From Solwaraspora sp. WMMA2065 (GTDB taxonomy: Bacteria; Actinomycetota; Actinomycetes; Mycobacteriales; Micromonosporaceae): a DNA stretch of 64,000 nt. A program made the position numbers and the translations under genes. Shown one piece after another: positions 1 to 64,000 of this stretch. The number at the start of each line of letters is the position of its first letter. Within the stretch, counting starts at the first letter, position 1. The notes below the pieces were generated by a model. It saw only the letters and a program-made list of their open reading frames with translations. It had not been told where the DNA came from and searched no databases. The stretch lies in NCBI RefSeq assembly GCF_030345075.1, contig NZ_CP128361.1, forward strand, positions 4,464,001 through 4,528,000, read 5' to 3'.

Positions 1-129
1 GCGCCATGCCGAGAAGAAGCACCGCGGCCGGCATCGACAACCGACGACCCGAACGAAGGCTCATCCAGCCCTCCCCGATTAGTCCCCAGCGCTGAGAAAC
101 GACGAAACCTAGCCTGACAGCCCACGGCT

Positions 130-1038
130 ACCACCCCCACCTGCAGGCCCAGGCCGAGTCGCTCGATGACCGCGACGAGACGAGCCCACCAGCGCAGGGT
201 TCGCCGGCGGAGCACGCACCGCCGGACACCCCGACCTGGCCGACCAACTCTGGCCAATTCGACCCACCGTCCGGTGGGCCCGGGTGACGTTCTACGGCAA
301 CCTGTTCCTCACCCCCGACCAACAGGGCCAGGCCATCGATCTCACCGAGGCGCAACGCGACCTCGCCGACGACATCGCCGTCGAATGGCTCACCAACGCG
401 TTGGACTCCACCAGGCCCGCGACGCCAGCACCGCCCGCCAGGAACTACAGGCGCTGCAGCACGACCCCACCGACGCCCAAGGGATACGCGGAATGACCAC
501 CCGCGCGTTCGTCCCTCGACCGCATTTCCTGGTTCGGTGCCGCCGGTTTCCACCTCGCCGGCCTCAACGCGTCCGTCGGCCAGGCCGTGCGCTACCTCAC
601 CGAACCCGCCATCCGGAAAGCCGCCATCGCCACCGTCCACGAACACCTCGACGACGACACCCGCGTCGTACTCGCGCACAGCCTCGGCTCTATCGTCGCC
701 TACGAAGCCCTCCACGCCCGACCGCAAACCCTGCCCCTGCTCATCACCCTCGGCAGCCCCCTCGGACTAGCCTCCGTAATCCGCCGCTGCAACAACCCCC
801 CGCCTACCCCGCCGGCCTGCAATGCTGGATCAACCTCGCCGACCGCGACGACATCGTCGCCGCCCGCACGAACCTCACCGCAACCTTCGACAAGCAACGC
901 CCCACCGAGGCCACCTTCGAGAGCACCTACACCGTCGACAACGGCGCCCAACCCCACCGCGCCACCTTCTACCTCACCAAACCCACCATCGGCGGCGCCA
1001 TCGCCGACGCGCTACCCACCGACATCCGCAACGAGTGA
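130..1038 (+). pseudogene. Decayed alpha/beta-hydrolase (lipase-like) gene
   Basis: Fragments of one protein lie in different forward frames. About 284-430 encodes VTFYGNLFLTPDQQG and an acidic helix; about 587-780 encodes a nucleophile elbow (VVLAHSLGSIVAYEAL) and ITLGSPLGL; about 810-1038 encodes CWINLADRDDIVA to the stop. At least two frame changes and a stop near 494 separate them. The order (elbow, GSP loop, WxNxxDRxD) is that of small actinobacterial hydrolases next to caspase-like genes, and the intact gene at 3717 has the same WINVVDRGD motif. The true start is lost. The reading as a dead paralogue of 3717 is inference. Confidence 0.6.
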
Positions 1039-1070
1039 GGATCTCAACCACCCATCGGGTGTATGGCATC

Positions 1071-2137
1071 CTACGAAGCCGCTTGATCCTGCCTCCCGGA
1101 ATCAGAGGCGGTCACCGCCTGGCGGGAAGATCCGGCCGCTGACCTACACGCCGCCGGGTGATCCTGGCCGAGCCAGGAAACGGGCGATGGTCGGTCGGGC
1201 CCCCGCCAGAACAACCGTACGCACGCGCCGAATCGTCGCATCGCCTGGTCGAACGCCTGATGCCGACGCAGGAGCCCGGCAAGCGCGGGCGTCTCCCCGA
1301 AGCCGCGGTACCGGGCCACGGTCCGGCCAGCACGGGCAGCAGCCGCAAGCGCGGGAAGTACGGAGCCGGCGACGTTGACCGGGTCCGGCTCGTACGCGAT
1401 CTCCTGTTGTCCGGTTCGTGCGCTTTTGACCAGGCCCCATGGCATTCCGTGCACGGTCGCCGACAGCAGCGCGTACACCTTCGGCATGTCCGGGAAGGCC
1501 TCCTCAACCAGGTCCGAGGACCTGGTGGCCATCGGAAACTCGGGGCCGCCCGGTCGTACCCGAATCCCCTTGATCCGGTTGCCGGTCCGGTTCGGAACCG
1601 TCTCGATCCTCGGCTGCCGGACAGATTCAGCAGCTGGTCCAGCTCGGCCTGAACTCCTGGTCCAGGGGCAGCCATGTACGGGTTGCCCGGGATGCCGGCG
1701 GCGCCGCTGGCGGCGGCATCGGCGTCAGCGAGTAGGAAAGCCACACCTCGTCCAAGCCGAACGTCGTACGGCTGACCGTCAGCGAACAGGTGCACCATGA
1801 GGGCGGCGGCCTCTACCGCCGAGCGTGCCAGGCTTGCGTGCGCGTAGAGCGGCACCGCCTCCCGCGGTCGCGCCAGCAGCGCTCCGAGACATCGCACGTG
1901 ATCGGCGACCGACACCGCCACATGGAGACCGGCCACCACCGCCCGGCGTCCCAGAGCGTGCCGGTCCTCGCTGCGCGTCGCCGTCAGCGACGCCCGGTGG
2001 TCCTGGCTGGCCGGCGCACCCGGTGGAGCGGTGGTCGCCAGCACGGCGCTGAGCAGGCTCTGCAACTCGTCAGCCTGTTCCGCGCAGTCCCTGCCCGCGC
2101 GGGCAAGAAACGCTGCTACAGGATCACTGCGGGTCAC
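1071..2137 (-). pseudogene. Frameshifted gene of an uncharacterised actinobacterial family
   Basis: The ATG at 2137 opens a frame that reads sensibly to about 1570 (a helical stretch with SVADHVRCLGALLARP and LARSAVEAAALMVHLF), then degenerates into Arg/Pro-rich noise. The natural sequence resumes in another frame from about 1530 (ATRSSDLVEEAFPDM, then VYALLSATVHGMPW) to a stop at 1071. One indel near 1540-1570 explains this. I recognise the pattern of tandem Ala-rich helices with a conserved R-AVE-AA element from unnamed actinobacterial proteins but know no function. A short relic near 51.6 kb contains a very similar SVADHVRWLG segment, so the family occurs twice here. Confidence 0.55.
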
Positions 2138-2417
2138 AACTACCTCATCTCGAACACGGCGGTAGGCCCAGTCATGGTGCCCGGCGTGCTACCACCGGCG
2201 CATCAGGGGATTCCGCACGGACGTCACCCGACCCGTGCGGGGCCTCACCGGGGCCGGCTGTTCACAGCTGTGGACAGCCGAGCCACCCAGTTCACCCAGC
2301 CGCACCATGGTCGGTTCAGGTAGGGATGCCCATACTTAGGCGTCGACGGTGAACGCCTGAGCGCCCGGCCCGCCAGCCACTACGGTCGCCCCGACCAGAA
2401 AGTCCATTAACCAGTAT
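2138..2417. other. No gene recognised
   Basis: Spacer upstream of the reverse-strand relic at 1071-2137. Short open frames have no credible start, composition or family resemblance. It should hold the promoter of the broken gene; I see no clear -35/-10 pair. Confidence 0.4.
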
Positions 2418-2741
2418 CTACATGAGGAACCCGGCTGCCATATGAGTAGGCTCTGCCGGGGCGCCAGCATCGCGCAGGCCCCGCTTTCTATCTGCCCAGA
2501 CCTCGGGTCGACTGTCGCCGTCACTTACGACACACCGACCGAAACCCATCCGTGCGGCCGGCTGGCTCAGCGAACGCCAGCGCCGGCAGGTCTTCGCGGC
2601 ATGCTGGGCCCTGCTAGTGCAGCCGGGCACCTCGGGCCTGCCGCCGTGGGAGCTGGGCGCGGACGTGGCGGGTGAGGTCGCCCGGGTGAGGCCGAACTGT
2701 GAGGCCACGTCCCCGGCGAGTTCATCGAGCTTGTACGCCAC
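2418..2741 (-). pseudogene. Possible truncated gene coupled to the small membrane protein
   Basis: A GTG at 2741 lies a few bases after the stop of the membrane-protein gene, with a GAGAGG-like ribosome site. The first 20 residues (VAYKLDELAGDVASQFGL) look like a natural N-terminus; everything after that is low-complexity, Arg/Ser-rich and not protein-like. The most economical reading is a second gene of the same operon broken soon after its start, possibly a small helix-turn-helix protein, but there is too little left to identify it. Confidence 0.3.
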
Positions 2742-2744
2742 ATG

Positions 2745-2948
2745 TCACCTCTCGGGGCGGCTGGTCACGAAGTGCGCAGCCGCGATGAACAGAAAGAAGG
2801 CACCAGAGCAGCCGGCGCCCGCAATCAAGATTGACCCTGGGACCGACCTGCCGTCTAGCCAGGACAGGAGCCCGGCGGCGGCGCCAACGATGATGGCTGC
2901 CAGCAGGCCGATGGCGAACCAGAGCGCCCGGGTGGTGGTGTCGTGCAT
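2745..2948 (-). CDS. Small two-helix membrane protein
   Basis: Encodes 67 residues. I chose the ATG at 2948 over the upstream start at 3026 because AGGAGG sits 6-7 bases before it and the upstream extension is not protein-like. After a short polar N-terminus (MHDTTTRA) come two hydrophobic segments, residues about 9-28 (LWFAIGLLAAIIVGAAAGLL) and 40-59 (ILIAGAGCSGAFFLFIAAAH), separated by WLDGRSVPGS, and a basic tail ending PER. A two-pass inner-membrane protein of unknown role. It may be co-transcribed with the relic that starts at 2741. Confidence 0.6.
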   Translation of the reverse strand: MHDTTTRALWFAIGLLAAIIVGAAAGLLSWLDGRSVPGSILIAGAGCSGAFFLFIAAAHFVTSRPER

Positions 2949-3716
2949 TGCGAAGCCTCCTGAAGACCTACTCCTCCCTTGAGGAGCAGTCGGATTGCTT
3001 CGCCTTGCTTCACAAGTCTCCGGCAAGTTGAGGCAGAGTCAAGGATCCCAGAGGTTTACTCAACCGTGGCGGGCGCGCCGTCGGTGCCGATCAGGCCTGG
3101 CCGCTTGCGCACCGGCCGTCGCGGGCGGCGTCGGTCCGGGGCGGGGCGGGGCGGGGACGGATCGAGAACAGCCAGGTCGGAGCGGCACTGGAGGCAGGGG
3201 TGTCAGCCGCGGGGTGAACGGCCCGGTCCCATCCCAGCGGGACCTAGATCCGCACCGGTACGCACCGTCTCGTCCCCGTGGCCGCTTGCGGATGTCGGCG
3301 CGCAGGCCTCCATGGTGGAGGCCGAGGAGAGGCCGCAGCTGAAGAGCACCCTGCTGGACTACCTGTACGTAGTGCCGACGACATACAGCGGAGTCGACCT
3401 GCTCCCCGCTGATCATCCCCGGGTGGCCTGGTGGCGCCGAGCAGGCGGCACCAGGCATGTCTGGGTCGGCGTTGCCGCCCGGTTTGGATAGCTTGGTTTC
3501 GGCTACGCGGCATTGCAGGTGACGAGGCGTATGAGCTTTGTGCGGACACCTTCAATAGCCTTGGTGGTCACGCTGATACCGAGCGCGGAAACCTTGACGA
3601 CCGGGAGTGCGGTGGGTGGGACGGCCGGCCTGCGGGGTAGACAAGGGGCGGTTGGCGCAATATTTCGCCCATTCGGGGATAGAGGACCGCCTGCTACCCC
3701 CGTAAGACTGGTCGGC
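2949..3716. other. Intergenic region without a convincing gene
   Basis: About 770 bases. A forward frame ending at 3491 finishes with a protein-like stretch (LKSTLLDYLYVVPTTYSGVDLLP) that may be the tail of a lost gene, but its upstream part is noise. Just before the caspase operon there is an imperfect palindrome around an AT-rich centre (GGCGCAATATTTCGCC, about 3654-3669), unusual in this GC-rich DNA and a candidate operator or promoter element for the operon at 3717. Confidence 0.35.
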
Positions 3717-4841
3717 GTGGCGCTGGTGTTCGTGCACGGGATCGGCAATCGCGACGGTCGGGCTTACGCTAACAAGGTCGCGCTTCGGGACGCCCTGTTT
3801 CAACGGTTCCTGTTGGCCCGAGGGGTGCCTGAGCTGGCCGGGTCGGAGATCCGCAATCCGCTCTGGGGCGAGCTGGGCACGGCCGTGGGGTGGTCCCCGG
3901 CCACGCTGCCCATCGACCGCAACAGTGAACGGCTCGGCGGTGATGACCCAGTCGTGGCCGATCTGGTCGCCGTCGCCGATCCCGGCGGGAGTGGTATGCC
4001 GCTCGTTCAGGCCGCCCGTATTGACCTGCATGGAGCGGTCGACCTGCTCTACTCGCTCCTAGACCTGCGCGGTCGAGACGACGCGGAGATCGAGGAGCTC
4101 GCCGACCAGGCTGTGGCGCTGGCCGACTGGTGCGAGCATCCCGACCTCGATGCCACCACCGTCGACGACGACCGGGAGCTCGTCGAGTTGCTGGTCCGAC
4201 GGACCGCGCCGGTGGCGGTGCCGGCCCCGGGTGTAGAGGCCCTCGGCGCCAGGCGAAGGATGCGCGTGGCGGCGCACGCGGCGCTGATTGCTGCGGTGGA
4301 CAGGTATCGCCGAAGCAACGTAGGTCCGCCCGTCCGACACGCGGCGGCGGCGCTGCGCCGGCTCATAGGCCGCCCGGTCTCGCTACTGATCGGAGACGTC
4401 CTGGTCTACCTCGCGAGCCGGGGCAGCCCGGAGCGACCAGGCGAGGTCGTTTCGCTGGTCGTGCGGGACCTGGAGGAGGCCAGCCGCGAGGGGCCGCTCA
4501 TCGTGGTGGCGCACAGCATGGGCGGCAACATCGTGTACGACGTCCTCAGCTACTTCCGGCCTGACCTCGAAGTGGACACTCTCGTAACGGTCGGCACCCA
4601 GGTCGGCTTCTTTGAAGAGCTGGGGATGTTTCCCGCGAGGGCCGGCCGGCCGGCGAACGTTCGACGCTGGATCAATGTGGTCGATCGCGGCGACCTGCTC
4701 TCCTACACGGCGGCTCCGGTCCTCGACGGCGTCATCGACTACGAGTTTCCGACCGATGCGCTCTGGGCGCACGGTGCGTACTTCCGGCAGCCCACCTTCC
4801 ACGCCCGGCTGGCTGCCCGGGTGCGGGAGGCACGTTCGTGA
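3717..4841 (+). CDS. Alpha/beta-hydrolase, first gene of the caspase operon
   Basis: Encodes 374 residues from the GTG at 3717, which begins VALVFVHGIGN; the open frame runs on to 3513 but the extra 68 residues look non-coding. VHGIG is the oxyanion-hole strand of alpha/beta hydrolases. The nucleophile elbow is VVAHSMGGNIVYD with Ser267; VGTQVGF and WINVVDRGDLL follow, and the likely catalytic His is in DALWAHGAYF. A long helical insert (about residues 70-230) separates strand 1 from the elbow. The stop overlaps the next start by four bases (GTGA), so it is translationally coupled to the caspase-like gene. Probably a cytoplasmic serine esterase or lipase; substrate unknown. It may be an effector or a processing partner; nothing here decides. 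Confidence 0.75.
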   Translation: MALVFVHGIGNRDGRAYANKVALRDALFQRFLLARGVPELAGSEIRNPLWGELGTAVGWSPATLPIDRNSERLGGDDPVVADLVAVADPGGSGMPLVQAARIDLHGAVDLLYSLLDLRGRDDAEIEELADQAVALADWCEHPDLDATTVDDDRELVELLVRRTAPVAVPAPGVEALGARRRMRVAAHAALIAAVDRYRRSNVGPPVRHAAAALRRLIGRPVSLLIGDVLVYLASRGSPERPGEVVSLVVRDLEEASREGPLIVVAHSMGGNIVYDVLSYFRPDLEVDTLVTVGTQVGFFEELGMFPARAGRPANVRRWINVVDRGDLLSYTAAPVLDGVIDYEFPTDALWAHGAYFRQPTFHARLAARVREARS

Positions 4842-5998
4842 CGGAGGTCGTTGTCGATGATGGGACGGGTCCGCGGATGCACGCCTTCGTCGTCGGCGTC
4901 GGCGCGTATCCGTACTGCGACGACCCGGCCGACGACGGTCCAGCGGGGCGGGTGCTCGGTGATCTCGGCTCAGTCACGAGCCCGCCACCGTCGGCAGCGG
5001 CCGTGGCCGAATGGCTCCTGCACGCACCGCGTGGCACCAATGACCCGCCGGTCGGCACGGTTGAGGTGTTGATCTCGTCGATCGCCGAGGTCTCGCTGCG
5101 CCTCGGCGACGGCACCCGGCAAAGCGTCGGCCGGGCTGTCTTCGATGAGTTCAAGGCGGCGTTCCGGCGATGGCGCCGCCGGTGCGACAGCCACCGCGAC
5201 AATATCGCCCTGTTCTATTTCTGTGGACACGGCTGGGAACTCGACGGTCAGCTCCTACTCCTCGAGGACCTGGGCCGCGACCCGGACGCACTGCTAGAGA
5301 ACTGCGTCGAGCTCAGCGAAATCCGCACGATCATGCAGCACTGCCGCGCACGAACCCAGGTCTACTTCGTCGACGCCTGCCGTCAGATGCCGCCCGACTT
5401 CGCGCAGCTGACCTCGGCGACTCGTGCTCTCATGGATCATCCCCGGCAGGTGCGTCTGCCGCTGTCGCCGCTCGATGCCCCGGTCTATTTCTCCACCGCA
5501 CGTCGCTTCGAGGCCCAGGCCAGACAGGACGCAGTCACCCCGTTCACCGCCGCCGTCCTACGCACCCTCGACGGCTTGGGCGCACACCCCTCCAGCTCGA
5601 ACGGCTGGACCGTCGCCACTGACCGCTTCGGGCCACACCTGCGCGACGTGATCATCTGGGACAACCCAGAAGACACCGACAGGCTGTCCTGCCTCACGGT
5701 CGAGGGCGAGCAAAGTGGGGTGAGTGTGCTACGCACCCTGGACGGGCCACCGCTCGTGCCGTTCCGGCTTACCTGCGAGCCGGCACACGCGCTGCCCGTA
5801 GCCGAGGTGTCCATCCGGTCCTTCCCGGATAGCGCGGGCAATCCGATGACGGTAGACGGCGGTCGGGGTGAGGTCTCGGCGGGCGTCTATCACGTGGAGC
5901 TCGGCTTCCCAGACGGCGTCGGCTTCCGCAAGGCGTCCGCATTCGCCGAGGTGCTGCCGCCGAACCGGACCTTCCACACAGAGGTGGAGCAGGCATGA
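4838..5998 (+). CDS. Caspase-like peptidase (clan CD, C14)
   Basis: Encodes 386 residues; the GTG start overlaps the upstream stop (GTGA). FVVGVGAYPY at residues 17-26 is the first strand of the caspase fold. The catalytic pair is visible: His131 in LFYFCGHG and Cys181 in QVYFVDACR. The fold runs to about residue 290 (VYFSTARR, AVTPFTAAVLRTLDGLG). The last 90 residues (VEVSIRSF-type strands, SAGVYHVELGFPDGVGF) form a PEGA-like beta-sandwich that probably mediates protein contacts. Bacterial caspases of this type act in conflict or cell-death systems when switched on by a partner. Neighbours on both sides are coupled by four-base overlaps, so the operon products probably work in one complex. 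Confidence 0.88.
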   Translation: MTEVVVDDGTGPRMHAFVVGVGAYPYCDDPADDGPAGRVLGDLGSVTSPPPSAAAVAEWLLHAPRGTNDPPVGTVEVLISSIAEVSLRLGDGTRQSVGRAVFDEFKAAFRRWRRRCDSHRDNIALFYFCGHGWELDGQLLLLEDLGRDPDALLENCVELSEIRTIMQHCRARTQVYFVDACRQMPPDFAQLTSATRALMDHPRQVRLPLSPLDAPVYFSTARRFEAQARQDAVTPFTAAVLRTLDGLGAHPSSSNGWTVATDRFGPHLRDVIIWDNPEDTDRLSCLTVEGEQSGVSVLRTLDGPPLVPFRLTCEPAHALPVAEVSIRSFPDSAGNPMTVDGGRGEVSAGVYHVELGFPDGVGFRKASAFAEVLPPNRTFHTEVEQA

Positions 5999-8328
5999 CG
6001 ACCTCCGACGCTGGCCTGCTGGTCCTCGGCCGCAATCCTGGGGCCGGGGCCGGCGAGGTGATCGGTATTTTCGAGATTCTGGACGTAGACCTGCGGGTGA
6101 TCGCCACCGGCACACTCCTCAACGGCTCCACGACGCCGACCGAGCCGCTTCACGCCGGTCGCTACATCGTGCGCGCGGGCTTGCTCGACGGCCGCCGAGT
6201 ATCAGCACCCATCGAGCTGGTGCCAGGCGAGGAGCCGGCCCTCGCGGTTATCGATATCACCGCGACCGGAGAAGATCCGCCGAGCGGGGACGGGTGGATC
6301 GCAGGCTGGGTCTTCGACCGGGAGTTCACCCCGGCACCGGCGACCCGCCTTATCATGCCGTCAGACACGACCGTAGCCGTCGCAGGCGACCGGATCGGTG
6401 ACGGTGGCGCGGTGGTGATCCAGTGGACGGTGTCGCCGCAGCTGCCGCAGTTCACCGTGGCCGCCGCAGGCCTACCGCTACGATTCGTCGGCGACAGGTC
6501 CGGCATCGGACTAGTCCCCGCGTCCGGGCACGCCCGAGCCTTGCTGACGTTCCTTCAGGTCGGTGACCTGCCTGCGGCGCAGATCCTGGCGGCGCAGGTG
6601 CGGGGCGGGGCGCCCGACCCGGCCACCGCGATCGCCGTCGGGTATATCCTGCTGCGGTGCGGCGATCCAGGGCTGAGTGGCTGGGCGCGTGACCTCGTAG
6701 CGGCGCAGCCGCGCTCGTTCGACGCGCACCTGATCCACGCCTCGGCGCTCATGCGGGACCCGCAGGGATGGCCGATGGCCCGTACGACGCTGCTGGCCGC
6801 CACCCAGCTCGGCCTGCCGCTGATCCCGGCCGGCCTGCGATTGCTCGACGACGCGCTGCGGCTGCTGATCCAGGGCACCGACGACGCGGAGTTGGCCGCA
6901 GCCCGGCAGCGGTTCGTGCCCTATCTGCGAGTCGGGGTCACCGGCCTGCTGACCACCTTCCGAGGAACCGCGCCGAACGCGCCTACTGCGGAGCCGGTAC
7001 GGGCGCGGCGGCCGGAGCACACGCGTCGCCTAGTACTCGACCGCCTCATTCCCTCGCTGCAGCCGTTGCGCCCCCGACCGGCACCGAAGCAGACCGCCTC
7101 GAGCACCATGGAGGTCGGCGACCGGAAGCGGGTGCTCCTCGGACCCTACGAACTCCCCCTCGTTCCTGCCGGTCCGGGCGCTGCCACCTTGACTCTGCCG
7201 TTGGAGTTCATTGCAGCGGTCGGTCCCGACTCGGTCGGCTCGGTCGGTCTGAGTACCGGCCAGCTCATCGTCATGATCTTCAACATCACCGTGCCGGAGG
7301 ATCTGGACATCCGGGTCACTCCCGAAGGCTCCAGTGAATCCGTCGCGCTCACTCGTCGAGGGACGGCGCTGATGGGGGCGATGTCCTGGCCGGAGGCCGG
7401 CCTGCCGGCCATCATCGGCCTGTCCGGTTACGACGGGCGGCCACCGACGGACCGCCCCCGGGCGCTGAGGGAGCCGGCGCACGCCGGTGCCTCCGGGCGC
7501 CGCCGAGCCCTGGTCGAAGAGGCGGAACGTCTGTCCGGTGTCGAGGTCGGTGCGGCGGACGCCTCCGCCCGGTTCGGTGAGCTCGCCGAACAGTGGCTGG
7601 CGCTGCGCGACACCGAGACGGACCCCGACCGGGTACTGTGGCGCCGATTCGTTGACGCCCGGCAGCGCTTCGACCGCCGGCACAGCCCTCGTGTGGAGAT
7701 CGACGCACGACCGGTGACGCGATCCGAGCAGACCGGCGACCTCCCCGGCGATGCGCTCGAAGGGCTGTCGATTCAGCAGGCCGAACTGCGCCTACAGGAC
7801 CTACTCGAGCGCAGCGGCTTCCGCGGGCAGCTGTGGGACACCGTCTCGGCCGCCGCCACCTCCTACTGTCTGGCCACCGTCACCGCCTGGCTGACCGCCA
7901 TGCACGTGCCCCGGCCGTGCGACCTGGACCGACGCGCCCGGGCACAGCTGGAGAAGCCGTGGGCGCATGCCGACGCGCTGCGGGTCGCCGGCCAGGTGGC
8001 CTCGAACGCCGTCGCGCACTTCCGTGACCGGCGACTAGCCCGGGGAGGCTGGCGAATCGAGGACGGCACGTCACTCGTCACGGAACTGCTCGACGCCTGC
8101 GCCGTGGCTTTGCCGCACACTCTCCGCACCCTAGCGACTCGGCGCGGTCCGGCCCCCCACGGCTCGCGGTTGCGGCGGCCGGACGACGGCGATCCCGTGC
8201 CGCAGTCGGCCGCGATCCTGCGGGCGGCCGGATACAGCCGAGCCGAGGTGGCAGAGGTCCTGGGACTGAGCGGGCCGGACGCGGTCACGCGGGCCGTCAA
8301 GCGGTACCGAAGGAGTCAGGATGTATGA
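5995..8328 (+). CDS. Large scaffold-like protein of the caspase operon
   Basis: Encodes 777 residues; the start overlaps the caspase stop (ATGA). Residues 1-80 repeat the beta-sandwich type seen at the caspase C-terminus (PLHAGRYIVRAGLLDGRRV). About 175-310 is a helical, TPR-like stretch (ALLTFLQVGDLPAAQILAAQV, then AVGYILLRCGDPGLSGWA). About 365-480 is again beta-rich. The C-terminal third is helical and ends in a helix-turn-helix-like segment (ILRAAGYSRAEVAEVLGLS, about 740-760). No catalytic motif is recognised. The shared sandwich domain suggests that it binds the caspase-like protein and acts as scaffold, sensor or adaptor; that role is inference. Confidence 0.65.
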   Translation: MTTSDAGLLVLGRNPGAGAGEVIGIFEILDVDLRVIATGTLLNGSTTPTEPLHAGRYIVRAGLLDGRRVSAPIELVPGEEPALAVIDITATGEDPPSGDGWIAGWVFDREFTPAPATRLIMPSDTTVAVAGDRIGDGGAVVIQWTVSPQLPQFTVAAAGLPLRFVGDRSGIGLVPASGHARALLTFLQVGDLPAAQILAAQVRGGAPDPATAIAVGYILLRCGDPGLSGWARDLVAAQPRSFDAHLIHASALMRDPQGWPMARTTLLAATQLGLPLIPAGLRLLDDALRLLIQGTDDAELAAARQRFVPYLRVGVTGLLTTFRGTAPNAPTAEPVRARRPEHTRRLVLDRLIPSLQPLRPRPAPKQTASSTMEVGDRKRVLLGPYELPLVPAGPGAATLTLPLEFIAAVGPDSVGSVGLSTGQLIVMIFNITVPEDLDIRVTPEGSSESVALTRRGTALMGAMSWPEAGLPAIIGLSGYDGRPPTDRPRALREPAHAGASGRRRALVEEAERLSGVEVGAADASARFGELAEQWLALRDTETDPDRVLWRRFVDARQRFDRRHSPRVEIDARPVTRSEQTGDLPGDALEGLSIQQAELRLQDLLERSGFRGQLWDTVSAAATSYCLATVTAWLTAMHVPRPCDLDRRARAQLEKPWAHADALRVAGQVASNAVAHFRDRRLARGGWRIEDGTSLVTELLDACAVALPHTLRTLATRRGPAPHGSRLRRPDDGDPVPQSAAILRAAGYSRAEVAEVLGLSGPDAVTRAVKRYRRSQDV

Positions 8329-9121
8329 CAGCCACGCCGCCCGTCTGGTTGAGCAGACCTCACTCGGTCGGCTCGGCGCGCGCCGTCTCCGCGAGCGGGC
8401 GAATCGGAAGGAAACGAGCACAGAGACCAATCGGACCATCAAACGGGTCGAGAGACGGCTGCCGAACGCATGGGTCGGCGCGACCAGCGTCCTGCTCGTC
8501 GACGACCACGACCTGATCCGTAGAGGGTTACGGAACGCCTTTGAGCAGGGCGGGCAGTTCACCGTCATTGGCGAAGCTGCCACGGCAGCGGAGGGAATGC
8601 GTCAGATGGAGACGCACCAGCCGAAGGTGATCATCATGGACCTGCGTCTTCCCGATGGCAGCGGGCTGGAGGCAACGCGGGCGATCCGCCGGGTATCCGA
8701 GAGCACAGGCATCGTGGTCCTCACCATGTACGCCGGTGACGAACAGTTGTTCGCCTCGATCGAGGCCGGGGCGAGCGCCTTCGTACCCAAGACCGCGTCA
8801 GCCGATGAGGTGATAGACGCAGCCCGCCACGCAGCATCGAGTCCCTCCGCGTTCACAGCGGCGGACCTTCCTGGGGCGATGGAGCGACGCTTGGCCCCGG
8901 GCGGCCCGCAGCTCTCGCCGCGGGAGAGCCAGGTGCTCCGGCTGCTCGCCGACGGAATGAGCGTCGCCGGAATCGCTAAGCAGCTCTTCATCTCGGAGTC
9001 CACTACGAGAACCCGCATCAGCAAGATCTACGAGAAGCTGGGCGCGGCCAACCGCGCGCACGCTCTGATGACCGCGCTGCGGCTCGGGCTGCTCGATGCG
9101 CCGGACGTGCCGACGTTCTGA
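8321..9121 (+). CDS. Orphan NarL/LuxR-family response regulator
   Basis: Encodes 266 residues; the start codon lies inside the end of the previous gene (8-base overlap). The receiver domain begins at about residue 55: acidic pair Asp61-Asp62 in LLVDDHDLIRRGL, phospho-acceptor Asp107 in IIMDLRLPDGSG, switch Thr in VLTMYAG and Lys in VPKTAS. A LuxR-type helix-turn-helix follows (LSPRESQVLRLLADGMS, about 190-255). A basic extension of about 52 residues precedes the receiver, which is unusual for NarL regulators; a GTG at residue 52 could be an alternative start, but the overlap favours the long form. No histidine kinase is in the operon, so it may be controlled non-canonically or by a distant kinase. 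Confidence 0.85.
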   Translation: MYDSHAARLVEQTSLGRLGARRLRERANRKETSTETNRTIKRVERRLPNAWVGATSVLLVDDHDLIRRGLRNAFEQGGQFTVIGEAATAAEGMRQMETHQPKVIIMDLRLPDGSGLEATRAIRRVSESTGIVVLTMYAGDEQLFASIEAGASAFVPKTASADEVIDAARHAASSPSAFTAADLPGAMERRLAPGGPQLSPRESQVLRLLADGMSVAGIAKQLFISESTTRTRISKIYEKLGAANRAHALMTALRLGLLDAPDVPTF

Positions 9122-9158
9122 TGCGCAGTGCTGCTGAGGTGGGAGGCGTGCTGCCGGT

Positions 9159-9206
9159 GCGTGACACCTGTTCGGCGACGGCACTGTCGCCGAACAGGTG
9201 TCACGC
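9159..9206 (+). terminator. Perfect 21-bp hairpin after the caspase operon
   Basis: The arm at 9159-9179 is exactly complementary to 9186-9206, leaving a 6-base loop (GGCACT). It starts 38 bases after the stop of the response regulator. There is no U-tract, as usual for actinobacterial terminators. It most likely ends the four-gene transcript. Confidence 0.75.
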
Positions 9207-9360
9207 GCGAGGGTCGTCAACGGTGAGCCCTTTTGCGGCGCGGTCTGAACAGTGAGGCTTCTTCTGCGTCCTCGTGGAGGGAGTCCCCTCTTGGTCAAGA
9301 TGGTGTGAGACACCCCGTGTCAGTGAGGTGCTGACCTGAGGACGGGGATCGGAGATCCTT

Positions 9361-9745
9361 GTGTACGTGTCCACTTCATCTGGCAAGCAGCCGACGTCCG
9401 GTAGCGGGGCCGACCCGGCGCCGAAGCCGTCGCGGCGGGTCTTCAGCCCGGAGTACAAGCTCGCGATGGTCGCCGAGTACGAGAACGCCCCGAACGGCGA
9501 GAAGGGCGCGATCCTGCGCCGGGAAGGCCCCTGTACTCGTCGCACATCATTGAGTGGGCACGGGCGCGCGACGCCGGGCACCTTGGCCGGGTCGACGGCG
9601 GGAAGACGGATGCCGCCACGGCTGGGGCCGGGTCACGGGTGAAGAAGTCCGCGGACCAGATCGAGTTGGAGAAGCTGCGCCGGCAGAACGAGAAACTGCA
9701 GGCGGACCTGAGGAAGACCCGTATGGCGTTGGACATCATGGGAAA
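9361..9745 (+). pseudogene. IS3-type orfA, 5' part, frameshifted
   Basis: Begins RRVFSPEYKLAMVAEYENAP, typical of the IS3 orfA helix-turn-helix protein. An indel in the C-run near 9527 changes frame; the sequence resumes LYSSHIIEWARARDAGHL and a leucine-zipper-like helix (IELEKLRRQNEKLQADL), then MALDIMGK, where the IS110 element begins. The rest of the element (AHALLEE) continues at 11315. The element is dead three ways: frameshift, insertion, and loss of most of orfB. Confidence 0.75.
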
Positions 9746-11314
9746 AGTTCCCTCGCTGCTCTTTGAGCGGGCCCGTTCCGGGCTGAAAATGATCGCGGCC
9801 GCTCGCTGACGCCGTGTGCGCTTGGTCTTCGAGGCCGTGGAAAAGTCGGGTGTGGGGAGCTGCGTCATGGGCCCTTCAATGTTGCTTCGAGCACGCGGAT
9901 CAGCTTCGCTTTCGACTCCAGCAGCTCCCGCGGGCGGCCATCCTGTGACCGACTGGGTGGAAGGACCGGGTGTTGGAGTCAAGTCAGGACAACGAGGAGA
10001 TCATCGAGCGGATCGCGGCGCTCGACATTGGCAAGGCCGAGCTGGTGTGTTGCGTGCGGATCCCGGGCCAGGGACCTGGAGGGCGGCGACGGCAGGAGGT
10101 GTCGACCTACTCCACGATGACCCGGTCGTTGCTGGCGATGGCCGACCGGCTCCGAGAACTGGGCGTGACCCGGGTCGTGATGGAATCGACCTCGGACTAT
10201 TGGAAGCCCGTGTTCTACCTGCTCGAAGCAGCCGGCGTCGACGCATGGCTGGTCAACGCCAAGGACGTCAAGCATCTACCCGGACGTCCGAAGATCGACC
10301 GGCTCGACGCGGTCTGGCTGTGCAAGGTCGCCGAACGGCAGATGATCCGGCCGAGCTTCGTACCGCCGGCACCGATCCGCGAGCTGCGGGACCTGACTCG
10401 CTATCGGGTCGATCTGATTGCCGCCCGGACCGCCGAACGCAGCCGGGTCGAGAAGCTGCTCGAGGATGCCCAGATCAAGCTGAGCGTGGTGGCCAGCGAC
10501 ATCTTCGGAACCTCCGGACGGGAGATGATGGCCGCGCTGATCGCCGGGCAGCGCGACCCGAAGATCCTGGCGCAGATGGCACGCAGTCGGCTACGCGCGA
10601 AGATCACCCAGCTGGAGGACGCGTTCGTCGGCCGGTTCAGCGAGCATCACGGATTCCTGCTCACCAGGATGCTGGCCCGCATCGACGCGATCACCGCGGA
10701 CATCGCCGAGGTGAACCAACGTATCGAGCGGCAGATCGGCCCCTTCGGTGATGTCGCGCGTCGTCTGGACGAGATCCCCGGCGTTGGTCCGGCCACCGCA
10801 CATGTGATCATCGCCGAGGTCGGGGTCGACATGAGCAGGTTCCCCACCCCGGCCCATCTCGCATCGTGGGCGCGCTTCGCTCCAGGAGTCAAGGAATCGG
10901 CCGGCAAGAGCAAGGGCTCCGGCTCCACCGGCCACGGCAACTCCTACCTGGCTAGAGTCCTTGGCGAGGCCGCGGTCGCCGCCGGTAAGACCGACACCTT
11001 CCTCGGCGAACGCTATCGGCGCATCGCCCGACGCCGCGGTAACAGACGCGCCATCGTCGCTGTCGGCCGCTCCATCCTGACCATCGTCTGGCACCTGCTC
11101 CGCGACCCGGCAACCCACTTCAACGACATCGGCTCCGGGTTCTACGACACCCGCGTCAACCCCGAACGCCGCAAACGCAACCACATCCGCCAACTCGAAG
11201 CCCTCGGCTACACCGTCACCCTCGCCCCAGCCGCCTGACCGACCCAGATCAAGAACCCGTCCCGGCTCCGCCGGGACGCTGCCGCCTGCCCACTCACCGT
11301 CCATTTTCGGATCA
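9746..11314 (+). mobile_element. IS110-family insertion sequence inside the IS3 relic
   Basis: The limits come from the interrupted host. Joining the base before 9746 to the AG at 11314-11315 restores MALDIMGKAHALLEE in frame, so the core dinucleotide is AG (9746-9747 and 11314-11315) and the element is 1568 bp. There are no terminal inverted repeats and no longer target duplication, as expected for IS110. A leader of about 220 bases (9748-9969) precedes the transposase. An octamer near 9896-9903 (CGGATCAG) repeats the right end, as a donor guide of a bridge RNA would, but I could not find a full guide set. Confidence 0.8.
9970..11238 (+). CDS. IS110-family transposase (DEDD recombinase)
   Basis: Encodes 422 residues from a GTG. 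The N-terminal RuvC-like domain shows the DEDD acidic residues: Asp in AALDIGKAELV, Glu in VVMESTSDYW, Asp in KIDRLDAVWL. The C-terminal half carries the IS110 signature (LDEIPGVGPATAHVIIAEVG, then HLASWARFAPGVKESAGK), including the conserved serine region. Length and architecture are normal and there is no internal stop, so it is probably functional. These enzymes recombine donor and target with a bridge RNA made from the element's own leader. Confidence 0.92.
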   Translation: MLESSQDNEEIIERIAALDIGKAELVCCVRIPGQGPGGRRRQEVSTYSTMTRSLLAMADRLRELGVTRVVMESTSDYWKPVFYLLEAAGVDAWLVNAKDVKHLPGRPKIDRLDAVWLCKVAERQMIRPSFVPPAPIRELRDLTRYRVDLIAARTAERSRVEKLLEDAQIKLSVVASDIFGTSGREMMAALIAGQRDPKILAQMARSRLRAKITQLEDAFVGRFSEHHGFLLTRMLARIDAITADIAEVNQRIERQIGPFGDVARRLDEIPGVGPATAHVIIAEVGVDMSRFPTPAHLASWARFAPGVKESAGKSKGSGSTGHGNSYLARVLGEAAVAAGKTDTFLGERYRRIARRRGNRRAIVAVGRSILTIVWHLLRDPATHFNDIGSGFYDTRVNPERRKRNHIRQLEALGYTVTLAPAA

Positions 11315-11558
11315 GCACACGCGCTCTTGGAAGAACCCGCCGGGAGCGCGGACAACGACAACCCGCCGAGGAGATCCTGACCGCCGTGTTCGGCGAACTC
11401 CGCGACGCGGGCGTCGCGGTGCAGCGGGCGTGCGCGCTGACCGGGACCTCGCGGGCGACCTACTACCGGCGGACGAAACCGGTCGGACCGCGACACGGGC
11501 CGTGGCTGCCCCGGACGCCACCACCATGGACGCTCAGCACAGCCGACCTCCAGCGGAC
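11315..11558 (+). pseudogene. IS3 relic: end of orfA and start of orfB
   Basis: Continues the IS3 orfA frame after the IS110 element (AHALLEEPAGSADND), then the orfB N-terminus (ILTAVFGELRDAGVAVQRAC, GTSRATYYR). It is cut short near 11558 by the end of another IS. The whole rve/DDE catalytic part is missing. Confidence 0.65.
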
Positions 11559-11602
11559 AAAGCCGCACGTCAACGACCGTGGCCGAGTTTTCGAACGGAC
11601 AG
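11559..11602 (-). mobile_element. Solitary left end of the rve-type IS
   Basis: Read on the reverse strand, this stretch nearly matches the left terminus of the rve-type IS at 17017-17070: CCGTTCGAAAACTCGGCCACGG, a one-base change, then CGTTGACGTGCGGCTTTGTC. It is an orphan end of that IS, showing a second copy was once here. It abuts the stop of the ComF-like gene. Confidence 0.65.
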
Positions 11603-11603
11603 G

Positions 11604-12332
11604 TCAGCCGCCCCACGGGACTCGGGCGATAACAAGGCCGGCGATACGGAGGGCGCCGGCCTTGCGCAGTCTCCGAGCGACGGCGCTCAGCTGGGAACCT
11701 GTGGTGAAGATGTCGTCAAAGAGCAGCACCTTCGCACCGGTGAAGTCGGCCATCAGATCGATCGCGTCGGCGTGCTGGCCGGCTGCCACCTGCTTGTCGT
11801 AGAGGCCTTGCCCGGCAGAGGTCGGCGTCGACGTGCGCTTGAGCAGCAGGTCGTTGCGGATCGGCCACCGGCGTCGTAGGTCTTCCACTTGGGCAGCTTC
11901 GAGGATCGTCTCGATGTGACGGATCGGCTGCCGGTCGGTTGTGGTGGGGTTACCGATGATGACGTCGTACTGACTGGTGATGGTGGCATTCGCCTCCAGC
12001 CACCCGAATACCAGCCGGCCGAGGATTGGCGCCCAGCCTGCCGCGCCCTCAGCGTACTTGAAGTTCTTCAGAATGCTCTTCAGCGGCTCGGAATACATCG
12101 AGATCGCCGCCACGGTCCCGAAGCCGCGCATGTCCTCGGACTGTCGGCAGGTGCTGTTGCGGCAGGCCGCGCCAGCTTCGAGGGCTTGCGCGCAGAGCGA
12201 GCACCGGTTGGGGCTCAGCGGCGGAACAGTAGACATCGCACAACGAATGCAGATGGCGACGGGGCCTGAGGTCAGGTACGGACATTGGGCACAGTTCGGG
12301 AAGCCCAGAGGGGGGCCCGCAGGGTGGGTCAC
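11604..12332 (-). CDS. ComF-like phosphoribosyltransferase, coupled to DprA-like gene
   Basis: Encodes 242 residues. The GTG at 12332 overlaps the stop of the DprA-like gene (GTGA); longer starts give non-protein-like sequence. The N-terminus has two zinc-binding-type cysteine clusters (CAQCPYL with CIRC, then CSLCAQ with CRNSTC). The type I phosphoribosyltransferase PRPP loop is present as VLLFDDIFTTGSQL at about residue 200, with RRLRKAGA after it. In competent bacteria ComF aids DNA uptake, but no competence genes are here, and a PRTase coupled to a DprA homologue is the layout of ShosTA, an anti-phage toxin-antitoxin pair (ShosT is the PRTase toxin). I infer a similar role. Confidence 0.75.
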   Translation of the reverse strand: MTHPAGPPLGFPNCAQCPYLTSGPVAICIRCAMSTVPPLSPNRCSLCAQALEAGAACRNSTCRQSEDMRGFGTVAAISMYSEPLKSILKNFKYAEGAAGWAPILGRLVFGWLEANATITSQYDVIIGNPTTTDRQPIRHIETILEAAQVEDLRRRWPIRNDLLLKRTSTPTSAGQGLYDKQVAAGQHADAIDLMADFTGAKVLLFDDIFTTGSQLSAVARRLRKAGALRIAGLVIARVPWGG

Positions 12333-13441
12333 ATGGCTCCCAGGTCTGATTGGGCGAGCCGGAGTCGCTGTTCGGCGGCGGCTTGTACTGCCTCGGCGGA
12401 CGCGATGCGGCCCAGCACGTCGGAGATATCGCCGACCTCGACGACCCGGCGGATGGATGACGCCGAGGGTGTAGAGGCGGTGAACAGATCTGTTGGGTCG
12501 CCCGCAGGGGAGTCGGCATCGAGCATAGCCCTCGCCCACTTCTGCGCCGCAGCGAGAGACTTCAGCAAGAAGACCAGCTTGCCGTGCTTATAGGCAGCCT
12601 GGGCTTGGATTTTGGCACCCGATGTGGACGACGCCTCGACGACGATCGTACCCTGGGTAAAACCGGACATCACCACGTTGCGGGCGGGGAACCGCCACCT
12701 ATCCGGCGGGTCGGTCGGCCAGAACTGTGACACCACGGCGCCACCCTGTTCGACGATCCGCTCGGCCAGAGCAGCGTTTTCCTTCGGATAGGTGGGGCGG
12801 GCTATGCCGTTGCCGATGACCGCGACTGTGCGCATGGACAGGTCGACGGTGGCGGTGTGCGCGGCGGTGTCGATGCCCAGCGCGAGCCCCGAGGCTACGA
12901 CAATCCCGTCTTCACAGAGCCCTCTAGCCATTCGTGCCGCGCGGCGGCGTCCGTCCTCGCTGGCCTGCCGGGTGCCGACGACGGCGATGGAGCGGGCGTC
13001 GCCGGACTCGAGGTGGCCTCGGTAGAACAGGAAGGGCGGCGCGTCCGGCACCAGGCGAAGGTTCGCTGGGTAATCGGTGTCGAGCACTGTCGTGACGTTT
13101 GCGCCGACGGCTTGCGCCGCTGCCATCTGCTTGCGGGCTGCGTCGCGGGCGGCGGTCTGGGCAGCCCGGTCCTTCGACCACTTCCGGATCAGCGTCGCTG
13201 CGCGTTCGGCCTTGGGTGACTTCTCGCGGATCTCGCCCTCGAACCATCCGGCCAGGTCGCCGGGAGTCTGGGCGGTGCGTGCGATCAGCTGCCAGTCGAC
13301 CCGGACGAGCTCGGGGTCGGTGATAGCGCACAACGTCAGCAGGTCAAGTGTGTGGTCTGCTGCGGTGTCGCTGGTGGGCCCGGTCTGCACAGTCGAGAGC
13401 CTACGTGCGTGGGCGTGGATAGGCCCAGCCAACTCGGCCAT
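12329..13441 (-). CDS. DprA/Smf-like Rossmann-fold protein (ShosA-like)
   Basis: Encodes 370 residues from the ATG at 13441, which has a GAGGAAGGGG ribosome site. The DprA core is clear: FLFYRGHL, then SIAVVGTRQAS, VASGLALGIDTAAHTATV and AVIGNGIARPTYP, followed by ALAERIVEQGGAVVSQF and RNVVMSGFTQGTIVVEAS. In true DprA this fold binds single-stranded DNA and loads RecA. The N-terminal about 120 residues are helical and differ from housekeeping DprA, the C-terminal DprA winged helix is not evident, and the gene is coupled to a phosphoribosyltransferase beside McrBC. This argues for a defence pair (ShosA is the DprA-like antitoxin) rather than transformation. Confidence 0.78.
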   Translation of the reverse strand: MAELAGPIHAHARRLSTVQTGPTSDTAADHTLDLLTLCAITDPELVRVDWQLIARTAQTPGDLAGWFEGEIREKSPKAERAATLIRKWSKDRAAQTAARDAARKQMAAAQAVGANVTTVLDTDYPANLRLVPDAPPFLFYRGHLESGDARSIAVVGTRQASEDGRRRAARMARGLCEDGIVVASGLALGIDTAAHTATVDLSMRTVAVIGNGIARPTYPKENAALAERIVEQGGAVVSQFWPTDPPDRWRFPARNVVMSGFTQGTIVVEASSTSGAKIQAQAAYKHGKLVFLLKSLAAAQKWARAMLDADSPAGDPTDLFTASTPSASSIRRVVEVGDISDVLGRIASAEAVQAAAEQRLRLAQSDLGAM

Positions 13442-13599
13442 CCCCTTCCTCGTTGAGTGATTTGGGGCCAACTGGGAGGATTCCTCGGAGGTTACTGGCG
13501 ACGCTGTTGATGTGCTGCGCGTTGCCGTTCTCGGGCGCGGTGGTGGCAGGCGCGCTGAGCGCACTCCGCGCCGAGGCCGCCGACGCCCTCGCGGACGTC

Positions 13600-14349
13600 C
13601 TTCCTACGCCTACGAGGACTTCTTCGAGGGGTTCCGGCCTGTCGAGGGTACCGACGGTGGAGCTTTGGGGTTCGCCAAGATTCCGGGTCCGCTTCGGGAG
13701 ATCGCCGCGAAGGCCAAGGAAGACCCGACCAGGACGTACGTGTTTGGTCATCGATGAAGTCAATCGGGCCAACCTGGCCAAGGTCTTCGGTGAGCTGTAC
13801 TTCCTCCTGGAGTACCGGCAGGCCACGGTCCGCCTGCAGTACTCGCCAGCGGAGGCGTTCAACCTGCCGCCCAACCTACTGCTGATCGGCACTATGAACA
13901 CCGCCGACCGGTCGATCGCACTGGTCGACGCCGCCATGCGGCGACGGTTCGCGTTCGTCGAGTTGCACCCCGACGAGGAACCGGTCAGATCCGTGCTCGA
14001 CGAATGGCTTCGGCGACAAGGCAGACCAGATGACCAGCGACCAAGGTTGCTGCGGGCGCTCAACGAGGCGATAGGGGAGGCGGATCACGACGTCAAGATC
14101 GGCCCCTCCTACTTCATGCGACCCGGTGCCGACCGCGACGGTGGACTCAAGCGGGTATGGGACCACGATCTGCTGCCGCTGCTGGAGGAGCACTACGCGG
14201 GACGCCTGACCCGCGCGGCAGTGCGCAGCAGGTTCGGCCTGTCAGTCATCCGCCAGCGGGCCGAAGCCGACACGCCCACCACCGACGGCCCCAGCCCTGG
14301 ACGCGGATCGACCGCGGACGGCGCTGACCCGGCCGTTGGAACGACGTGA
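13600..14349 (+). pseudogene. mcrB: mcrB, 5'-truncated and frameshifted
   Basis: The surviving part begins at SYAYEDFFEGFRPVE, a typical McrB motif after Walker A. Walker B follows as LVIDEVNRANLAKVFGEL and sensor 1 as LLIGTMNTADRSIALVD, with an arginine finger region AAMRRRFAFVELHP. The DNA-binding domain and Walker A are absent, and an extra T in the TTT at 13741-13743 breaks the frame before Walker B. McrB is the AAA+ GTPase motor of the type IV McrBC enzyme that cuts modified DNA; without a P-loop this copy cannot work. The 3' end overlaps mcrC (GTGA). Confidence 0.82.
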
Positions 14350-15563
14350 ACCCGGCGGCCGGGCCGGTCCCAGTCGTGTTGACGGAGGTGAGCTCCAAGG
14401 AGGTCGTGCTGTCGCTGGGCGACGCCCAGGTGGCGGCGCTGCGCGCGGCCGAACTGGTCACCGTCCGCCGCGCGGACGGCGGCCGTTGGAAGATCAAGGC
14501 CGGCCGCAAAGTCGGCGCCATCCGGGTCGGTGACCTCGAGATCGAAGTGACACCCAAGGTCGGCCTCGCCAACATGATCTTCTTCCTCGGCTACGCCACC
14601 AGCCCCGGATTCCGCCCCGAAGACGTGGCCGGTATACCGGTCACCGGCCTGTGGCCCGCGTTGGCGACATCACTGATCCGCCAGGCCCGCCGGGCACTGG
14701 CCCCGGGGCCACTACGCGGATACGTCACCGTCGACGACGCCCTCCCGCTCATCCGCGGACGGATCCGGTTCACCGACCAACTGGCCGGCCGCCCCGGCAT
14801 GCCACTACCCATCGAGGTGCAGTACGACGACCACACCCCCAACTTCCCCGAGAACCAGATCCTGCGCGCCGCCATCCGGCGGATGCTCGCGGTACCACGA
14901 CTGAGACCCGTCGACCGGGACGACCTGACCGAACTGGACGCGCGGCTCACCGGCGTGACCGCGCTACCCACCGGCACCCCACCGCCGGTCTGGCACGCCG
15001 GCCGGCTCAACGCCCACTACGCTCCCGCTCTGCGCCTCAGCGAGCTGATCCTGCTCAACAGCTCCGCCGACCCCGGCACCGGCGTCCACACCATCGCCGC
15101 CTTCGTGGTCAACATGGAGAAGGTCTTCGAGGCGTTCATCGGCACCGCACTCCGCGACGCCCTGTCGGCCTACCCGGGCCACACAGAAACCCCGGGCAAG
15201 GACACCCTCGATCCCGGGCGAGCGATCCGGATCGAACCCGACGTCCTCCACCTCATCGACGGGCGGCCAGCAGCGGTGTTCGACGCCAAGTACAAGATCG
15301 AGCCCGGCACGGGAAGACCCACCAACCCCGACCTGTACCAGATGCTCGCCTACTGCACCGCGCTGAACCTCCGGACCGGATGGATCATCTACGCCGAAGG
15401 CGCCGATCCGCCAACGACGTGGCACGTCCGCAACACCGACATCCAGATCGGCTACCAGCCCCTCAACCTACGCCAACCCCCCGACCAACTACTGAAAGAC
15501 GTACAGGCCTTCGCGCACTCGGCCATCCACCAAACCGTACCGGCCTACCTCTATCACCCCTGA
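14346..15563 (+). CDS. mcrC: McrC-like nuclease subunit of a type IV restriction system
   Basis: Encodes 405 residues; the GTG start overlaps the mcrB stop. The N-terminal part is the McrC beta-rich domain (LEIEVTPKVGLANMIFFLGYA), the middle is helical, and the C-terminal nuclease has a PD-(D/E)xK motif: IEPDVLHLIDGRPAAVFDAKYK with catalytic Asp and Asp-Ala-Lys, then NPDLYQMLAYC. McrC binds the McrB ring and supplies the nuclease. It is intact although its motor is destroyed, so it is inactive as restriction unless an intact McrB is encoded elsewhere, or is recently orphaned. Confidence 0.88.
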   Translation: MNPAAGPVPVVLTEVSSKEVVLSLGDAQVAALRAAELVTVRRADGGRWKIKAGRKVGAIRVGDLEIEVTPKVGLANMIFFLGYATSPGFRPEDVAGIPVTGLWPALATSLIRQARRALAPGPLRGYVTVDDALPLIRGRIRFTDQLAGRPGMPLPIEVQYDDHTPNFPENQILRAAIRRMLAVPRLRPVDRDDLTELDARLTGVTALPTGTPPPVWHAGRLNAHYAPALRLSELILLNSSADPGTGVHTIAAFVVNMEKVFEAFIGTALRDALSAYPGHTETPGKDTLDPGRAIRIEPDVLHLIDGRPAAVFDAKYKIEPGTGRPTNPDLYQMLAYCTALNLRTGWIIYAEGADPPTTWHVRNTDIQIGYQPLNLRQPPDQLLKDVQAFAHSAIHQTVPAYLYHP

Positions 15564-15763
15564 TCCTCATGGACAGCCGGAGCCGGACCCGCTCGTACCT
15601 GACTGCGGCCACGACGCGATCGATCGCCTTGCCAGCGGGATACACCGATTCACCGGCCCCGGTGACGTCGCGCCGCAGACCGCCCGGCACCCCCTGAGAC
15701 GGATCGGAGCTGTCCTTCTCGGTCGAGGCTCGACTGCCGTTACGCGGTAGCGAGATGAGGGGA

Positions 15764-15792
15764 GGGTGGGGCCGGAGAGCCCGGCCCCACCC
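15764..15792 (-). terminator. GC-rich hairpin after the truncated reverse-strand gene
   Basis: 12-bp stem GGGTGGGGCCGG / CCGGCCCCACCC with loop AGAGC. It lies 40 bases beyond the stop at 15832 of the reverse-strand fragment, as an intrinsic terminator would. The rest of 15564-15831 holds no gene. Confidence 0.6.
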
Positions 15793-15831
15793 CTGTCGTG
15801 GTCATCCCCACGTCGTTGCCTCTGGTGGGGG

Positions 15832-16056
15832 TCAGGCGCAGGTGAAGAAGTTCCAGCTGATCCACTGCATGGAGGGATAGCGGTAAGCCTGGGCTCCTCC
15901 ACACGCGGGACCACTGCCGTCGACCATGCGGGAGAAGACCGGGTTCTGCCACAGGTCCGGTGACACCTGATCGGTACCGGACTTGCCGTCCTCCCACGCG
16001 GAGGGCTGAATGCTGTAGTCGTTGTAGGCGGCTGCGTCGGCGTAACGGAACTCGCT
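15832..16056 (-). pseudogene. C-terminal fragment of a probable secreted protein
   Basis: A clean reverse frame reads EFRYADAAAYNDYSIQPSAW, then DQVSPDLWQNPVFSRMVDGS, and ends SMQWISWNFFTCA. Its two cysteines, high aromatic content and own terminator suggest an exported protein or enzyme. The 5' side is cut exactly where a motif identical to an IS701-type end begins (16057), with an in-frame stop just inside it. Family not recognised. Confidence 0.6.
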
Positions 16057-16075
16057 CTAACAAAGTACTACTAGG
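16057..16075. repeat. Orphan IS701-type terminus
   Basis: The 19-base string CTAACAAAGTACTACTAGG recurs in inverse orientation at about 49375-49393, beside an IS701-family transposase tail. Here it truncates the fragment at 15832, so it marks where a copy inserted and was later deleted or rearranged. Confidence 0.6.
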
Positions 16076-16202
16076 TGGCGCTGTGTTGCTCTGCCGTTTG
16101 ACTCGCTGCGCCGGGCCTCCAGGCCCGGTGGCTGAGCCGGGCCTTCGGGCTCGGCGAGGATCGCAAAGACGGAGGTGATCGCTGTGATGACCGACCACTC
16201 TG
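16076..16202 (+). other. Two tandem hairpins, no assigned gene
   Basis: CCGGGCCT/AGGCCCGG (about 16109-16126) and GAGCCGGGC/GCTCGGC around TTCG (about 16133-16155) form consecutive stem-loops. A strong ribosome site (GGAGGTGATCG) with GTGATG follows, but the frame soon becomes antisense to the secreted-protein gene. It may be the leader of a lost gene. Confidence 0.35.
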
Positions 16203-16604
16203 TCAGCACCAACTCCAGGGGGAGTTCATGTGGATATGCAACGTCCAGTTCGCGTCACCGTAGAACCAGCGACACCAGGTGCCGGTTTTGGAGGATCCCG
16301 GCCTGCTGCAGGTCGTCTGTACGGATACCTGTTGCCTTTCGCCGCTACTCGAAATTCCTCGGACCCGGATCTTGCCGGACGTGCTGGTGAAGCTGCCGGA
16401 TCCGGCGTCGCCGATCGCGATATGGACACTGCGGAACGAACTCAGAGAGTGGCAGGGATCGTGCACAGTGAACGGGAGATCGTAGTCGGCCGCATGGGCG
16501 GGTGTAGATACACCCGCAGTAGCCACGACCAGTACGGATGCGAGTAGCAGAGCTCTGATCCAGGACCGCGACACTGGGTTCCTCCACACGTTCAGTCCGG
16601 GCAT
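16203..16604 (-). CDS. Small secreted protein of unknown function
   Basis: Encodes 133 residues from an ATG. An N-terminal signal peptide is plain: basic RSWIR, hydrophobic ALLLASVLVVATAGVS, then TPAHAA as a signal-peptidase I site near residue 38. The mature part is about 95 residues, with four cysteines (DPCHSL, TTCSRPG, TWCRW, SWC at the very end) that could form two disulfides, and a beta-rich composition (SVHIAIGDAG, WTLHIHMN). No family is recognised. It has no Shine-Dalgarno of note, so the start could also be slightly downstream. Confidence 0.65.
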   Translation of the reverse strand: MPGLNVWRNPVSRSWIRALLLASVLVVATAGVSTPAHAADYDLPFTVHDPCHSLSSFRSVHIAIGDAGSGSFTSTSGKIRVRGISSSGERQQVSVQTTCSRPGSSKTGTWCRWFYGDANWTLHIHMNSPWSWC

Positions 16605-16829
16605 CGACTTCGACTTACTGTCAGCGTACAGGTTGGCTTGGCCATCCAGATGCGAGTAAATCTAAGCAGCTTCCACGCCCACCAAGAATATTCACAATCG
16701 CCACCCAAACTGCAACGATTGACACATGTCGTGATGAATCCCTGTCAAAAAGCTGGATCTGACTGGACGTTTGCTTCAGCTTCGCGCCAGTAGTGGCCGA
16801 TTCACGTACCGGCCCCGGCGGCGCAAAAT
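16605..16829. other. No gene recognised
   Basis: AT-richer spacer (for example CAGTTTGGGTGGCGATTG on the reverse strand) upstream of the secreted-protein gene. Probably its promoter region; no reliable boxes are identified. Confidence 0.35.
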
Positions 16830-17016
16830 GCCCGACCAGACCCAGAAAGAGACCATACCGGCAGCCGCATGCCCGTCCGGCTTCACCGCATTTCACACCG
16901 GGATCGTGTCTGATTCACATTGATCCCCACATCGACGAACATGACGTCCGCCGCGTAGACGCCCGGACGCCGTAGGCCTCCTGCATAACCGAACGGCGAG
17001 CCTATCCGTCCGACCT
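16830..17016 (+). mobile_element. IS5-type remnant with the same flank as the copy at 50 kb
   Basis: From 16909 (TCTGATTCAC) the sequence matches the right end and transposase start of the IS5 element at 49960-50904, here in forward orientation, including a degenerate MTERxAYPSDL start. It is cut at 17017 by the rve-type IS. The 80 bases before 16909 (ATGCCCGACC through CGGGATCGTG) also match the bases just outside the 50-kb copy, so both copies sat in the same flanking sequence. Confidence 0.65.
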
Positions 17017-18958
17017 TGTACCGTTCGAAAAACTCGGCCACGGACGTTGACGTGCGGCTTTGTCCGCCGGGGGATCGATGGATGGCGTCATGCTGCCGGT
17101 CATGATCCTGTCGTTGGGCTACCTGATTCTTCGTCAGGCACTGCAGTTGATCATCTTGTTGGCCCGGGGTGGGGACGCCAACGCGGTCGAGGTCCTCGTG
17201 CTGCGGCATCGTGCGCCACGAGGCGCCATTGAACCGTGTGGGGGTGAGAGGCCTCCACCGCCGTCCTGTCGCAGCAGGGTGGTGAAGCTGGGAGCAGCCT
17301 GATCCGGGAGACGCCGGGGAGGGTGGCAAGCAGCTCCGACAACGCCGGGACATGCCAGGACTACCGGATGGTGTGGGTCCGGCAAGCGAGACGAGAAGGT
17401 GTACGTGAGGAACCAGCGGTGTAACGCCCCTCAAGAGCGCGGCCAGCTCGAATCCGGTGGATGTGGGCTGGATGGCGGTGCGTACCCGTCCGCGCAGGCG
17501 GACGGGGAACTCCTTGACCGGTGTGGTGTCGTCGGTCGGGAGGCCATGGTGAAGGTCTGCGGCGTAGCCGTGGCGATGCCGCAGGGGTATAGCTGGGCAC
17601 CTCCCTCGACGAGCGGTTCGTGGTGAACGTGGGAACCGTCCCCGAGTTCCCGTCCGGGGTCTGCCGGCCAGGCAGGATCCGGCGGGTTGGCGCGTCGTCC
17701 GCCGACGGCTCGGGGATGGGGCGGCGGGTTCGTAGTAGTCCGAGGTCGGGAAAGCCGGCCACATGGCGAAGGGACCCAGCGGGTTCGTGTATGTGCGGTT
17801 CTGTAAAGGTTGGAGACGCTGGTGAATACTGGTGAGCCGTGGCCTGACGTCGATGAGGCGCAGGTACGGGTACGACGGATGCAGACCAAGCTGCACCACT
17901 GGGCGGCCGATGATCCCGGTCGCCGGTTTGATGATCTTTTCAACCTCGTGTGTCACCCGGACTTCCTCGTCGTGGCGTGGGAGCGGGTGCGGCGTAACAA
18001 GGGGGCGCGTACGGCGGGCATCGACGGGGTTGCCCCGGCGATGGCCGCGGCGAGTCCGACCATCGTGGTGGCGTTGCTGGCCGATACTCGCCAGCAATTG
18101 AAGTCCCGGACGTTCACTCCGCTGCCGGTGCGGGAACGGCTGATTCCCAAGCCCGGTCAGCCGGGGAAGGTCAGAAGGCTCGGGATTCCATCGACGATGG
18201 ACAGGCTGGTGCAAGCCAGTCTGGCGCTGGTGTTGGAGCCCATTTTCGAGGCCGTTTTCAAGCCGGTTAGTTACGGTTTTCGGCCGCGTCGGCGGGCGCA
18301 GGACGCGATCGCCGAGATCGTCTACTTCGGGTCCAAGGGTTACCGCTGGGTGCTCGATGCGGACATCACGGCGTGTTTTGACGAGTTGGCACACTGCGCG
18401 ATCCTCGATCGGGTCCGCCGACGTGTCGCCGACAAACGCGTCCTGGCCCTGGTCAAGGCATTCCTCAAGGCGGGCATCATGGCCGAGGGTGGCCAGGTCA
18501 GGGATTCGGTCACCGGCACGCCGCAGGGTGGTTTGATCAGTCCGTTGCTCGCCAACATCGCGTTGACGGCGTTGGATGAGCACTTCTGCGCCAAGTGGGA
18601 TGCCCACGGCACAGACGACAGACGGTACCGGCATCGGCAGCGTGGCGGGGCCACCTACCGGATCGTCCGCTATGCGGACGATTTCGCGGTCATGGTGATG
18701 GGCTCCCAAACGCACGTCGAGGCCATACGGGAGGAGGTCGCGCAGGTGCTCGCCCCGCTGGGGCTGCGGCTGTCGCCGGCCAAGACCCGGGTCTGCCACC
18801 TGGACGAGGGGTTCGACTTCTTGGGCTTTCGCATCCAGCGACGCCGCAAGCGGGGAACCAACAAGTACCACGTCTACACCTACCCGTCGAAGAAGGCTCT
18901 GACCTCGATCAAGACGAAGGTGCGGGCGTTGACGAAAGACATCCCAGGAGCTTGAATG

Positions 18959-20191
18959 TCAAGCAGCAGCCTTGCTGAGGTGATGCGACCACGCGGTCGC
19001 CTCGTCGTAGACGGTGCCGGTCTTCAGGCATCCGTGCAGGATGCCGACGAGCCGGTTGGCGAGTTGGCGCAGCGCGGCGTTGTAGCTGGCGCCGCGGGCA
19101 CGTTGCCGGTCGTAGTAGGCGCGGGCACCCGGCGAGGCCTTCAACGCGGAGAACGCCTGGGTCATCAGGGCGTCGATGAGCCGGTCGTTGTGGACGAACC
19201 GGGCCGCGACGGTCCTCTTCTTCCCGGACGCGCGGGTGATCGGGCTGGTCGCGGCGTAGTTCTTCCGGGCCTTCGCGGTGGCGTAGCGGTCGTGGTCGTC
19301 ACCGAACTCGGCGAGCACCCGGGCGCCGAGGACGGCACCCAGTCCGGGCTGGGACAGGATGATCTCAGCGTCCGGGTGCCGGCCAAAATGGTCCTCCACC
19401 TGCCCTTGCAGGGCCTTGACCTGCTCGTTGAGAGTGACCAGCAGGGCGACCAGGGCGCGCACCGACGCGGCGTAGGCGGTGGTGACCACGGCCGGCTGGC
19501 CGAGGTGCTCGGCACGCAGCACCGCCTGGATCGACGCGGCCTTGGCCGCGACGTCACGGCGCCGGGCCCGTTTGAGAGCGGCGCTGATCTGGCTGATACT
19601 CAGCCGGGCGGCGCTGGCCGGATCAGGGGCCTTCGCGAGGAGTTGCAGGGTGTCAGCGGCGTCGAGGTCCTCGAACGCCTCCAACGCCGCAGGGAAGTAC
19701 TCCCGCAGCGCGTGCCGCAGCCGCTGCACAGCACGGGTGCGTTCCCAGATCAGCGTCTTGTGCATCCGGGTGACGACCTTGACCGCCTCGGCGTCCGCCG
19801 AGTCTCCGGCCATCGGGCTCAGTTGGTGCGAGTCGGTGCGCACCATGTCGGCCAGCATGTGCGCGTCGGCGGCGTCGCTCTTGGCCCGGGACACCGCCAG
19901 ACGTTCCCGGTAGCGGGCCGCCTGCAACGGGTTGACCGGGTACACCGTGTACCCGGCGGCGACCAGCGCCTGCACCCACGGGCCCCGATCGGTCTCGATA
20001 CCGATCTTCACCTGAGCAGCAGCAGCGTCGGCGTCGATGTCGTCGCCGAGCGCCGTGCCGATCATCGCGTGGAGCCTGGTGATGCCGGCGATGCCCTCGG
20101 GCAGCCTCGCCTTGGCCAGCCTGCGGCCGGAGGCGTCCATGAGCTCGACGTCGTGGTGGTCCTCCGCCCAGTCATCTCCTATGAACAGCAA
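18959..20191 (-). CDS. IS110-family transposase, copy 1
   Basis: Encodes 410 residues from a TTG, identical to the copy at 26877. The RuvC-like acidic residues are Asp in FIGDDWAEDHHDVELMD, Glu in VKIGIETDRGPW, and two Asp in SRAKSDAADAHMLADM. The C-terminal domain has LSQPGLGAVLGARVLAEFGD and ATSPITRASGKKRTVAARF with the conserved serine region, and ends WSHHLSKAAA. Length is normal. It recombines donor and target DNA guided by a bridge RNA from the element's leader. Confidence 0.93.
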   Translation of the reverse strand: MLFIGDDWAEDHHDVELMDASGRRLAKARLPEGIAGITRLHAMIGTALGDDIDADAAAAQVKIGIETDRGPWVQALVAAGYTVYPVNPLQAARYRERLAVSRAKSDAADAHMLADMVRTDSHQLSPMAGDSADAEAVKVVTRMHKTLIWERTRAVQRLRHALREYFPAALEAFEDLDAADTLQLLAKAPDPASAARLSISQISAALKRARRRDVAAKAASIQAVLRAEHLGQPAVVTTAYAASVRALVALLVTLNEQVKALQGQVEDHFGRHPDAEIILSQPGLGAVLGARVLAEFGDDHDRYATAKARKNYAATSPITRASGKKRTVAARFVHNDRLIDALMTQAFSALKASPGARAYYDRQRARGASYNAALRQLANRLVGILHGCLKTGTVYDEATAWSHHLSKAAA

Positions 20192-20438
20192 CGTCTCTCC
20201 CGCCTATTGAGTCGATCACCGCTGGTAGCCAGGAGGAGAACCATCAGCGACCTAATGAAGCAGTGCTCACGCCGCGACCGGGCGGGCACGACATCCCATC
20301 AGCGATCAACTCTCCACACCGACCAGCCGGGGCACGATCTTTCGTCAGGACTCGACGTCCAGGAACCCGGAGTGCTCACCGGCTGGCGGCTACCTACCCA
20401 CCAGGAGTTTGCCGGATGGCTCACTCCCAGAACTCATT
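20192..20438 (-). ncRNA. Predicted bridge RNA, copy 1
   Basis: The 247-base leader between the left end and the transposase of IS110 copy 1; identical to 26630-26876, where the guide segments are described. Its right-target guide TGACGAAAG pairs over 9 of 9 bases with CTTTCGTCA of this insertion site. Confidence 0.65.
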
Positions 20439-20794
20439 AGGATCACGGCACAAGACCCTGGCCGACCTGCTGCACCAGCTCAACTCGGTGCTGCGGGGAT
20501 GGTGCAACTACTTCCGGCACGGGGTGTCGTCGGGGACCTTCCACTACCTCGACCACTTCACCTGGTGGCGAGTGACCGGGTGGCTGCGCAAACGACATCC
20601 CAGGATCACCTGGAAGGCCCTCCGACGGCGGTTCCTGACCGCAAGTCCAGGACGCCGCCCTACCGAGGGCAAGGAGGTGCTGTTCCTCGCCCAGCAGGTG
20701 CCGATCGTGCGCTACCGCTGGCGAGCGACCAACATCCCCACGCCATGGACCAGCGTGCAACCTGCCGAAACCGCATAGCCAGCGGGAACCTGTG

Positions 20795-20832
20795 GAGCGC
20801 CGGATGCGCGGAGACGTGCACGTCCGGTGCGG
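20795..20832 (+). ncRNA. Group II intron domain V
   Basis: GAGCGCCGGATG, loop region GGAGAC, then GTGCACGTCCGGTGC fold into the short catalytic hairpin with the AGC triad near its base. Domain VI and the 3' splice site follow (to 20893). It is 17 bases after the maturase stop, the usual place. Confidence 0.75.
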
Positions 20833-21740
20833 CGGGCGGGCCGGGGAAACGGACCGGCAGGAATGCCGGAACCGCGCCCCGGTCCGACCCGACAGGTCGC
20901 GGTCCTGCGTCGGCAGGTGCGCCGTCCGGATCTGGAACCCGCCGACCGGGCGGTGCTTGCCGGCCTGTCGAGGCTGTTGCCGCGGACCCGGTGGGCGACG
21001 TTTCTCGTCACCCCGGCCACGTTGTTGCGCTGGCACGGCGATCTGATCACACGGCGGTGGACCTACCCGAGACGGCGGCGGGGTCGACCCCCGGTGACGG
21101 CCGAGGTACGCCAGCTGGTGCTACGGCTGGCCCGGGACAACCCCACCTGGGGATGCCGACGCATCCAGGGCGAGTTGACTGGCCTGGGCTACCGGCTCGC
21201 TGCCAGTACGATCTGGGCGATCCTCACCAAAGCCGGTGCCGGTCCGGCTCCACGACGGGCGGGACCGACCTGGACCGAGTTCCTCACCACCCAGGCCAAA
21301 GGCATCCTGGCCTGCGACTTCCTACACGTCGACACCATCGGACTGACCCGCGTCTACGTCCTGTTCCTCATGGAGATCGCGACCCGGCGAGTCCACCTAC
21401 TGGGCGCAACGACCAACCCGACCGGCGAGTGGGTGGCACAGCAGGCCCGCAACCTCATGATGGGCCTGGGCGATCGTGCGAACCAGTTCCGGTTCCTGAT
21501 CCGGGACCGGGATGCCAAGTACACCAACTTGTTCGACACCGTGTTCCACGCCGAGGGTGTCGAGGTGCTCCGAACGCCACCCCAAGCACCCCGGGCGAAC
21601 GCGTTCGCGGAGCGCTGGGTACGCACCGTCCGGCGAGAGTGCCTCAACCGGACCCTGACCTACAACATGAGGTGCCCCGAGGATTCCGGACAGGGAGCCA
21701 ATAAGGTTACCCTGTAAGGAAAATCGAGGGAAGAAGCGCG

Positions 21741-22034
21741 ATGGCACGCATAAGCTCATACACCCCAGAGTTCCGTGAAGAAGCAGTGCAACTCGTTCTA
21801 CAGTCGAACAAGCCAGTGTCGCAGGTTGCCCGGGAGATCGACGTTCACCCGGAGACGCTCCGTTCCTGGGTCCGCCAGTACCGGCGGGAAAACAGCGGCG
21901 CCCAGGACAGCCCACCGATCGGCGTCGACGAGCGCGCTCGACTGAAGGAACTCGAACGTCGCAACCGGGAACTCGAAATGGAGAACAGCTTCCTGAAAAA
22001 AGCCGCGGCGTACTTCGCGAAGGACCCTCGGTAA
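21741..22034 (+). CDS. IS3 transposase orfA (helix-turn-helix)
   Basis: Encodes 97 residues: MARISSYTPEFREEAVQLVL, then a helix-turn-helix (VSQVAREIDVHPETLRSWVR) and a leucine-zipper-like helix (LKELERRNRELEMENSFLKK). Near its end is A6-G (21996-22002), the usual slippery heptamer for -1 frameshifting in IS3 elements; orfB is in the -1 frame, so an OrfAB fusion transposase is expected. OrfA alone binds the IS ends and represses. Confidence 0.92.
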   Translation: MARISSYTPEFREEAVQLVLQSNKPVSQVAREIDVHPETLRSWVRQYRRENSGAQDSPPIGVDERARLKELERRNRELEMENSFLKKAAAYFAKDPR

Positions 22035-22039
22035 CGAGC

Positions 22040-22924
22040 TTGTACGAGTTCATCGAGACGATGCGACTCGACACCGCGAAGTACGCCTACCCCGTCGACT
22101 TCATGTGCGAACAACTCGGCGTGTCCAGGTCCGGATACTACGAATGGCGAACCCGCCCCGACTCCGCGACCGCCACCCGCCGCGCCCACCTTCGATCGAC
22201 CATCGAGGAGGTGTTCGCCGCGTCCGACGGCACCTACGGGCATCGACGTGTCCACGCGCAACTGCGGCGCCAGGGCGTGTCCGCCGGGCCGGAACTCGTC
22301 CGCCAGCTGATGCGCGAGCTCGGGCTCGTGCCGTGCCAGCCCCGCCCGAGGCGGTGGGGTCTCACCCAGTCGTCGTCCGGCACGGTGCCTGACCTCGTCG
22401 GCCGGGAGTTCACCGCCGACGCGCCTGGCGAGAAGCTCGTCGGCGACATCACGTACATCCCGACCGGCGAGGGGTGGCTGTATCTGGCGACCGTCATCGA
22501 CTGCTGCACGAAGGAAGTCATCGGATACGCGATGGACGACCACTACCAGACGCCGTTGATATCCCGCGCCATCCGTAACGCCGCCCGGAATCGCGAACTC
22601 AGGAAGAACGCCATCTTTCATTCGGACCGGGGCAGCAACTACATGTCGGACGACTACGGCAGAACGCTTCGGGATCTGAGGTTGCGGCGATCTGCTGGCC
22701 GGACCGGAATTTGTTTCGACAATGCGATGGCGGAATCGTTCTTCGGTGCGCTGAAGAACGAACGCGTGTCGCGTGTGAAGTATCCCACTCGTGAGGCGGC
22801 ACGCCGGGACGTTACTGCCTACATCGAATTCTGGTACAATCGTCAGCGTCTGCATTCAGCGGTGGGCTACCGACCTCCCCGGGAAGTCCACGCAGAGTTC
22901 GAGAACCTTCAAATCGCGGCGTGA
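22040..22924 (+). CDS. IS3 transposase orfB (DDE catalytic)
   Basis: Encodes 294 residues as an open frame from a TTG, normally made as part of OrfAB. It has an HTH_21-type N-terminal region (GTYGHRRVHAQLRRQGVSAG) and the integrase core: Asp in LVGDITYIPT, Asp in IFHSDRGSNYMS, and Glu in FDNAMAESFFGALKNERV, ending FWYNRQRLHSAVGYRPP. Lys in ALKNE is the DDE(K) residue. All catalytic residues are present. Confidence 0.92.
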   Translation: MYEFIETMRLDTAKYAYPVDFMCEQLGVSRSGYYEWRTRPDSATATRRAHLRSTIEEVFAASDGTYGHRRVHAQLRRQGVSAGPELVRQLMRELGLVPCQPRPRRWGLTQSSSGTVPDLVGREFTADAPGEKLVGDITYIPTGEGWLYLATVIDCCTKEVIGYAMDDHYQTPLISRAIRNAARNRELRKNAIFHSDRGSNYMSDDYGRTLRDLRLRRSAGRTGICFDNAMAESFFGALKNERVSRVKYPTREAARRDVTAYIEFWYNRQRLHSAVGYRPPREVHAEFENLQIAA

Positions 22925-23269
22925 AAGAACCGGCCGAACCACTGTCCGGAAAACGCGAGGCCCCTCAACATTCGACATCTGCTCGCCGTGCTCGGCGAAA
23001 ACCTCACGCACTACAACAGGCATCGGCCACATCAGGGCCGCGGGCAACGCCCACCTGACCAGGACACGGCCCCAGCCCCAGTGACCGATTTTGGGTACCG
23101 TCCGAGTACGACGCAGGAAGGTCGTCCACGGGCTGATCAACGAGTACGAGCAGGCCGCGTAGCCGAAACCGAGCCACCCAACGGGGCGTCAACTCCGACC
23201 CAGGTCGACCCAAGCTCCACACCACAAAACCGCACTTCACGGGCCACGATCGAGTTTCCGAACGGTACA

Positions 23270-23769
23270 GCTCAACGACCCGGCCGTCGAACGGGCCCGG
23301 ATCACCACCCCTGACGGCTGGGCGGTGTCCGCGCCCGTCACGGGATGCGCTGCGGAAGGACGCATCGCCGTGTACGGCAGCGTCACCACATGGTTGCTGC
23401 TCATGTACCTGCCGCAGGATCTCAATGAGATCGCTGCCGACGCCTACACTTACCCGACGTCACCGCGGCCCTGGCGGCCTACCGGGGCTTCATGTCCGAC
23501 CGAGGCCATCGGCTCCGGTTCCCCAGGAGGCGGTCGAGCACATCCAGAGCACCGTCGGCGCATCTGCTGGCCTGACCAGCGTCGAAGTGGAGATCGCCAC
23601 GGCTGACGCGCAGTGCCAGCAGGCCAGCGACCTTCGCGCGCGGTTGCAGTCTGTCATAGACCGCGACGCGCAGGAGTGGCTGCGCCGCAACCGCGATGCG
23701 GTTCAGCGTGCCGCGGCAGATCTCCAGGACGCGATCTCGCGGGCTGATCGGCTGGTGCGCAGGTCGTGA
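23270..23769 (+). pseudogene. Remnants of one or two unidentified genes
   Basis: Immediately beyond the IS end, a frame reads DGWAVSAPVTGCAAEGRIAV, then VTTWLLLMYLPQDLNEIAAD, and is lost after two frame changes near 23455-23530. A second stretch (23534-23769) reads VEHIQSTVGASAGLTSVEVE, then CQQASDLRARLQSVIDRDAQ, and ends RADRLVRRS. The tail resembles helical ends of actinobacterial envelope proteins, but identification is not possible. The 5' ends were lost when the IS landed. Confidence 0.45.
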
Positions 23770-23868
23770 GCTGCCAGGCACACCGCCCTGCCGCTGCGGG
23801 CAAGGGCGGTGTGCCTGATGGACGGCAGTCTCCCGATTCGATCCGCCTGGCCCAGGTAACATCGGCGA

Positions 23869-24645
23869 ATGCGCCGCAGCGGCTCGATCGACGTCGATGG
23901 CGGGTGCCTCGCCTACACCTGTGTCGGGCGTGGAGAGCCAGTGGTCCTCGTGCACGGGTTCACGCTCGACCAGCGGGTGTGGCGGCCCCAGGTGCGGAGT
24001 CTGCGCCGGCGTTTCCGGGTGCTGACCTACGACTGCCGCGGCTTCGGGCGGTCCACCTGCCCGACCGGCCCCTACAACCACGCCGACGACCTCGCCGTGG
24101 TGATCGCGGCGCTGGGCGGCGGACCCGTGCACCTGGTCGGCATGTCGATGGGTGGTCGCATCGTGCTCGGGTTCGCGCTTCGTCGGCCGCACGCGGTGCG
24201 GTCGCTGACGCTGATCGGCGCCGATGTGGGCGGCTACCGCCACGATATCGACTGGGACGTACCCGCCGACCAGGACGACCTGACCGCAGCGAGGTCGGCG
24301 TGGCTCGGCCACGAGCTGTTCGCCACCGCCCGGCGCGACCCGGTGGTGTGGTGCCGTGTCCGGTCGATGGTGGCCGACTACTCCGGCTGGCATTGGCTCC
24401 ACGAGGACGTACGCGTGCCGCCGGACACCGACACCTGGGACCGGCTGGCCGAGATCACTGTGCCGGCGACCGCGGTCGTCGGCGAACACGATCTGCCCGA
24501 CTTCCACCAGGTCGCACGCTCGATCGAGCTGCGGATGCCCCGCGCCAGCCGGGTCGTGGTGGCTGGCGCGGGGCATCTGGTGAACCTGGAGTCGCCGTCG
24601 ATCTGCACTGCGCTGATCACCGCCCGGGCCGGGGCCCTGAACTGA
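23869..24645 (+). CDS. Alpha/beta-fold hydrolase
   Basis: Encodes 258 residues from an ATG. It has the full alpha/beta-hydrolase signature: oxyanion loop VVLVHGFTLDQRVW, nucleophile elbow VHLVGMSMGGRIVLGFA (Ser about 102), acid in VVGEHDLPDFHQ and catalytic His in VVAGAGHLVNLESP. The size and absence of a signal peptide fit a cytoplasmic esterase or lactonase of the 3-oxoadipate enol-lactonase/peroxidase-like group. Its 3' end overlaps the convergent 590-residue gene by 29 bases. It could be an accessory enzyme of the neighbouring cluster, but faces the other way. Confidence 0.82.
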   Translation: MRRSGSIDVDGGCLAYTCVGRGEPVVLVHGFTLDQRVWRPQVRSLRRRFRVLTYDCRGFGRSTCPTGPYNHADDLAVVIAALGGGPVHLVGMSMGGRIVLGFALRRPHAVRSLTLIGADVGGYRHDIDWDVPADQDDLTAARSAWLGHELFATARRDPVVWCRVRSMVADYSGWHWLHEDVRVPPDTDTWDRLAEITVPATAVVGEHDLPDFHQVARSIELRMPRASRVVVAGAGHLVNLESPSICTALITARAGALN

Positions 24646-26389
24646 GGTTCGGCCCGGCCGATCGCCACCGCTCCTGCTCGTACCAGGCCTTGTCGAACGC
24701 GGTGACGGCCGGCACGGCCCTACCGGCGTCGCAGGCCTCGGCGACGGTGCGCCAGAGCGCGTCGACCAGGCCCGTATAGCGCACCGCTGTCCACAGCTCG
24801 TCGCGGGTGAACGCCGGTCCGTTCATGCGGACGGCGCGGATGTCGTAGCAGCCACGGTAGGGGGTGCCGCGTACGGACAGCGGATCTCGCCACAACGCGG
24901 CACCGGGGGCGCGCAGTGAGTAGCGAACTCTCGCTGCGATGTGCCCGCCGTGCCACAGGTCGCTGTGCTCGGCCACGTCCGGCAGCGACGGCGGGAAGTA
25001 GTAGTGGCGCTGGTGCGGGACCTCGTGCCGGTCGAAGTTGCCGGGCGCGAAGTGCCACCGGTTGTACTGCATCCGCTGGGCCACGAGCCACAGCATCCTG
25101 CCGAGGTCGTTCACGGCGTCGTCGGGCAGCCGGGGATGCGGCATGACCGCGCAGAAGAAGTCCGGCTTGCGCAGTTGCAGCACGGGTCCCAGACGGTCGG
25201 TGCCGGCCGGTGCCAGGGCCGTGAGGTCACGTACCGCGCTGGACATGCCGTAGTCCGCGCGCAGGTCGACGACCGCGACCTGCACGATGACCGTCAGCAG
25301 CGACTCCACGCCGTTGCGGCAGGCCTCGGCGGGCAGCTCGAGCAGCGCGCGCACCACCTGCCCGATGGCGTCCTCGCCGTCGAGCCCGGTGGTTTCGACA
25401 CCGGCGGTCTGCCTGGCGAACGCCGCGAGCGGTGCGGGCAGGGTGCGGTGGCGGCGCTGCGTCTGCGGCAGCATGGTCACCACCTCCTGCTTGGCGAAGG
25501 TCGTACCGTGGACGCGCCGGTAGCGCATCGAGTCGGACTGGTCCACCGCGCGGCTCAGCTCACCGACCTGCTGCGCCACGGCCGTCAGGTCCAGGTGGTC
25601 CGTGGGGTCGGCCGGGCGGGCGGCGGCGGTCTGGTAGCGCCGCCGTGCCTGGACCAGCCAGTCGCGCAATCCCACTGCGGTGAGCTGCCGCCCGTTGAAC
25701 TCCTCGAACCGGATCGCGCGGCCCGCGGCGAACAGCAGGTGGGCCGCAGCGACGAACAGCCGCTGCGCGCTGGTCCAGGTGTCCGGGTGCTCGCTGGCGA
25801 GCCTGTCCAGCAGCCCGTCGCGCAGCAGGGTGTTGGTGCCCGCGTCGGACCGGGAGAAGACCTCCTCACCGGAGTAGATCAGTACGGTCTCGACCCGGTC
25901 CACCCAGTCGGCGACCTGGCTTACCTTCTCCTTGAGTAGTCCTCGGTCGTGCCAGCCGGCGAGCAGCCGGTCCAGCTGTGCCTGCTGGTCGCGCTCGTCC
26001 TGCTCCCAGTCGGCGACGGCCTCCTCGATCTGGTCGTGGAGGTTGGCGGGCAGTGTCATGCACCCAGCGACGTACCCGGCCGGATGGGGGTGGTCCGCGT
26101 CGACCGGGCACAGCCGCAGCCGGCCGTTGGACGCCTGCACGACGATGACGTCTCCGGGGCGTGCCTCATCGGGCGGGCGCAGTCGCAGCTCGTCGTCGCC
26201 GATCACGTGCAGCAGGGTGATCCGCTCCCAGGCTGTCAGCGCCTGCACGGCCCGGGCGAAGGGGACGCGGCCGTCGATGGTCAGCAGGCGTACGACCTGC
26301 TGGTAGGCGGGCGCGCCGGAGTGTGTGCCGCCGCGGAGCCGGGCCAGGACCGCTGCCAGGCCGCCGCCGGGGGGCTCTGCGGCCGTCAT
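24617..26389 (-). CDS. Unknown 590-residue protein, last gene of the KamA cluster
   Basis: The ATG at 26389 overlaps the stop of the SET-domain gene (ATGA). Predicted cytoplasmic, no membrane segment. Features visible: an N-terminal helical part (YQQVVRLLTIDGRVPFARAV), a segment like a small beta domain (LRPPDEARPGDVIVVQASNG), a central helical part (LDRLLAGWHDRGLLKEKVSQ) and a conserved-looking C-terminal half rich in His, Trp and Tyr (RMQYNRWHFAPGNFDRHEVP, HQRHYYFPPSLPDVAEHSDLWHGGH, ending FDKAWYEQERWRS). The His-rich C-terminus could bind metal. No family is recognised. Coupling places it in the same pathway as KamA, the ligase and the SET protein. Confidence 0.7.
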   Translation of the reverse strand: MTAAEPPGGGLAAVLARLRGGTHSGAPAYQQVVRLLTIDGRVPFARAVQALTAWERITLLHVIGDDELRLRPPDEARPGDVIVVQASNGRLRLCPVDADHPHPAGYVAGCMTLPANLHDQIEEAVADWEQDERDQQAQLDRLLAGWHDRGLLKEKVSQVADWVDRVETVLIYSGEEVFSRSDAGTNTLLRDGLLDRLASEHPDTWTSAQRLFVAAAHLLFAAGRAIRFEEFNGRQLTAVGLRDWLVQARRRYQTAAARPADPTDHLDLTAVAQQVGELSRAVDQSDSMRYRRVHGTTFAKQEVVTMLPQTQRRHRTLPAPLAAFARQTAGVETTGLDGEDAIGQVVRALLELPAEACRNGVESLLTVIVQVAVVDLRADYGMSSAVRDLTALAPAGTDRLGPVLQLRKPDFFCAVMPHPRLPDDAVNDLGRMLWLVAQRMQYNRWHFAPGNFDRHEVPHQRHYYFPPSLPDVAEHSDLWHGGHIAARVRYSLRAPGAALWRDPLSVRGTPYRGCYDIRAVRMNGPAFTRDELWTAVRYTGLVDALWRTVAEACDAGRAVPAVTAFDKAWYEQERWRSAGPNLSSGPRPGR

Positions 26390-26629
26390 GGCCGAAGCCT
26401 GTCGGTGCCGTGTACGTCTCCGCCGCGGACTGGGGTCTCCTGCGGCACGCGTGCCGCGGCGGCGATGGCCGGCAGCAGCAGGCTCGCCCACCTCTCGGTG
26501 AGCTCCGAGTCGGGTGTCAACGCCGTCGCGCGCACGGTGCCGGCGCAGGCGGCGCTGCCGCACCGGCACCGGAACGACCAGGGGTCCTCGAAGCGGAAGC
26601 CGCGGTAGTCGCATGTGGCCTCGGTGCCT

Positions 26630-26876
26630 AATGAGTTCTGGGAGTGAGCCATCCGGCAAACTCCTGGTGGGTAGGTAGCCGCCAGCCGGTGAGCACTCCG
26701 GGTTCCTGGACGTCGAGTCCTGACGAAAGATCGTGCCCCGGCTGGTCGGTGTGGAGAGTTGATCGCTGATGGGATGTCGTGCCCGCCCGGTCGCGGCGTG
26801 AGCACTGCTTCATTAGGTCGCTGATGGTTCTCCTCCTGGCTACCAGCGGTGATCGACTCAATAGGCGGGAGAGACG
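26630..26876 (+). ncRNA. Predicted bridge RNA of the IS110 element
   Basis: The leader before the transposase contains, in the order known for IS621-type bridge RNAs, four short guides. Left target: GGTTCCT (26701-26707; site GGTGCCT, 6 of 7). Right target: TGACGAAAG (26721-26729; pairs with CTTTCGTCA 9 of 9 at copy 1, CTTTCGGGA 7 of 9 here). Left donor: TGGGATGTC (26770-26778; identical to the right end at 28122-28130). Right donor: TTCATTAG (26809-26816; pairs with left end CTAATGAG 7 of 8). A GGAC/GTCC hairpin (26708-26720) separates the target guides. The folding and RNA ends are not determined. Confidence 0.7.
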
Positions 26877-28109
26877 TTGCTGTTCATAGGAGATGACTGG
26901 GCGGAGGACCACCACGACGTCGAGCTCATGGACGCCTCCGGCCGCAGGCTGGCCAAGGCGAGGCTGCCCGAGGGCATCGCCGGCATCACCAGGCTCCACG
27001 CGATGATCGGCACGGCGCTCGGCGACGACATCGACGCCGACGCTGCTGCTGCTCAGGTGAAGATCGGTATCGAGACCGATCGGGGCCCGTGGGTGCAGGC
27101 GCTGGTCGCCGCCGGGTACACGGTGTACCCGGTCAACCCGTTGCAGGCGGCCCGCTACCGGGAACGTCTGGCGGTGTCCCGGGCCAAGAGCGACGCCGCC
27201 GACGCGCACATGCTGGCCGACATGGTGCGCACCGACTCGCACCAACTGAGCCCGATGGCCGGAGACTCGGCGGACGCCGAGGCGGTCAAGGTCGTCACCC
27301 GGATGCACAAGACGCTGATCTGGGAACGCACCCGTGCTGTGCAGCGGCTGCGGCACGCGCTGCGGGAGTACTTCCCTGCGGCGTTGGAGGCGTTCGAGGA
27401 CCTCGACGCCGCTGACACCCTGCAACTCCTCGCGAAGGCCCCTGATCCGGCCAGCGCCGCCCGGCTGAGTATCAGCCAGATCAGCGCCGCTCTCAAACGG
27501 GCCCGGCGCCGTGACGTCGCGGCCAAGGCCGCGTCGATCCAGGCGGTGCTGCGTGCCGAGCACCTCGGCCAGCCGGCCGTGGTCACCACCGCCTACGCCG
27601 CGTCGGTGCGCGCCCTGGTCGCCCTGCTGGTCACTCTCAACGAGCAGGTCAAGGCCCTGCAAGGGCAGGTGGAGGACCATTTTGGCCGGCACCCGGACGC
27701 TGAGATCATCCTGTCCCAGCCCGGACTGGGTGCCGTCCTCGGCGCCCGGGTGCTCGCCGAGTTCGGTGACGACCACGACCGCTACGCCACCGCGAAGGCC
27801 CGGAAGAACTACGCCGCGACCAGCCCGATCACCCGCGCGTCCGGGAAGAAGAGGACCGTCGCGGCCCGGTTCGTCCACAACGACCGGCTCATCGACGCCC
27901 TGATGACCCAGGCGTTCTCCGCGTTGAAGGCCTCGCCGGGTGCCCGCGCCTACTACGACCGGCAACGTGCCCGCGGCGCCAGCTACAACGCCGCGCTGCG
28001 CCAACTCGCCAACCGGCTCGTCGGCATCCTGCACGGATGCCTGAAGACCGGCACCGTCTACGACGAGGCGACCGCGTGGTCGCATCACCTCAGCAAGGCT
28101 GCTGCTTGA
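26877..28109 (+). CDS. IS110-family transposase, copy 2
   Basis: Same 410-residue protein as copy 1 (18959-20191), from the TTG at 26877 with a GGGAGAG ribosome site. DEDD residues and the C-terminal serine domain are intact. Only 20 bases separate its stop from the right end, so the noncoding information of the element lies upstream, as in the IS110 (not IS1111) subgroup. Confidence 0.93.
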   Translation: MLFIGDDWAEDHHDVELMDASGRRLAKARLPEGIAGITRLHAMIGTALGDDIDADAAAAQVKIGIETDRGPWVQALVAAGYTVYPVNPLQAARYRERLAVSRAKSDAADAHMLADMVRTDSHQLSPMAGDSADAEAVKVVTRMHKTLIWERTRAVQRLRHALREYFPAALEAFEDLDAADTLQLLAKAPDPASAARLSISQISAALKRARRRDVAAKAASIQAVLRAEHLGQPAVVTTAYAASVRALVALLVTLNEQVKALQGQVEDHFGRHPDAEIILSQPGLGAVLGARVLAEFGDDHDRYATAKARKNYAATSPITRASGKKRTVAARFVHNDRLIDALMTQAFSALKASPGARAYYDRQRARGASYNAALRQLANRLVGILHGCLKTGTVYDEATAWSHHLSKAAA

Positions 28110-28435
28110 CATTCAAGCTCCTGGGATGTCTTTCGGGATGTCGCGCACGGCGATGCCGACCGACAGCCCGTCGTCGAGGACCGACGGGTCGCAGGAGTGG
28201 TTGATCAGGAAGGCGCCCTGGCAGGGGGTGAGGTGGCGGCCATCGGCCCGGCGGAAGCCGAACTCGGCCAGCCATGCCAGCACCGGCAGCGGTGTCTCGT
28301 CGCCGCTGCCGGCCGGCAGCACCCTGCAGCGGGGGCATGGCCACCACACGGCCGTGCCGGCGGGGATGTCGCGCAGGGCGATGACCCCCACGCCGTGGAT
28401 CTTGCTGAAGCCGGGGTGTAACGCGGTATGCAGCA

Positions 28436-29683
28436 TCAGACCAGCTCCAGGATGTCGGTCAGCTCGTTCTCGACCGCGGCGACCGCCTCGGCGGTGTGGC
28501 CCGAGACGAGGTAGCGCCACTTACCGTCGACCTTGAGGGTGTCCACGAGCAGGGTCGCGCGGGCCGGTGCGGCGCGCTCGGCGAGGCCGGCGTGCGCCAG
28601 CGCCTTGACCGCCCGGTGGAAGTCCAGCCGGTTCGTGCCGGGCCGGACGTCGGCCCGCCAGTGCACGGCGGCCTGCGCGGGTCCGGGGTGCAGCCGCCGG
28701 GCGAGCTCTTCGAGGTAGGTGCCGCCGGTGCGGCGTACGTTGGCTTCGGTCACGACGAACCCGCCGGGGTGGACACCGGCGTCGACGTCGGCGTACCCGC
28801 GGAAGCCGTGTCGGTGCAGCCACCCTCCGATACGGTGGGCGGCCTCGACGACCTGCGGTTCGGCCGTCACCGCCGGGGTGACCATCCCCGTCCACGCGTT
28901 GTCGCGGGTGCGCTGGTCACAGGTGTAGAAGGCGTGCACGCCAGCGCCGTCCAGGAACAGCTCGATGCTCGGCACCGCCGTGAACGCCATCCGCTCCTCG
29001 TAGACCCAGCCGCACCGGCGGGCGGGGGCCTCGGCGACGGAGCGTCGGATCTGATGCGGTACGAGGTCGATGTCGGCGGCGGTGACCTCGAAGGTGCCGT
29101 GGCCGTTGGAGGACCGGTTCACCTTGACGATGGCGCGTTCACGGGTGTGCAGGAATCGGGTCAACTGCTCGGCGAGGTCGGCTGGGGCGTAGGCGTGACC
29201 GCCGTCGGCGACGGGCAGGCCCATTTCGGTGGCGATCTCGCGGAACCCGGCCTTGGTGTTGATCCGCCGGATGGCGGTCAGCGTGCGTTCCTCGGGCAGG
29301 CTCGGGTAGTCCGCCAGGCGCAGGCGGCGGCTGCGGGCGAAATCGACGACGCGGGCGTCGACGACGAACGGCGCCAGCTGCGGGCGGGCGGTGACGGTGG
29401 GGGTGGCGTCGAGCGCGGCGACCACGTCGAGCGGGTGGCCGGGAAACAGCGCGGAGGGCGCCACGACGTCCACCGTGTCGGCGGGGACGTCCACGACGGA
29501 CGCGACGTAGTCGCGAAACGCCGGATCGCACGGTGCCAGAGCCACCACGCAGTCGCCCGGTTCGGCCTGCCACAGTTTGCGCGGGGTGACCACAGCCATC
29601 GCCCTGGCGTAGGAGGCCGGCGGGCAGTCGATCATGACGTCATTGACCAGGTTCGCCATGATGGTGCGCGGTTCGCGGGCCAT
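28436..29683 (-). CDS. ATP-grasp peptide ligase (PGM1-like)
   Basis: Encodes 415 residues from the ATG at 29683, three bases after the methyltransferase stop, with GGAGGTG ribosome site. The ATP-grasp features are: lid-strand Lys in RAIVKVNRSSNGHGTFEV, the adenine-side segment GWVYEERMAF with metal-binding region, and YADVDAGVHPGGFVVTEANVRRTGGTY, where the DxD and ExN residues bind Mg-ATP. The N-terminus (ANLVNDVMIDCPPASYARAM) resembles PGM1-related ligases, which join an amino acid or guanidino-type starter to a peptide via acyl phosphate. The substrate here is unknown; beta-lysine from the neighbouring KamA or a SET-modified peptide is possible. Confidence 0.82.
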   Translation of the reverse strand: MAREPRTIMANLVNDVMIDCPPASYARAMAVVTPRKLWQAEPGDCVVALAPCDPAFRDYVASVVDVPADTVDVVAPSALFPGHPLDVVAALDATPTVTARPQLAPFVVDARVVDFARSRRLRLADYPSLPEERTLTAIRRINTKAGFREIATEMGLPVADGGHAYAPADLAEQLTRFLHTRERAIVKVNRSSNGHGTFEVTAADIDLVPHQIRRSVAEAPARRCGWVYEERMAFTAVPSIELFLDGAGVHAFYTCDQRTRDNAWTGMVTPAVTAEPQVVEAAHRIGGWLHRHGFRGYADVDAGVHPGGFVVTEANVRRTGGTYLEELARRLHPGPAQAAVHWRADVRPGTNRLDFHRAVKALAHAGLAERAAPARATLLVDTLKVDGKWRYLVSGHTAEAVAAVENELTDILELV

Positions 29684-29686
29684 CGC

Positions 29687-30418
29687 TCACACCTCCAGCG
29701 GGCGGGTCGCGGCGAGGATCACGTGACCGGCCAGTGCCCAGCACACGTCGACGTCGGTGAAGCCGGCGGCCGAGAGCCAGCCGATGTGGTCGGCCAGCCG
29801 GGCGGGCCGGTCAGCCGGATCCGGGTGGCGGTAGAGGTTCCAGCGGGCCTGCCGGAACGCGGTCAGGCCCGCGTCGGATCCGTACAGGGTCAGGGACTGC
29901 TCCTCGACGGCGGCCTCCCACTGCCTCGCGGCCAGCTCGTGGGAGGCCGCCGTCGCCGGCAGCACCAGGTCGCACTGGACGTAGACGCCACCGGGCCGGA
30001 GCAGACCGCGCACCGACCGCAGCAGCGACCGCTTCTGGCCGTCGTCGAGGTGGTGCACCGCGAGGGAGGTCACCACGGCGCCGTAGGCCCCGGTGCGCCA
30101 CTGCGTACCGGCCAGGTCGGCGTGGCAGAAGCGGATCCGGTCGCCGTACGCCTTGAGCCGCTGCCGCGCGGCGTCGATCATCGCGGCCGAGGCGTCGACG
30201 GCGGTCACCGAGCGGTCCGGCTCGGCGGCGAGGATGGCATCGGTGAGGATCCCGCCGCCGCAGCCGAGTTCGAGCACCGCGGCATCGGGCAGGTGCGCCA
30301 GCAGGGCGCAGATCGCTTTCACCTGTTCGTCCCGTCGCGGCACGAACACGTCGCCGAACCGCAGGAACAGGTCGGTCTCGGCGTCCTGCCAGTGCGGGGA
30401 CGGATCTTCGAAGGTCAC
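29687..30418 (-). CDS. Class I SAM-dependent methyltransferase
   Basis: Encodes 243 residues. The GTG at 30418 overlaps the previous stop (GTGA) and has GGAGG five bases upstream. Motif I is VLELGCGGGILTDAIL (residues 48-63), motif II SVTAVDASAAMIDAA, then RFCHADLAGTQW, GAVVTSLAVHHLDD and GLLRPGGVYVQCDLV. This is the small-molecule methyltransferase type (UbiE/Methyltransf_25). Target could be O, N or C of the cluster product. No transmembrane part. It is in the middle of an overlapping gene string, so it belongs to the pathway. Confidence 0.87.
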   Translation of the reverse strand: MTFEDPSPHWQDAETDLFLRFGDVFVPRRDEQVKAICALLAHLPDAAVLELGCGGGILTDAILAAEPDRSVTAVDASAAMIDAARQRLKAYGDRIRFCHADLAGTQWRTGAYGAVVTSLAVHHLDDGQKRSLLRSVRGLLRPGGVYVQCDLVLPATAASHELAARQWEAAVEEQSLTLYGSDAGLTAFRQARWNLYRHPDPADRPARLADHIGWLSAAGFTDVDVCWALAGHVILAATRPLEV

Positions 30419-31521
30419 TGTTCCTCCATGGGTTCGAGAACTCCTTGTCGGTGCAGCCAGCCGGCGAGTGCTTCGGCTCCCGGTTCGACCTCGGCGAGCG
30501 CGGCGGTGCGGGGGGCGTGGAGCCAGTCGAGCGGGGTGCGGGCGGGCAGGTGCCGGATCGCGCCCAGGGCGGACACCAGCACCGCGTCGCCGGTGTATGC
30601 CCACACCAGCGGTACGTTCAGCCGCCACCGGAACCTGCCGCCCGCCGGTCCCTCCGCCGTGGCGGCAGCCGGTGCGGGGCGCATACCGGCTGCCGACAGC
30701 CGGCAAAGCAGGGCCGCGTCCGATGCGGTGGTGCCGACGTGGCGGCGGTAGTCGGTCATGAACTCGGCCGGCACCGGACCGTGCAGCCGGTCGCCCCACA
30801 GCGGCTGCACGGGCTCCGGGTCCAGCCCGCCCTGGTAGGCGGCGATGTTGAGCGCCAGCGCTGGGCCGTGGGTGCGGGCCACATGCCAGGTCCCGGCCGC
30901 CCAGGCGAAGCCCTCACCTGCGGCGGCGGTCATCGACCGGGCCGCGCCGAGCACGTGCCGCGGATCCAGCTCCGGCAGGTACTCCTCCCTGGTCGCGGTG
31001 CCCTCAGCGGCGGCGATGCGGCGTGCTGTGTCCTGCAGCGGCCAGCCCTGGACGGGCCAGAAGTGCATGGTCTTGGACCCGGACAGGACCAGATGCAGGT
31101 TGGAGCACGCTTCCCGGTGCACGCCGCCGGGGGTGCACTCGTAGTCGCCGAAGAAGATCTCCGACTCCACGGCGCCGCTAGGCAGCCCCTGCTCGGCCAG
31201 GACGGGTGCGTAGGCCTGCACGACGGTCTCGAACAGTGCCCGGTGGTGGAGCTGGGCGTCGCGAGCCCATGCGAAGTACCCGCCCGTGCTGCTGTCCAGT
31301 CCGGCGCTCCACGGGAGCCGGCCCGTCCCGCGGTGGTCGGGCCAGTGCCGCGTCGGCACAGGCCGCCCGTCGAGGAACAGCTTCGCCGCGTCGTCGTCGG
31401 CCGCCGCGAGCGCGTCGCCCAGCGCCTGCCACACGGTCGGGGCGTTCAGCGCGGGCAGGGTCCACCGGACCGGACGGCAGGCGAAGCCGTCCACGGGGTC
31501 GCCGAGGTGCAGGCCGGTCAT
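30415..31521 (-). CDS. JmjC/cupin-8-like Fe(II) oxygenase
   Basis: Encodes 368 residues; the ATG at 31521 overlaps the KamA stop (ATGA). The facial triad is visible: His135 and Glu137 in PGGVHREACSNLHLVLSG, and a distal His213 in AAGTWHVARTHGPAL, on the usual double-stranded beta-helix spacing; Lys in SGSKTMHFWP is typical of 2-oxoglutarate binding in JmjC enzymes. The C-terminal 110 residues are a winged-helix-like tail as in bacterial ribosomal oxygenases. It probably hydroxylates a lysine-type residue or the cluster intermediate; the substrate is inferred from context only. Confidence 0.78.
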   Translation of the reverse strand: MTGLHLGDPVDGFACRPVRWTLPALNAPTVWQALGDALAAADDDAAKLFLDGRPVPTRHWPDHRGTGRLPWSAGLDSSTGGYFAWARDAQLHHRALFETVVQAYAPVLAEQGLPSGAVESEIFFGDYECTPGGVHREACSNLHLVLSGSKTMHFWPVQGWPLQDTARRIAAAEGTATREEYLPELDPRHVLGAARSMTAAAGEGFAWAAGTWHVARTHGPALALNIAAYQGGLDPEPVQPLWGDRLHGPVPAEFMTDYRRHVGTTASDAALLCRLSAAGMRPAPAAATAEGPAGGRFRWRLNVPLVWAYTGDAVLVSALGAIRHLPARTPLDWLHAPRTAALAEVEPGAEALAGWLHRQGVLEPMEEQ

Positions 31522-32594
31522 GCCTGTGCCGCTGGCGGGAAATCGGCTTCGGCGGCGGCCGGACCGTACCGGTGCACGACGCCTTGCGGGTCGATGACCA
31601 GGTAACCGAGCTCGTCACGTTCGAGGTAGCCAGCGGCGATGGGCACCTTTCCGTGGCCGCCGGGGATGTCGAGCACGTACGTCGGCTGACACAGGCCCGA
31701 CACCGGGCCGCGCAGCCGGCGCACCAGTTCCTGGCCGGCGGCCACGCTAGTGCGGAAGTGGCCCGTGCCGGGTGCGAGGTCGCCCTGGTGCAGGTAGTAG
31801 GGCTTGACCCGCAGCCGCACCAGCTCACGGAACAGCTCCTCCAGCGCCTCGACGGAGTCGTTGACGCCTTTGAGCAGCACGGTCTGGCTCAGCAGCGGGA
31901 ACCCGCCGTCTGCGAGGTCGGCCAGCGCGCCCCGGGCCTTCGGGCCGAGTTCCTGCCGGTGGTTGCAGTGCACCACGATCCACACCGGCGTGTCGGTCCG
32001 CAACGCCTGCCGCAGGTCCGCGGTCACCAGCTCGGGAGCCACTACCGGCACCCGGGTGTGGATGCGCACCACCCCGACGTGCGGGATGCGGTCCAGCTCG
32101 CCGACGATCCGTTCGAGCCGGCGCGCCGACAGCATGAGCGGATCACCGCCGGTGAGGATGACCTCCCAGATCTCGGGGTGGGACCGGATGTAGTCCAGTG
32201 CGGCGGCCAGCTCGCTCTCACCGAGCAGCCCTTGCCCTGGCCCGACCATCTCGCGCCGGAAGCAGAATCTGCAGTACACCGGGCACAGGTGCAGCGGTTT
32301 GAGCAGGACTCGGTCGCGGTAGCGGTGGGTGATGCCCGGCACCGGCGTGAACCGGGCGTCGCCGATCGGGTCGGGCGACTCCTCCGGGGTCGCGGCCAGC
32401 TCGAGCACGCTCGGCACGAACTGGGCCGCGATCGGGTCGTCCGGCCGGTGTGAGATCAGCTCCTGCATCGCCGGGGTGACACTGATGGCGTACCTGTGTG
32501 CGACGGCCTCGACCTCAGCCGCCTTCTGGGCGTTCAGCAGGCCCGCCTCGGCCAGGCCCGGCACCGTCCGGATCGTCCGCGACCGGTTCCTCAT
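31518..32594 (-). CDS. kamA: KamA-family radical SAM aminomutase
   Basis: Encodes 358 residues from the ATG at 32594, preceded by GGAGG at 7 bases; two upstream ATGs lack such a site. The radical SAM cluster is Cys104-x3-Cys108-x2-Cys111 in LHLCPVYCRFCFRREMVG. It continues with WEVILTGGDPLMLSARRL, VVRIHTRVPVVAPELV and KPYYLHQGDLAPGTGHFRT, all hallmarks of lysine 2,3-aminomutase, including the PLP-lysine region near the C-terminus (DIPGGHGKVPI). It interconverts alpha- and beta-lysine or a related amino acid using SAM, a 4Fe-4S cluster and PLP. It is the first gene of the leftward operon and probably supplies a beta-amino acid building block. Confidence 0.88.
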   Translation of the reverse strand: MRNRSRTIRTVPGLAEAGLLNAQKAAEVEAVAHRYAISVTPAMQELISHRPDDPIAAQFVPSVLELAATPEESPDPIGDARFTPVPGITHRYRDRVLLKPLHLCPVYCRFCFRREMVGPGQGLLGESELAAALDYIRSHPEIWEVILTGGDPLMLSARRLERIVGELDRIPHVGVVRIHTRVPVVAPELVTADLRQALRTDTPVWIVVHCNHRQELGPKARGALADLADGGFPLLSQTVLLKGVNDSVEALEELFRELVRLRVKPYYLHQGDLAPGTGHFRTSVAAGQELVRRLRGPVSGLCQPTYVLDIPGGHGKVPIAAGYLERDELGYLVIDPQGVVHRYGPAAAEADFPPAAQA

Positions 32595-32735
32595 CGACAA
32601 CCTCCGTAGTCCGACCGGGGCCATGCAACCACCGAATCCCGCCCCGCAGCCCGCAGTCGGTACGAGCCCGGACAACCTCGGACGTCATTGATCGACGGAT
32701 GCCGCTACGGTGGGATCGGCAAGGAGGGGACGCCG

Positions 32736-35402
32736 TTGAACACAGGCCAGGGCGCGCGGGTGGGACGTCCCGATCCCCGGCGCATCGTGACCCGCCATGA
32801 TTTCGGCGCCGAGCTGACCCTGGCCCGCCAGGCCAGCGGGCTGAGTGTGCGGCAGGTCGCCTCCCGGGTCGCCGTGCCCGCCAGCACCGTCGGCGGCTAC
32901 TTCGCCGGCACCCACCTACCCGGCCTGCAACCGCCGGGACTGCTGGAACGCATCCTCCGCCTGCTCGGCACCACGGACCCGGCCGACCTGACCGCCTGGC
33001 GGTCGGCCTACTGGCGGTTGCGCCAGGCCGGCGGCTCCGGCGGGGACGATCCGCGCCAGACCGAGCGGGCCGACCCCCTCGTGCCTGTGTCCATCCGACC
33101 GCCCGTGGAGCGGCTGGCCCTCGAGCCCAGCATCCGCGGCCGTGACGAGCTGCTCCAGTCGCTCGAATCGATCGTCCTCGCCGCCGGGCAGGCCGGCCCA
33201 CCGGCCCGGGTCCACGTCCTGCACGGGCTCAGCGGCAGCGGCAAGAGCACGGTCGCGCTCGCCGCGGCACGGACCGCCCTGCACCGGCAGGTGCGGACCT
33301 TCTGGATCCAGGCCGACGACGGACCCTCCACCGCGGCCGGTATGCGCGCCCTCGCCGTCGAGCTCGGCGTGCCCATGGACCAGTGGTACGCCGAGAACCT
33401 GCCCGACGGCGTGTGGCGATGCCTCGAAGCCCTCGACGAGCCGTGGCTGCTCGTGTTCGACAACGCCGACGATCCGCCCGCCTCGCTGGCACTGCCCCGG
33501 CACGGCCTGCTGGACGGCACCGGCTGGCTGCGGCCCACCGGCCGCGCGAGCGGGACGATCATCGTGACGACACGCGACGGCAGCAATATGACCTGGCACT
33601 CCACTCCGCCGCCGTGGCTCACCCTGCACCGGCTGGGCGGGCTTCACCGCGACGACGCCGCCGAGGTGCTGCGCGAACTGGCCGGGTCGGCGGTGGGCAC
33701 GCACGACGACGCGGCCGCGCTCGCCGAACGGCTCGGCGGCCTGCCGCTGGCGCTCAACCTCGTCGGCCGCTACCTCAACGAGGCCGACGAGGTTCCCCCC
33801 GGCCTGGCAGGGCCGGGGCTGCCCCGGACCTACACCGCCTACCTCGAAGCGCTGACCCGGGGCGACGCCGGTCCCATGCCCGGCCGGTCGGGCGGCACAT
33901 TCGCCAGCCGCACCTCCCGCACGGGCATCGACCAGGCCTGGGATCTGTCGCTCAGCCTGCTCGCCGAACGAGGGCTGGCCCACGCCAAACCCCTGCTGCA
34001 GCTGCTGGCCTGTCTCGGTGCGACGGTGGTGCCGTACGGCCGGCTGCTGCGCGCAGAGACGCTCGCGGGATCGTCACTGTTCACGGGGATGCAGCCGCTG
34101 GGAACGTGGGAGGCGCTGCGCGCGCTCGAAGGCCTGGGCCTGATCACCATGTCCGGCCGGGACGACGCCGCGGGGCTGACGATGCACCCGCTCGTGCGCG
34201 ACACCGTACGCGCCGATCCGGACCTGCGCCGGCACGCGGGCGCGCTGCTGCACCTGACCACGGCCCTGCTCGAACCCGCCATCGGCGCGGTGGACCCGAA
34301 ATCGCCGGCCACCTGGTCACAGTGGCGGCTACTCGCCGACCACTGCACCGCGCCGCTGGACCTGCTCGAGGAGCAGGCCATCCCCGCCGACCTGCTGCGG
34401 GCCGCGGTCCGGCTCGCGCACCGCGCGGCGAGCTTCCTGCGCGCCGCCGGGCATCGCGGCCAGGCCGGATCCGCATTCGACCGGACCCTCGCCGCCGCCC
34501 ACCGATGCCTGGGCGACCTGGACCAGCTGACCCTGACGATCAGCCACGACCTGGCGCGGCTCGACCACGACCGGGGGCGCGCGGCCGAGGCGGAGGAACG
34601 CTTCAGGGCGGTGCTGGCCGCCCGGCGCGACATTCTCGGCGACGAGCACCCCGACACCCTGCACACGCAGTACTACCTGGCGCGCACGCTGCGCGCCCGG
34701 GGCGCGCTCGACGAAGCCGAGAAGCTGCTGGCCAGCACCCTGGCCGCCCGCACCCGGCTGCTGGGGACGCTGCACCCCGACACCCTCACCAGCCGGCACG
34801 GCAGCGCCGACCTGCTCAAGGCACGCGACCGCCTGCCCGAGGCGCTCGCCGCATACCAGGAGGTGCTCGCCCAGCGCCAGCAGGTGCTCGGCGAGGCCCA
34901 CCCCGCCACCATGGTCACGCGCCAGCACCTGGCCGAGGTCTACCAGCGGCTCGATCAACTCGATCTCGCCGAGCGCGAGTTCCGCTGGCTGTGGGAGAAC
35001 AATCAGCGGGTACGGGGCACCGGCCATCCGCGCACGCTCGCCGTCGGGCAGTCACTGGTGGAGGTGCTGCACGACCGCGGCGCCGTCGCGGCCGCGGCGG
35101 ACCTCGGCCGCACCGTGGCCCAGGCCCGCCGCGACACCCTCGGCGACGCCCATCCGGCCACCCTGGCCAGCCGCTACCGCCTGGCGCTGATCCAGGTGGA
35201 CCAAGGCGACGTCGTCGGCGCGCGGCGCGAGCTGACGGCGGTGCTGGCCGATCGCCAGCACGTGCTGGGTGTCGACCATCCGCATACCGGGCTGGCCCAC
35301 GACACCCTCGTCGCGGTCGGGCAGCGCACCACCGACCAGGCCCCGCACGCCGACCGCGCCCCCGACGCCGAGCCCGTCCGACCCCACCGGGCGCCTGACT
35401 GA
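32736..35402 (+). CDS. XRE-NB-ARC-TPR STAND regulator
   Basis: Encodes 888 residues. I chose the TTG at 32736 because AAGGAGGGGA lies 6 bases before it; the frame opens at 32688. Residues about 20-60 are an XRE helix-turn-helix (LARQASGLSVRQVASRVAVP). A P-loop is at about 164 (LHGLSGSGKSTVAL), Walker B WLLVFDNADDP, sensor TIIVTTRDGS and the GLPLALNLVG motif of NB-ARC. From about 580 there are at least five TPR units with the LGDEHPDTL/LGEAHPATM signature. Such STAND proteins bind a ligand or peptide through the repeats and control transcription through the HTH. Divergent from the KamA operon, so probably its regulator. Confidence 0.88.
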   Translation: MNTGQGARVGRPDPRRIVTRHDFGAELTLARQASGLSVRQVASRVAVPASTVGGYFAGTHLPGLQPPGLLERILRLLGTTDPADLTAWRSAYWRLRQAGGSGGDDPRQTERADPLVPVSIRPPVERLALEPSIRGRDELLQSLESIVLAAGQAGPPARVHVLHGLSGSGKSTVALAAARTALHRQVRTFWIQADDGPSTAAGMRALAVELGVPMDQWYAENLPDGVWRCLEALDEPWLLVFDNADDPPASLALPRHGLLDGTGWLRPTGRASGTIIVTTRDGSNMTWHSTPPPWLTLHRLGGLHRDDAAEVLRELAGSAVGTHDDAAALAERLGGLPLALNLVGRYLNEADEVPPGLAGPGLPRTYTAYLEALTRGDAGPMPGRSGGTFASRTSRTGIDQAWDLSLSLLAERGLAHAKPLLQLLACLGATVVPYGRLLRAETLAGSSLFTGMQPLGTWEALRALEGLGLITMSGRDDAAGLTMHPLVRDTVRADPDLRRHAGALLHLTTALLEPAIGAVDPKSPATWSQWRLLADHCTAPLDLLEEQAIPADLLRAAVRLAHRAASFLRAAGHRGQAGSAFDRTLAAAHRCLGDLDQLTLTISHDLARLDHDRGRAAEAEERFRAVLAARRDILGDEHPDTLHTQYYLARTLRARGALDEAEKLLASTLAARTRLLGTLHPDTLTSRHGSADLLKARDRLPEALAAYQEVLAQRQQVLGEAHPATMVTRQHLAEVYQRLDQLDLAEREFRWLWENNQRVRGTGHPRTLAVGQSLVEVLHDRGAVAAAADLGRTVAQARRDTLGDAHPATLASRYRLALIQVDQGDVVGARRELTAVLADRQHVLGVDHPHTGLAHDTLVAVGQRTTDQAPHADRAPDAEPVRPHRAPD

Positions 35403-36111
35403 CCACTCCCGATACCACCAGGACCGGTACCGGTGCGGCAGCCAGGGCCGCTCGCCGGTGTCCTGCGGGCGTCGCGCGGCACGGTCACTGGGCCGCCGCC
35501 GGCGGCAGGTCCTCACGCACGCGGCGGACGCCGAACAGGTACGCCGACTGCGGCCCCACCAGAACCGCCCGGCAACGCCCGGAGATGATCTCCGAGCTGG
35601 TCGAGAGCACCACGCCCGGTGTCTCACCTGACCGTGCCGTGCGCAGCAGCGCGCGGCGGAAACGGTCCTCGGCTGCGGACCGGCCCAGCTCGTAGACCTC
35701 GATGTGGCGGAACTGGCGGTAGGAACGGCCCGGCACGGTTCGGGGCGCCTCGGTCACCGCCCGTACGAGGGTGAACGAGAGGCTGGCCACCATGGTGCGC
35801 AGGTGTGGCAGGCCGACCTCGCCGAGTTCCTCGAAGATCTCGCGGCGCAGGCAGTCGCGGGCGGACTCGCGATCCGCACTGTCGCCGAACCAACGCAGGA
35901 AGGCCCCGAGCCGCCGCGACGACACGAACCCGCGCAGGTCCGCATAGGTGACCGACTGGCGTGTTCCGCGCCGCTCCTCCCGGAAGCCGATCCGGTCGAG
36001 CGCGGCCTGTGCGGGAATGCGGAGTTTGAACACGCCTCCGGGCGGCCCGAAGGAGCCCGGCGTGTAGGGCGTGTGGAACAGGACGTATCCGTCGTCGTCC
36101 TTGACCCTGAT

Positions 36112-37816
36112 TCTTCGTGGGTCTGACGCCGTTCGATGACCAGCGAGTCTGCATCGTTGGCGGTGGATGTATCGGCTCCGTTGGGTGTGGTTGTGGGCCG
36201 GCTGTCGCGCCGGTGGCGTGGTCTCCTGGGGTTCCTCCTGGTCGTCGGGGCGGTGGTGTGGGTGGTCAGGTGGCGGGCATGGGCATCCGGCGGATGATCT
36301 CGATGGCGGTGGCCAGGTCGGTGGCCCAGGGCCAGGTGTGGGGTAGGCGTAGCCACCGGTAGCGGCGGGCGCGGACCAGGCGTGCGGGGGTCTGGAAGAT
36401 CCGGTAACGCAGTGTCTTGGGCTCGGCCTTGGCCAGGGCGCCGGTCAGCGCGTAGAGGCGCATCCACGCGGTGAGGACCACGGCGATGGTGACGGCGGCG
36501 CACCAGGCCTTGTTGACCTGCCATTGTTTGGACGGCAGATGCCCGAGGCCGGTGTCCTTGGTGGTGCGTACGTCGTCTTCGACGCGGGCGTGTACGCGGT
36601 GACGGGCGTCGGCGCGTTGCACGGACAGGCCGTCCGGGCCGTGGGCGCCGGTGTTGGTGACGAACGCCGAGTACCGGTAGCCGCAGGTGTCGAACAGGGT
36701 GGCCTGTTCGTGGTCGAACAGCTTGCGCCGGCGCACGATGACCCGCATCGTCTTCGGCCACTTCAGGCCGGTCAGCCGCTCGCGGAGCAGGTCGGTGATC
36801 TCGGTGACCTGAAGGCCGTCGATGACCTCGCCGGTGGTGTTGGACAGGCACGGGACCCACCAGTCGTCGGGTCGGCGGTTGCATGCCGCCCGGACGTGTT
36901 CGTCGACGTCGAACCCGATCGAGTACGCCACTCGACGCCCACCGGTCTGGTCGAGGCTGTGCAGCCAGTCGATGAGCGTGTGTGAGGCGCCGGCACCGTC
37001 GGAGGTGATCAGCAGGTCGTCGCGTCGGTCGGCGGGTATCTGCGCGATGGCCTGGCGCAGGACCTCGATCAGATCGGCGGCGGTGTTCGCCCCGGCGTTG
37101 CCGGGGCGGGGCATCAGGGCGGCCAGTTCACCGGTGTTGTCGATCCACACGCCGAGGCTGTGGAACCCGAACGTCTTCTTGAACGTCGCCTCGGCGTGTT
37201 CCTTGCGGGAATGGGCCACGGTGATGGTGCCGTCCACCCGCAGCACGATCGTCTCGCCCATGCTCAGGCCACCGGCGTAGGTCGCCTCCGGCACGCCGGC
37301 CGGTAGCAGGCTCCACAGATGCGCGCGCGACTTCGCCCGCGCGGCGTCGATGCGGTGCAGACCGCTGTCGCTGATCTCACCCAGCGCGCGCAGGGCGGTG
37401 GTGTCCGAGGCCACCGGCCCGAACAACGCGGCCTGGGCCCGTAGCGCCTCGATGTCGTACACGTCTGTCCCGCCAGCGGCGATCGAACACGCGATGTCAG
37501 TCAGGACCCGGCCCCGGTCATGGACCGGATCGAATCCCGGCCTGGCTAGCACGGTGGAGATGCCCGCCGTCAGGCCGGTGCGGTCGGCGAGCATGCGTAG
37601 GCCCGCCACCCCGACCATCGCCACCACCCCGTCACCGTCGGCGGTGACACGCAGGTCCTTCGACCATCCGGTAAGCTCACGCACGTCGGAAGTGCCTCCT
37701 CGCTAGAGATCCTGGTAGATGTCGCAATCACCATTTTCCCTTGCCTGGCAGGCACTTCCGCGTTTCCGGGCCTCACGAAACCGTTACAAGATCACGACCC
37801 CGTGAATATCCAGGGT
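36112..37816 (-). mobile_element. IS1380-family insertion sequence in the SNUC gene
   Basis: 1705 bp, bounded by a 4-bp direct repeat (TGAT at 36108-36111 and 37817-37820). Excision with one repeat restores ALLRIRVKDDDGY in the host gene. Its ends are imperfect inverted repeats (GATTCTTCGTGGGTC and GATATTCACGGGGTC, counting a host base). An inverted pair GGAAGTGCCTCC / GGCAGGCACTTCC near 37687-37762 precedes the transposase. Confidence 0.82.
36266..37684 (-). CDS. IS1380-family transposase
   Basis: Encodes 472 residues, normal for the family. The DDE residues are Asp in IVLRVDGTITVAHSRKEHAE, Asp in LLITSDGAGASHTLIDWL, and Glu in HARVEDDVRTTKDTGLGHLP. The C-terminal signature LPSKQWQVNKAWCAAVTIA, then LRLPHTWPWATDL, is typical of IS1380. 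There is no internal stop or frame change; probably active. A relic of a related transposase is at 51011-51390. Confidence 0.93.
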   Translation of the reverse strand: MRELTGWSKDLRVTADGDGVVAMVGVAGLRMLADRTGLTAGISTVLARPGFDPVHDRGRVLTDIACSIAAGGTDVYDIEALRAQAALFGPVASDTTALRALGEISDSGLHRIDAARAKSRAHLWSLLPAGVPEATYAGGLSMGETIVLRVDGTITVAHSRKEHAEATFKKTFGFHSLGVWIDNTGELAALMPRPGNAGANTAADLIEVLRQAIAQIPADRRDDLLITSDGAGASHTLIDWLHSLDQTGGRRVAYSIGFDVDEHVRAACNRRPDDWWVPCLSNTTGEVIDGLQVTEITDLLRERLTGLKWPKTMRVIVRRRKLFDHEQATLFDTCGYRYSAFVTNTGAHGPDGLSVQRADARHRVHARVEDDVRTTKDTGLGHLPSKQWQVNKAWCAAVTIAVVLTAWMRLYALTGALAKAEPKTLRYRIFQTPARLVRARRYRWLRLPHTWPWATDLATAIEIIRRMPMPAT

Positions 37817-37995
37817 TGATCCTCAGCAGTGCGCACATCGACACCCGGACCTCCCGGCCCGACAGCGCGGTCCGCAGAAGGAACCATCGCCCGCGCTGGC
37901 GCCAGCACCAGGAGGCGATCACGATCAGCACCGATGCGACGATGCTCGCGGCGATCTCGACCAGCATCTGTCCTCCCTGGGGCCTGGCGCCGGAC

Positions 37996-38022
37996 GGTAC
38001 GGCCCACGGAACGGGCCGTACC
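37996..38022. terminator. Hairpin between the CHAT relic and the SNUC gene
   Basis: Perfect 10-bp stem GGTACGGCCC / GGGCCGTACC with a 7-base loop, 28 bases upstream of the SNUC start. It could be a terminator for the CHAT gene or an attenuator in the SNUC leader. The rest of 37968-38191 holds only GC-rich imperfect repeats. Confidence 0.5.
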
Positions 38023-38191
38023 TTATTGCAGAAGATCGCGTGGCTGGTGGAAACAGCCCGCGCGAACCTCGGACAAGTCCGGGCGGTGCCGGCCCCGTGG
38101 CCGGCACGGGCCTGCCTACGGGTAGGACCTCCTTCTTCAAGGTCTGCAGTCCGTGGCCCCGGCACCGACCTGCCTAGGTAGTACATCCAGG

Positions 38192-40915
38192 TCAGGAGCC
38201 GGCGTGCACGATCGCCGCCCACAACAGCCGGTTACGCGGATAGCGCCGACGCAGTTCCAGCACGGTGGCGTGGACTGCCGCGGCGGGTTCGCCGTCCGCC
38301 AGCTGGGCGTACGCCTCCGTCGCGGTCATCCGGGCGACACTGTCGTTGATCTTCCAGAGGGTCCCGACGACGTGGCGGAATCCGGCGAGCAGGAACGCGG
38401 ACGAGATGTGCACCGCCTAGTCCACCAATTCGGTCCCGCCGAACGCTGTCGTACAGGCGGAGAGGTAGGCCAGTTTGGCGTCGTGCAGGTGCAGCGCAGC
38501 GATCTCGCGCACCCGCAGGGGCCCGTCGAAGAGTACGAGGCGGCTGTCGGCAGGGTTCTGCTCGGTGGCCGTGTGGCAGGCGAAGTGGACCAGGCCGGTT
38601 CCGGTGAGCCCGGCCAGCACCTCGGCTCGGGTCGCCTGCTCGTCGACGAGCACGGTGGGCCCGGGACGTCTGGCGGCGACCAGCGCTCGAGCGACGTCGT
38701 GAGCCGCGGCGGCCGCCGCGGGCAGCGGTGCCAGGCCCTGGGCAACGGTCACCCCGACCACCAGCGACCGCTGGGCGGGCACGACAGCCTGCACGGTCGG
38801 CGCGTAGGACGACATGCCCTTGTCGAGCACGGAGGCGCCGGGGACGCCGTCCAGCCCGGCCGCGTGCAGGGGAAGCACGGTCAGCGGTCCCGCGCGGGCA
38901 CCCACCAGACGCGGTCCACCGGCCGATCGAGGCTGCCGAGGACCGCCTCGGCCACGGCCCGCCACAGCCACGCTGAAACGTCCCGCAGCCGGTCGTTGCT
39001 GGTCTACGTCGGGTCGTAGACGGCGCGCAGCGCGCTGTTGGCGTGCTCGCGGGCGCTGTCGTAGGTGACGTCCGGCAGTGGCACGTGGACGACACCGCCG
39101 TCGATGACCACGAGCGCGTCGCACCGGCTGTGCGCGATGTTCACGACCACGACCGGCCCCGCCAGGCCCCCGACGTTCAGCGGGCGTGCCGACAGCTGGA
39201 AGCCCCGAGGCCGGATCGCTCGGATCTCCGCCAGCAGCGGGTCGCGTTCGCGTTCGCGCAGGTGCCGCATCCGCTGGTCGTCGCCGGGCTCGCCGCTGTC
39301 GGCGAGCATGCGGCTCAGTACGGTGAACCGGCCGGCGAGGTCGGGCCGCTCGGCGCGCAGCGCCGCCAGGTCGGCCCTGTTGTTCAGCGCCTGTGCCAGT
39401 AGCACGCCGCGCCCGGCCTCAACCAGCTGGAGCGGGGCCTCCGGCTCGACCCCGCAGGCCAGGGCGACTGCCGCGGCGGCGCTGCCCAGACCGGCCAGCT
39501 GGACTGGAGCAGATGCCGCTGCTGGTCGTCACGGTCCAGCCGCAGATCCACCACGGCGGCGAGCAGGTCGATCGCGCCGTGGAGCAGGTCGACCGCGGCA
39601 GGCCAGTCCCCCGGCTCGGAGCGCATCTCCCCCGCGTTGTACATACTGGATGTGCGTACCAGCGCCGATGCGGACGCTACCGCGCCGGACTCGGCGTAGG
39701 CTCGGGCACCGGCCCGCAGGTCGTCCGCGGCCCCGGCGCGGCCCGGCCGCTGTGCCCGCTGCCTCAGCGGCAGCCCAAGATTGGCCAGGATGGTGGACCT
39801 GGCCGGATCGTCTGCCGCGACCAGCGAAGCGGCCTCCTGCAGGACCCCCACCGCCTCGTCGAGATCTGCAGGGGCGCTGCGGGCACGGTGTCTGGCCGAC
39901 AGCGCGGCGCCGAGGTTGGCCAGCAGCCTCACCCGCCGGCCCGGGCCGTGGCCGGTGTGCTCGGCGGCGGCACGACCGGCGGCGTCGATGTCGGCGCTGT
40001 CCCGGTGCCGATCGAACCGGGTGCTCAGCGCCCTGGCCTGGGTGGCCAGCAGCTTCGGTCGATCTTCACTGGCGCGGGCGCCGTCCGCACGGCGCGCCCC
40101 GCGCAGTCCACGGCGCTGTCGAGACTGCGCGTGTCACCTCGATGCTGGTATCGCAGCAGGAGCGCGCCTGCCAGGTTCGACAGGTGCCCGGGGCGCTCGA
40201 GCTCGGTGGCGGAGCCGACGGTCGTCCACAGCATGTCGACCGCCAGGTCGATGTCGTCGAGGTCGCCCCGGTGGTCGAACCTCGTCGCCAGCAACGCGGC
40301 CAGGTTGGAGCACCGGCCTGCATGGTGCTCGCCGCGCGGATCGGTGAACGCCAGGCACCGGGTCGCCGCGTCGACCGCCGCGTCGGCGGCGGACGGTCGC
40401 CGGCAAACTCGAACCAGCCGAGGTACACCATGGCAAGCCGGCTGACAATCGCCGCGTCCTGTTCGCCGGACAGGCGTCCATGCTCGAGTGCGCACCGCAG
40501 CACCAGGGCGGCATCCTGGTAGAGCTCGGGTGCTGCCGTGCCCGGGGGTCGCGGGTCAGGTCCTGTGCGCGCTGCTGCCAGACCTCCACATCACCGGCGT
40601 CATACGTCCACAGCTCGGCGACCTGGTTCCGGAGCACCTCCGGAACCAGGTCGGGCGCCTGGCGGTAGACCACGACGAAGTGGTCATCGCCGCAGCGACG
40701 TCGTCGGAGCCGGCAGGCGATACCAGCCCTTCCATGACGCGGTAGTGGTGGAACAGGCCCAGGCAGTAGGCGACCGGAAGCTCGCCGGCCCACCGCATCA
40801 GGTCCTGGGCCAGCCGCATGGCCTCCGGTTCGGCCAGCACCGACGGATCGCCATCACCCTCGGCGAACCGGTCGAGGCGACGTTCCAGGGCGTTGAGCGC
40901 GTCGGCGAATGCCAC
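38192..40915 (-). pseudogene. Decayed CHAT-TPR protease gene
   Basis: Begins at GTG 40915 (GGTGGAGAT site) with AFADALNALERRLDRFAEGD. It shows TPR-like repeats (SNLAALLATRFDHRGDLDDI, LSNLAGALLLRYQHRGDTRS, LLANLGAALSARHRARSAPA) and a CHAT protease domain with His in LVHFACHTATEQ and Cys in LAYLSACTTAFGGTELVD. Frame changes near 40690, 40500, 40400, 40060, 39500 and 38890, plus in-frame TAG codons at 39004 and 38417, break it. The catalytic dyad survived, so decay was not led by active-site loss. It is a homologue of the intact gene at 44735 and was probably the partner of SNUC. Confidence 0.8.
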
Positions 40916-40998
40916 ATCTCCACCGTGACGACGTCCCGTTGATAGCGGCACCGGGGTCGCGGCACAACAGTTGCGTCGGGTGCGCGACCCGATCGCCG

Positions 40999-41835
40999 TC
41001 AGGAGCGCACCCACACCCGGTCGTCGTCCAGCGGGCGGAAGCCAGCGGCCTCGGCCATCGCCGAAGCGACCACGAAGTCCCTGGCCACCTCGCCGGGCAG
41101 GTGCGCGTCGCTGCCGAACGACAGCCACTTGCCCCCGCACTCGCGCCAATAGCGCAGCAACTGCCGCGGGTGTTCCAGCCGGGTGTTCAGCTCCAACGTG
41201 CGGCCAGAATCGGCGAGCTCGGCCAAGACCGCGCGGAACTCCTCCTCGAAGGCAGCGACGGTGACCGGACCGGCCTGCGCGGGCCACGCCCGCAACGGGT
41301 AGTCGACGTGGCCGAGGATCTCGAAGCTCTGGGACTGACCAACCATCGCCAGCACTTCGCTCAGGTAACGGCGGACGACCTCGTGCGGGTCCACGGTGCC
41401 GTACATCCGGTCGACGACACGGAACCCGTCCGGGTCGACCAGGGAGTGCACCGAGCCGATCACCTGCTCGAACCCGTGCCGGGCCAGGAGCTCGGTGGTC
41501 TGGCGCGGATGCCAGTGGGGCTCGCCGAGCTCGATGCCGGTGTGGATACGCAGCCCGGGAAACGCACTGCGGCAGTCGTCGACGGAGGCCAGGTATCCCT
41601 CGACGTCGAGCTGCGGTGCCCGGAAGAGCCCGTCGTCGCCGACCATCGCCTGGTACGCCGGCGGCATCGCGGCGACCGCCTCGGCCGGGATCGTCCAGGT
41701 GGTGAAGTCGGCGTGCTCGGTGAACGCCACTGCCCGTAGCCCCAGGCAGACCGCCCGGGCGCAGGCGTCGAGCATCGAGCCGCCGAGAACGTCCCAGGAC
41801 CACTCGGTGTGGATGTGAAAGTCGGGAGGGAGCAC
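40999..41835 (-). CDS. PHP-domain phosphoesterase (histidinol-phosphatase-like)
   Basis: Encodes 278 residues from a GTG. PHP metal-binding motifs are in order: DFHIHTEWSWD (HxH), VAFTEHADF, GIELGEPHW (Glu and His), GSVHSLVDP, EILGHVDYPLR and FGSDAHLPGEVARDF. This is the HisJ/YcdX arrangement for a trinuclear metal site. It hydrolyses a phosphate ester; histidinol phosphate is the usual HisJ substrate, but no histidine genes are near, so the substrate is open. It is transcribed away from the macrolide-phosphotransferase-like gene and shares its promoter region. Confidence 0.82.
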   Translation of the reverse strand: MLPPDFHIHTEWSWDVLGGSMLDACARAVCLGLRAVAFTEHADFTTWTIPAEAVAAMPPAYQAMVGDDGLFRAPQLDVEGYLASVDDCRSAFPGLRIHTGIELGEPHWHPRQTTELLARHGFEQVIGSVHSLVDPDGFRVVDRMYGTVDPHEVVRRYLSEVLAMVGQSQSFEILGHVDYPLRAWPAQAGPVTVAAFEEEFRAVLAELADSGRTLELNTRLEHPRQLLRYWRECGGKWLSFGSDAHLPGEVARDFVVASAMAEAAGFRPLDDDRVWVRS

Positions 41836-41881
41836 CAGCTCATGATCACCACGGGCGGCGGCGGCTACAACACGTCGGCCT

Positions 41882-41928
41882 GTACGGAGTCATCCGGACA
41901 AGGTCCGTACGGGCGAACTGTCCGGATG
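41882..41928. promoter_or_regulatory. Nested palindromes in a divergent promoter
   Basis: CATCCGGACA (41891-41900) is perfectly inverted as TGTCCGGATG (41919-41928), and GTACGG (41882-41887) as CCGTAC (41905-41910). They lie between the divergent PHP and phosphotransferase genes, just upstream of the latter's -35. A dimeric repressor or activator site is likely. Confidence 0.6.
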
Positions 41929-41931
41929 TTC

Positions 41932-41961
41932 TTGCCCGTCGCCTGCCGGGCTGCCTAGCAT
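41932..41961 (+). promoter_or_regulatory. Promoter of the phosphotransferase gene, probably leaderless
   Basis: TTGCCC (41932-41937), an 18-base spacer, then TAGCAT (41956-41961). The expected transcript start falls at 41968-41970, on the ATG itself, and no ribosome site is visible; leaderless mRNAs are common in actinobacteria. Confidence 0.55.
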
Positions 41962-41969
41962 CGCTCGCT

Positions 41970-42884
41970 ATGGCAGAACCCGAGCACACCGTCGAGCACA
42001 TCCTCGAGCTGGCGCGCGCACGAGGGCTGCACCTGTTCGGCGACGTGGCCAGACTCGACGACACCGGCTGGGACTTCGTCGTCGTCCACGCGTACGCCGA
42101 TGACGGGCAGCAGTGGATCCTGCGCGCCCCGCGCAGGCCGGACGTGGCCGACGCCATCGCCACCGAGGGCCGCCTGCTGGAACTGCTGCGTGACCGGTTC
42201 ACCGTCGCCATTCCCCGCTGGATGATCGCCGACCAGGAACTCGTCGCCTACCGGCGCCTCGCGGGCGAGCCCGCCGCCAGCGAGGACACCACGACGTTCG
42301 CGTTGCACTGGCGCATCGACCGGGCCGACCCGCCGGCGTCCTATGTCGAGCGCCTCGGCGAGTTCATGGCGCAGCTGCACAGCATGGACGTACGCGAGGC
42401 GCAGGCGACCGGCCTGCCCGTGCGCCGGCTGGAGGACGTCAGGTCGGCGTTCGCGGAGCGGCTGGCTATCGGCGTGTCGGAGTTCGACATGCACCACACC
42501 TGGCACGAGCGAGGGCTGCGCTGGTTGCACGACGACCGGCTGTGGGCGCAGCGGCCGGTGCTCATCCACGGTGACCTGCACCCGGGCCATACGCTGGTCG
42601 ACGACAGCGGGGCCCTGGCGGGGATCCTCGACTGGACCGATGCCGAGATCGGCGACCCGGGGCAGGAGTTCGTCGAGGCGGCGCGCAAGTTCGATCCGCC
42701 GATGCTGGCACAGTTGCTGGAGTCATACCGCCGCCACGGCGGGCCGCTGTGGCCGGGACTGTCCCAGCACGCGGTCGAGGCGATCGCCTTCGCGCCGCTG
42801 GCGCTGGGTGTGCTCGGACTCCGGTCGGGCAAGCAGCGCTACGTCGATGCCGCCCGCGCGCGACTCGGCGTGCCCTCGGCCTGA
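41970..42884 (+). CDS. Macrolide 2'-phosphotransferase-like enzyme
   Basis: Encodes 304 residues. It has the aminoglycoside-phosphotransferase/choline-kinase fold: catalytic loop VLIHGDLHPGHTLVDD (residues 198-212, Asp202) and metal-binding ILDWTDAEIGDPGQEF (Asp221). The N-lobe reads WDFVVVHAYADDGQQWILRAPRR, and the overall pattern (EHILELARARGLHL start) is that of Mph-type macrolide kinases, which inactivate macrolides at the 2'-OH. Substrate is not proven; other small-molecule kinases share the fold. The palindromic promoter suggests regulated, perhaps inducible, expression. Confidence 0.8.
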   Translation: MAEPEHTVEHILELARARGLHLFGDVARLDDTGWDFVVVHAYADDGQQWILRAPRRPDVADAIATEGRLLELLRDRFTVAIPRWMIADQELVAYRRLAGEPAASEDTTTFALHWRIDRADPPASYVERLGEFMAQLHSMDVREAQATGLPVRRLEDVRSAFAERLAIGVSEFDMHHTWHERGLRWLHDDRLWAQRPVLIHGDLHPGHTLVDDSGALAGILDWTDAEIGDPGQEFVEAARKFDPPMLAQLLESYRRHGGPLWPGLSQHAVEAIAFAPLALGVLGLRSGKQRYVDAARARLGVPSA

Positions 42885-42946
42885 AGCGGCGACCGGGGCA
42901 CGTCGGGCCGGCGGTATCGCACGACTGCGGATTTATCCGTCGGCCT

Positions 42947-44563
42947 TCAGGCGCCGCCTGCGTCCAGCACCGATCGAAGGCGGATCTTTCCTTCACGGTT
43001 GAGGTGACAGGTGGGGATCGGTCCGCCCGGAGCACGCTGGTCTCGCCGAGGGCACAGGTTGAGGGGGCAGACGAAGCTCTCGGGCTCGCTGCGCCCTTCG
43101 GCTCCCTTGGTGCCGAAGCGGGGGTCTCCGGGCTCCGGTCCGCCGAGCTTGCGTACCAGGCTGAGGTAGTCGTCCTTGCGGTCGAGTCCGCTGCGTGCGG
43201 CGGCTTTGAGCCCTTCGGCGTCGTCGTCGTGTCCTGCGGCGTGGGCGGCATCGGCGAACTCGGGCAGGTCGCGGCACAGCCACGCGATCCAGTCGTTGTC
43301 TGCGCCGTGGGGCGCGGCGGCGCGGGTCTGCGAGGCGGACGCCACGTGGTCGCGATGCATGGAGGCGTAGTGGGCCAGGGCTTTTCCGGCGAGGCGCAGG
43401 AACCATGGCTTCAGTGGTTCGGGCGTCGACGTTCTGCCCAGGAAGAGCATCGCGCAGCCCGCGATCGACAGCAGGCGCTGCTCGGTCCACGCTGGTCGCA
43501 GTCCGCTGCCCTGCAGCCAGGCGTCGCAGGCGCGCTCGAGGTGATCGATCAGCTGCGGCAGCCAGCCGGGAACGCGGTCGCGCGGTCCGTGATGCGTGTC
43601 GAGCAGTAGTTCGATCAGTGCGTCCTGCTGGTACTTCGGCTCCTCGCCCGTCAGGATCCGCGCGATGATGTAGAGCAGCATGTGCGTGGGGTCGCGGGTG
43701 AGCGGGGCTGCATTCTCATACAGCGACAGGTCGATGAGGTAGTACGCCGTGTCGTCGATCTCCGGCCTGACCTTGATCAGCGCGTTGTCAGTGTGGAGGT
43801 CGCCGTGCGCCTTGCCGACGATAGGATAGATGCGAAGCTCCGGCGAGAAGTAGCGGCCCTGTGCGGCGGCGAACGGGTTCGGCAGCGGGCCGGGTTCGCC
43901 ATCCAGCGTCATCTCGGTGCCCTGGAACCTCTGCGCCCACGAGTGGAGTCGGCCACCGGGCTCCATCTGGTCGAAGATGTGCCGCCGGAGGAATCCGTCG
44001 ACGGTCCAGGGGTCGTGGTCGAGTTGGTATGGCTGTCCGTTCCAGTCGCCGAGGACGCCTGCGACGACGTTCGCGCAGGCCTGGGCGAAGGTCTGCGAGT
44101 CGCAGAACACTCGGGCGGCGGTGTTCGATTCGGATTGGTGGGAGACGCCGAGCGATCGGCGCAGCAGCACCGTCAGCACCTCGGTGCTTTCGAGGTCGTC
44201 ACCGGCCACGGTCTGGAATGTGATCCATTGCCGTTCGGGGCAGTTCACTGAATGGTTCACCGGTATGCTCATATGGCGCGCGGCGAAGTCCCCGCCTTCT
44301 TTGATCGCCTTCTTGTGCCTTCGGTACTCGCTGGCGGCGGCCTTCCCGTCGGGCACGGTAGTCACTTTGACGACCAGCCTACGGGCCTTCCTCATCTCAC
44401 GATCGGTCTCGGTCGTATAGGCCACCGGTGCTTGGCTACGTCCGTTGACCAGCCACCGTTCCAGCCTGTAGGAGTGATTCTCCTGCTCAGCCCACGCCGA
44501 GAAGACGTTGAAGACTTCGGGCTTGAGGTGCTCGCCGAACGCTGGGTCGACATGTGCGGCCAT
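42947..44563 (-). CDS. Kinase-fold protein of the CHAT module
   Basis: Encodes 538 residues from an ATG with a GTGGAGGAT site. The APH-like catalytic loop is KAHGDLHTDNALIK (residues 251-264, Asp255) and the DFG-equivalent YYLIDLSLYENAAP (Asp278); the N-lobe has RLVVKVTTVPDG with a likely ATP-binding Lys. A helical domain follows to about 430, then a helical unit LPEFADAAHAAGHDDDAEGL that resembles effector-associated death-like domains, and a C-terminal Cys-rich knuckle (FVCPLNLCPR with PTCHLNRE). It follows the CHAT gene by 171 bases. I infer a signalling or small-molecule kinase in the same conflict system. Confidence 0.72.
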   Translation of the reverse strand: MAAHVDPAFGEHLKPEVFNVFSAWAEQENHSYRLERWLVNGRSQAPVAYTTETDREMRKARRLVVKVTTVPDGKAAASEYRRHKKAIKEGGDFAARHMSIPVNHSVNCPERQWITFQTVAGDDLESTEVLTVLLRRSLGVSHQSESNTAARVFCDSQTFAQACANVVAGVLGDWNGQPYQLDHDPWTVDGFLRRHIFDQMEPGGRLHSWAQRFQGTEMTLDGEPGPLPNPFAAAQGRYFSPELRIYPIVGKAHGDLHTDNALIKVRPEIDDTAYYLIDLSLYENAAPLTRDPTHMLLYIIARILTGEEPKYQQDALIELLLDTHHGPRDRVPGWLPQLIDHLERACDAWLQGSGLRPAWTEQRLLSIAGCAMLFLGRTSTPEPLKPWFLRLAGKALAHYASMHRDHVASASQTRAAAPHGADNDWIAWLCRDLPEFADAAHAAGHDDDAEGLKAAARSGLDRKDDYLSLVRKLGGPEPGDPRFGTKGAEGRSEPESFVCPLNLCPRRDQRAPGGPIPTCHLNREGKIRLRSVLDAGGA

Positions 44564-44612
44564 AGGTATCCTCCACTCGACCGCATGAGTGTAGAGGGTG
44601 CGATGCGGCAGG

Positions 44613-44632
44613 AGCGCGACGTTCGTCGCGCT
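44613..44632 (-). promoter_or_regulatory. Palindrome before the kinase-fold gene
   Basis: AGCGCGACG-TT-CGTCGCGCT, a 9-bp perfect inverted repeat between the CHAT stop and the kinase start. On the reverse strand a TACACT -10-like box follows at about 44593, so this may be an operator of an internal promoter; it could also terminate the CHAT message. Confidence 0.45.
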
Positions 44633-44734
44633 TGGATATGGGAGGTTTCCGACAGCAGGGCATGCGGTGCCGCTGCGATCGGAAAGTCGGCCATGCCAGC
44701 GGCGCCGCTCTCCCGCTGACCCGGATTCGGGCGG

Positions 44735-47700
44735 TCAGGGTCCGAAATGGATGTGCGACGCCCACACCTGAGGCCGGTCGAGGGCGTGCGGCTGGGTACG
44801 GAGTCGCTGGATCGCGAGATGCAGGGCCTGCGCGGGGTCGTGGTGCTGTTCCAGCATCGCGCGATAGGTGTCGTCGGTGATCGTCGAGGCGACGTAGTCG
44901 CCGATCGGCCACAGCGAACCCACCGCATGCCGGTAGCCGGCCATCAGGAACGCCGACACGAGATGCACCGGCTCGTCGAGCAGGTGCTGCGGCGTGGCAG
45001 CCGAGTTGCACGACGACAGGTACGCGAGGTGGGCGCCCTGGACGTCGAGCCGGCTGAGTTCCCTCATCTCGAGCCTGCGGTCGTGCAGGGCGAGGTATCC
45101 GCGCGCCGGGTCGGTGTCGTCGGCTTGGGCATGGCAGGCGAAATGCGACCATCCCGCCTCCGGTAGCCGCCGCAGGATCTCGTCGTGGGTCGCGGCTGGA
45201 CCGACGAGGCACGGGTGCGCGGAACCCAGTCCTGCGTGTACGGACATCGCCTCGTCTTCGGCGAACGTGAGGGGGCGCAGGTTCGACGTGTCGTAGGCGG
45301 GTCTGTTCACCCCGACGACGAGCGGGTTCGTGTTGCGGCGCACAGGCTGGCGTGCTTTCGCCAGCAGGCGCAGCGTCGGAGAGTACGAGGAGACCACGAG
45401 GTCCAGCACGGCCCGGCCCGCGACCGGTCCGGTGTTGCGGTGATGACCTGCCGCGTGCAGCGGCACCAGGGCCAGAGCGCCGGTGGGTATCCACCACACC
45501 CGCGGCCATGTCTCCTCCTGGGGCGGGTCCTGATGCCCGAGGTGCGCCAGCACCGGTCCGGTGATCGCGTCCCATGCCCATTCCAGGACGGCGTGGACGG
45601 CCTCGCCGACCGTGCCCGACGCCGCTCCTGCCGGCGTCACCGCGGTCAGCAGTTGCTCCGCTCGTTCGCGGACGTGCGCTTCGGTCAGCAGGGGCAGTGG
45701 AAGGTAGTCCTCGCCGTGCCGGTCGATGATGAGCGCGCCGCATCCGAATGGTGTGACCAGGACGGCGACCGCGGTCCCCTCCCCGGTGGCCGCGCGCAGG
45801 TCGTCGATGGCGGGAGGCCGGCCGAACTCCTCGAACCCGCCGATCGCACGCACGCGCTCGTACAACCGCTCCAGACGGGTCGCGTCGGCCCGTCGCCGGC
45901 CCGGATCCCGTTCACGCGGACTCGCGTTCGCCGGGGCCGTCCGCCGGCCCCATGATACGGCCGCCGGCTCGAAATTGTTGAGGCGGTGGCAGAGCTCGGC
46001 GATGTCGTCGGCGATTTCCGGGGCGGTCTGGCGCAGGGCAGACAGGTCAGTGCGCGTCTCCAGCGCCCTGGTCACGAGGACGGCCCTTCCCACCTCCAGC
46101 GCCTGCCACGCCCTACCCGCCCGGCTGCGCCGCTGCGCGGAGTCGGCATCAGCCACCTGCGCGTACGCGGCGAGCGGTCCGAGTCCCTGCAGGCTCGCCA
46201 GATGGACGCGCCGGTCGTCGGCGGTGAGACGCTGATCGGTGAGCTGCGGAAGCAGGTCGAGGGCGATCGCGGCAGCGGTGCGCGCCATGTCCCATCGGCC
46301 CTGCTCCGCGCTCAGTGCCGCCCAGCGGCGCGCGCAGTACGCGCGTGCCATCGGCGCGGCATCACCGAGTCGGGCACCCGCGGCGTAGGCCCGCACCGCT
46401 TCGGCCCAGTCGTCCGGTGCATGGCTGTGCTCGTATCGAGCCACCAGGGCATTGCCGAGGTTGGCCAGCAGCCGTGCCGAGTTCGGGTGGGCAGCGGCCT
46501 GCTCACCGATCGCCTGCTGGAGGATCGTCACGGCTTCGTCGAGATCGTCGGCTGCTGCCGTGTGCTCGAATCGCCGGTTGAGCGCGATGGCGAGATTGAC
46601 CTGGTACTCGTTTGCGGCTATCCCGCACGCCCGAGCGGCGGCGACGGCGCGCCGGCTGACGGATATCGTCTCGTCGAGGTCGCCCATGTCCGGATCGGCG
46701 GCATTCTCGAACCGGACCCGCAGCGCGATCCCCAGATTGGATAGATAGCCGGGCCGATCCGGGTGCGTGGCACCGGTCAAGGAGATCGCCGTACGGCTGA
46801 CCGCTATCGCGTCGTCGACGTCAGCGCGGTCGAGGCTGCGTTCGAACCGGGCGCTCAGCATGGTTCCCAGGTTCGACAGGATGGTGGCCTGGGGGATGGT
46901 GCCGGCGACGGCCCGCATTGCGGCGCGGCGGGCGTGGGCGATCGCCTCGTCGAGGTCGGACAGCTCGCCGCTGCGCTCGTACCGTGCCAGCAGCACGCCG
47001 GCGAGGTTGGTCAGGTAGTGGGCCAGGTCGGCGGCGGAGCCGGGTGCCGCGGCAGCCGCGGCGCGGCCGTTGTCGATCGCCTCGTCGAGGTCGGCCGTGC
47101 TGCCGTAGCGCTCGAACCGGCTGATCAGCGCCAAGCTGATCGCATCGAACATCCTGCCCGCGTCACGGTGTGCGGCTCCGACGCTCTCGAGTGCCTCGCG
47201 GCTGATGCTGATCGCCTCGCCGATGTCGTCGTCGTCACCGTCCCGCTCGAAACGCACACGTAGGACGCCCGCGAGGTTGCGCAGGACCGCCGGGCGTCCA
47301 GGATGGCCCGGCGGGGTGAGAGCGGCGGCCTCACGGCCATGGGCGATCGCCACGCCGAGGTCGGCGGCCGTCCTATCGAGCTGGTACAGGCTGCTCAGGA
47401 CGCCGCTGAGATTGGACAGGCAGCGCGCCCGGCCCGGTTCGTCGTCAACGGTCAGGTCGACGGCCTCGGTGAGCGCGGCGACAGCGTCGTGCAGATCAGC
47501 CCGGATCCCGGTGAGCCAGAATCGCGCGTGCAGCGCTGAAGCCAGATTCGACAGGATGGTCCCACGGGAGGAGAGGTCGTCGATCATGCCGGCTTCGGCT
47601 CGCCGTAGCTGATCGACGGCCTCATCGGCGTCGGACAACGTGAAGTTGGCTTCGAACCGGCTGGCCAGAGCGGTGCCGAGGTTGGACAGGTAGGCGGGGA

Positions 47701-48307
47701 CGTCGGGATCGCCGGGTGGCAGCAGCGCGAATGCCTGTCTGCCGATGCTGATGGCCTCATCGAGATCGGCCGCTGCGCCGGTGTCGTCATAGCGACCCTT
47801 CAGCGCGCCGGCAAGGTTCATCAGGCGTTCTGGCTGGCCATCGCCTTCCGGGTCCAGCCTGACGGCATCGCGCAGCAGCGCGATCGCCTCCTCGATCAGG
47901 CCGGTGCCGCCCCCATCGGACCCCTGGCGCAGCAGCGCCTTGGCCTGCCCGCTGTAGACCTCGGATCGCAGAGCGTGCGGCCCCACCGGTCGCGGACCGA
48001 AAGGAAGCTCGTCGAGCGCATCTCCGATCGGCTCCGGCACGAGCTTCGGCGCGTGCCGGCGGACCAGCTCGTATGCGGCCAGGCAGCAGGCGAGTTCACG
48101 TTGATCGTCATCAGCGATCTCCTGGAACCGCAGCAGATGCACCCGGCCGATCAGTGCCCACGCCTCGGCATCCGTGTCGTCGATCGATCTGGACACTTCA
48201 CCGGCCAGTGCCAGCCCTGCGGGGTCGAGCGCGGCGGCGGCCGTCTCGGACTGGACCGCACCGGTCAGCCACTGCTGAAGCCGCATGACGGACTCGTCAC
48301 GATCCAT
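44735..48307 (-). CDS. CHAT-domain caspase-like protease with TPR array
   Basis: Encodes 1190 residues from the ATG at 48307 (GGGAGGACC site); upstream in-frame starts are not protein-like. Residues about 120-700 hold about ten TPR-like repeats of roughly 50 residues with the pattern LSNLGxALxxRFExxxxxxDxDEAI. A helical linker follows, then the CHAT protease from about 880, with catalytic His about 1059 in WSHFACHAQADD and Cys about 1100 in LAYLSSCNSAATP; HLVSAFLMAGYRHAVGSLWP is the typical CHAT end. CHAT proteases (as in gasdermin and Craspase systems) cleave a partner after activation through their repeats. It is probably the effector of this island. Confidence 0.88.
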   Translation of the reverse strand: MDRDESVMRLQQWLTGAVQSETAAAALDPAGLALAGEVSRSIDDTDAEAWALIGRVHLLRFQEIADDDQRELACCLAAYELVRRHAPKLVPEPIGDALDELPFGPRPVGPHALRSEVYSGQAKALLRQGSDGGGTGLIEEAIALLRDAVRLDPEGDGQPERLMNLAGALKGRYDDTGAAADLDEAISIGRQAFALLPPGDPDVPAYLSNLGTALASRFEANFTLSDADEAVDQLRRAEAGMIDDLSSRGTILSNLASALHARFWLTGIRADLHDAVAALTEAVDLTVDDEPGRARCLSNLSGVLSSLYQLDRTAADLGVAIAHGREAAALTPPGHPGRPAVLRNLAGVLRVRFERDGDDDDIGEAISISREALESVGAAHRDAGRMFDAISLALISRFERYGSTADLDEAIDNGRAAAAAAPGSAADLAHYLTNLAGVLLARYERSGELSDLDEAIAHARRAAMRAVAGTIPQATILSNLGTMLSARFERSLDRADVDDAIAVSRTAISLTGATHPDRPGYLSNLGIALRVRFENAADPDMGDLDETISVSRRAVAAARACGIAANEYQVNLAIALNRRFEHTAAADDLDEAVTILQQAIGEQAAAHPNSARLLANLGNALVARYEHSHAPDDWAEAVRAYAAGARLGDAAPMARAYCARRWAALSAEQGRWDMARTAAAIALDLLPQLTDQRLTADDRRVHLASLQGLGPLAAYAQVADADSAQRRSRAGRAWQALEVGRAVLVTRALETRTDLSALRQTAPEIADDIAELCHRLNNFEPAAVSWGRRTAPANASPRERDPGRRRADATRLERLYERVRAIGGFEEFGRPPAIDDLRAATGEGTAVAVLVTPFGCGALIIDRHGEDYLPLPLLTEAHVRERAEQLLTAVTPAGAASGTVGEAVHAVLEWAWDAITGPVLAHLGHQDPPQEETWPRVWWIPTGALALVPLHAAGHHRNTGPVAGRAVLDLVVSSYSPTLRLLAKARQPVRRNTNPLVVGVNRPAYDTSNLRPLTFAEDEAMSVHAGLGSAHPCLVGPAATHDEILRRLPEAGWSHFACHAQADDTDPARGYLALHDRRLEMRELSRLDVQGAHLAYLSSCNSAATPQHLLDEPVHLVSAFLMAGYRHAVGSLWPIGDYVASTITDDTYRAMLEQHHDPAQALHLAIQRLRTQPHALDRPQVWASHIHFGP

Positions 48308-48561
48308 GACCGGTCCTCCCCGACGCCGGCGTCCCTGTCCCTGCCACTCCGGCGACGGGCACCGGCGAGGGGGCAGGCTTCTGCGGGAGCATGCTGCCAC
48401 CGCGCGCTCGAACCGCGCCATCGACACGCTGCCATGGCCTTGTCGATTCGTCGGCACGTAGACTTCCCTTCACAGCTGATCGCCCGAGCAGTCCGCATGC
48501 GAGCGTCTAGGGTGCCGGCACGCTCCCGCCGCAGTCGCTTCACCGAACGAGAGGCCGCCCG
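48308..48561. other. Divergent intergenic region of the CHAT and membrane-protein genes
   Basis: 254 bases between the divergent starts at 48307 and 48562; it should hold both promoters. GC-rich with short repeats (CCGGCGACGG type); no confident -35/-10 or operator. Confidence 0.4.
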
Positions 48562-49374
48562 GTGCTCGATCAGCCCGTCGATGCAGGCAACTTCTGGCGT
48601 GCTCTGGCAAGCCCTGGTGCCGTGATGTGGTCGTGCTGCTCACTGCTTGCCGTGCCCAGCGCCTGGCTGCCGTCCGACGGCCGGGCCGGCACCTGGTCGA
48701 GCCTGCCCGTGTCGGTCGCCTCGTGGGCCGCGGGCCTTTTGACGGCCGCGGGGCTCGCCCAACTACTGGCGCACTTGGTGCGCCGGATCTGGTTGGGCTA
48801 CTACATCCCCTGGCCGCTGTCGAAGGCGCTGCGCGACCGACGCGTCCAGCGGTGGACGACTGCGGGCAACGCGGCGCGGTCGAGCGGCCAGGGAAGCCCG
48901 CAACGCGAACGGCTCCTGCAGCGGCAGGTCCGCATCGCCTTGGCGTACCCCACCAGCCCGACATGGATCGGCGACCGGTTCGCAGCGCTGCGCACGCGCG
49001 TGGACAACCAGTACGAACTCGACCTTCCATCGGCTTGGCCGCGGTTGCTGCTGCTACTTCCCGTACCCGTGCGCAAGAACATCGGCGATGCCGGCCGAAG
49101 GTTCGACGCTGCGGTGTTGCTGCAGGCGTGGGCGCTGGTCAACGCGCCGCTCGGCCTGCTGTGGTGGCCCGTGTCCTGCGTAGCCGGGGCGGCCGCGCTG
49201 GCGGCCGCACTGATGGGACGCAGCGCAGCCGCTCAGGCCACCGATCTGATCGAGGCAGCCGTCGACGTGTACGGACACCGGCTCATCGGCCAGCTAGGCC
49301 CGTCCGAGACAGCGACGATCCTTGATGGACGCGTTTCTGCCCGGCTCAACGCTCGACACCGCAAGAGCGCCTAG
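48562..49374 (+). CDS. Membrane protein paired with the CHAT gene
   Basis: Encodes 270 residues from a GTG with a weak GAGAGG site. Two N-terminal hydrophobic segments (about residues 20-35, WSCCSLLAVPSAWL; 48-75, LPVSVASWAAGLLTAAGLAQLL) and a C-terminal pair (about 187-218, LLQAWALVNAPLGLLWWPVS and GAAALAAALMG) flank a cytoplasmic loop with the motif YPTSPTWIGDRFAALRTRVD, then YELDLPSAWPRLLLLLP. This loop motif recurs in actinobacterial membrane proteins next to CHAT or STAND genes. Divergent from the CHAT gene; possibly the membrane target or anchor of the system. The stop is followed at once by the IS701 end. Confidence 0.68.
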   Translation: MLDQPVDAGNFWRALASPGAVMWSCCSLLAVPSAWLPSDGRAGTWSSLPVSVASWAAGLLTAAGLAQLLAHLVRRIWLGYYIPWPLSKALRDRRVQRWTTAGNAARSSGQGSPQRERLLQRQVRIALAYPTSPTWIGDRFAALRTRVDNQYELDLPSAWPRLLLLLPVPVRKNIGDAGRRFDAAVLLQAWALVNAPLGLLWWPVSCVAGAAALAAALMGRSAAAQATDLIEAAVDVYGHRLIGQLGPSETATILDGRVSARLNARHRKSA

Positions 49375-49959
49375 TAGTACTTTGTTAGGTCGGTACCAGT
49401 TGGTGGCAGAGGGGGCAGAACCCGAGCCAGGTCGCGAGTAGGTACTGCAGCCGGTGTAGGACGGTGTACAGACTCAAGTCCGCCCCGCCGCTTTTGGGCG
49501 GGCTGTCCGTAGTCGGGTGAGGAACAGTTGGGCGACCGTGGCGAGGGTGACGTGGCGGTGCCAGCCGGTCCAGGAGCGGCCCTCGAAGTGGTCGAGGCCG
49601 AGGGCGGTCTTGAGTTCGCGGTAGTCGTGCTCGACGCGCCAGCGGCTCTTGGCCAGGCGGACCAGTTCGGCGAGTGGTGTGTCGGTGGGCAGGTCGGACA
49701 GCCAGTAGTCGCTGGGTTCGTCGTGGCCGGGAGGCCATTGCACGAGCAGCCAGCATTCGGGCAGGACGCCGTCATCGCCGCACTGTGATCCGCGTCGGAT
49801 CACCCGGCCGGCGGGACGCACCCGTACTGCGAGGAAGTGCCCGGACAGCTCGCCGGTGGGCCGGTCCGGGCTGCGGTCACGGGTGGGTGGCCGGGGACGC
49901 CAGCGCACCAGGCGCGCGGCGTCGGCGCCGTGGGCGAGGGCCAGGTCTTTCAGAGGACG
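49375..49959 (-). pseudogene. IS701-family transposase, C-terminal fragment with terminus
   Basis: The reverse frame reads FLAVRVRPAGRVIRRG, WLLVQWPPGHDEPSDYWLSD, then VRLAKSRWRVEHDYRELKTA and LDHFEGRSWTGWHRHVTL, the IS701 C-terminal catalytic region with the conserved Glu in RVEHDYRELK. A frame change near 49490 separates the tail (LQYLLATWLGFCPLCHQLVP). The IS terminus CCTAGTAGTACTTTGTTAGG lies at about 49374-49393, and the same end is orphaned at 16057. The N-terminal half was removed at 49960, where an IS5 element begins. Confidence 0.78.
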
Positions 49960-50904
49960 TCTGATTCACGTATTTTGTCGGTGATGCGGGTTTAGCCGTA
50001 TCGCCAGGTTGGGGTGGTTTCGGCGGTGAGTCGTTTGGCGAGGTTGTCGATCATCGCGATGGTGATCATGCTGGCGGAGTTGTCGGGTCGGGCTTCGTAG
50101 TCGCGTACGAGTCGGCGGTGGTGCATGAGCCAGCCGAGGGTGCGTTCGACGACCCATCGGCGTTTGACGACGCTGAAGCCCTTGGCCTGTGGGTCTTTGG
50201 TGACGATCTCGACGTCGACGCCGAGTTGGGCGCCGTGTTCGACGACGCGGTTTTTGAAGCCGGCGTCGGCCCAGGTCTTGGTGAGGGTGGGGTAGGTGGT
50301 GGTGGCCTGGTCGAGCAGGTCTGCGCCGATGGCGTTGTCGCTGGCGCTGGCGGCGGTGACGATGACGGCGAGGAGCAGGCCGAGGGTGTCGGTGATGATG
50401 CCGCGTTTGCGGCCTACGATCTTCTTTCCGGCGTCGGTGCCCTGTGTGGATAGTGGGACGTTGGTGGAGGTCTTGACGCTCTGGCTGTCCATGATGGATG
50501 CGGTGGGTTGGATGGTGCGGCCGTGGTGGTCGCGGACGAGGCCGGTGAGTTGGTAGTTGAGTTCGGTGAAGATGCCTTCCTTGCTCCAGGCGGCGAAGTA
50601 GCCGTAGACGGTGCGGTGGGGTGGGAAGTCGTGGGGCAGGTAGCGCCATGCGATGCCGGTGCGGTTGACGTAGAGGATGGCGTTGAAGATGTCGCGGAGG
50701 TCGTGGGTGGGGGTGCGGCCGCTGACGCCGGCGTCGGTGCGGGCTTGTCGCCAGGCGGTCAGGCGGGGTGCGATCAGGGCCCAGCGGGCGTCGGACAGGT
50801 CGGATGGATAGGCTTGCCGTTCGGTCATGCGGTAGGCGTACGGTGTCTGGGCGGCGGCTCGACGGACGTCATGTCCGTCGATGTGGGGATCAATGTGAAT
50901 CAGA
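49960..50904 (-). mobile_element. IS5-family insertion sequence
   Basis: 945 bp with inverted ends TCTGATTCAC (49960-49969) and GTGAATCAGA (50895-50904), perfect over 10 bases. One intact transposase. Left flank is IS701 sequence and the right flank (50905-50985) matches the flank of the IS5 remnant at 16830-16908, so no target duplication is visible and the locus is rearranged. Confidence 0.85.
49992..50828 (-). CDS. IS5-family transposase
   Basis: Encodes 278 residues from the ATG at 50828 (MTERQAYPSDLSDARWALIA). DUF4096-type N-terminus (YVNRTGIAWRYLPHDFPPHRTVYGYF), then the DDE residues: Asp in SIMDSQSVKTS, Asp in TWADAGFKNR, Glu in WVVERTLGWLMHHRRLVRDY. All are present. A degraded start of the same gene is at 16.9-17.0 kb. 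Confidence 0.92.
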   Translation of the reverse strand: MTERQAYPSDLSDARWALIAPRLTAWRQARTDAGVSGRTPTHDLRDIFNAILYVNRTGIAWRYLPHDFPPHRTVYGYFAAWSKEGIFTELNYQLTGLVRDHHGRTIQPTASIMDSQSVKTSTNVPLSTQGTDAGKKIVGRKRGIITDTLGLLLAVIVTAASASDNAIGADLLDQATTTYPTLTKTWADAGFKNRVVEHGAQLGVDVEIVTKDPQAKGFSVVKRRWVVERTLGWLMHHRRLVRDYEARPDNSASMITIAMIDNLAKRLTAETTPTWRYG

Positions 50905-51390
50905 CACGATCCCGGGGTGAAATGCGGCGAAGCTGGGCGGGTCTGTGGCTGCCGGTATGCTGTCTTTCTGGGTCGGGTCGGGCATCTTGCTCTGCTGGGG
51001 TCGGTATGTGAGTACCACGCCGTGTTCACCGACAGCCCGTACACCCTCGTACAGGCCGAAGCCCAGCACCGGCAACACGCGATCATCGAGCAGGTCAACG
51101 CCGACCTGATCGCCGGCCCCCTCGCCCACCTGCCCTCCGGACACTTCAGCGCCAACGACGCCTGGCTGACCTGCGCCGCGATCACGCACAACCTCACCCG
51201 CGCCGCCGGACACCTCGCCGCGGGCACCTGGTCGACCGCCAGACCCGCCACCATCCGGACCCGGATCATCACCGTCGCAGCCCGCCTCGCCCACCGGGCC
51301 CGCACCATCCACCTACACCTGCCCGAGTACTGGCCCTGGCAGGCGGCGTTCGACAACCTGTTCACCGCCGTCCAGCCGGCACCCGGCTGA
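50905..51390 (+). pseudogene. IS1380-type transposase, C-terminal fragment
   Basis: From 51011 the forward frame reads YHAVFTDSPYTLVQAEAQHR, then NADLIAGPLAHLPSGHFSAN and HLPEYWPWQAAFDNLFTAV, the C-terminal IS1380 signature, ending at 51390. It differs from the intact IS1380 at 36 kb. The first 100 bases (50905-51010) are not IS1380 but the flank shared with 16830-16908, so two broken sequences are joined here. Confidence 0.72.
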
Positions 51391-51534
51391 CCACACCCCA
51401 CCAGCCGAAACCAGGCGGCCCGACCACAGGCCACAATCCCGTTCCACCCCGAACACTCACCCTCGGAGCAAGCCGATCACGTGATCGGCGACTCCCTCAC
51501 GCCCGCCGCACCACCCAATACAGAAATGATCAAC
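51391..51534. other. No gene recognised
   Basis: Spacer after the IS1380 fragment; no open frame or repeat of note. Confidence 0.4.
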
Positions 51535-51725
51535 CAACATTCAGCGGCAACCGCGTCGGTGGATCGAGGCTGAGGTCCACGACTCGTTGTTCGAGGGCCG
51601 TGATCCGCCGGTGGAGTTGGTCGATGTCGGCCGGCGCGCCGAGCCATCGCACGTGATCGGCGACCGAGAAAGATGTCGATCGTGACAGCCGTGGTGGCTG
51701 GCTTGGTGGTAGTCGTGTTGCTCAT
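51535..51725 (-). pseudogene. Small frameshifted relic
   Basis: The reverse ATG at 51725 starts MSNTTTTKPATTAVTID; one extra base near 51668 shifts the frame, after which FSVADHVRWLGAPADIDQLH and a short coiled-coil (RRITALEQRVVDLSL) run to a stop at about 51535. SVADHVRWLG is almost the same as a segment of the broken gene at 1071-2137 (SVADHVRCLG). Function unknown. Confidence 0.4.
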
Positions 51726-52017
51726 CGGACCCGCCTCGCACTCACACCGAGGTGATCCGGAGACACGTCTCGGACCCTGGGGAGCTCCCCTCGGATAGAT
51801 GGAGCACGGACCGCCGCCGGACCTTGCGCCGCGTATGCCGCCGGTTGCGAGCCTGCAGGATGAGCTGACCTACCAGGATCACGGTGGCTACGACTGCGGA
51901 GATCAGTTCGTGTACGCGCCGACCGGCCGTCAGTGGAGCGGCCCGGGCTGATGGCTGTACCTTGCCGCCGGTACCGCCTTCGGGGCAGGGTTCGAGGCAG
52001 GCTTGCCGAGTGCGACG
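51726..52017. other. No gene recognised
   Basis: GC-rich spacer downstream of the sigma-factor operon. I see no supported frame. Confidence 0.35.
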
Positions 52018-52233
52018 TCAGGTGCTGGCCTGCCGGCGCATCGCGACGAAGGCTGCCGCCATGAGCAGTTCCTGGCACACCTCGTCGGGGTCCTGCTTGG
52101 CGTCGATGGTGGTGGCGCCCAGCCGACGCCAAGTGGCGACGAACGTGTGGTATCCGGCGTACGCGCTGGTCAGCGTGTCGTTGCTCTGGCCGATGCCGTC
52201 GTCCTGTCCGGGGTCCGAGAGCCGTCGCCTCAT
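52018..52233 (-). CDS. Small protein downstream of the sigma factors
   Basis: Encodes 71 residues from an ATG (MRRRLSDPGQDDGIGQSNDT). The sequence is natural-looking: TSAYAGYHTFVATWRRLGAT, then DPDEVCQELLMAAAFVAMRR, mostly helical, one cysteine. It lies 46 bases after the region-2-only sigma-like gene and may be in its operon, for instance as a small partner or anti-sigma-type protein. No family recognised; an upstream start at 52347 would overlap the sigma gene. Confidence 0.5.
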   Translation of the reverse strand: MRRRLSDPGQDDGIGQSNDTLTSAYAGYHTFVATWRRLGATTIDAKQDPDEVCQELLMAAAFVAMRRQAST

Positions 52234-52279
52234 CGTGGTCTGGCCGATTCCAGCTGGAGGTAGGCGTCGAACCGGCCTG

Positions 52280-52903
52280 TCAGTCCGAATCGTTGCTGAT
52301 CGGTCGGTCGCGATTGTCGAAGACGGGCTTCTCGCCGGTGGTCTCAAGCCGGTGGTGGTGGCCGGGTCCGAGGTGGTCGGCGATCAGGTTCCGGGCGATG
52401 GTGACCAGCCAGGCGCCGAGGTCGTGGCGGTGCCGGGTGAGGCCGCCGATTCGCCTCAGCGCTCGGAGGAAGGTGTCCGAGGTGATGTCCTCGGCGAGCG
52501 GCCGGTTGCCGACTTGGAAGTAGACGTACCGGAAGACGGTGTCGACGTAGTGGTCGTAGATCAGCCCGAACGCCTCGCTATCGCCTGCCTGGGCCCGTTG
52601 CACGAGTTCCCACACCTCGACCGTGTCGGTGTCGTGGCTGGCCGATGTCGATTCGTGGTGGGGGGTCGGGTCCGGTCGGTGGGGTTCGACGGTTGTGCGG
52701 GGGGTGCCGGCGGCGGTGCGGATGGCCGCGATGACGTCGTCGGTGGTGTGATCGCGTGGGTCGGAGCCGGCGAGTGCGGCGCCGATCGAGCCGGCGCGGA
52801 GCAGGCCGTTGAACAACTGGTCTTCCGGGTTGGCTGGTCCGTGCTCGTGGAATGCGTCGGTGGGTGTGGTGGCGGGGTGGGTCGGTCGGGGTGCGTTCAC
52901 CAT
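52280..52903 (-). CDS. ECF-like sigma protein with region 2 only
   Basis: Encodes 207 residues from an ATG that overlaps the upstream sigma-like gene by 7 bases. Residues about 1-95 are a hydrophilic extension. From about 96, VWELVQRAQAGDSEAFGLIY, DHYVDTVFRYVYFQVGNRPL, AEDITSDTFLRALRRI and LGAWLVTIARNLIADHL form a complete sigma-70 region 2 (core binding and -10 recognition), followed by HHRLETTGEKPVFDN and a stop. Region 4 is absent, though the sequence up to the stop resembles ECF factors that normally continue. Either a truncated factor or one that works with a second protein supplying region 4. Confidence 0.78.
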   Translation of the reverse strand: MVNAPRPTHPATTPTDAFHEHGPANPEDQLFNGLLRAGSIGAALAGSDPRDHTTDDVIAAIRTAAGTPRTTVEPHRPDPTPHHESTSASHDTDTVEVWELVQRAQAGDSEAFGLIYDHYVDTVFRYVYFQVGNRPLAEDITSDTFLRALRRIGGLTRHRHDLGAWLVTIARNLIADHLGPGHHHRLETTGEKPVFDNRDRPISNDSD

Positions 52904-53568
52904 GAGATCCCCTCATTGCGGAGTTGTCGCCGGGCGCGACGGATCTGGCCTTCGACGGCCCGGGCCGTGGTGTCGAAGTGTTCCGCGAGCTGCTGGTGGG
53001 TGAGGCCGTAGGCGTGGCCGAACAGCAGTCTGCGTTGCAGATCTGACAGCACCGTTGTGTGTCTGATCTTGTCGAGGACCACCTTGGCCATGGCGGATCG
53101 TGCGGGGTCCTGCTCGGAACGCAGGGCGGCGGGGCCGGTGTCGTCGGGTGGAAGCGTGGTCTCGTTGGTGTTCCTGCTGGTGCGCCATCGGCGGAAGGTG
53201 TTGGCGAACTCGCTTCGGCACATGCCGGTGAAGTAGTCGTGCAGGCTGTGGTTGCGGCTGGGGTCCCAGCCGGTGCCGTCGTGGCACCGGCGGGTGAACG
53301 TCGCCAGCGCGTTTGTGACCGACTCCTGGATGATGCTGTCGTGGTCGGCGTGTGCCCATCCGTCGGGTGGGTGGAGTCGCCAGCCGCGTCGGGCGCAGTG
53401 GCCGAAGATCTGTTTGGTGCGCAGGTCGTGGCGCATCTGCATGACGGCGGCCGCGACGAGCGCGTCGATCATGCGGTCCCAGCGGTGTCCGGTGAACCTG
53501 TCCGCCTCGATCAGTCGCCACAGGTCGCGGTCGGCGGCCAGGTGTGCCTCGTGGTCGTCGTCGGCCAT
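52897..53568 (-). CDS. Sigma-70-like factor, first gene of the pair
   Basis: Encodes 223 residues from the ATG at 53568, with a strong AAGGAGGTGGGG site; starts farther up are not credible. The region 2-like part is divergent (IIQESVTNALATFTRRCHDG, LHDYFTGMCRSEFANTFRRW), then region 4 is clear: VLSDLQRRLLFGHAYGLTHQ followed by QLAEHFDTTARAVEGQIRRA, a sigma-4 helix-turn-helix. It probably directs RNA polymerase to stress or development promoters. Overlap with the next gene implies equimolar synthesis, perhaps because the two proteins pair. Confidence 0.75.
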   Translation of the reverse strand: MADDDHEAHLAADRDLWRLIEADRFTGHRWDRMIDALVAAAVMQMRHDLRTKQIFGHCARRGWRLHPPDGWAHADHDSIIQESVTNALATFTRRCHDGTGWDPSRNHSLHDYFTGMCRSEFANTFRRWRTSRNTNETTLPPDDTGPAALRSEQDPARSAMAKVVLDKIRHTTVLSDLQRRLLFGHAYGLTHQQLAEHFDTTARAVEGQIRRARRQLRNEGISW

Positions 53569-54289
53569 CCCCACCTCCTTTGGTCTGTCCCCGTCGCCGC
53601 ATGTTCTGTCGTGGGTGTGGTGCGTCCCCACGCGGGTTGGCCGGCGCGGGTTTCCGGCTATCGGTACGGGCCGGGACGGGTGTCTCTCGTGCTCGGTGGG
53701 CCGGGTGGCGTGGGCGTGCAACGTCGTAGGGGTGGTGGACGGGACGGGGTCTGGATTGGTGGGCTGTGGAGGCGTTGCGGCGTGTCCGGTGGCGTCGGTC
53801 GGTGCGGGCGGGAAACGAACACGAGGTTCACGTTCTGTCGGTTGTGTGTTTGTTCGGGGGCCGTTGGCGTGCGTCTCTGGGTGGGCTTTCTGGGGCGGGG
53901 CCGCCCCGGCGGTGGCACACCCGAATGTGAGTAATCGTTTGATTCACTCCTGCGCATCTATGTACATCTATTAGGATGGCGTGCGACGGCATGGCGTGGC
54001 GGTCGTGGATGCCGACTTGATCGTCCTCGTCGGGGGCGTGGGAACCAGATCCCTGGTCGACGCGTCTCAACTCTGTCGCCGCAATGGGTGGTGAATATTT
54101 TTCGCATGCCAGATGGTCATGCGGGCTGACGTGTGTCAAAGCCTGTACCCGCACGGGTGGCGGGTGTGCGTCCGAGTCTCGACGAGGTTACAAAGTCCGC
54201 CGAGTGCAGTCAGCCGATTGCAGATTTCGTGTTGTGCGTGCGAGACTCGCCCCGGACCAACAAACCCGGGCTGGACAGGAGAGCGGCAG
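53569..54289. other. Long intergenic region, no gene recognised
   Basis: About 720 bases between the sigma operon and the membrane-protein gene. It has an AT-richer island around 53930-53975 (TGAGTAATCGTTTGATTCAC, then TACATCTATTAGGATGG), which contains the best promoter-like sequences, and a GGGGCG/CGCCCC hairpin at 53892-53907. It should carry the divergent promoters of both flanking genes. Confidence 0.4.
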
Positions 54290-54745
54290 ATGGCAGGTAG
54301 GCAGCGGCGCGGACGGCGCGGCAGCGGCGGTCCGAGGCGTTCCGCGTCTGATCGGATCGCCTGGGGCCCGTCGACGACAGGGGATTGCCGGTGGGTGACG
54401 ACGGCGCACGGCCACTGCTGCGCCGGTGCCGCCGCCACGGCTACCCACCGGCACGTCATGTCCTGCATGGCGTCGGCGGTGGTGAGCGGCTACCTGTGCG
54501 GGTTGGCCGGTGACGACATCGCCGCGGCCGGTGGCCTGCCCGCGGCGGCCCTGGTGCTCGTGGTGATGTTCGCCGCGATGGGGGTGCCCGCGGCGGCGCG
54601 GCACGTGCGCGCGCTGGCCGCGCGCGCGCTGCTCGCCGGTATTTGCTGGTCGCGGGAGTTCCGGGCGTGGCGGCCGACGGGCACGGACACCCCAGCTGTC
54701 CTGATCCTGATGCTGAGGCGCGGGAACGGCCGAGGGCCGGGCTGA
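54290..54745 (+). CDS. Small membrane protein
   Basis: Encodes 151 residues from the ATG at 54290, with CAGGAGAG upstream. A basic N-terminus (AGRQRRGRRG) leads to HGHCCAGAAATATHRHVMSC (His/Cys-rich), then hydrophobic segments at about 65-80 (ASAVVSGYLCGLAG) and 85-105 (GGLPAAALVLVVMFAAMGVP) and a less certain one at 112-125. The His/Cys cluster could bind metal. No family recognised. Confidence 0.5.
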   Translation: MAGRQRRGRRGSGGPRRSASDRIAWGPSTTGDCRWVTTAHGHCCAGAAATATHRHVMSCMASAVVSGYLCGLAGDDIAAAGGLPAAALVLVVMFAAMGVPAAARHVRALAARALLAGICWSREFRAWRPTGTDTPAVLILMLRRGNGRGPG

Positions 54746-54797
54746 CACGTCGCGACGATGTCGGGACCGGCCCGCCGTGCGCGGGTGATCAGGGCCG

Positions 54798-55664
54798 TCA
54801 CTCGTAGCGCGAGGCCTGCTGGGCGAGAATGCTCCGGGCCGTGTCGCCGTTGACGGCCGAGTGCCACAGGTTCTCGAACAGTTCCTCGTAGGAAACTATC
54901 TCCTGTTCGCTCTCGACGAGCGCGACGTCACTCGGAAGATTCTCGACATACACAACCGGGCTGTCCTGTTCCGAGGTGAATTCGAGAAGTGAGAACGACC
55001 AGGTCGGGCGTTCCGAGACGTCGGGGTCGAACGGGATGATCGCGATCTCCACGGCGGGGTGGTCGAACATGTCGTTAAGGTGGGCGAGTTGGTCGCGCAT
55101 GGCCTCTCTCCCTCCGACGTTGCGTTGGAGAGCGAGTTCGTCGATGATGACCCGCAGTTCCACCTCACCCGCGCGGTCGAAGACACGTTGTTGCCGGTGC
55201 ATCCGTAGCGCTACTCGAGCTTGGATTTCTTTGTCGTCATGCGGCAGTATCTTCACCAGCCTGATGAGGGCCTCAGCGTATGCCCGGCACTGCAGGAGTC
55301 CGGGGATCACGACCGGATGGAAGTGTTTGATGACGGCGGCCTCGTCCTCGTAGCCCATGAAGTCGATGTAGGCGGGGGACACGTACTCGCGGTAGCTCGC
55401 GGCCCAACTGCGTCGGCGGGCGGACCGAGCGAGGTCGAGAAGTCGTGTGACCTCGGCGGGATCGTCCACCCCGTAGAAGCGGAGCAGCATGTGGAGATCG
55501 GCGAGGGCGACGGTGACGGTTCCGGCCTCGATCCGGGTCACCTTGGAAAGGGACCACTCCACACCTTTGCGGACATCATCGGTCGTGTAGTGATTTTCTT
55601 CCCGGAGATGGCGTAGCGCGGTCCGCAGACGTCGACGGCTGAGGGTCGGCCCAGGCGTCGTCAT
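54798..55664 (-). CDS. XRE-family regulator with DUF5753
   Basis: Encodes 288 residues from the ATG at 55664; an earlier start adds 11 residues. Helix-turn-helix about residues 10-60 (LRTALRHLREENHYTTDDVR, EWSLSKVTRIEAGTVTVALA). The C-terminal DUF5753 domain is recognisable by YEDEAAVIKHFHPVVIPGLL, QCRAYAEALIRL, ELRVIIDELALQRNVGG and WSFSLLEFTSEQDSPVVYVE. Such regulators are typical of Streptomyces and relatives (BldB/WhiJ-like systems) and pair with DUF397 proteins; here a DUF397 gene lies divergently and is broken. Confidence 0.9.
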   Translation of the reverse strand: MTTPGPTLSRRRLRTALRHLREENHYTTDDVRKGVEWSLSKVTRIEAGTVTVALADLHMLLRFYGVDDPAEVTRLLDLARSARRRSWAASYREYVSPAYIDFMGYEDEAAVIKHFHPVVIPGLLQCRAYAEALIRLVKILPHDDKEIQARVALRMHRQQRVFDRAGEVELRVIIDELALQRNVGGREAMRDQLAHLNDMFDHPAVEIAIIPFDPDVSERPTWSFSLLEFTSEQDSPVVYVENLPSDVALVESEQEIVSYEELFENLWHSAVNGDTARSILAQQASRYE

Positions 55665-55734
55665 GGCGTCCGCGTCCTCTCGTCGTGTACCGCCCACACT
55701 AAGGGATGCGTGAATATCTGCCTATAGCCGTCTT

Positions 55735-55764
55735 CACTTTGCAGGCGGCACTGGGCACTTTGCA
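55735..55764. repeat. Direct repeats in the XRE/DUF397 divergent promoter
   Basis: CACTTTGCA occurs at 55735-55743 and again at 55756-55764, exactly 21 bases apart (two helical turns), between the divergent XRE gene and DUF397 gene. A likely binding site of the XRE regulator. Confidence 0.6.
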
Positions 55765-55959
55765 CTAAGCCGATGCGAGATGGTGTGGCCATCCGCGCGT
55801 TGTCGAGATCAACTGAAAATCCTTGGCCTGGTGCCATCTTGGTACACTCGGTGTCCCTGGCGATCTCGTCTCGATCGAATCGTGCAGGAAGCCGCCGCGT
55901 CGCCGCAGATGGGATCACGCCGAGGGCTGGCATGCGTCGCACTTCGAAAGGTATTCGCC

Positions 55960-56234
55960 GTGACATCATCACACCCCCTCAACTTCTCATGGTCCACACC
56001 GGAAGACCCGGTGACTGTTCCCCCGCACAGCGGGGCCGAGATGGAAATTCCACCGATCTGGCGACGGAAGAGTTCGAGTTGTCTCGACGACCACTGCGTC
56101 GAAGTCGCGTTTCACGGCGACCGGGTGGACGTCACCAGCTCGAATGTCCCCGCACCGCGCCTCACGTTCACCCCACGTCATGGCACCGGTTCGTGTCCGG
56201 CGTACAAACCGGAGAGCTGCGCCCCGGCGACTGA
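55960..56234 (+). pseudogene. DUF397 gene, frameshifted
   Basis: The GTG at 55960 starts TSSHPLNFSWSTPEDPVTVP; the DUF397 core follows as IWRRKSSSCLDDHCVEVAFH, VDVTSSNVPAPRLTFTP. One base change near 56175 shifts the frame; in the next frame it ends naturally as SWHRFVSGVQTGELRPGD at 56234, the usual DUF397 finish (W-x2-F). DUF397 proteins are small partners, probably antagonists, of XRE-DUF5753 regulators. The break may free the regulator from control. Confidence 0.72.
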
Positions 56235-56883
56235 GCCACCAGAAGCGGGTGACAGCGCTGCCGACCCGTTCCCACACGCCACCCGGGTTGACGGTCGGAC
56301 GAACACCGTCGGCGGTGCCGCCGCCATGACCAGTAACCTTGGGCGACTACCCGGGGTGACCGTCCAAGCGTGCCGCAGCGAAGTCGTTCAGCGATGACCC
56401 CCTTCCCTCTGGCGTGACGATCCCGCCGGCCGCCTTCCGTGCACTGAACGCGATGGTAGGTGGTTTTGTAGCATAAATACACAGCTGGACGCCGCGTCGC
56501 GACTGACCGATAGGGCCATGCCGTCCTGATCAGCGCCGCCCCGGCACCCGGCGACACCACACACCGCCGATCAGTAGGCCGCTTCCACACCCGGTCAACC
56601 CTGATCGACGACTCAACAACCGGCTACATTGCGTCACATCCGACTGGTGATCGCGTTAGCCGTAGCGGGCTCGCGCACCCTATCGGTACGCCGCGACTCA
56701 GCCCGGCCGCGCGCATCCACCCTCCACTGACGGTGGCCGACCACCTCCCACAGACAGCAGGCCAGCAGAATCACGCCGGGCTCCAGAACCGGAAGACACC
56801 GGTCCGCCGGGGCGTGCCGCCCATCGGCGACATACTCCGATGGAAGTCAGCCAGGCGGCCGCTGGAACCGCCGCACAGGGCTG
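56235..56883. other. No gene recognised
   Basis: About 650 bases between the DUF397 relic and the 3' end of the FxLD methyltransferase gene. An AT-rich patch around 56455-56480 (GGTTTTGTAGCATAAATACA) looks promoter-like, but no downstream gene is apparent in either direction. Confidence 0.4.
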
Positions 56884-58089
56884 TCACGGCCACGAGACCG
56901 CCACCACCCCATGGCGTTTCGGCGCACACCACCCGCGCGGCGTACCCCCGTCGCCATCACCTGGGATGTACTCGATGCGCGCGGCCCCTCGGCGGCGGTA
57001 ACCGGCCGCCCACCGGCGCAGCAGGTCGAGGTACCGCTCGGCCACGTCCTCGGCGTTCGGTCCGTGCGCGTAGACGCCGCTCTCCCACCCGCCGGTGTCC
57101 TCGTTCCCGCGTTTCGTCCGGTAGGCGAAACTGCCCGCCTCGACCAGGACCGCCGCGCCGACAGTCACCGCCGGCGTGAACACACCCCGGTCGACCAGCG
57201 CCTGGCTGGCGTGCAGGAACGGCACCAGCGGCCCGCTGGTCACCACGAACAGCTCCAACTCATCAGGCAGGTCGAACGCCGCCCCGGACCACCGTGCGAT
57301 CCGCCGCCCATGGATCGCCCCGCGAAGCGCCGGCACGTCGAAGCCCGGGTCGGGCCCGTCGACCCGCAGCGCCGCGTCACCGGTGACCGGCACCACCGTG
57401 TCGGTGAACGTGCCCTGGCCCTGCATCGGCACAAAACCGCCGAGACAGTAGCTGCGGGAGACCAGGCGGGTGCCGACGCGGTCGAACGCGACACAGCGGG
57501 ACAACCCGGCGAACCGCAGCGGCACGACGATCCTGCCGCGCCCGGACAGTTGGTGGATCCACGCCGGAGGGATGTCCCACGCCCCGACCGTCACGATGAT
57601 CCGGTCGTACGGCGCGTGCTCCGGCACACCATGCTCGGCGTCGGCCCGCACGACCCGTACCCGCCCGTAACCGGCCGACCGCAGACACCGGCGCGCCCGC
57701 GCGACGATCTCCGCGTCGATGTCCACCGACGTGACGGAACCCTTGGGGCCGACCAGCTCCGCGATCAGCGCCGCGTTGTACCCACCCGAGCCGATCTCCA
57801 GAACCCGCATCCCCGGCTCGATCCCGGCCTGCTCCAGCATCACCGCCTGGATGTGCGCGGCGGACACCGAACTCAGCGCGGCCCCGTCGGAGCCGACCTT
57901 GGTCACCAGCGGCGTGTTCGAGTCGTACACCGCCTCCAACGGCTCACCAGCTGCGAACAGATGACGAGGCACGGTCGAGAACGCCGCAGCCACGGCGTCG
58001 GAGACGATGACGTCCTCCCGCAACTCGGCGACCATCGCCGCCCGCAGCCTCGCCTGATCCCCGACACCCATCTCGCCCGTCACGGTCAT
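56884..58089 (-). CDS. FxLD-system methyltransferase (PCMT-like)
   Basis: Encodes 401 residues from the ATG at 58089 (GCAGAGGTGCGACGG upstream). The N-terminal half is a protein-isoaspartate O-methyltransferase: AAFSTVPRHLFAAGEPLEAV, VLEIGSGGYNAALIAELVGP (SAM motif I), VTSVDIDAEIVARARR and YDRIIVTVGAWDIPPAWIHQ. The C-terminal 180 residues (LELFVVTSGPLVPFLHASQA, AAVLVEAGSFAYRTKRGNED) are the extension characteristic of the methyltransferase, FxLD system family. Such enzymes methylate an Asp in class I lanthipeptides, leading to succinimide or isoaspartate. It belongs to the lanthipeptide locus upstream but an IS110 fragment now separates it. Confidence 0.85.
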   Translation of the reverse strand: MTVTGEMGVGDQARLRAAMVAELREDVIVSDAVAAAFSTVPRHLFAAGEPLEAVYDSNTPLVTKVGSDGAALSSVSAAHIQAVMLEQAGIEPGMRVLEIGSGGYNAALIAELVGPKGSVTSVDIDAEIVARARRCLRSAGYGRVRVVRADAEHGVPEHAPYDRIIVTVGAWDIPPAWIHQLSGRGRIVVPLRFAGLSRCVAFDRVGTRLVSRSYCLGGFVPMQGQGTFTDTVVPVTGDAALRVDGPDPGFDVPALRGAIHGRRIARWSGAAFDLPDELELFVVTSGPLVPFLHASQALVDRGVFTPAVTVGAAVLVEAGSFAYRTKRGNEDTGGWESGVYAHGPNAEDVAERYLDLLRRWAAGYRRRGAARIEYIPGDGDGGTPRGWCAPKRHGVVAVSWP

Positions 58090-58204
58090 GCCGTCGCACC
58101 TCTGCCTTCTGGTCGAAGTCGCCGATCAAAGCCCGACACCGCTCCCCGGGGGGATCTGGGCCGCCGATGGGTCTGACACGAAATCTCGGTGACTGGGTAC
58201 GGGC

Positions 58205-59066
58205 CTGTTCGGCTCGGCTGGCTTGTGGAAGCGGGTCGAAGCGGACGGTCAGCCCGAGGCTGTCGGCCTCGCGGATCATCCGTTTCATGGCGCGTTCGGG
58301 GTCACGCTTGGTGAAGTAGTCGGCTCCGAGGTCGGTGAAGGTGGTCTTGTCGGTAGGACGTGCCAGATCGCGATGGCCAGCTTGTGCATGACGGCCGCGA
58401 GGGCTTTCTTCCCGCCACGTCGGGCGGCGATCCGCCGGTAGTACACCCCGTAGTAGGAGTTCCTGTCGCATAGGGCGGCGAGGGCCGCGACGCCGAGGAT
58501 GCGTTTGGTGACCCCGGCTGACTCGTTCATCCCGGGACAGACCCCGATCCACGAGGCCAGATGCCCGGCGGTGGCGAACCGGGTCATGTCGCCGCCGGTC
58601 TCGGCGAGGATCATCTCCGCGGCCCGGCGGCCCACACCGGGCGGGGAGTCGAGGTTGTCGATGTCGTCGTCGTGGCCGGCGGTCAGGTCGGCGATCCGCT
58701 GGTCCAACTGTCCGACGAGCCGGTCGAGGTGCTCGATCTGGGCCAGGTAGTGCCGACACATCCAGCCGTGGTGGTCGGTGAACGTGCCGTCCAGGGCGGC
58801 GACCAGGTCGAGGGTCTTCTTCCTGGCCCGGCCGACAGCGAGTCCGGCCAGCACCTGTGGATCGCGTTCGCCGGCGATGAGCGCGTCGATGATGGCCCGT
58901 CCGGTCGTACCGACCACGTTGGTGATGACGCTGGTCAGCTTCATCCCGGTGTCCTCCAGTTCCTTCTCCAGCCGTTGGATCTCCTGCCCTCGGGCCACGG
59001 TCAGCTCGGTGCGGCGGCGGGTCAGGTCACGCAGCTCACGGATCCGGCGGCCGGGGACGAGGGCGC
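58205..59066 (-). pseudogene. IS110-family transposase fragment in the lanthipeptide locus
   Basis: The reverse frame from about 59066 reads IRELRDLTRRRTELTVARGQ, then KLTSVITNVVGTTGRAIIDA, LDSPPGVGRRAAEMILAETG and HLASWIGVCPGMNESAG (C-terminal serine domain), KLAIAIWHVL. A frame change near 58355 separates the end (FTDLGADYFTKRDPERAMKR, DSLGLTVRFDPLP). The N-terminal RuvC domain is missing, so the element is dead. It lies 11 bases after the phosphotransferase stop and cuts the biosynthetic operon. Confidence 0.8.
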
Positions 59067-59076
59067 GGCGGCGGGA

Positions 59077-59934
59077 TCATCGGCTGGCCCCGGTGCCCGC
59101 CGATAGCGCCCTGGCGCGATGGTGCAGTGGCGCGGCGAGCGCTGTGTTGATTCCGTGTTCGCAGGCGTGCAGGAGTTCGGTGATGACGACGAGTTCGGCG
59201 TGGCGGCCGGCGGGGGTGTGGAGCAGGTCGGTCAGGTGGTGGCTGATGTCGGCGGCTGCGTCCGGTGCCAGCAGGCTGTAGGTGTGCAGAGTCGCGGCGT
59301 CGTAGCCGGCGGGGGCGAGTCCCCAGCCTTCCCAGTCGAGGATCTGTAGTTCGGGGGCGCAGAGGTTCGCGTAGTGGAAGTCTCCGTGGGCGGTTGTCCA
59401 GGGTTGCCCGGGGTGGTCGTTGGAGGGGATGCCCAGGTAGTGCGGCATCGACCAGGCGAGGAATCCTGGCTGGACGGTCATCCGGATGGTGTTCACCGTC
59501 GCGATGGTCGTGAGGGCGGTGCCGACCGTGGCCCACCAGCCGGATGTCAGGGCGGGTGGGGTGGTGATTGCGGCGTGGTCGGCGATGGTGCCGGCCGTGG
59601 CGTGTTCGTACAGTTCGGCGCGGTAGGTCCAGGTGCCGTCGGTCCAGTCGTGCCAGCGCAGCAGCCGGGGTCGTGGTACCGCCGCCGGTATCGCGCGGTG
59701 GGCGTCGATGGCGCCGTTCCAGAAGGTGTCGATGAGCTGGTCGATGGGTGTGGCGGCGACTCGGAGCCATCGGCGCCCGTGGTCGGTGGTGACGGGTGCG
59801 CCGAGGGTGCGGCCGTGCCAGCCCCAGGCCTCGTGGGCCTCAGGGTCTGGGTGTGTGTGGAGGGCGCGGCGGGCGTGGGTGTGCGCGGTCCGCATCCGGT
59901 GGACGGTGGCGGGGTCGTCGGGTTCGGGCCACAT
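59077..59934 (-). CDS. Phosphotransferase (APH fold) of the lanthipeptide locus
   Basis: Encodes 285 residues; the ATG at 59934 overlaps the previous stop (TGATG). The catalytic loop is WTTAHGDFHYANLCAPE and the metal site LQILDWEGWGLAPAGYDAATLH, as in aminoglycoside/choline kinases; the N-lobe is short (WHGRTLGAPVTTDHGRRWLR). It could phosphorylate a side chain of the precursor peptide, a tailoring substrate, or a self-resistance target. Similar phosphotransferase genes do occur beside FxLD lanthipeptide genes to my recollection, but the reaction is unknown. Confidence 0.75.
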   Translation of the reverse strand: MWPEPDDPATVHRMRTAHTHARRALHTHPDPEAHEAWGWHGRTLGAPVTTDHGRRWLRVAATPIDQLIDTFWNGAIDAHRAIPAAVPRPRLLRWHDWTDGTWTYRAELYEHATAGTIADHAAITTPPALTSGWWATVGTALTTIATVNTIRMTVQPGFLAWSMPHYLGIPSNDHPGQPWTTAHGDFHYANLCAPELQILDWEGWGLAPAGYDAATLHTYSLLAPDAAADISHHLTDLLHTPAGRHAELVVITELLHACEHGINTALAAPLHHRARALSAGTGASR

Positions 59935-61025
59935 CACCGGCCTGCCCTGGGAGCTGTCCCGGGCGGGTTCGTGGTGTCGAGGGTGGCGGTGGCCGCGGCG
60001 TGGGCGAGGACGGACTGGGCGGTGGTAGTGAGGCCGAGTCGGTTCCAGTGGAAGACCAGATGGTGGGCGAGGACGTCGCGCAGTCCCCGGCGGAGCGCGC
60101 CAGTGCGCGCGAGGCGGGTCAGGGCGGCGCCGGTGTCGTGTGCGGCGGTCAGCCACGGGTCGACCTGACCGGTCAGGTCCCGGTCGGCGGTGTGGGTGAC
60201 GGCCTGTCGGGGGTCGAGGGTGAGGGTGTGGTGGACCTTGGCGGTGATCTGGGGGAACCGGCCGGGGTCGTGGTGGTCAGGGTACAGCGGCCGCATGGCT
60301 GTCACCCGGTGCCAGATGTCTCCTTGTTCGTGCCAGTCCTGGTCGGCGGCGCGTAGCAGGGTGCCGCAGAGCAGCAGGGACAGTTCCCGGGGGCCGAGCG
60401 TCGGGGCCTGTTGCTGGCGTCGGGTGTGGCGGTGGTGCAGGTAGGTGAGGATGTGGGTGCTGTCGGCGTGGAAGAAGCGGTGGGCCACGGCCATGGCGGC
60501 GTGTCCGCCGAAGGCGTGGGTTTCGGGTTCGTAGACGCCGGCGGACCAGCCGGTGATCGACCCGTGTGATGCCAGGCCGTCGAGCAGGCGGGTCACGAAG
60601 GCTCGGAGCTGGTGCTGGTGGCGTCGGTCGGTGTGGAGTCGGAGCCGCCAGTACGGCGTTTTGCGGATGTACCACCAGGTGTGGAGGATGCCGGCTGTTT
60701 CGGCGTGGCGCAGGTGTGGTCCGAGGGCCGTGACGGCGGTGTGTTCGGCGGTGGGCGGGTCGGGGAATTCGATGTTGGCCTGGTACCAGGCGTGGTCGAT
60801 GGGTGTGGTGAGGGCGGCGCGGCCGGCGGTCTGGTACCGCTCGGCGGCGTCGATGAGGTCGGCGATGGGGACCGGGACGCGGGCCGCGGCGGTCGCCGCT
60901 GGTGTGCCGGTGAGCAGGGCGAGCACCGCTGACTCCGGCACCAGTGCGGCGGTGTCCGGGTCGCCCTGCCGGTGCGCGGAGGGGTCCGGGTCGGTCGCGT
61001 GGGTGGTCAGGTGAGGAGCAGGCAT
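59934..61025 (-). CDS. Thiopeptide-type bacteriocin biosynthesis protein (SpaB_C)
   Basis: Encodes 363 residues; the ATG at 61025 lies 19 bases inside the end of lanC. The SpaB_C domain is visible by HAWYQANIEFPDPPTAEHTA, WWYIRKTPYWRLRLHTDRRH, ITGWSAGVYEPETHAFGGHA and MAVAHRFFHADSTHILTYLH. This domain eliminates glutamate from glutamylated Ser/Thr in class I lanthipeptide and thiopeptide pathways. A C-terminal helical part follows (LRDVLAHHLVFHWNRLGLTT). The partner LanB at 62248 also ends in a SpaB_C-like region, so the cluster has two such domains. Confidence 0.85.
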   Translation of the reverse strand: MPAPHLTTHATDPDPSAHRQGDPDTAALVPESAVLALLTGTPAATAAARVPVPIADLIDAAERYQTAGRAALTTPIDHAWYQANIEFPDPPTAEHTAVTALGPHLRHAETAGILHTWWYIRKTPYWRLRLHTDRRHQHQLRAFVTRLLDGLASHGSITGWSAGVYEPETHAFGGHAAMAVAHRFFHADSTHILTYLHHRHTRRQQQAPTLGPRELSLLLCGTLLRAADQDWHEQGDIWHRVTAMRPLYPDHHDPGRFPQITAKVHHTLTLDPRQAVTHTADRDLTGQVDPWLTAAHDTGAALTRLARTGALRRGLRDVLAHHLVFHWNRLGLTTTAQSVLAHAAATATLDTTNPPGTAPRAGR

Positions 61026-62251
61026 GCGTCCCAGTCCGAGGTTGGTGGGGTGCCGTGCGCGACTGCGGTCAGGGCGAGCGCGGCGCCGGTGCGGCCGTCG
61101 AGGAGGCCGTCGGCGGGGTGGTCGTCCATCGACAGATGGTGGAGGAGGCGGTCGGTGAGGTGGGGCAGGTGGGCGGCGACTGCCGGGGTGGTGGCGTCGA
61201 CGGCGGTGCGCCAGGTGGTCAGCAGGAGGCCGGCCCAGCCGTGGCAGAGGCTGGTGTCGGTGACGTGGTCCAGTTGGCGGGGGTCGGTGAGGCAGGCGGC
61301 GAGGGCGTGTTCGGCGAGGTGTCGGCGGTGGGTGTCTGCGGTGGCGAGGCCGGCGAGTTGTTGGGCGCGGGCGATGCCGGGGGTGCCGTAGCACCAGGAC
61401 GGGCGCAGCGGGCCGGTCTGGGTGGGCCGGTGGGTGCGGTGGTCCTGGGCGGTGATCCATTGGGGCCACCAAGCTTGGCCGTCGTGGTCGTGTTGGCACC
61501 AGGTGTCGAGCCAGTGGCAGATGCGGCCGATGGCGTCGAGGTGGCCGTCGACGGTGATGCCGCGTCGGGCGGCGTGTGCCAGGAGGGCAAGTGGGCCGGT
61601 GATGCCGTGGGCGAGGCCGAGGTTGGCGTGGCCGCCGGGGAACGCCGCCGAGGTGGCGGCGTGCGGGTCCTGGAAGGTCCACCAGCCCGGCCGGGTGACG
61701 CCGTCGTGGCGGATCGGTTCGGTGAGTCGCACGAGGTACGCCAGGACGCGGGCGAGGGCGTCGTCGCCGGGGGTGTGGCGCAGCAGGTGGGCGCCGATGC
61801 CGGTCAGCCCGCTGATGAGGTCGTACTCGGCCAGTGTCGGCAGCTGTCGGGCGGTGATGCGGTGCATCGCCTGGTCGACGCGGCGATGGGTGAGGGTGGC
61901 GACGGCACGGTCGAGGGCGTGTCGGGCGCCGGTGTAGCGGCCGCCGGTCGCGGTGGCGGTGAGGTGCAGGGCGTAGGCGATGGCGGGTGCGCCGCGGTAG
62001 AGGCTGCTGTCGGGGGTGGCGAGCACGCCGCCGTCGACGATCGTGGTCAGCCAGTGGTGCGCGGTGGCCCATGCGCCGGTGCCGGTGGCCGCGCGTTCGA
62101 TGTGCAGCAGGGCGGTTCCGACGGCGCCGTCGGCCAGGTTCTGGGCGTGTGCCGGCGGGGGCGGCGGGTCGGGCGGTGGTGTGAGGTGGTCGGCGACGGC
62201 GCGCGCCGCCGCGGCGGCGGGCCGTAGTACGGCCAGTGGGCTGGGCTTCAT
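61007..62251 (-). CDS. lanC: Lanthionine synthetase C-like cyclase
   Basis: Encodes 414 residues; the ATG at 62251 overlaps the lanB stop (ATGA). The LanC zinc ligands are Cys287 in RPSWCYGTPGIARAQ and Cys336-His337 in TSLCHGWAGLLLT, with GLAHGITGPLALLAHA (His in the GxxHG motif) and SLYRGAPAIAYALHL as further toroid motifs; WDACLLLT closes the protein. It forms thioether rings by adding Cys to dehydroalanine or dehydrobutyrine made by LanB. Length and motifs are complete, so it is probably active. Confidence 0.9.
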   Translation of the reverse strand: MKPSPLAVLRPAAAAARAVADHLTPPPDPPPPPAHAQNLADGAVGTALLHIERAATGTGAWATAHHWLTTIVDGGVLATPDSSLYRGAPAIAYALHLTATATGGRYTGARHALDRAVATLTHRRVDQAMHRITARQLPTLAEYDLISGLTGIGAHLLRHTPGDDALARVLAYLVRLTEPIRHDGVTRPGWWTFQDPHAATSAAFPGGHANLGLAHGITGPLALLAHAARRGITVDGHLDAIGRICHWLDTWCQHDHDGQAWWPQWITAQDHRTHRPTQTGPLRPSWCYGTPGIARAQQLAGLATADTHRRHLAEHALAACLTDPRQLDHVTDTSLCHGWAGLLLTTWRTAVDATTPAVAAHLPHLTDRLLHHLSMDDHPADGLLDGRTGAALALTAVAHGTPPTSDWDACLLLT

Positions 62252-64000
62252 TGTGGTGGGTCGGGGTGCAGGGCGGACCAGCGCAGGGCGGCGGCGCGCG
62301 CGAGCCGACGGGTCAGCCGTTCCCGGCCGGGGTCGATGCCGTGCACGCGGACGCTGTGCAGGTGCAGCAGGGACGCCAGGACGGGCAGCGGGTCGCGTTG
62401 TACGGCGAGGTGGCGACGGTAGTCGGCGAGCGCGGCGCGGCGCCGCTGCCATGCGGCCCACAGGGCGCCGGTGTCGTCAGCGGTGCGTAGCGCGGCCCAG
62501 TCGCCGCTGAGATCGGCAAGGCGGACGGCGGCGGTGAGGACGTCTCGCGGGGTGGGTGCGGTCTCGTTCGGCAGGCCGGTGGTGAGCCACCGCATCGCGG
62601 CGGCGGTGTCGCCGGTGAAGCCGACGGCGATGTCGACGAGACTGGCCGCGGCGAGTGCCGGCGCCCCGAGCGTGGACGACGAGACGATGTCCAGTTCGGC
62701 CAGGGCGGCGGCGGAGTCGGCGACGAAGACCTGCTCGGCGGCTGCCATCGCCGGGCCGTGGCCGTAGCGGCCGGTCTCCGGGTGGTAGGTGTCGAGCTGG
62801 AGCCGGGACAGCAGCCGCCGGCGGCGCAGCCGGGCGGCCCAGGCGCCGACCTGGGCGGCTGCGGGGCCGTAGGCGTCGGCGTGGGGCAGTCGTACCCGGA
62901 GCCGGACGTGGTGTTCGGGGTCGCGGTAGGGCAGGAACCACCACGGCAGTGGTGCGCCGGTGTCGGCGAACAGGTCGGGCACCTGCTGGAGGACGTCGGC
63001 GGTCCGGTCGGCGGCGGTGTACAGCTTCGCGTACAGCCAGGGTGAGTCGCCGGGCAGGTGCCCGTCGTCGCGGTCGGAGACCCGTATCCGGTCCAGGGCC
63101 GGCGTCGGCGTCGCCGGCGCGGTGGACGTCAACGCGACGGTGATCTCGTGGGCGTGGCCGTCGAGCCAGCCGAAGGCGTCAGCGGCGGGTGCTTCGTCGA
63201 GCCGGGCCTGGCCGTGCCGGTCGAGGTGGACCCGCAGCAGATCGGCGTGCAGGGGCTCGGTGAGGTCCAGCGGCAGCACGTTGTCCGCCTCCACCAGACA
63301 GACCCGGTCCGGCATCCGGAACCGGCGCCGCCACCCGGCGAACGCGTCACGCCACCGCCGTGGCGGCGTGTGCCGGGGCGGCAGATCGGCGGCGGTGAGC
63401 CGCCACCGGGCCGGGGCGAGCACGGTGCGGCCGTACCGCACGCGGGGCAGGAACGGCAACGCGTCCGCGACACCCCACGAGAACGGCATGTAGACCGCGG
63501 TGCGGGCGCGCGGCAGCTCGCACAGGAACCGGGCCATCGGATGGCTGAAGTGGCGGAACTCGACCGCGTTGAACACGGTCGGTTCGATCAGCGCCCCATG
63601 GCGCAGCGACACCAGGAACAACCCGTCGCTGTCGCCGCCGACGGCGAGGTCCATGACCCGCACCGGCCCGCCGCCGTCGGTGAACTCACCGACGGTCAGC
63701 AGCGTCGGCAACATCCGCGGGGCGCAGGCCAGGGGGTCCGACGACGCCCGCAGCGGCGGAACCGACAACTGGGCCGGCACCGCCCCACGGCGTACCGTCG
63801 CCACCGCCGCGTAGCCGGCGCGGAACCGGTCCCGGTCGACGGGGTCGAGCAGGTGCAGGAACCGGCCGGTGGTCGCCCCGGCGGCGCGGGCCGCCCCGGA
63901 CACCACCAGCGTGTACCGGTCCCGGCGCAGGGCCGCCACGCTCGCGGCATGAACCGCGACGAACAACTCCACATGCGGCGGCGGCCGCAGCAGCGGGTCG
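62248..64000 (-). CDS. lanB: Lantibiotic dehydratase LanB (5' end beyond the window)
   Basis: At least 583 residues; the frame is open to base 64000, so the N-terminal part is outside. Visible are the end of the Lant_dehydr_N domain (VPAQLSVPPLRASSDPLACA, FNAVEFRHFSHPMARFLCEL) and FLPRVRYGRTVLAPARWRL, then a SpaB_C elimination domain (SPWLYAKLYTAADRTADVLQ, WWFLPYRDPEHHVRLRVRLP, DTYHPETGRYGHGPAMAAAE). Class I LanB uses glutamyl-tRNA to glutamylate Ser/Thr of the precursor and then eliminates glutamate. The precursor gene should be upstream (beyond 64000), because no FxLD peptide is seen here. Confidence 0.9.
   Translation of the reverse strand, partial: DPLLRPPPHVELFVAVHAASVAALRRDRYTLVVSGAARAAGATTGRFLHLLDPVDRDRFRAGYAAVATVRRGAVPAQLSVPPLRASSDPLACAPRMLPTLLTVGEFTDGGGPVRVMDLAVGGDSDGLFLVSLRHGALIEPTVFNAVEFRHFSHPMARFLCELPRARTAVYMPFSWGVADALPFLPRVRYGRTVLAPARWRLTAADLPPRHTPPRRWRDAFAGWRRRFRMPDRVCLVEADNVLPLDLTEPLHADLLRVHLDRHGQARLDEAPAADAFGWLDGHAHEITVALTSTAPATPTPALDRIRVSDRDDGHLPGDSPWLYAKLYTAADRTADVLQQVPDLFADTGAPLPWWFLPYRDPEHHVRLRVRLPHADAYGPAAAQVGAWAARLRRRRLLSRLQLDTYHPETGRYGHGPAMAAAEQVFVADSAAALAELDIVSSSTLGAPALAAASLVDIAVGFTGDTAAAMRWLTTGLPNETAPTPRDVLTAAVRLADLSGDWAALRTADDTGALWAAWQRRRAALADYRRHLAVQRDPLPVLASLLHLHSVRVHGIDPGRERLTRRLARAAALRWSALHPDPPQ

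Follow-up and report, generated by a model that had tools for sequence, protein, structure and literature searches.

Bridge-RNA elements of the IS110 kind were described in 2024, and bridge RNAs are under development as programmable recombinases. The measured targeting rules come mainly from IS621 (PMC11208160, PMC11208158, and PMC11187229, each cited here from part of its text). The IS621 target consists of 7 + CT + 2 bases, extendable to 5, and all nine non-core positions are strongly preferred matched; longer right guides have been reported for some IS621 orthologues (PMC11208160). A junction promoter has been published for IS621 and other members (PMC11208160; PMC11187229), handshake pairing and its covariation for IS621 and orthologues (PMC11208158), and natural reprogramming for seekRNA elements (PMC11187229).

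The window analyzed here (the whole stretch of DNA, 64 kb) contains two identical copies of a 1500-bp element, one per strand (Table 1). We hold with high confidence that each copy is an IS110-group insertion sequence, predicted from its sequence to work like IS621. Its nine natural targets, together with 66 target loops of relatives with known sites, make the rules of a distant branch readable from genomes.

Table 1. Features of the element and of its predicted bridge RNA (window coordinates)
Feature	Position	Strand	Remark
IS110-family element, copy 2	26630-28129	+	CT cores at 26628-26629 and 28130-28131
IS110-family element, copy 1	18939-20438	-	CT cores (AG on + strand) at 18937-18938 and 20439-20440
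Left end (LE), non-coding, 247 nt	26630-26876	+	Encodes predicted bridge RNA (covariation, structure)
Left end of copy 1	20192-20438	-	Same sequence
5′ stem-loop of bridge RNA	26642-26663	+	26642-26645 with 26660-26663; 91.8% of cells paired
Target-binding stem-loop	26682-26745	+	26682-26696 with 26733-26745; inner hairpin 26708-26711 with 26717-26720
Left target guide (LT -8 to -1 plus CT)	26698-26707	+	CCGGGTTCCT
Right target guide	26723-26729	+	ACGAAAG, reverse complement of CT + RT +1 to +5
Target-loop handshake nucleotides	26730-26731	+	AT; first base A in 76/76 leaders, uninformative
Donor-binding stem-loop	26751-26835	+	26751-26758 with 26828-26835; inner hairpin 26779-26786 with 26796-26803
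Left donor guide	26770-26778	+	TGGGATGTC, right end plus first core base
Right donor guide	26810-26816	+	TCATTAG, reverse complement of CT + AATGA
Donor-loop handshake nucleotides	26817-26818	+	GT; G complementary to LT -1 = C
IS110 recombinase ORF, copy 2	26877-28109	+	410 aa, DEDD_Tnp_IS110 + Transposase_20
IS110 recombinase ORF, copy 1	18959-20191	-	
Predicted -35 hexamer	28106-28111	+	TTGACA; contains recombinase stop TGA 28107-28109
First half of predicted -10 box	28129-28131	+	T-CT; AAT (26630-26632) completes TCTAAT on joining

The element, its copies, and its insertion sites

The recombinase matches PF01548 (113.3 bits, cut-off 29) and PF02371 (43.3 bits, cut-off 21.3) in Pfam, and NF033542, "IS110 family RNA-guided transposase," in NCBIfam (167.1 bits, cut-off 140). 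Among proteins of solved structure, phmmer matches it to IS621 (PDB 8wt6, E = 8.4e-12, in two stretches) and to ISCro4 (PDB 9t56, E = 9.3e-10, the best stretch listed being query 246-398). In the phmmer alignment, which is one of sequence only, FIGDDWA, KSDAADAH, and ASGKK stand opposite YIGIDTA, KTDTVDAR, and ESGSS of IS621, the catalytic residues considered being D11/E60/D102/D105 and S241. By homology, catalysis would proceed via a DEDD/serine composite site. The Rfam small RNA family Ms_AS-4 (RF02464, 74.9 bits) matches antisense inside the recombinase gene of both copies, at 27716-27797 (-) and 19271-19352 (+); this could reflect a genuine antisense RNA, or the family may simply pick up conserved transposase DNA. 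Another IS110-family recombinase, distinct from the first, lies at 9970-11238 (+) (422 aa, NF033542, 253.2 bits). Its flanks are contiguous in six places of two congeners, so that this second element appears to be inserted in a repeated sequence, at roughly 9741-11316. A 98% copy exists in G001.

The twin elements of the original prediction are indeed identical over 1500 bp, which with one CT core each gives the 1502 bp written there. The non-coding flanks of the recombinase gene measure 247 nt upstream of it and 20 nt downstream of its stop codon. There are seven copies in the genome (one contig, 6.74 Mb), six of them identical and one (L007) with a single mismatch, and whole-element matching finds the CT core on both sides of all seven. 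One congener (G005) has two further copies, with recombinases 99.5-99.8% identical and the same leader.

It had been proposed to ask whether every chromosomal copy lies at C-CT-TTCG, and this is the case for 7/7 copies here and 2/2 in the congener: all nine are at C^CT^TTCG, with flanks otherwise unlike. The genome contains 212 unoccupied CCTTTCG sites (both strands, 6.74 Mb), too few for seven hits by chance to be believable. Even among CCTTTCG sites, the TT that the guide has at -3, -2 is found at 3/7 inserted but only 7/212 free ones (Fisher p = 0.002), a comparison picked post hoc, once the sites were known. The claim that excision restores the frames of two unrelated genes also holds. Removal in silico of the element and one core leaves an open frame of 488 codons through a group II intron maturase gene for copy 1 (TIGR04416, 310 bits for the fragment before the insert), and one of 210 codons through a SET-domain gene for copy 2 (PF00856, 23.4 bits against a cut-off of 22.4 for a 135-codon fragment). 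In 2 of the 353 other genomes of the family, the junction is spanned by an alignment to a relative of the maturase gene, at 74-75% identity and with small gaps; an empty SET-gene site was found in none of the six other genomes of the genus. Within 17810-20893 (+), the region that holds the maturase gene split by copy 1, there is also a group II intron RNA match at 20795-20893 (Intron_gpII, 44.9 bits). This locus is one mobile element inside another.

The search for relatives covered 7 genomes of the genus, 354 of the family, and a named genome collection; at most five candidates per genome were scored, and the best 80 of 358 relatives were kept. Among 160 loci, 158 had a recombinase match, of which 130 had both ends and 28 had no motif end or low identity. 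The 130 loci correspond to 110 distinct sites, and removal of L106 (false ends), L030, and L107 (short flank) leaves 107. Ends were located by the motifs CT[AC]AT[AGC][AG]G (left) and GG[AG][TC][GA][TC]C[TC] (right), and for this reason the conservation of the core, of the -10 box, and of most donor-end letters is partly built in. The right core is CT in 106/107 sites and CC in one, the motifs having demanded CT on the left and C[CT] on the right. Of the 13 training loci with a right but no left motif end, three have readable left ends (L064, CTAAT; L069, CTAAT; L094, CTAAC); hence the motif loses some divergent ends.

Some relatives' copies occupy repeats (L032, L113, L038, L140-L143, L024, L137, L138), much as IS621 occupies REP elements. 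Long left flanks are common to L032 and L113, and also among the copies of one genome (G104), and GGGGCCCCTC-type repeats are found at 3/5 copies of another (G234). Two copies from different genomes (L050 and L062) share the right flank CAAGGCGGTAGC.CGGGTTCGA, which resembles the 3′ half of a tRNA; ARAGORN found no tRNA in the joined sites, and a tRNA target was rejected for these two.

The predicted bridge RNA and its targeting rule

The consensus fold of the leaders consists of a 5′ stem-loop followed by two stem-loops, with the guides in unpaired internal loops. It was derived from 63 of the 76 leaders, near-identical ones having been removed, and its 39 pairs are 35 of the 37 predicted by RNAalifold plus four added by hand; two weak RNAalifold pairs that span the beginning of the left donor guide were not counted. 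Standard pairs occupy 96.3% of the 2436 pair cells. Changes on both sides are seen in 26/39 pairs, with 199 compensated cells against 45 in shuffles (0/500), and the covariation score reaches 0.334, where shuffles give 0.166 (0/500) and slid partners 0.04-0.09. In the target-binding stem-loop 98.4% of cells are paired in both helices and 12/17 pairs have both-side changes; the GGAC/GTCC hairpin that had been noticed between the target guides is conserved, with 3/4 pairs changed on both sides. The outer stem of the donor-binding stem-loop has 94.6% of cells paired and both-side changes in 6/8 pairs. The 5′ stem-loop, with such changes in 2/4 pairs, is the part added by hand, from the first sequence; RNAalifold did not predict it. 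Taken alone, the leader of this element has a minimum-energy fold no more stable than shuffles (z = -0.60), and a search of it against Rfam matched no family. The comparative evidence from 63 sequences bears out the anticipated fold, two stem-loops exposing the guide segments. With this and the match of the sites, the reading as an IS621-type bridge RNA has survived both checks that had been set for it and is supported.

A covariance model of the leader (R1) gives each window copy 179 bits, a score that owes something to the presence of this leader in the model. Over 121 genomes it gave 43 matches in 19 genomes. Of the 30 loci fetched, several adjoin a truncated recombinase, and three (L206, L208, and L218, from G316 and G324; 118.1, 104.3, and 72.8 bits) have no convincing one; in ten such orphans examined a right end was absent by pattern. 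The orphan matches are probably decayed copies, or possibly solo guide RNAs. A further, weak R1 match in the window (11862-12021, 24.2 bits) lies inside a 311-codon open frame on the other strand and was taken as chance.

All four guide segments claimed in the leader were found at the places proposed for them. The guides are the variable parts of a more conserved leader: information averages 1.28 bits over columns 62-277 but 0.52 bits in the left guide, and the two least conserved columns of the right guide have 0.10 and 0.13 bits. The correspondence between guide and site was tested on 107 distinct sites, 76 leaders, and 66 target loops. The per-loop mean agreement with the left guide is 0.43, 0.48, 0.57, 0.65, 0.78, 0.83, 0.87, and 0.93 from -8 to -1, and with the right guide it is 0.98, 0.96, 0.98, 0.95, 0.68, 0.25, and 0.26 from +1 to +7. 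Under permutation, agreement is 0.25-0.31 at most positions and rises to 0.37-0.69 at the less variable -1 and +1 to +3. From -7 to +5, the observed agreement exceeds all 2000 permutations at each position; LT -8 is raised (z = 3.1), yet inside the permutation range, and at -10, -9, and +6 to +10 agreement is at chance in these 107 sites and 66 loops. A shift of register collapses the signal, from 0.80 to 0.24-0.41 for LT and from 0.97 to 0.13-0.39 for RT. Over the five positions from -1 to +4, 92/107 sites have zero mismatches.

When permutation is confined to scaffold clusters, LT -6 to -2 and RT +4 and +5 are significant at all three clustering levels, although in the tightest clusters -5 and -4 reach just 22 and 7 of 1000; -8 and -7 are not significant in these (630 and 193 of 1000). 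Positions -1, +1, +2, and +3 hardly vary within clusters and hence are uninformative there. The left-guide matches of the element itself are modest (3, 4, 7, 7, 6, 6, 6, and 9 of 9 sites from -8 to -1). Wobble pairing was rejected as the cause of left-half mismatches, those of G-T type numbering 73 against 72.7 expected. The left-guide letter opposite the second core base (26707 here) is not T in 26/107 sites, the core of the right guide is AG in 107/107, and pairing by the left guide may stop at the first core base.

These data amend the original prediction for the target guides. The left target guide had been placed correctly, and its reach extends to about -7 or -8. The right target guide had been read as the core plus seven bases, matching copy 1 at nine of nine positions and copy 2 at seven of nine. 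The segment is present, but its reach is the core plus five: the bases corresponding to +6 and +7 (26721-26722) are at chance and unread, the match being partly coincidence. The contrast between the copies is accordingly weaker than claimed: of the positions read in the right half, +5 alone distinguishes them.

The rule was then confronted with a held-out search of 394 genomes of the class, for which the predictions had been fixed beforehand. From 40 loci, 19 were kept, with 10 loops (18 were dropped for lack of a motif end, two as training sites, and one as short). Matches at -1, +1, +2, +3, and +4 number 17, 19, 19, 18, and 18 of 19, and beyond this strict block they number 15/19 at +5, 2/19 at +6, and 6/19 at +7.

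One could suppose that the recombinase itself reads C-CT-TTCG and that the resemblance between leader and site is incidental, since one heptamer is common to all nine sites. This is very unlikely: the sites of relatives differ (TTCA, GACA, GACC, GCAC, GTCA, CAGA, GCCG, AGCC, and others), the leader letters shift with the site, position by position and in two-guide order, and leaders with scaffold identity above 0.90 differ by up to six guide letters among the pairs listed. Extremely unlikely, too, is a leader that is a conserved untranslated region or promoter whose guide-like segments are remnants of former insertion sites or of copied flanking DNA. Agreement ends near -8 and +5 with no fade into longer homology, one guide serves several sites with unrelated flanks, and the two-sided changes in 26/39 fold pairs speak against an untranslated region, even if the joined ends bear promoter signals as well. 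Finally, a spread of these virtually identical copies by homologous recombination or segmental duplication, with the heptamer as a trace of shared site ancestry, has a negligible probability, as the 40 bases on either side of seven copies have nothing in common beyond the short target and copy 1 interrupts a maturase gene that is uninterrupted in relatives of two genomes. In conclusion, the guide-target covariation over 66 loops and the held-out set supports RNA guidance, with a predicted target selection that is strict over the block -1 to +4 but relaxed to the left of it.

Donor guides, handshake bases, and the predicted junction promoter

The right donor guide had been described as matching 7 of 8 bases of the left end. 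It matches 7/7 (CTAATGA), the next base being a mismatch in 38/38 donor/guide combinations. Donor guides co-vary with the element ends at three positions: in the 38 combinations, agreement is 1.00 at RD +4 and 0.95 at RD +5, against about 0.5 permuted, and 1.00 at LD -4, against 0.73 permuted. At LD -1 the left donor guide matches the right end in 0.68 of the 38 combinations, which does not exceed the permuted level. Variation at most of the remaining donor positions is slight, in part because the end motifs fix them.

The donor-loop handshake base is complementary to the -1 letter of the left target guide in 65/66 loops. It is complementary to the actual LT -1 at 0.92 against 0.64 permuted (0/1000), a permutation that ignores relatedness, and the ten loops with an A:T handshake look like one group of related elements. 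In the held-out set, complementarity to the guide letter holds in 8/10 loops. The rule that a handshake A requires LDG -1 other than T, valid in 10/10 training loops, was refuted by held-out L242 and L267. As the pairing and its covariation are already published for IS621 and orthologues (PMC11208158, in the part of it used), the handshake result is a confirmation in a distant branch and not a discovery.

Joining the right and left ends gives TTGACA-N17-TCTAAT, and a promoter is predicted at this RE-LE junction from its sequence. Scanned for consensus promoters, the left end as integrated gave nothing, the promoter being predicted for joined ends only. TTGACA at a spacer of 17 or 18 is present in 83/88 distinct elements, and the other five match at 5/6 letters; the -35 box and the spacing are independent of the motifs that located the ends. 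The recombinase stop codon is the TGA of the -35 box in 88/88. TCTAAT is present in 84/88, its letters being largely fixed by the end motifs. In the held-out set the -35 hexamer is perfect in 16/19 and has 5 of 6 letters in three, the stop codon is TGA in 19/19, and TCTAAT occurs in 18/19, with letters partly set by the end motif. The words "stop codon" are absent from the main text of PMC11208160, and an overlap of stop codon and -35 box was not found in the parts used of PMC11208160, PMC11208158, and PMC11187229 or in a limited full-text literature search.

Proposed mechanism and comparison with known systems

Taken together, these elements would function as follows. The recombinase would excise the element as a circle in which the two ends meet at the CT core. 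This junction would create a sigma-70-type promoter, and transcription from it through the left end would yield a bridge RNA about 200 nt long. The sequence comparison assigns each guide its DNA. The left guide of the target loop matches the target top strand at about -8 to -1, and the right guide of that loop is complementary to CT and to +1 to +5. Of the two donor-loop guides, the left one matches the element's right end, and the right one is complementary to CT and the first five left-end bases. The target top strand would be handed to the donor loop in the exchange, which fits a handshake base complementary to LT -1.

Two features may characterize this actinobacterial branch. The targeting rule is weighted to the right, its left arm weakening out to about -8, and its position -1 would be read twice, by the left target guide first and by the donor-loop handshake base after the exchange, so that retargeting at -1 would need coordinated changes in two loops. 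The second is a putative fused switch, in which the stop codon lies within the -35 box and the core with the first donor bases within the -10 box; in that layout a single promoter, present solely in the excised circle, would serve guide RNA and recombinase alike. The right-weighted rule and the fused switch are not stated in the portions of PMC11208160, PMC11208158, and PMC11187229 consulted. For the features jointly, a right-weighted rule with a doubly read -1 and a fused stop-codon/promoter switch, we consider the case evenly balanced, slightly below our earlier estimate, since the end motif itself accounts for part of the -10 conservation. For the design of such systems, the strict right half and the tie between position -1 and the donor-loop handshake base are relevant.

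As far as the cited portions of PMC11208160 and PMC11208158 go, IS621 of E. coli shares with this element the DEDD_Tnp and Transposase_20 domains, the long left end, the CT core, the loop order (5′ stem-loop, target, donor), the guide order LTG-RTG-LDG-RDG, the junction promoter (here predicted), and a handshake base after the right donor guide. Among the differences are the target read here, about 8 + CT + 5 with a strict block from -1 to +4, and the right donor guide, which pairs in one run of seven here and has a split pairing in IS621 (PMC11208160, PMC11208158). ISCro4 (PDB 9t56) is also an IS110-family recombinase of solved structure. The seekRNA paper on ISEc21 and IS1111 describes, in the part used, target matches in the non-coding region, with the bottom-strand match first as in the IS110 type (PMC11187229), a trait also seen here. 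In IS1111 the RNA region is usually downstream of the gene and the matches are in reversed order (PMC11187229), whereas here it is upstream; only 20 nt follow the gene, which sets the element apart from the IS1111 group. The known mechanism is unchanged, and what these genomes would add to it is a quantitative targeting rule and a fused promoter layout. The element is a well-supported addition to the IS110 bridge-RNA elements, whose activities here we infer throughout from sequence.
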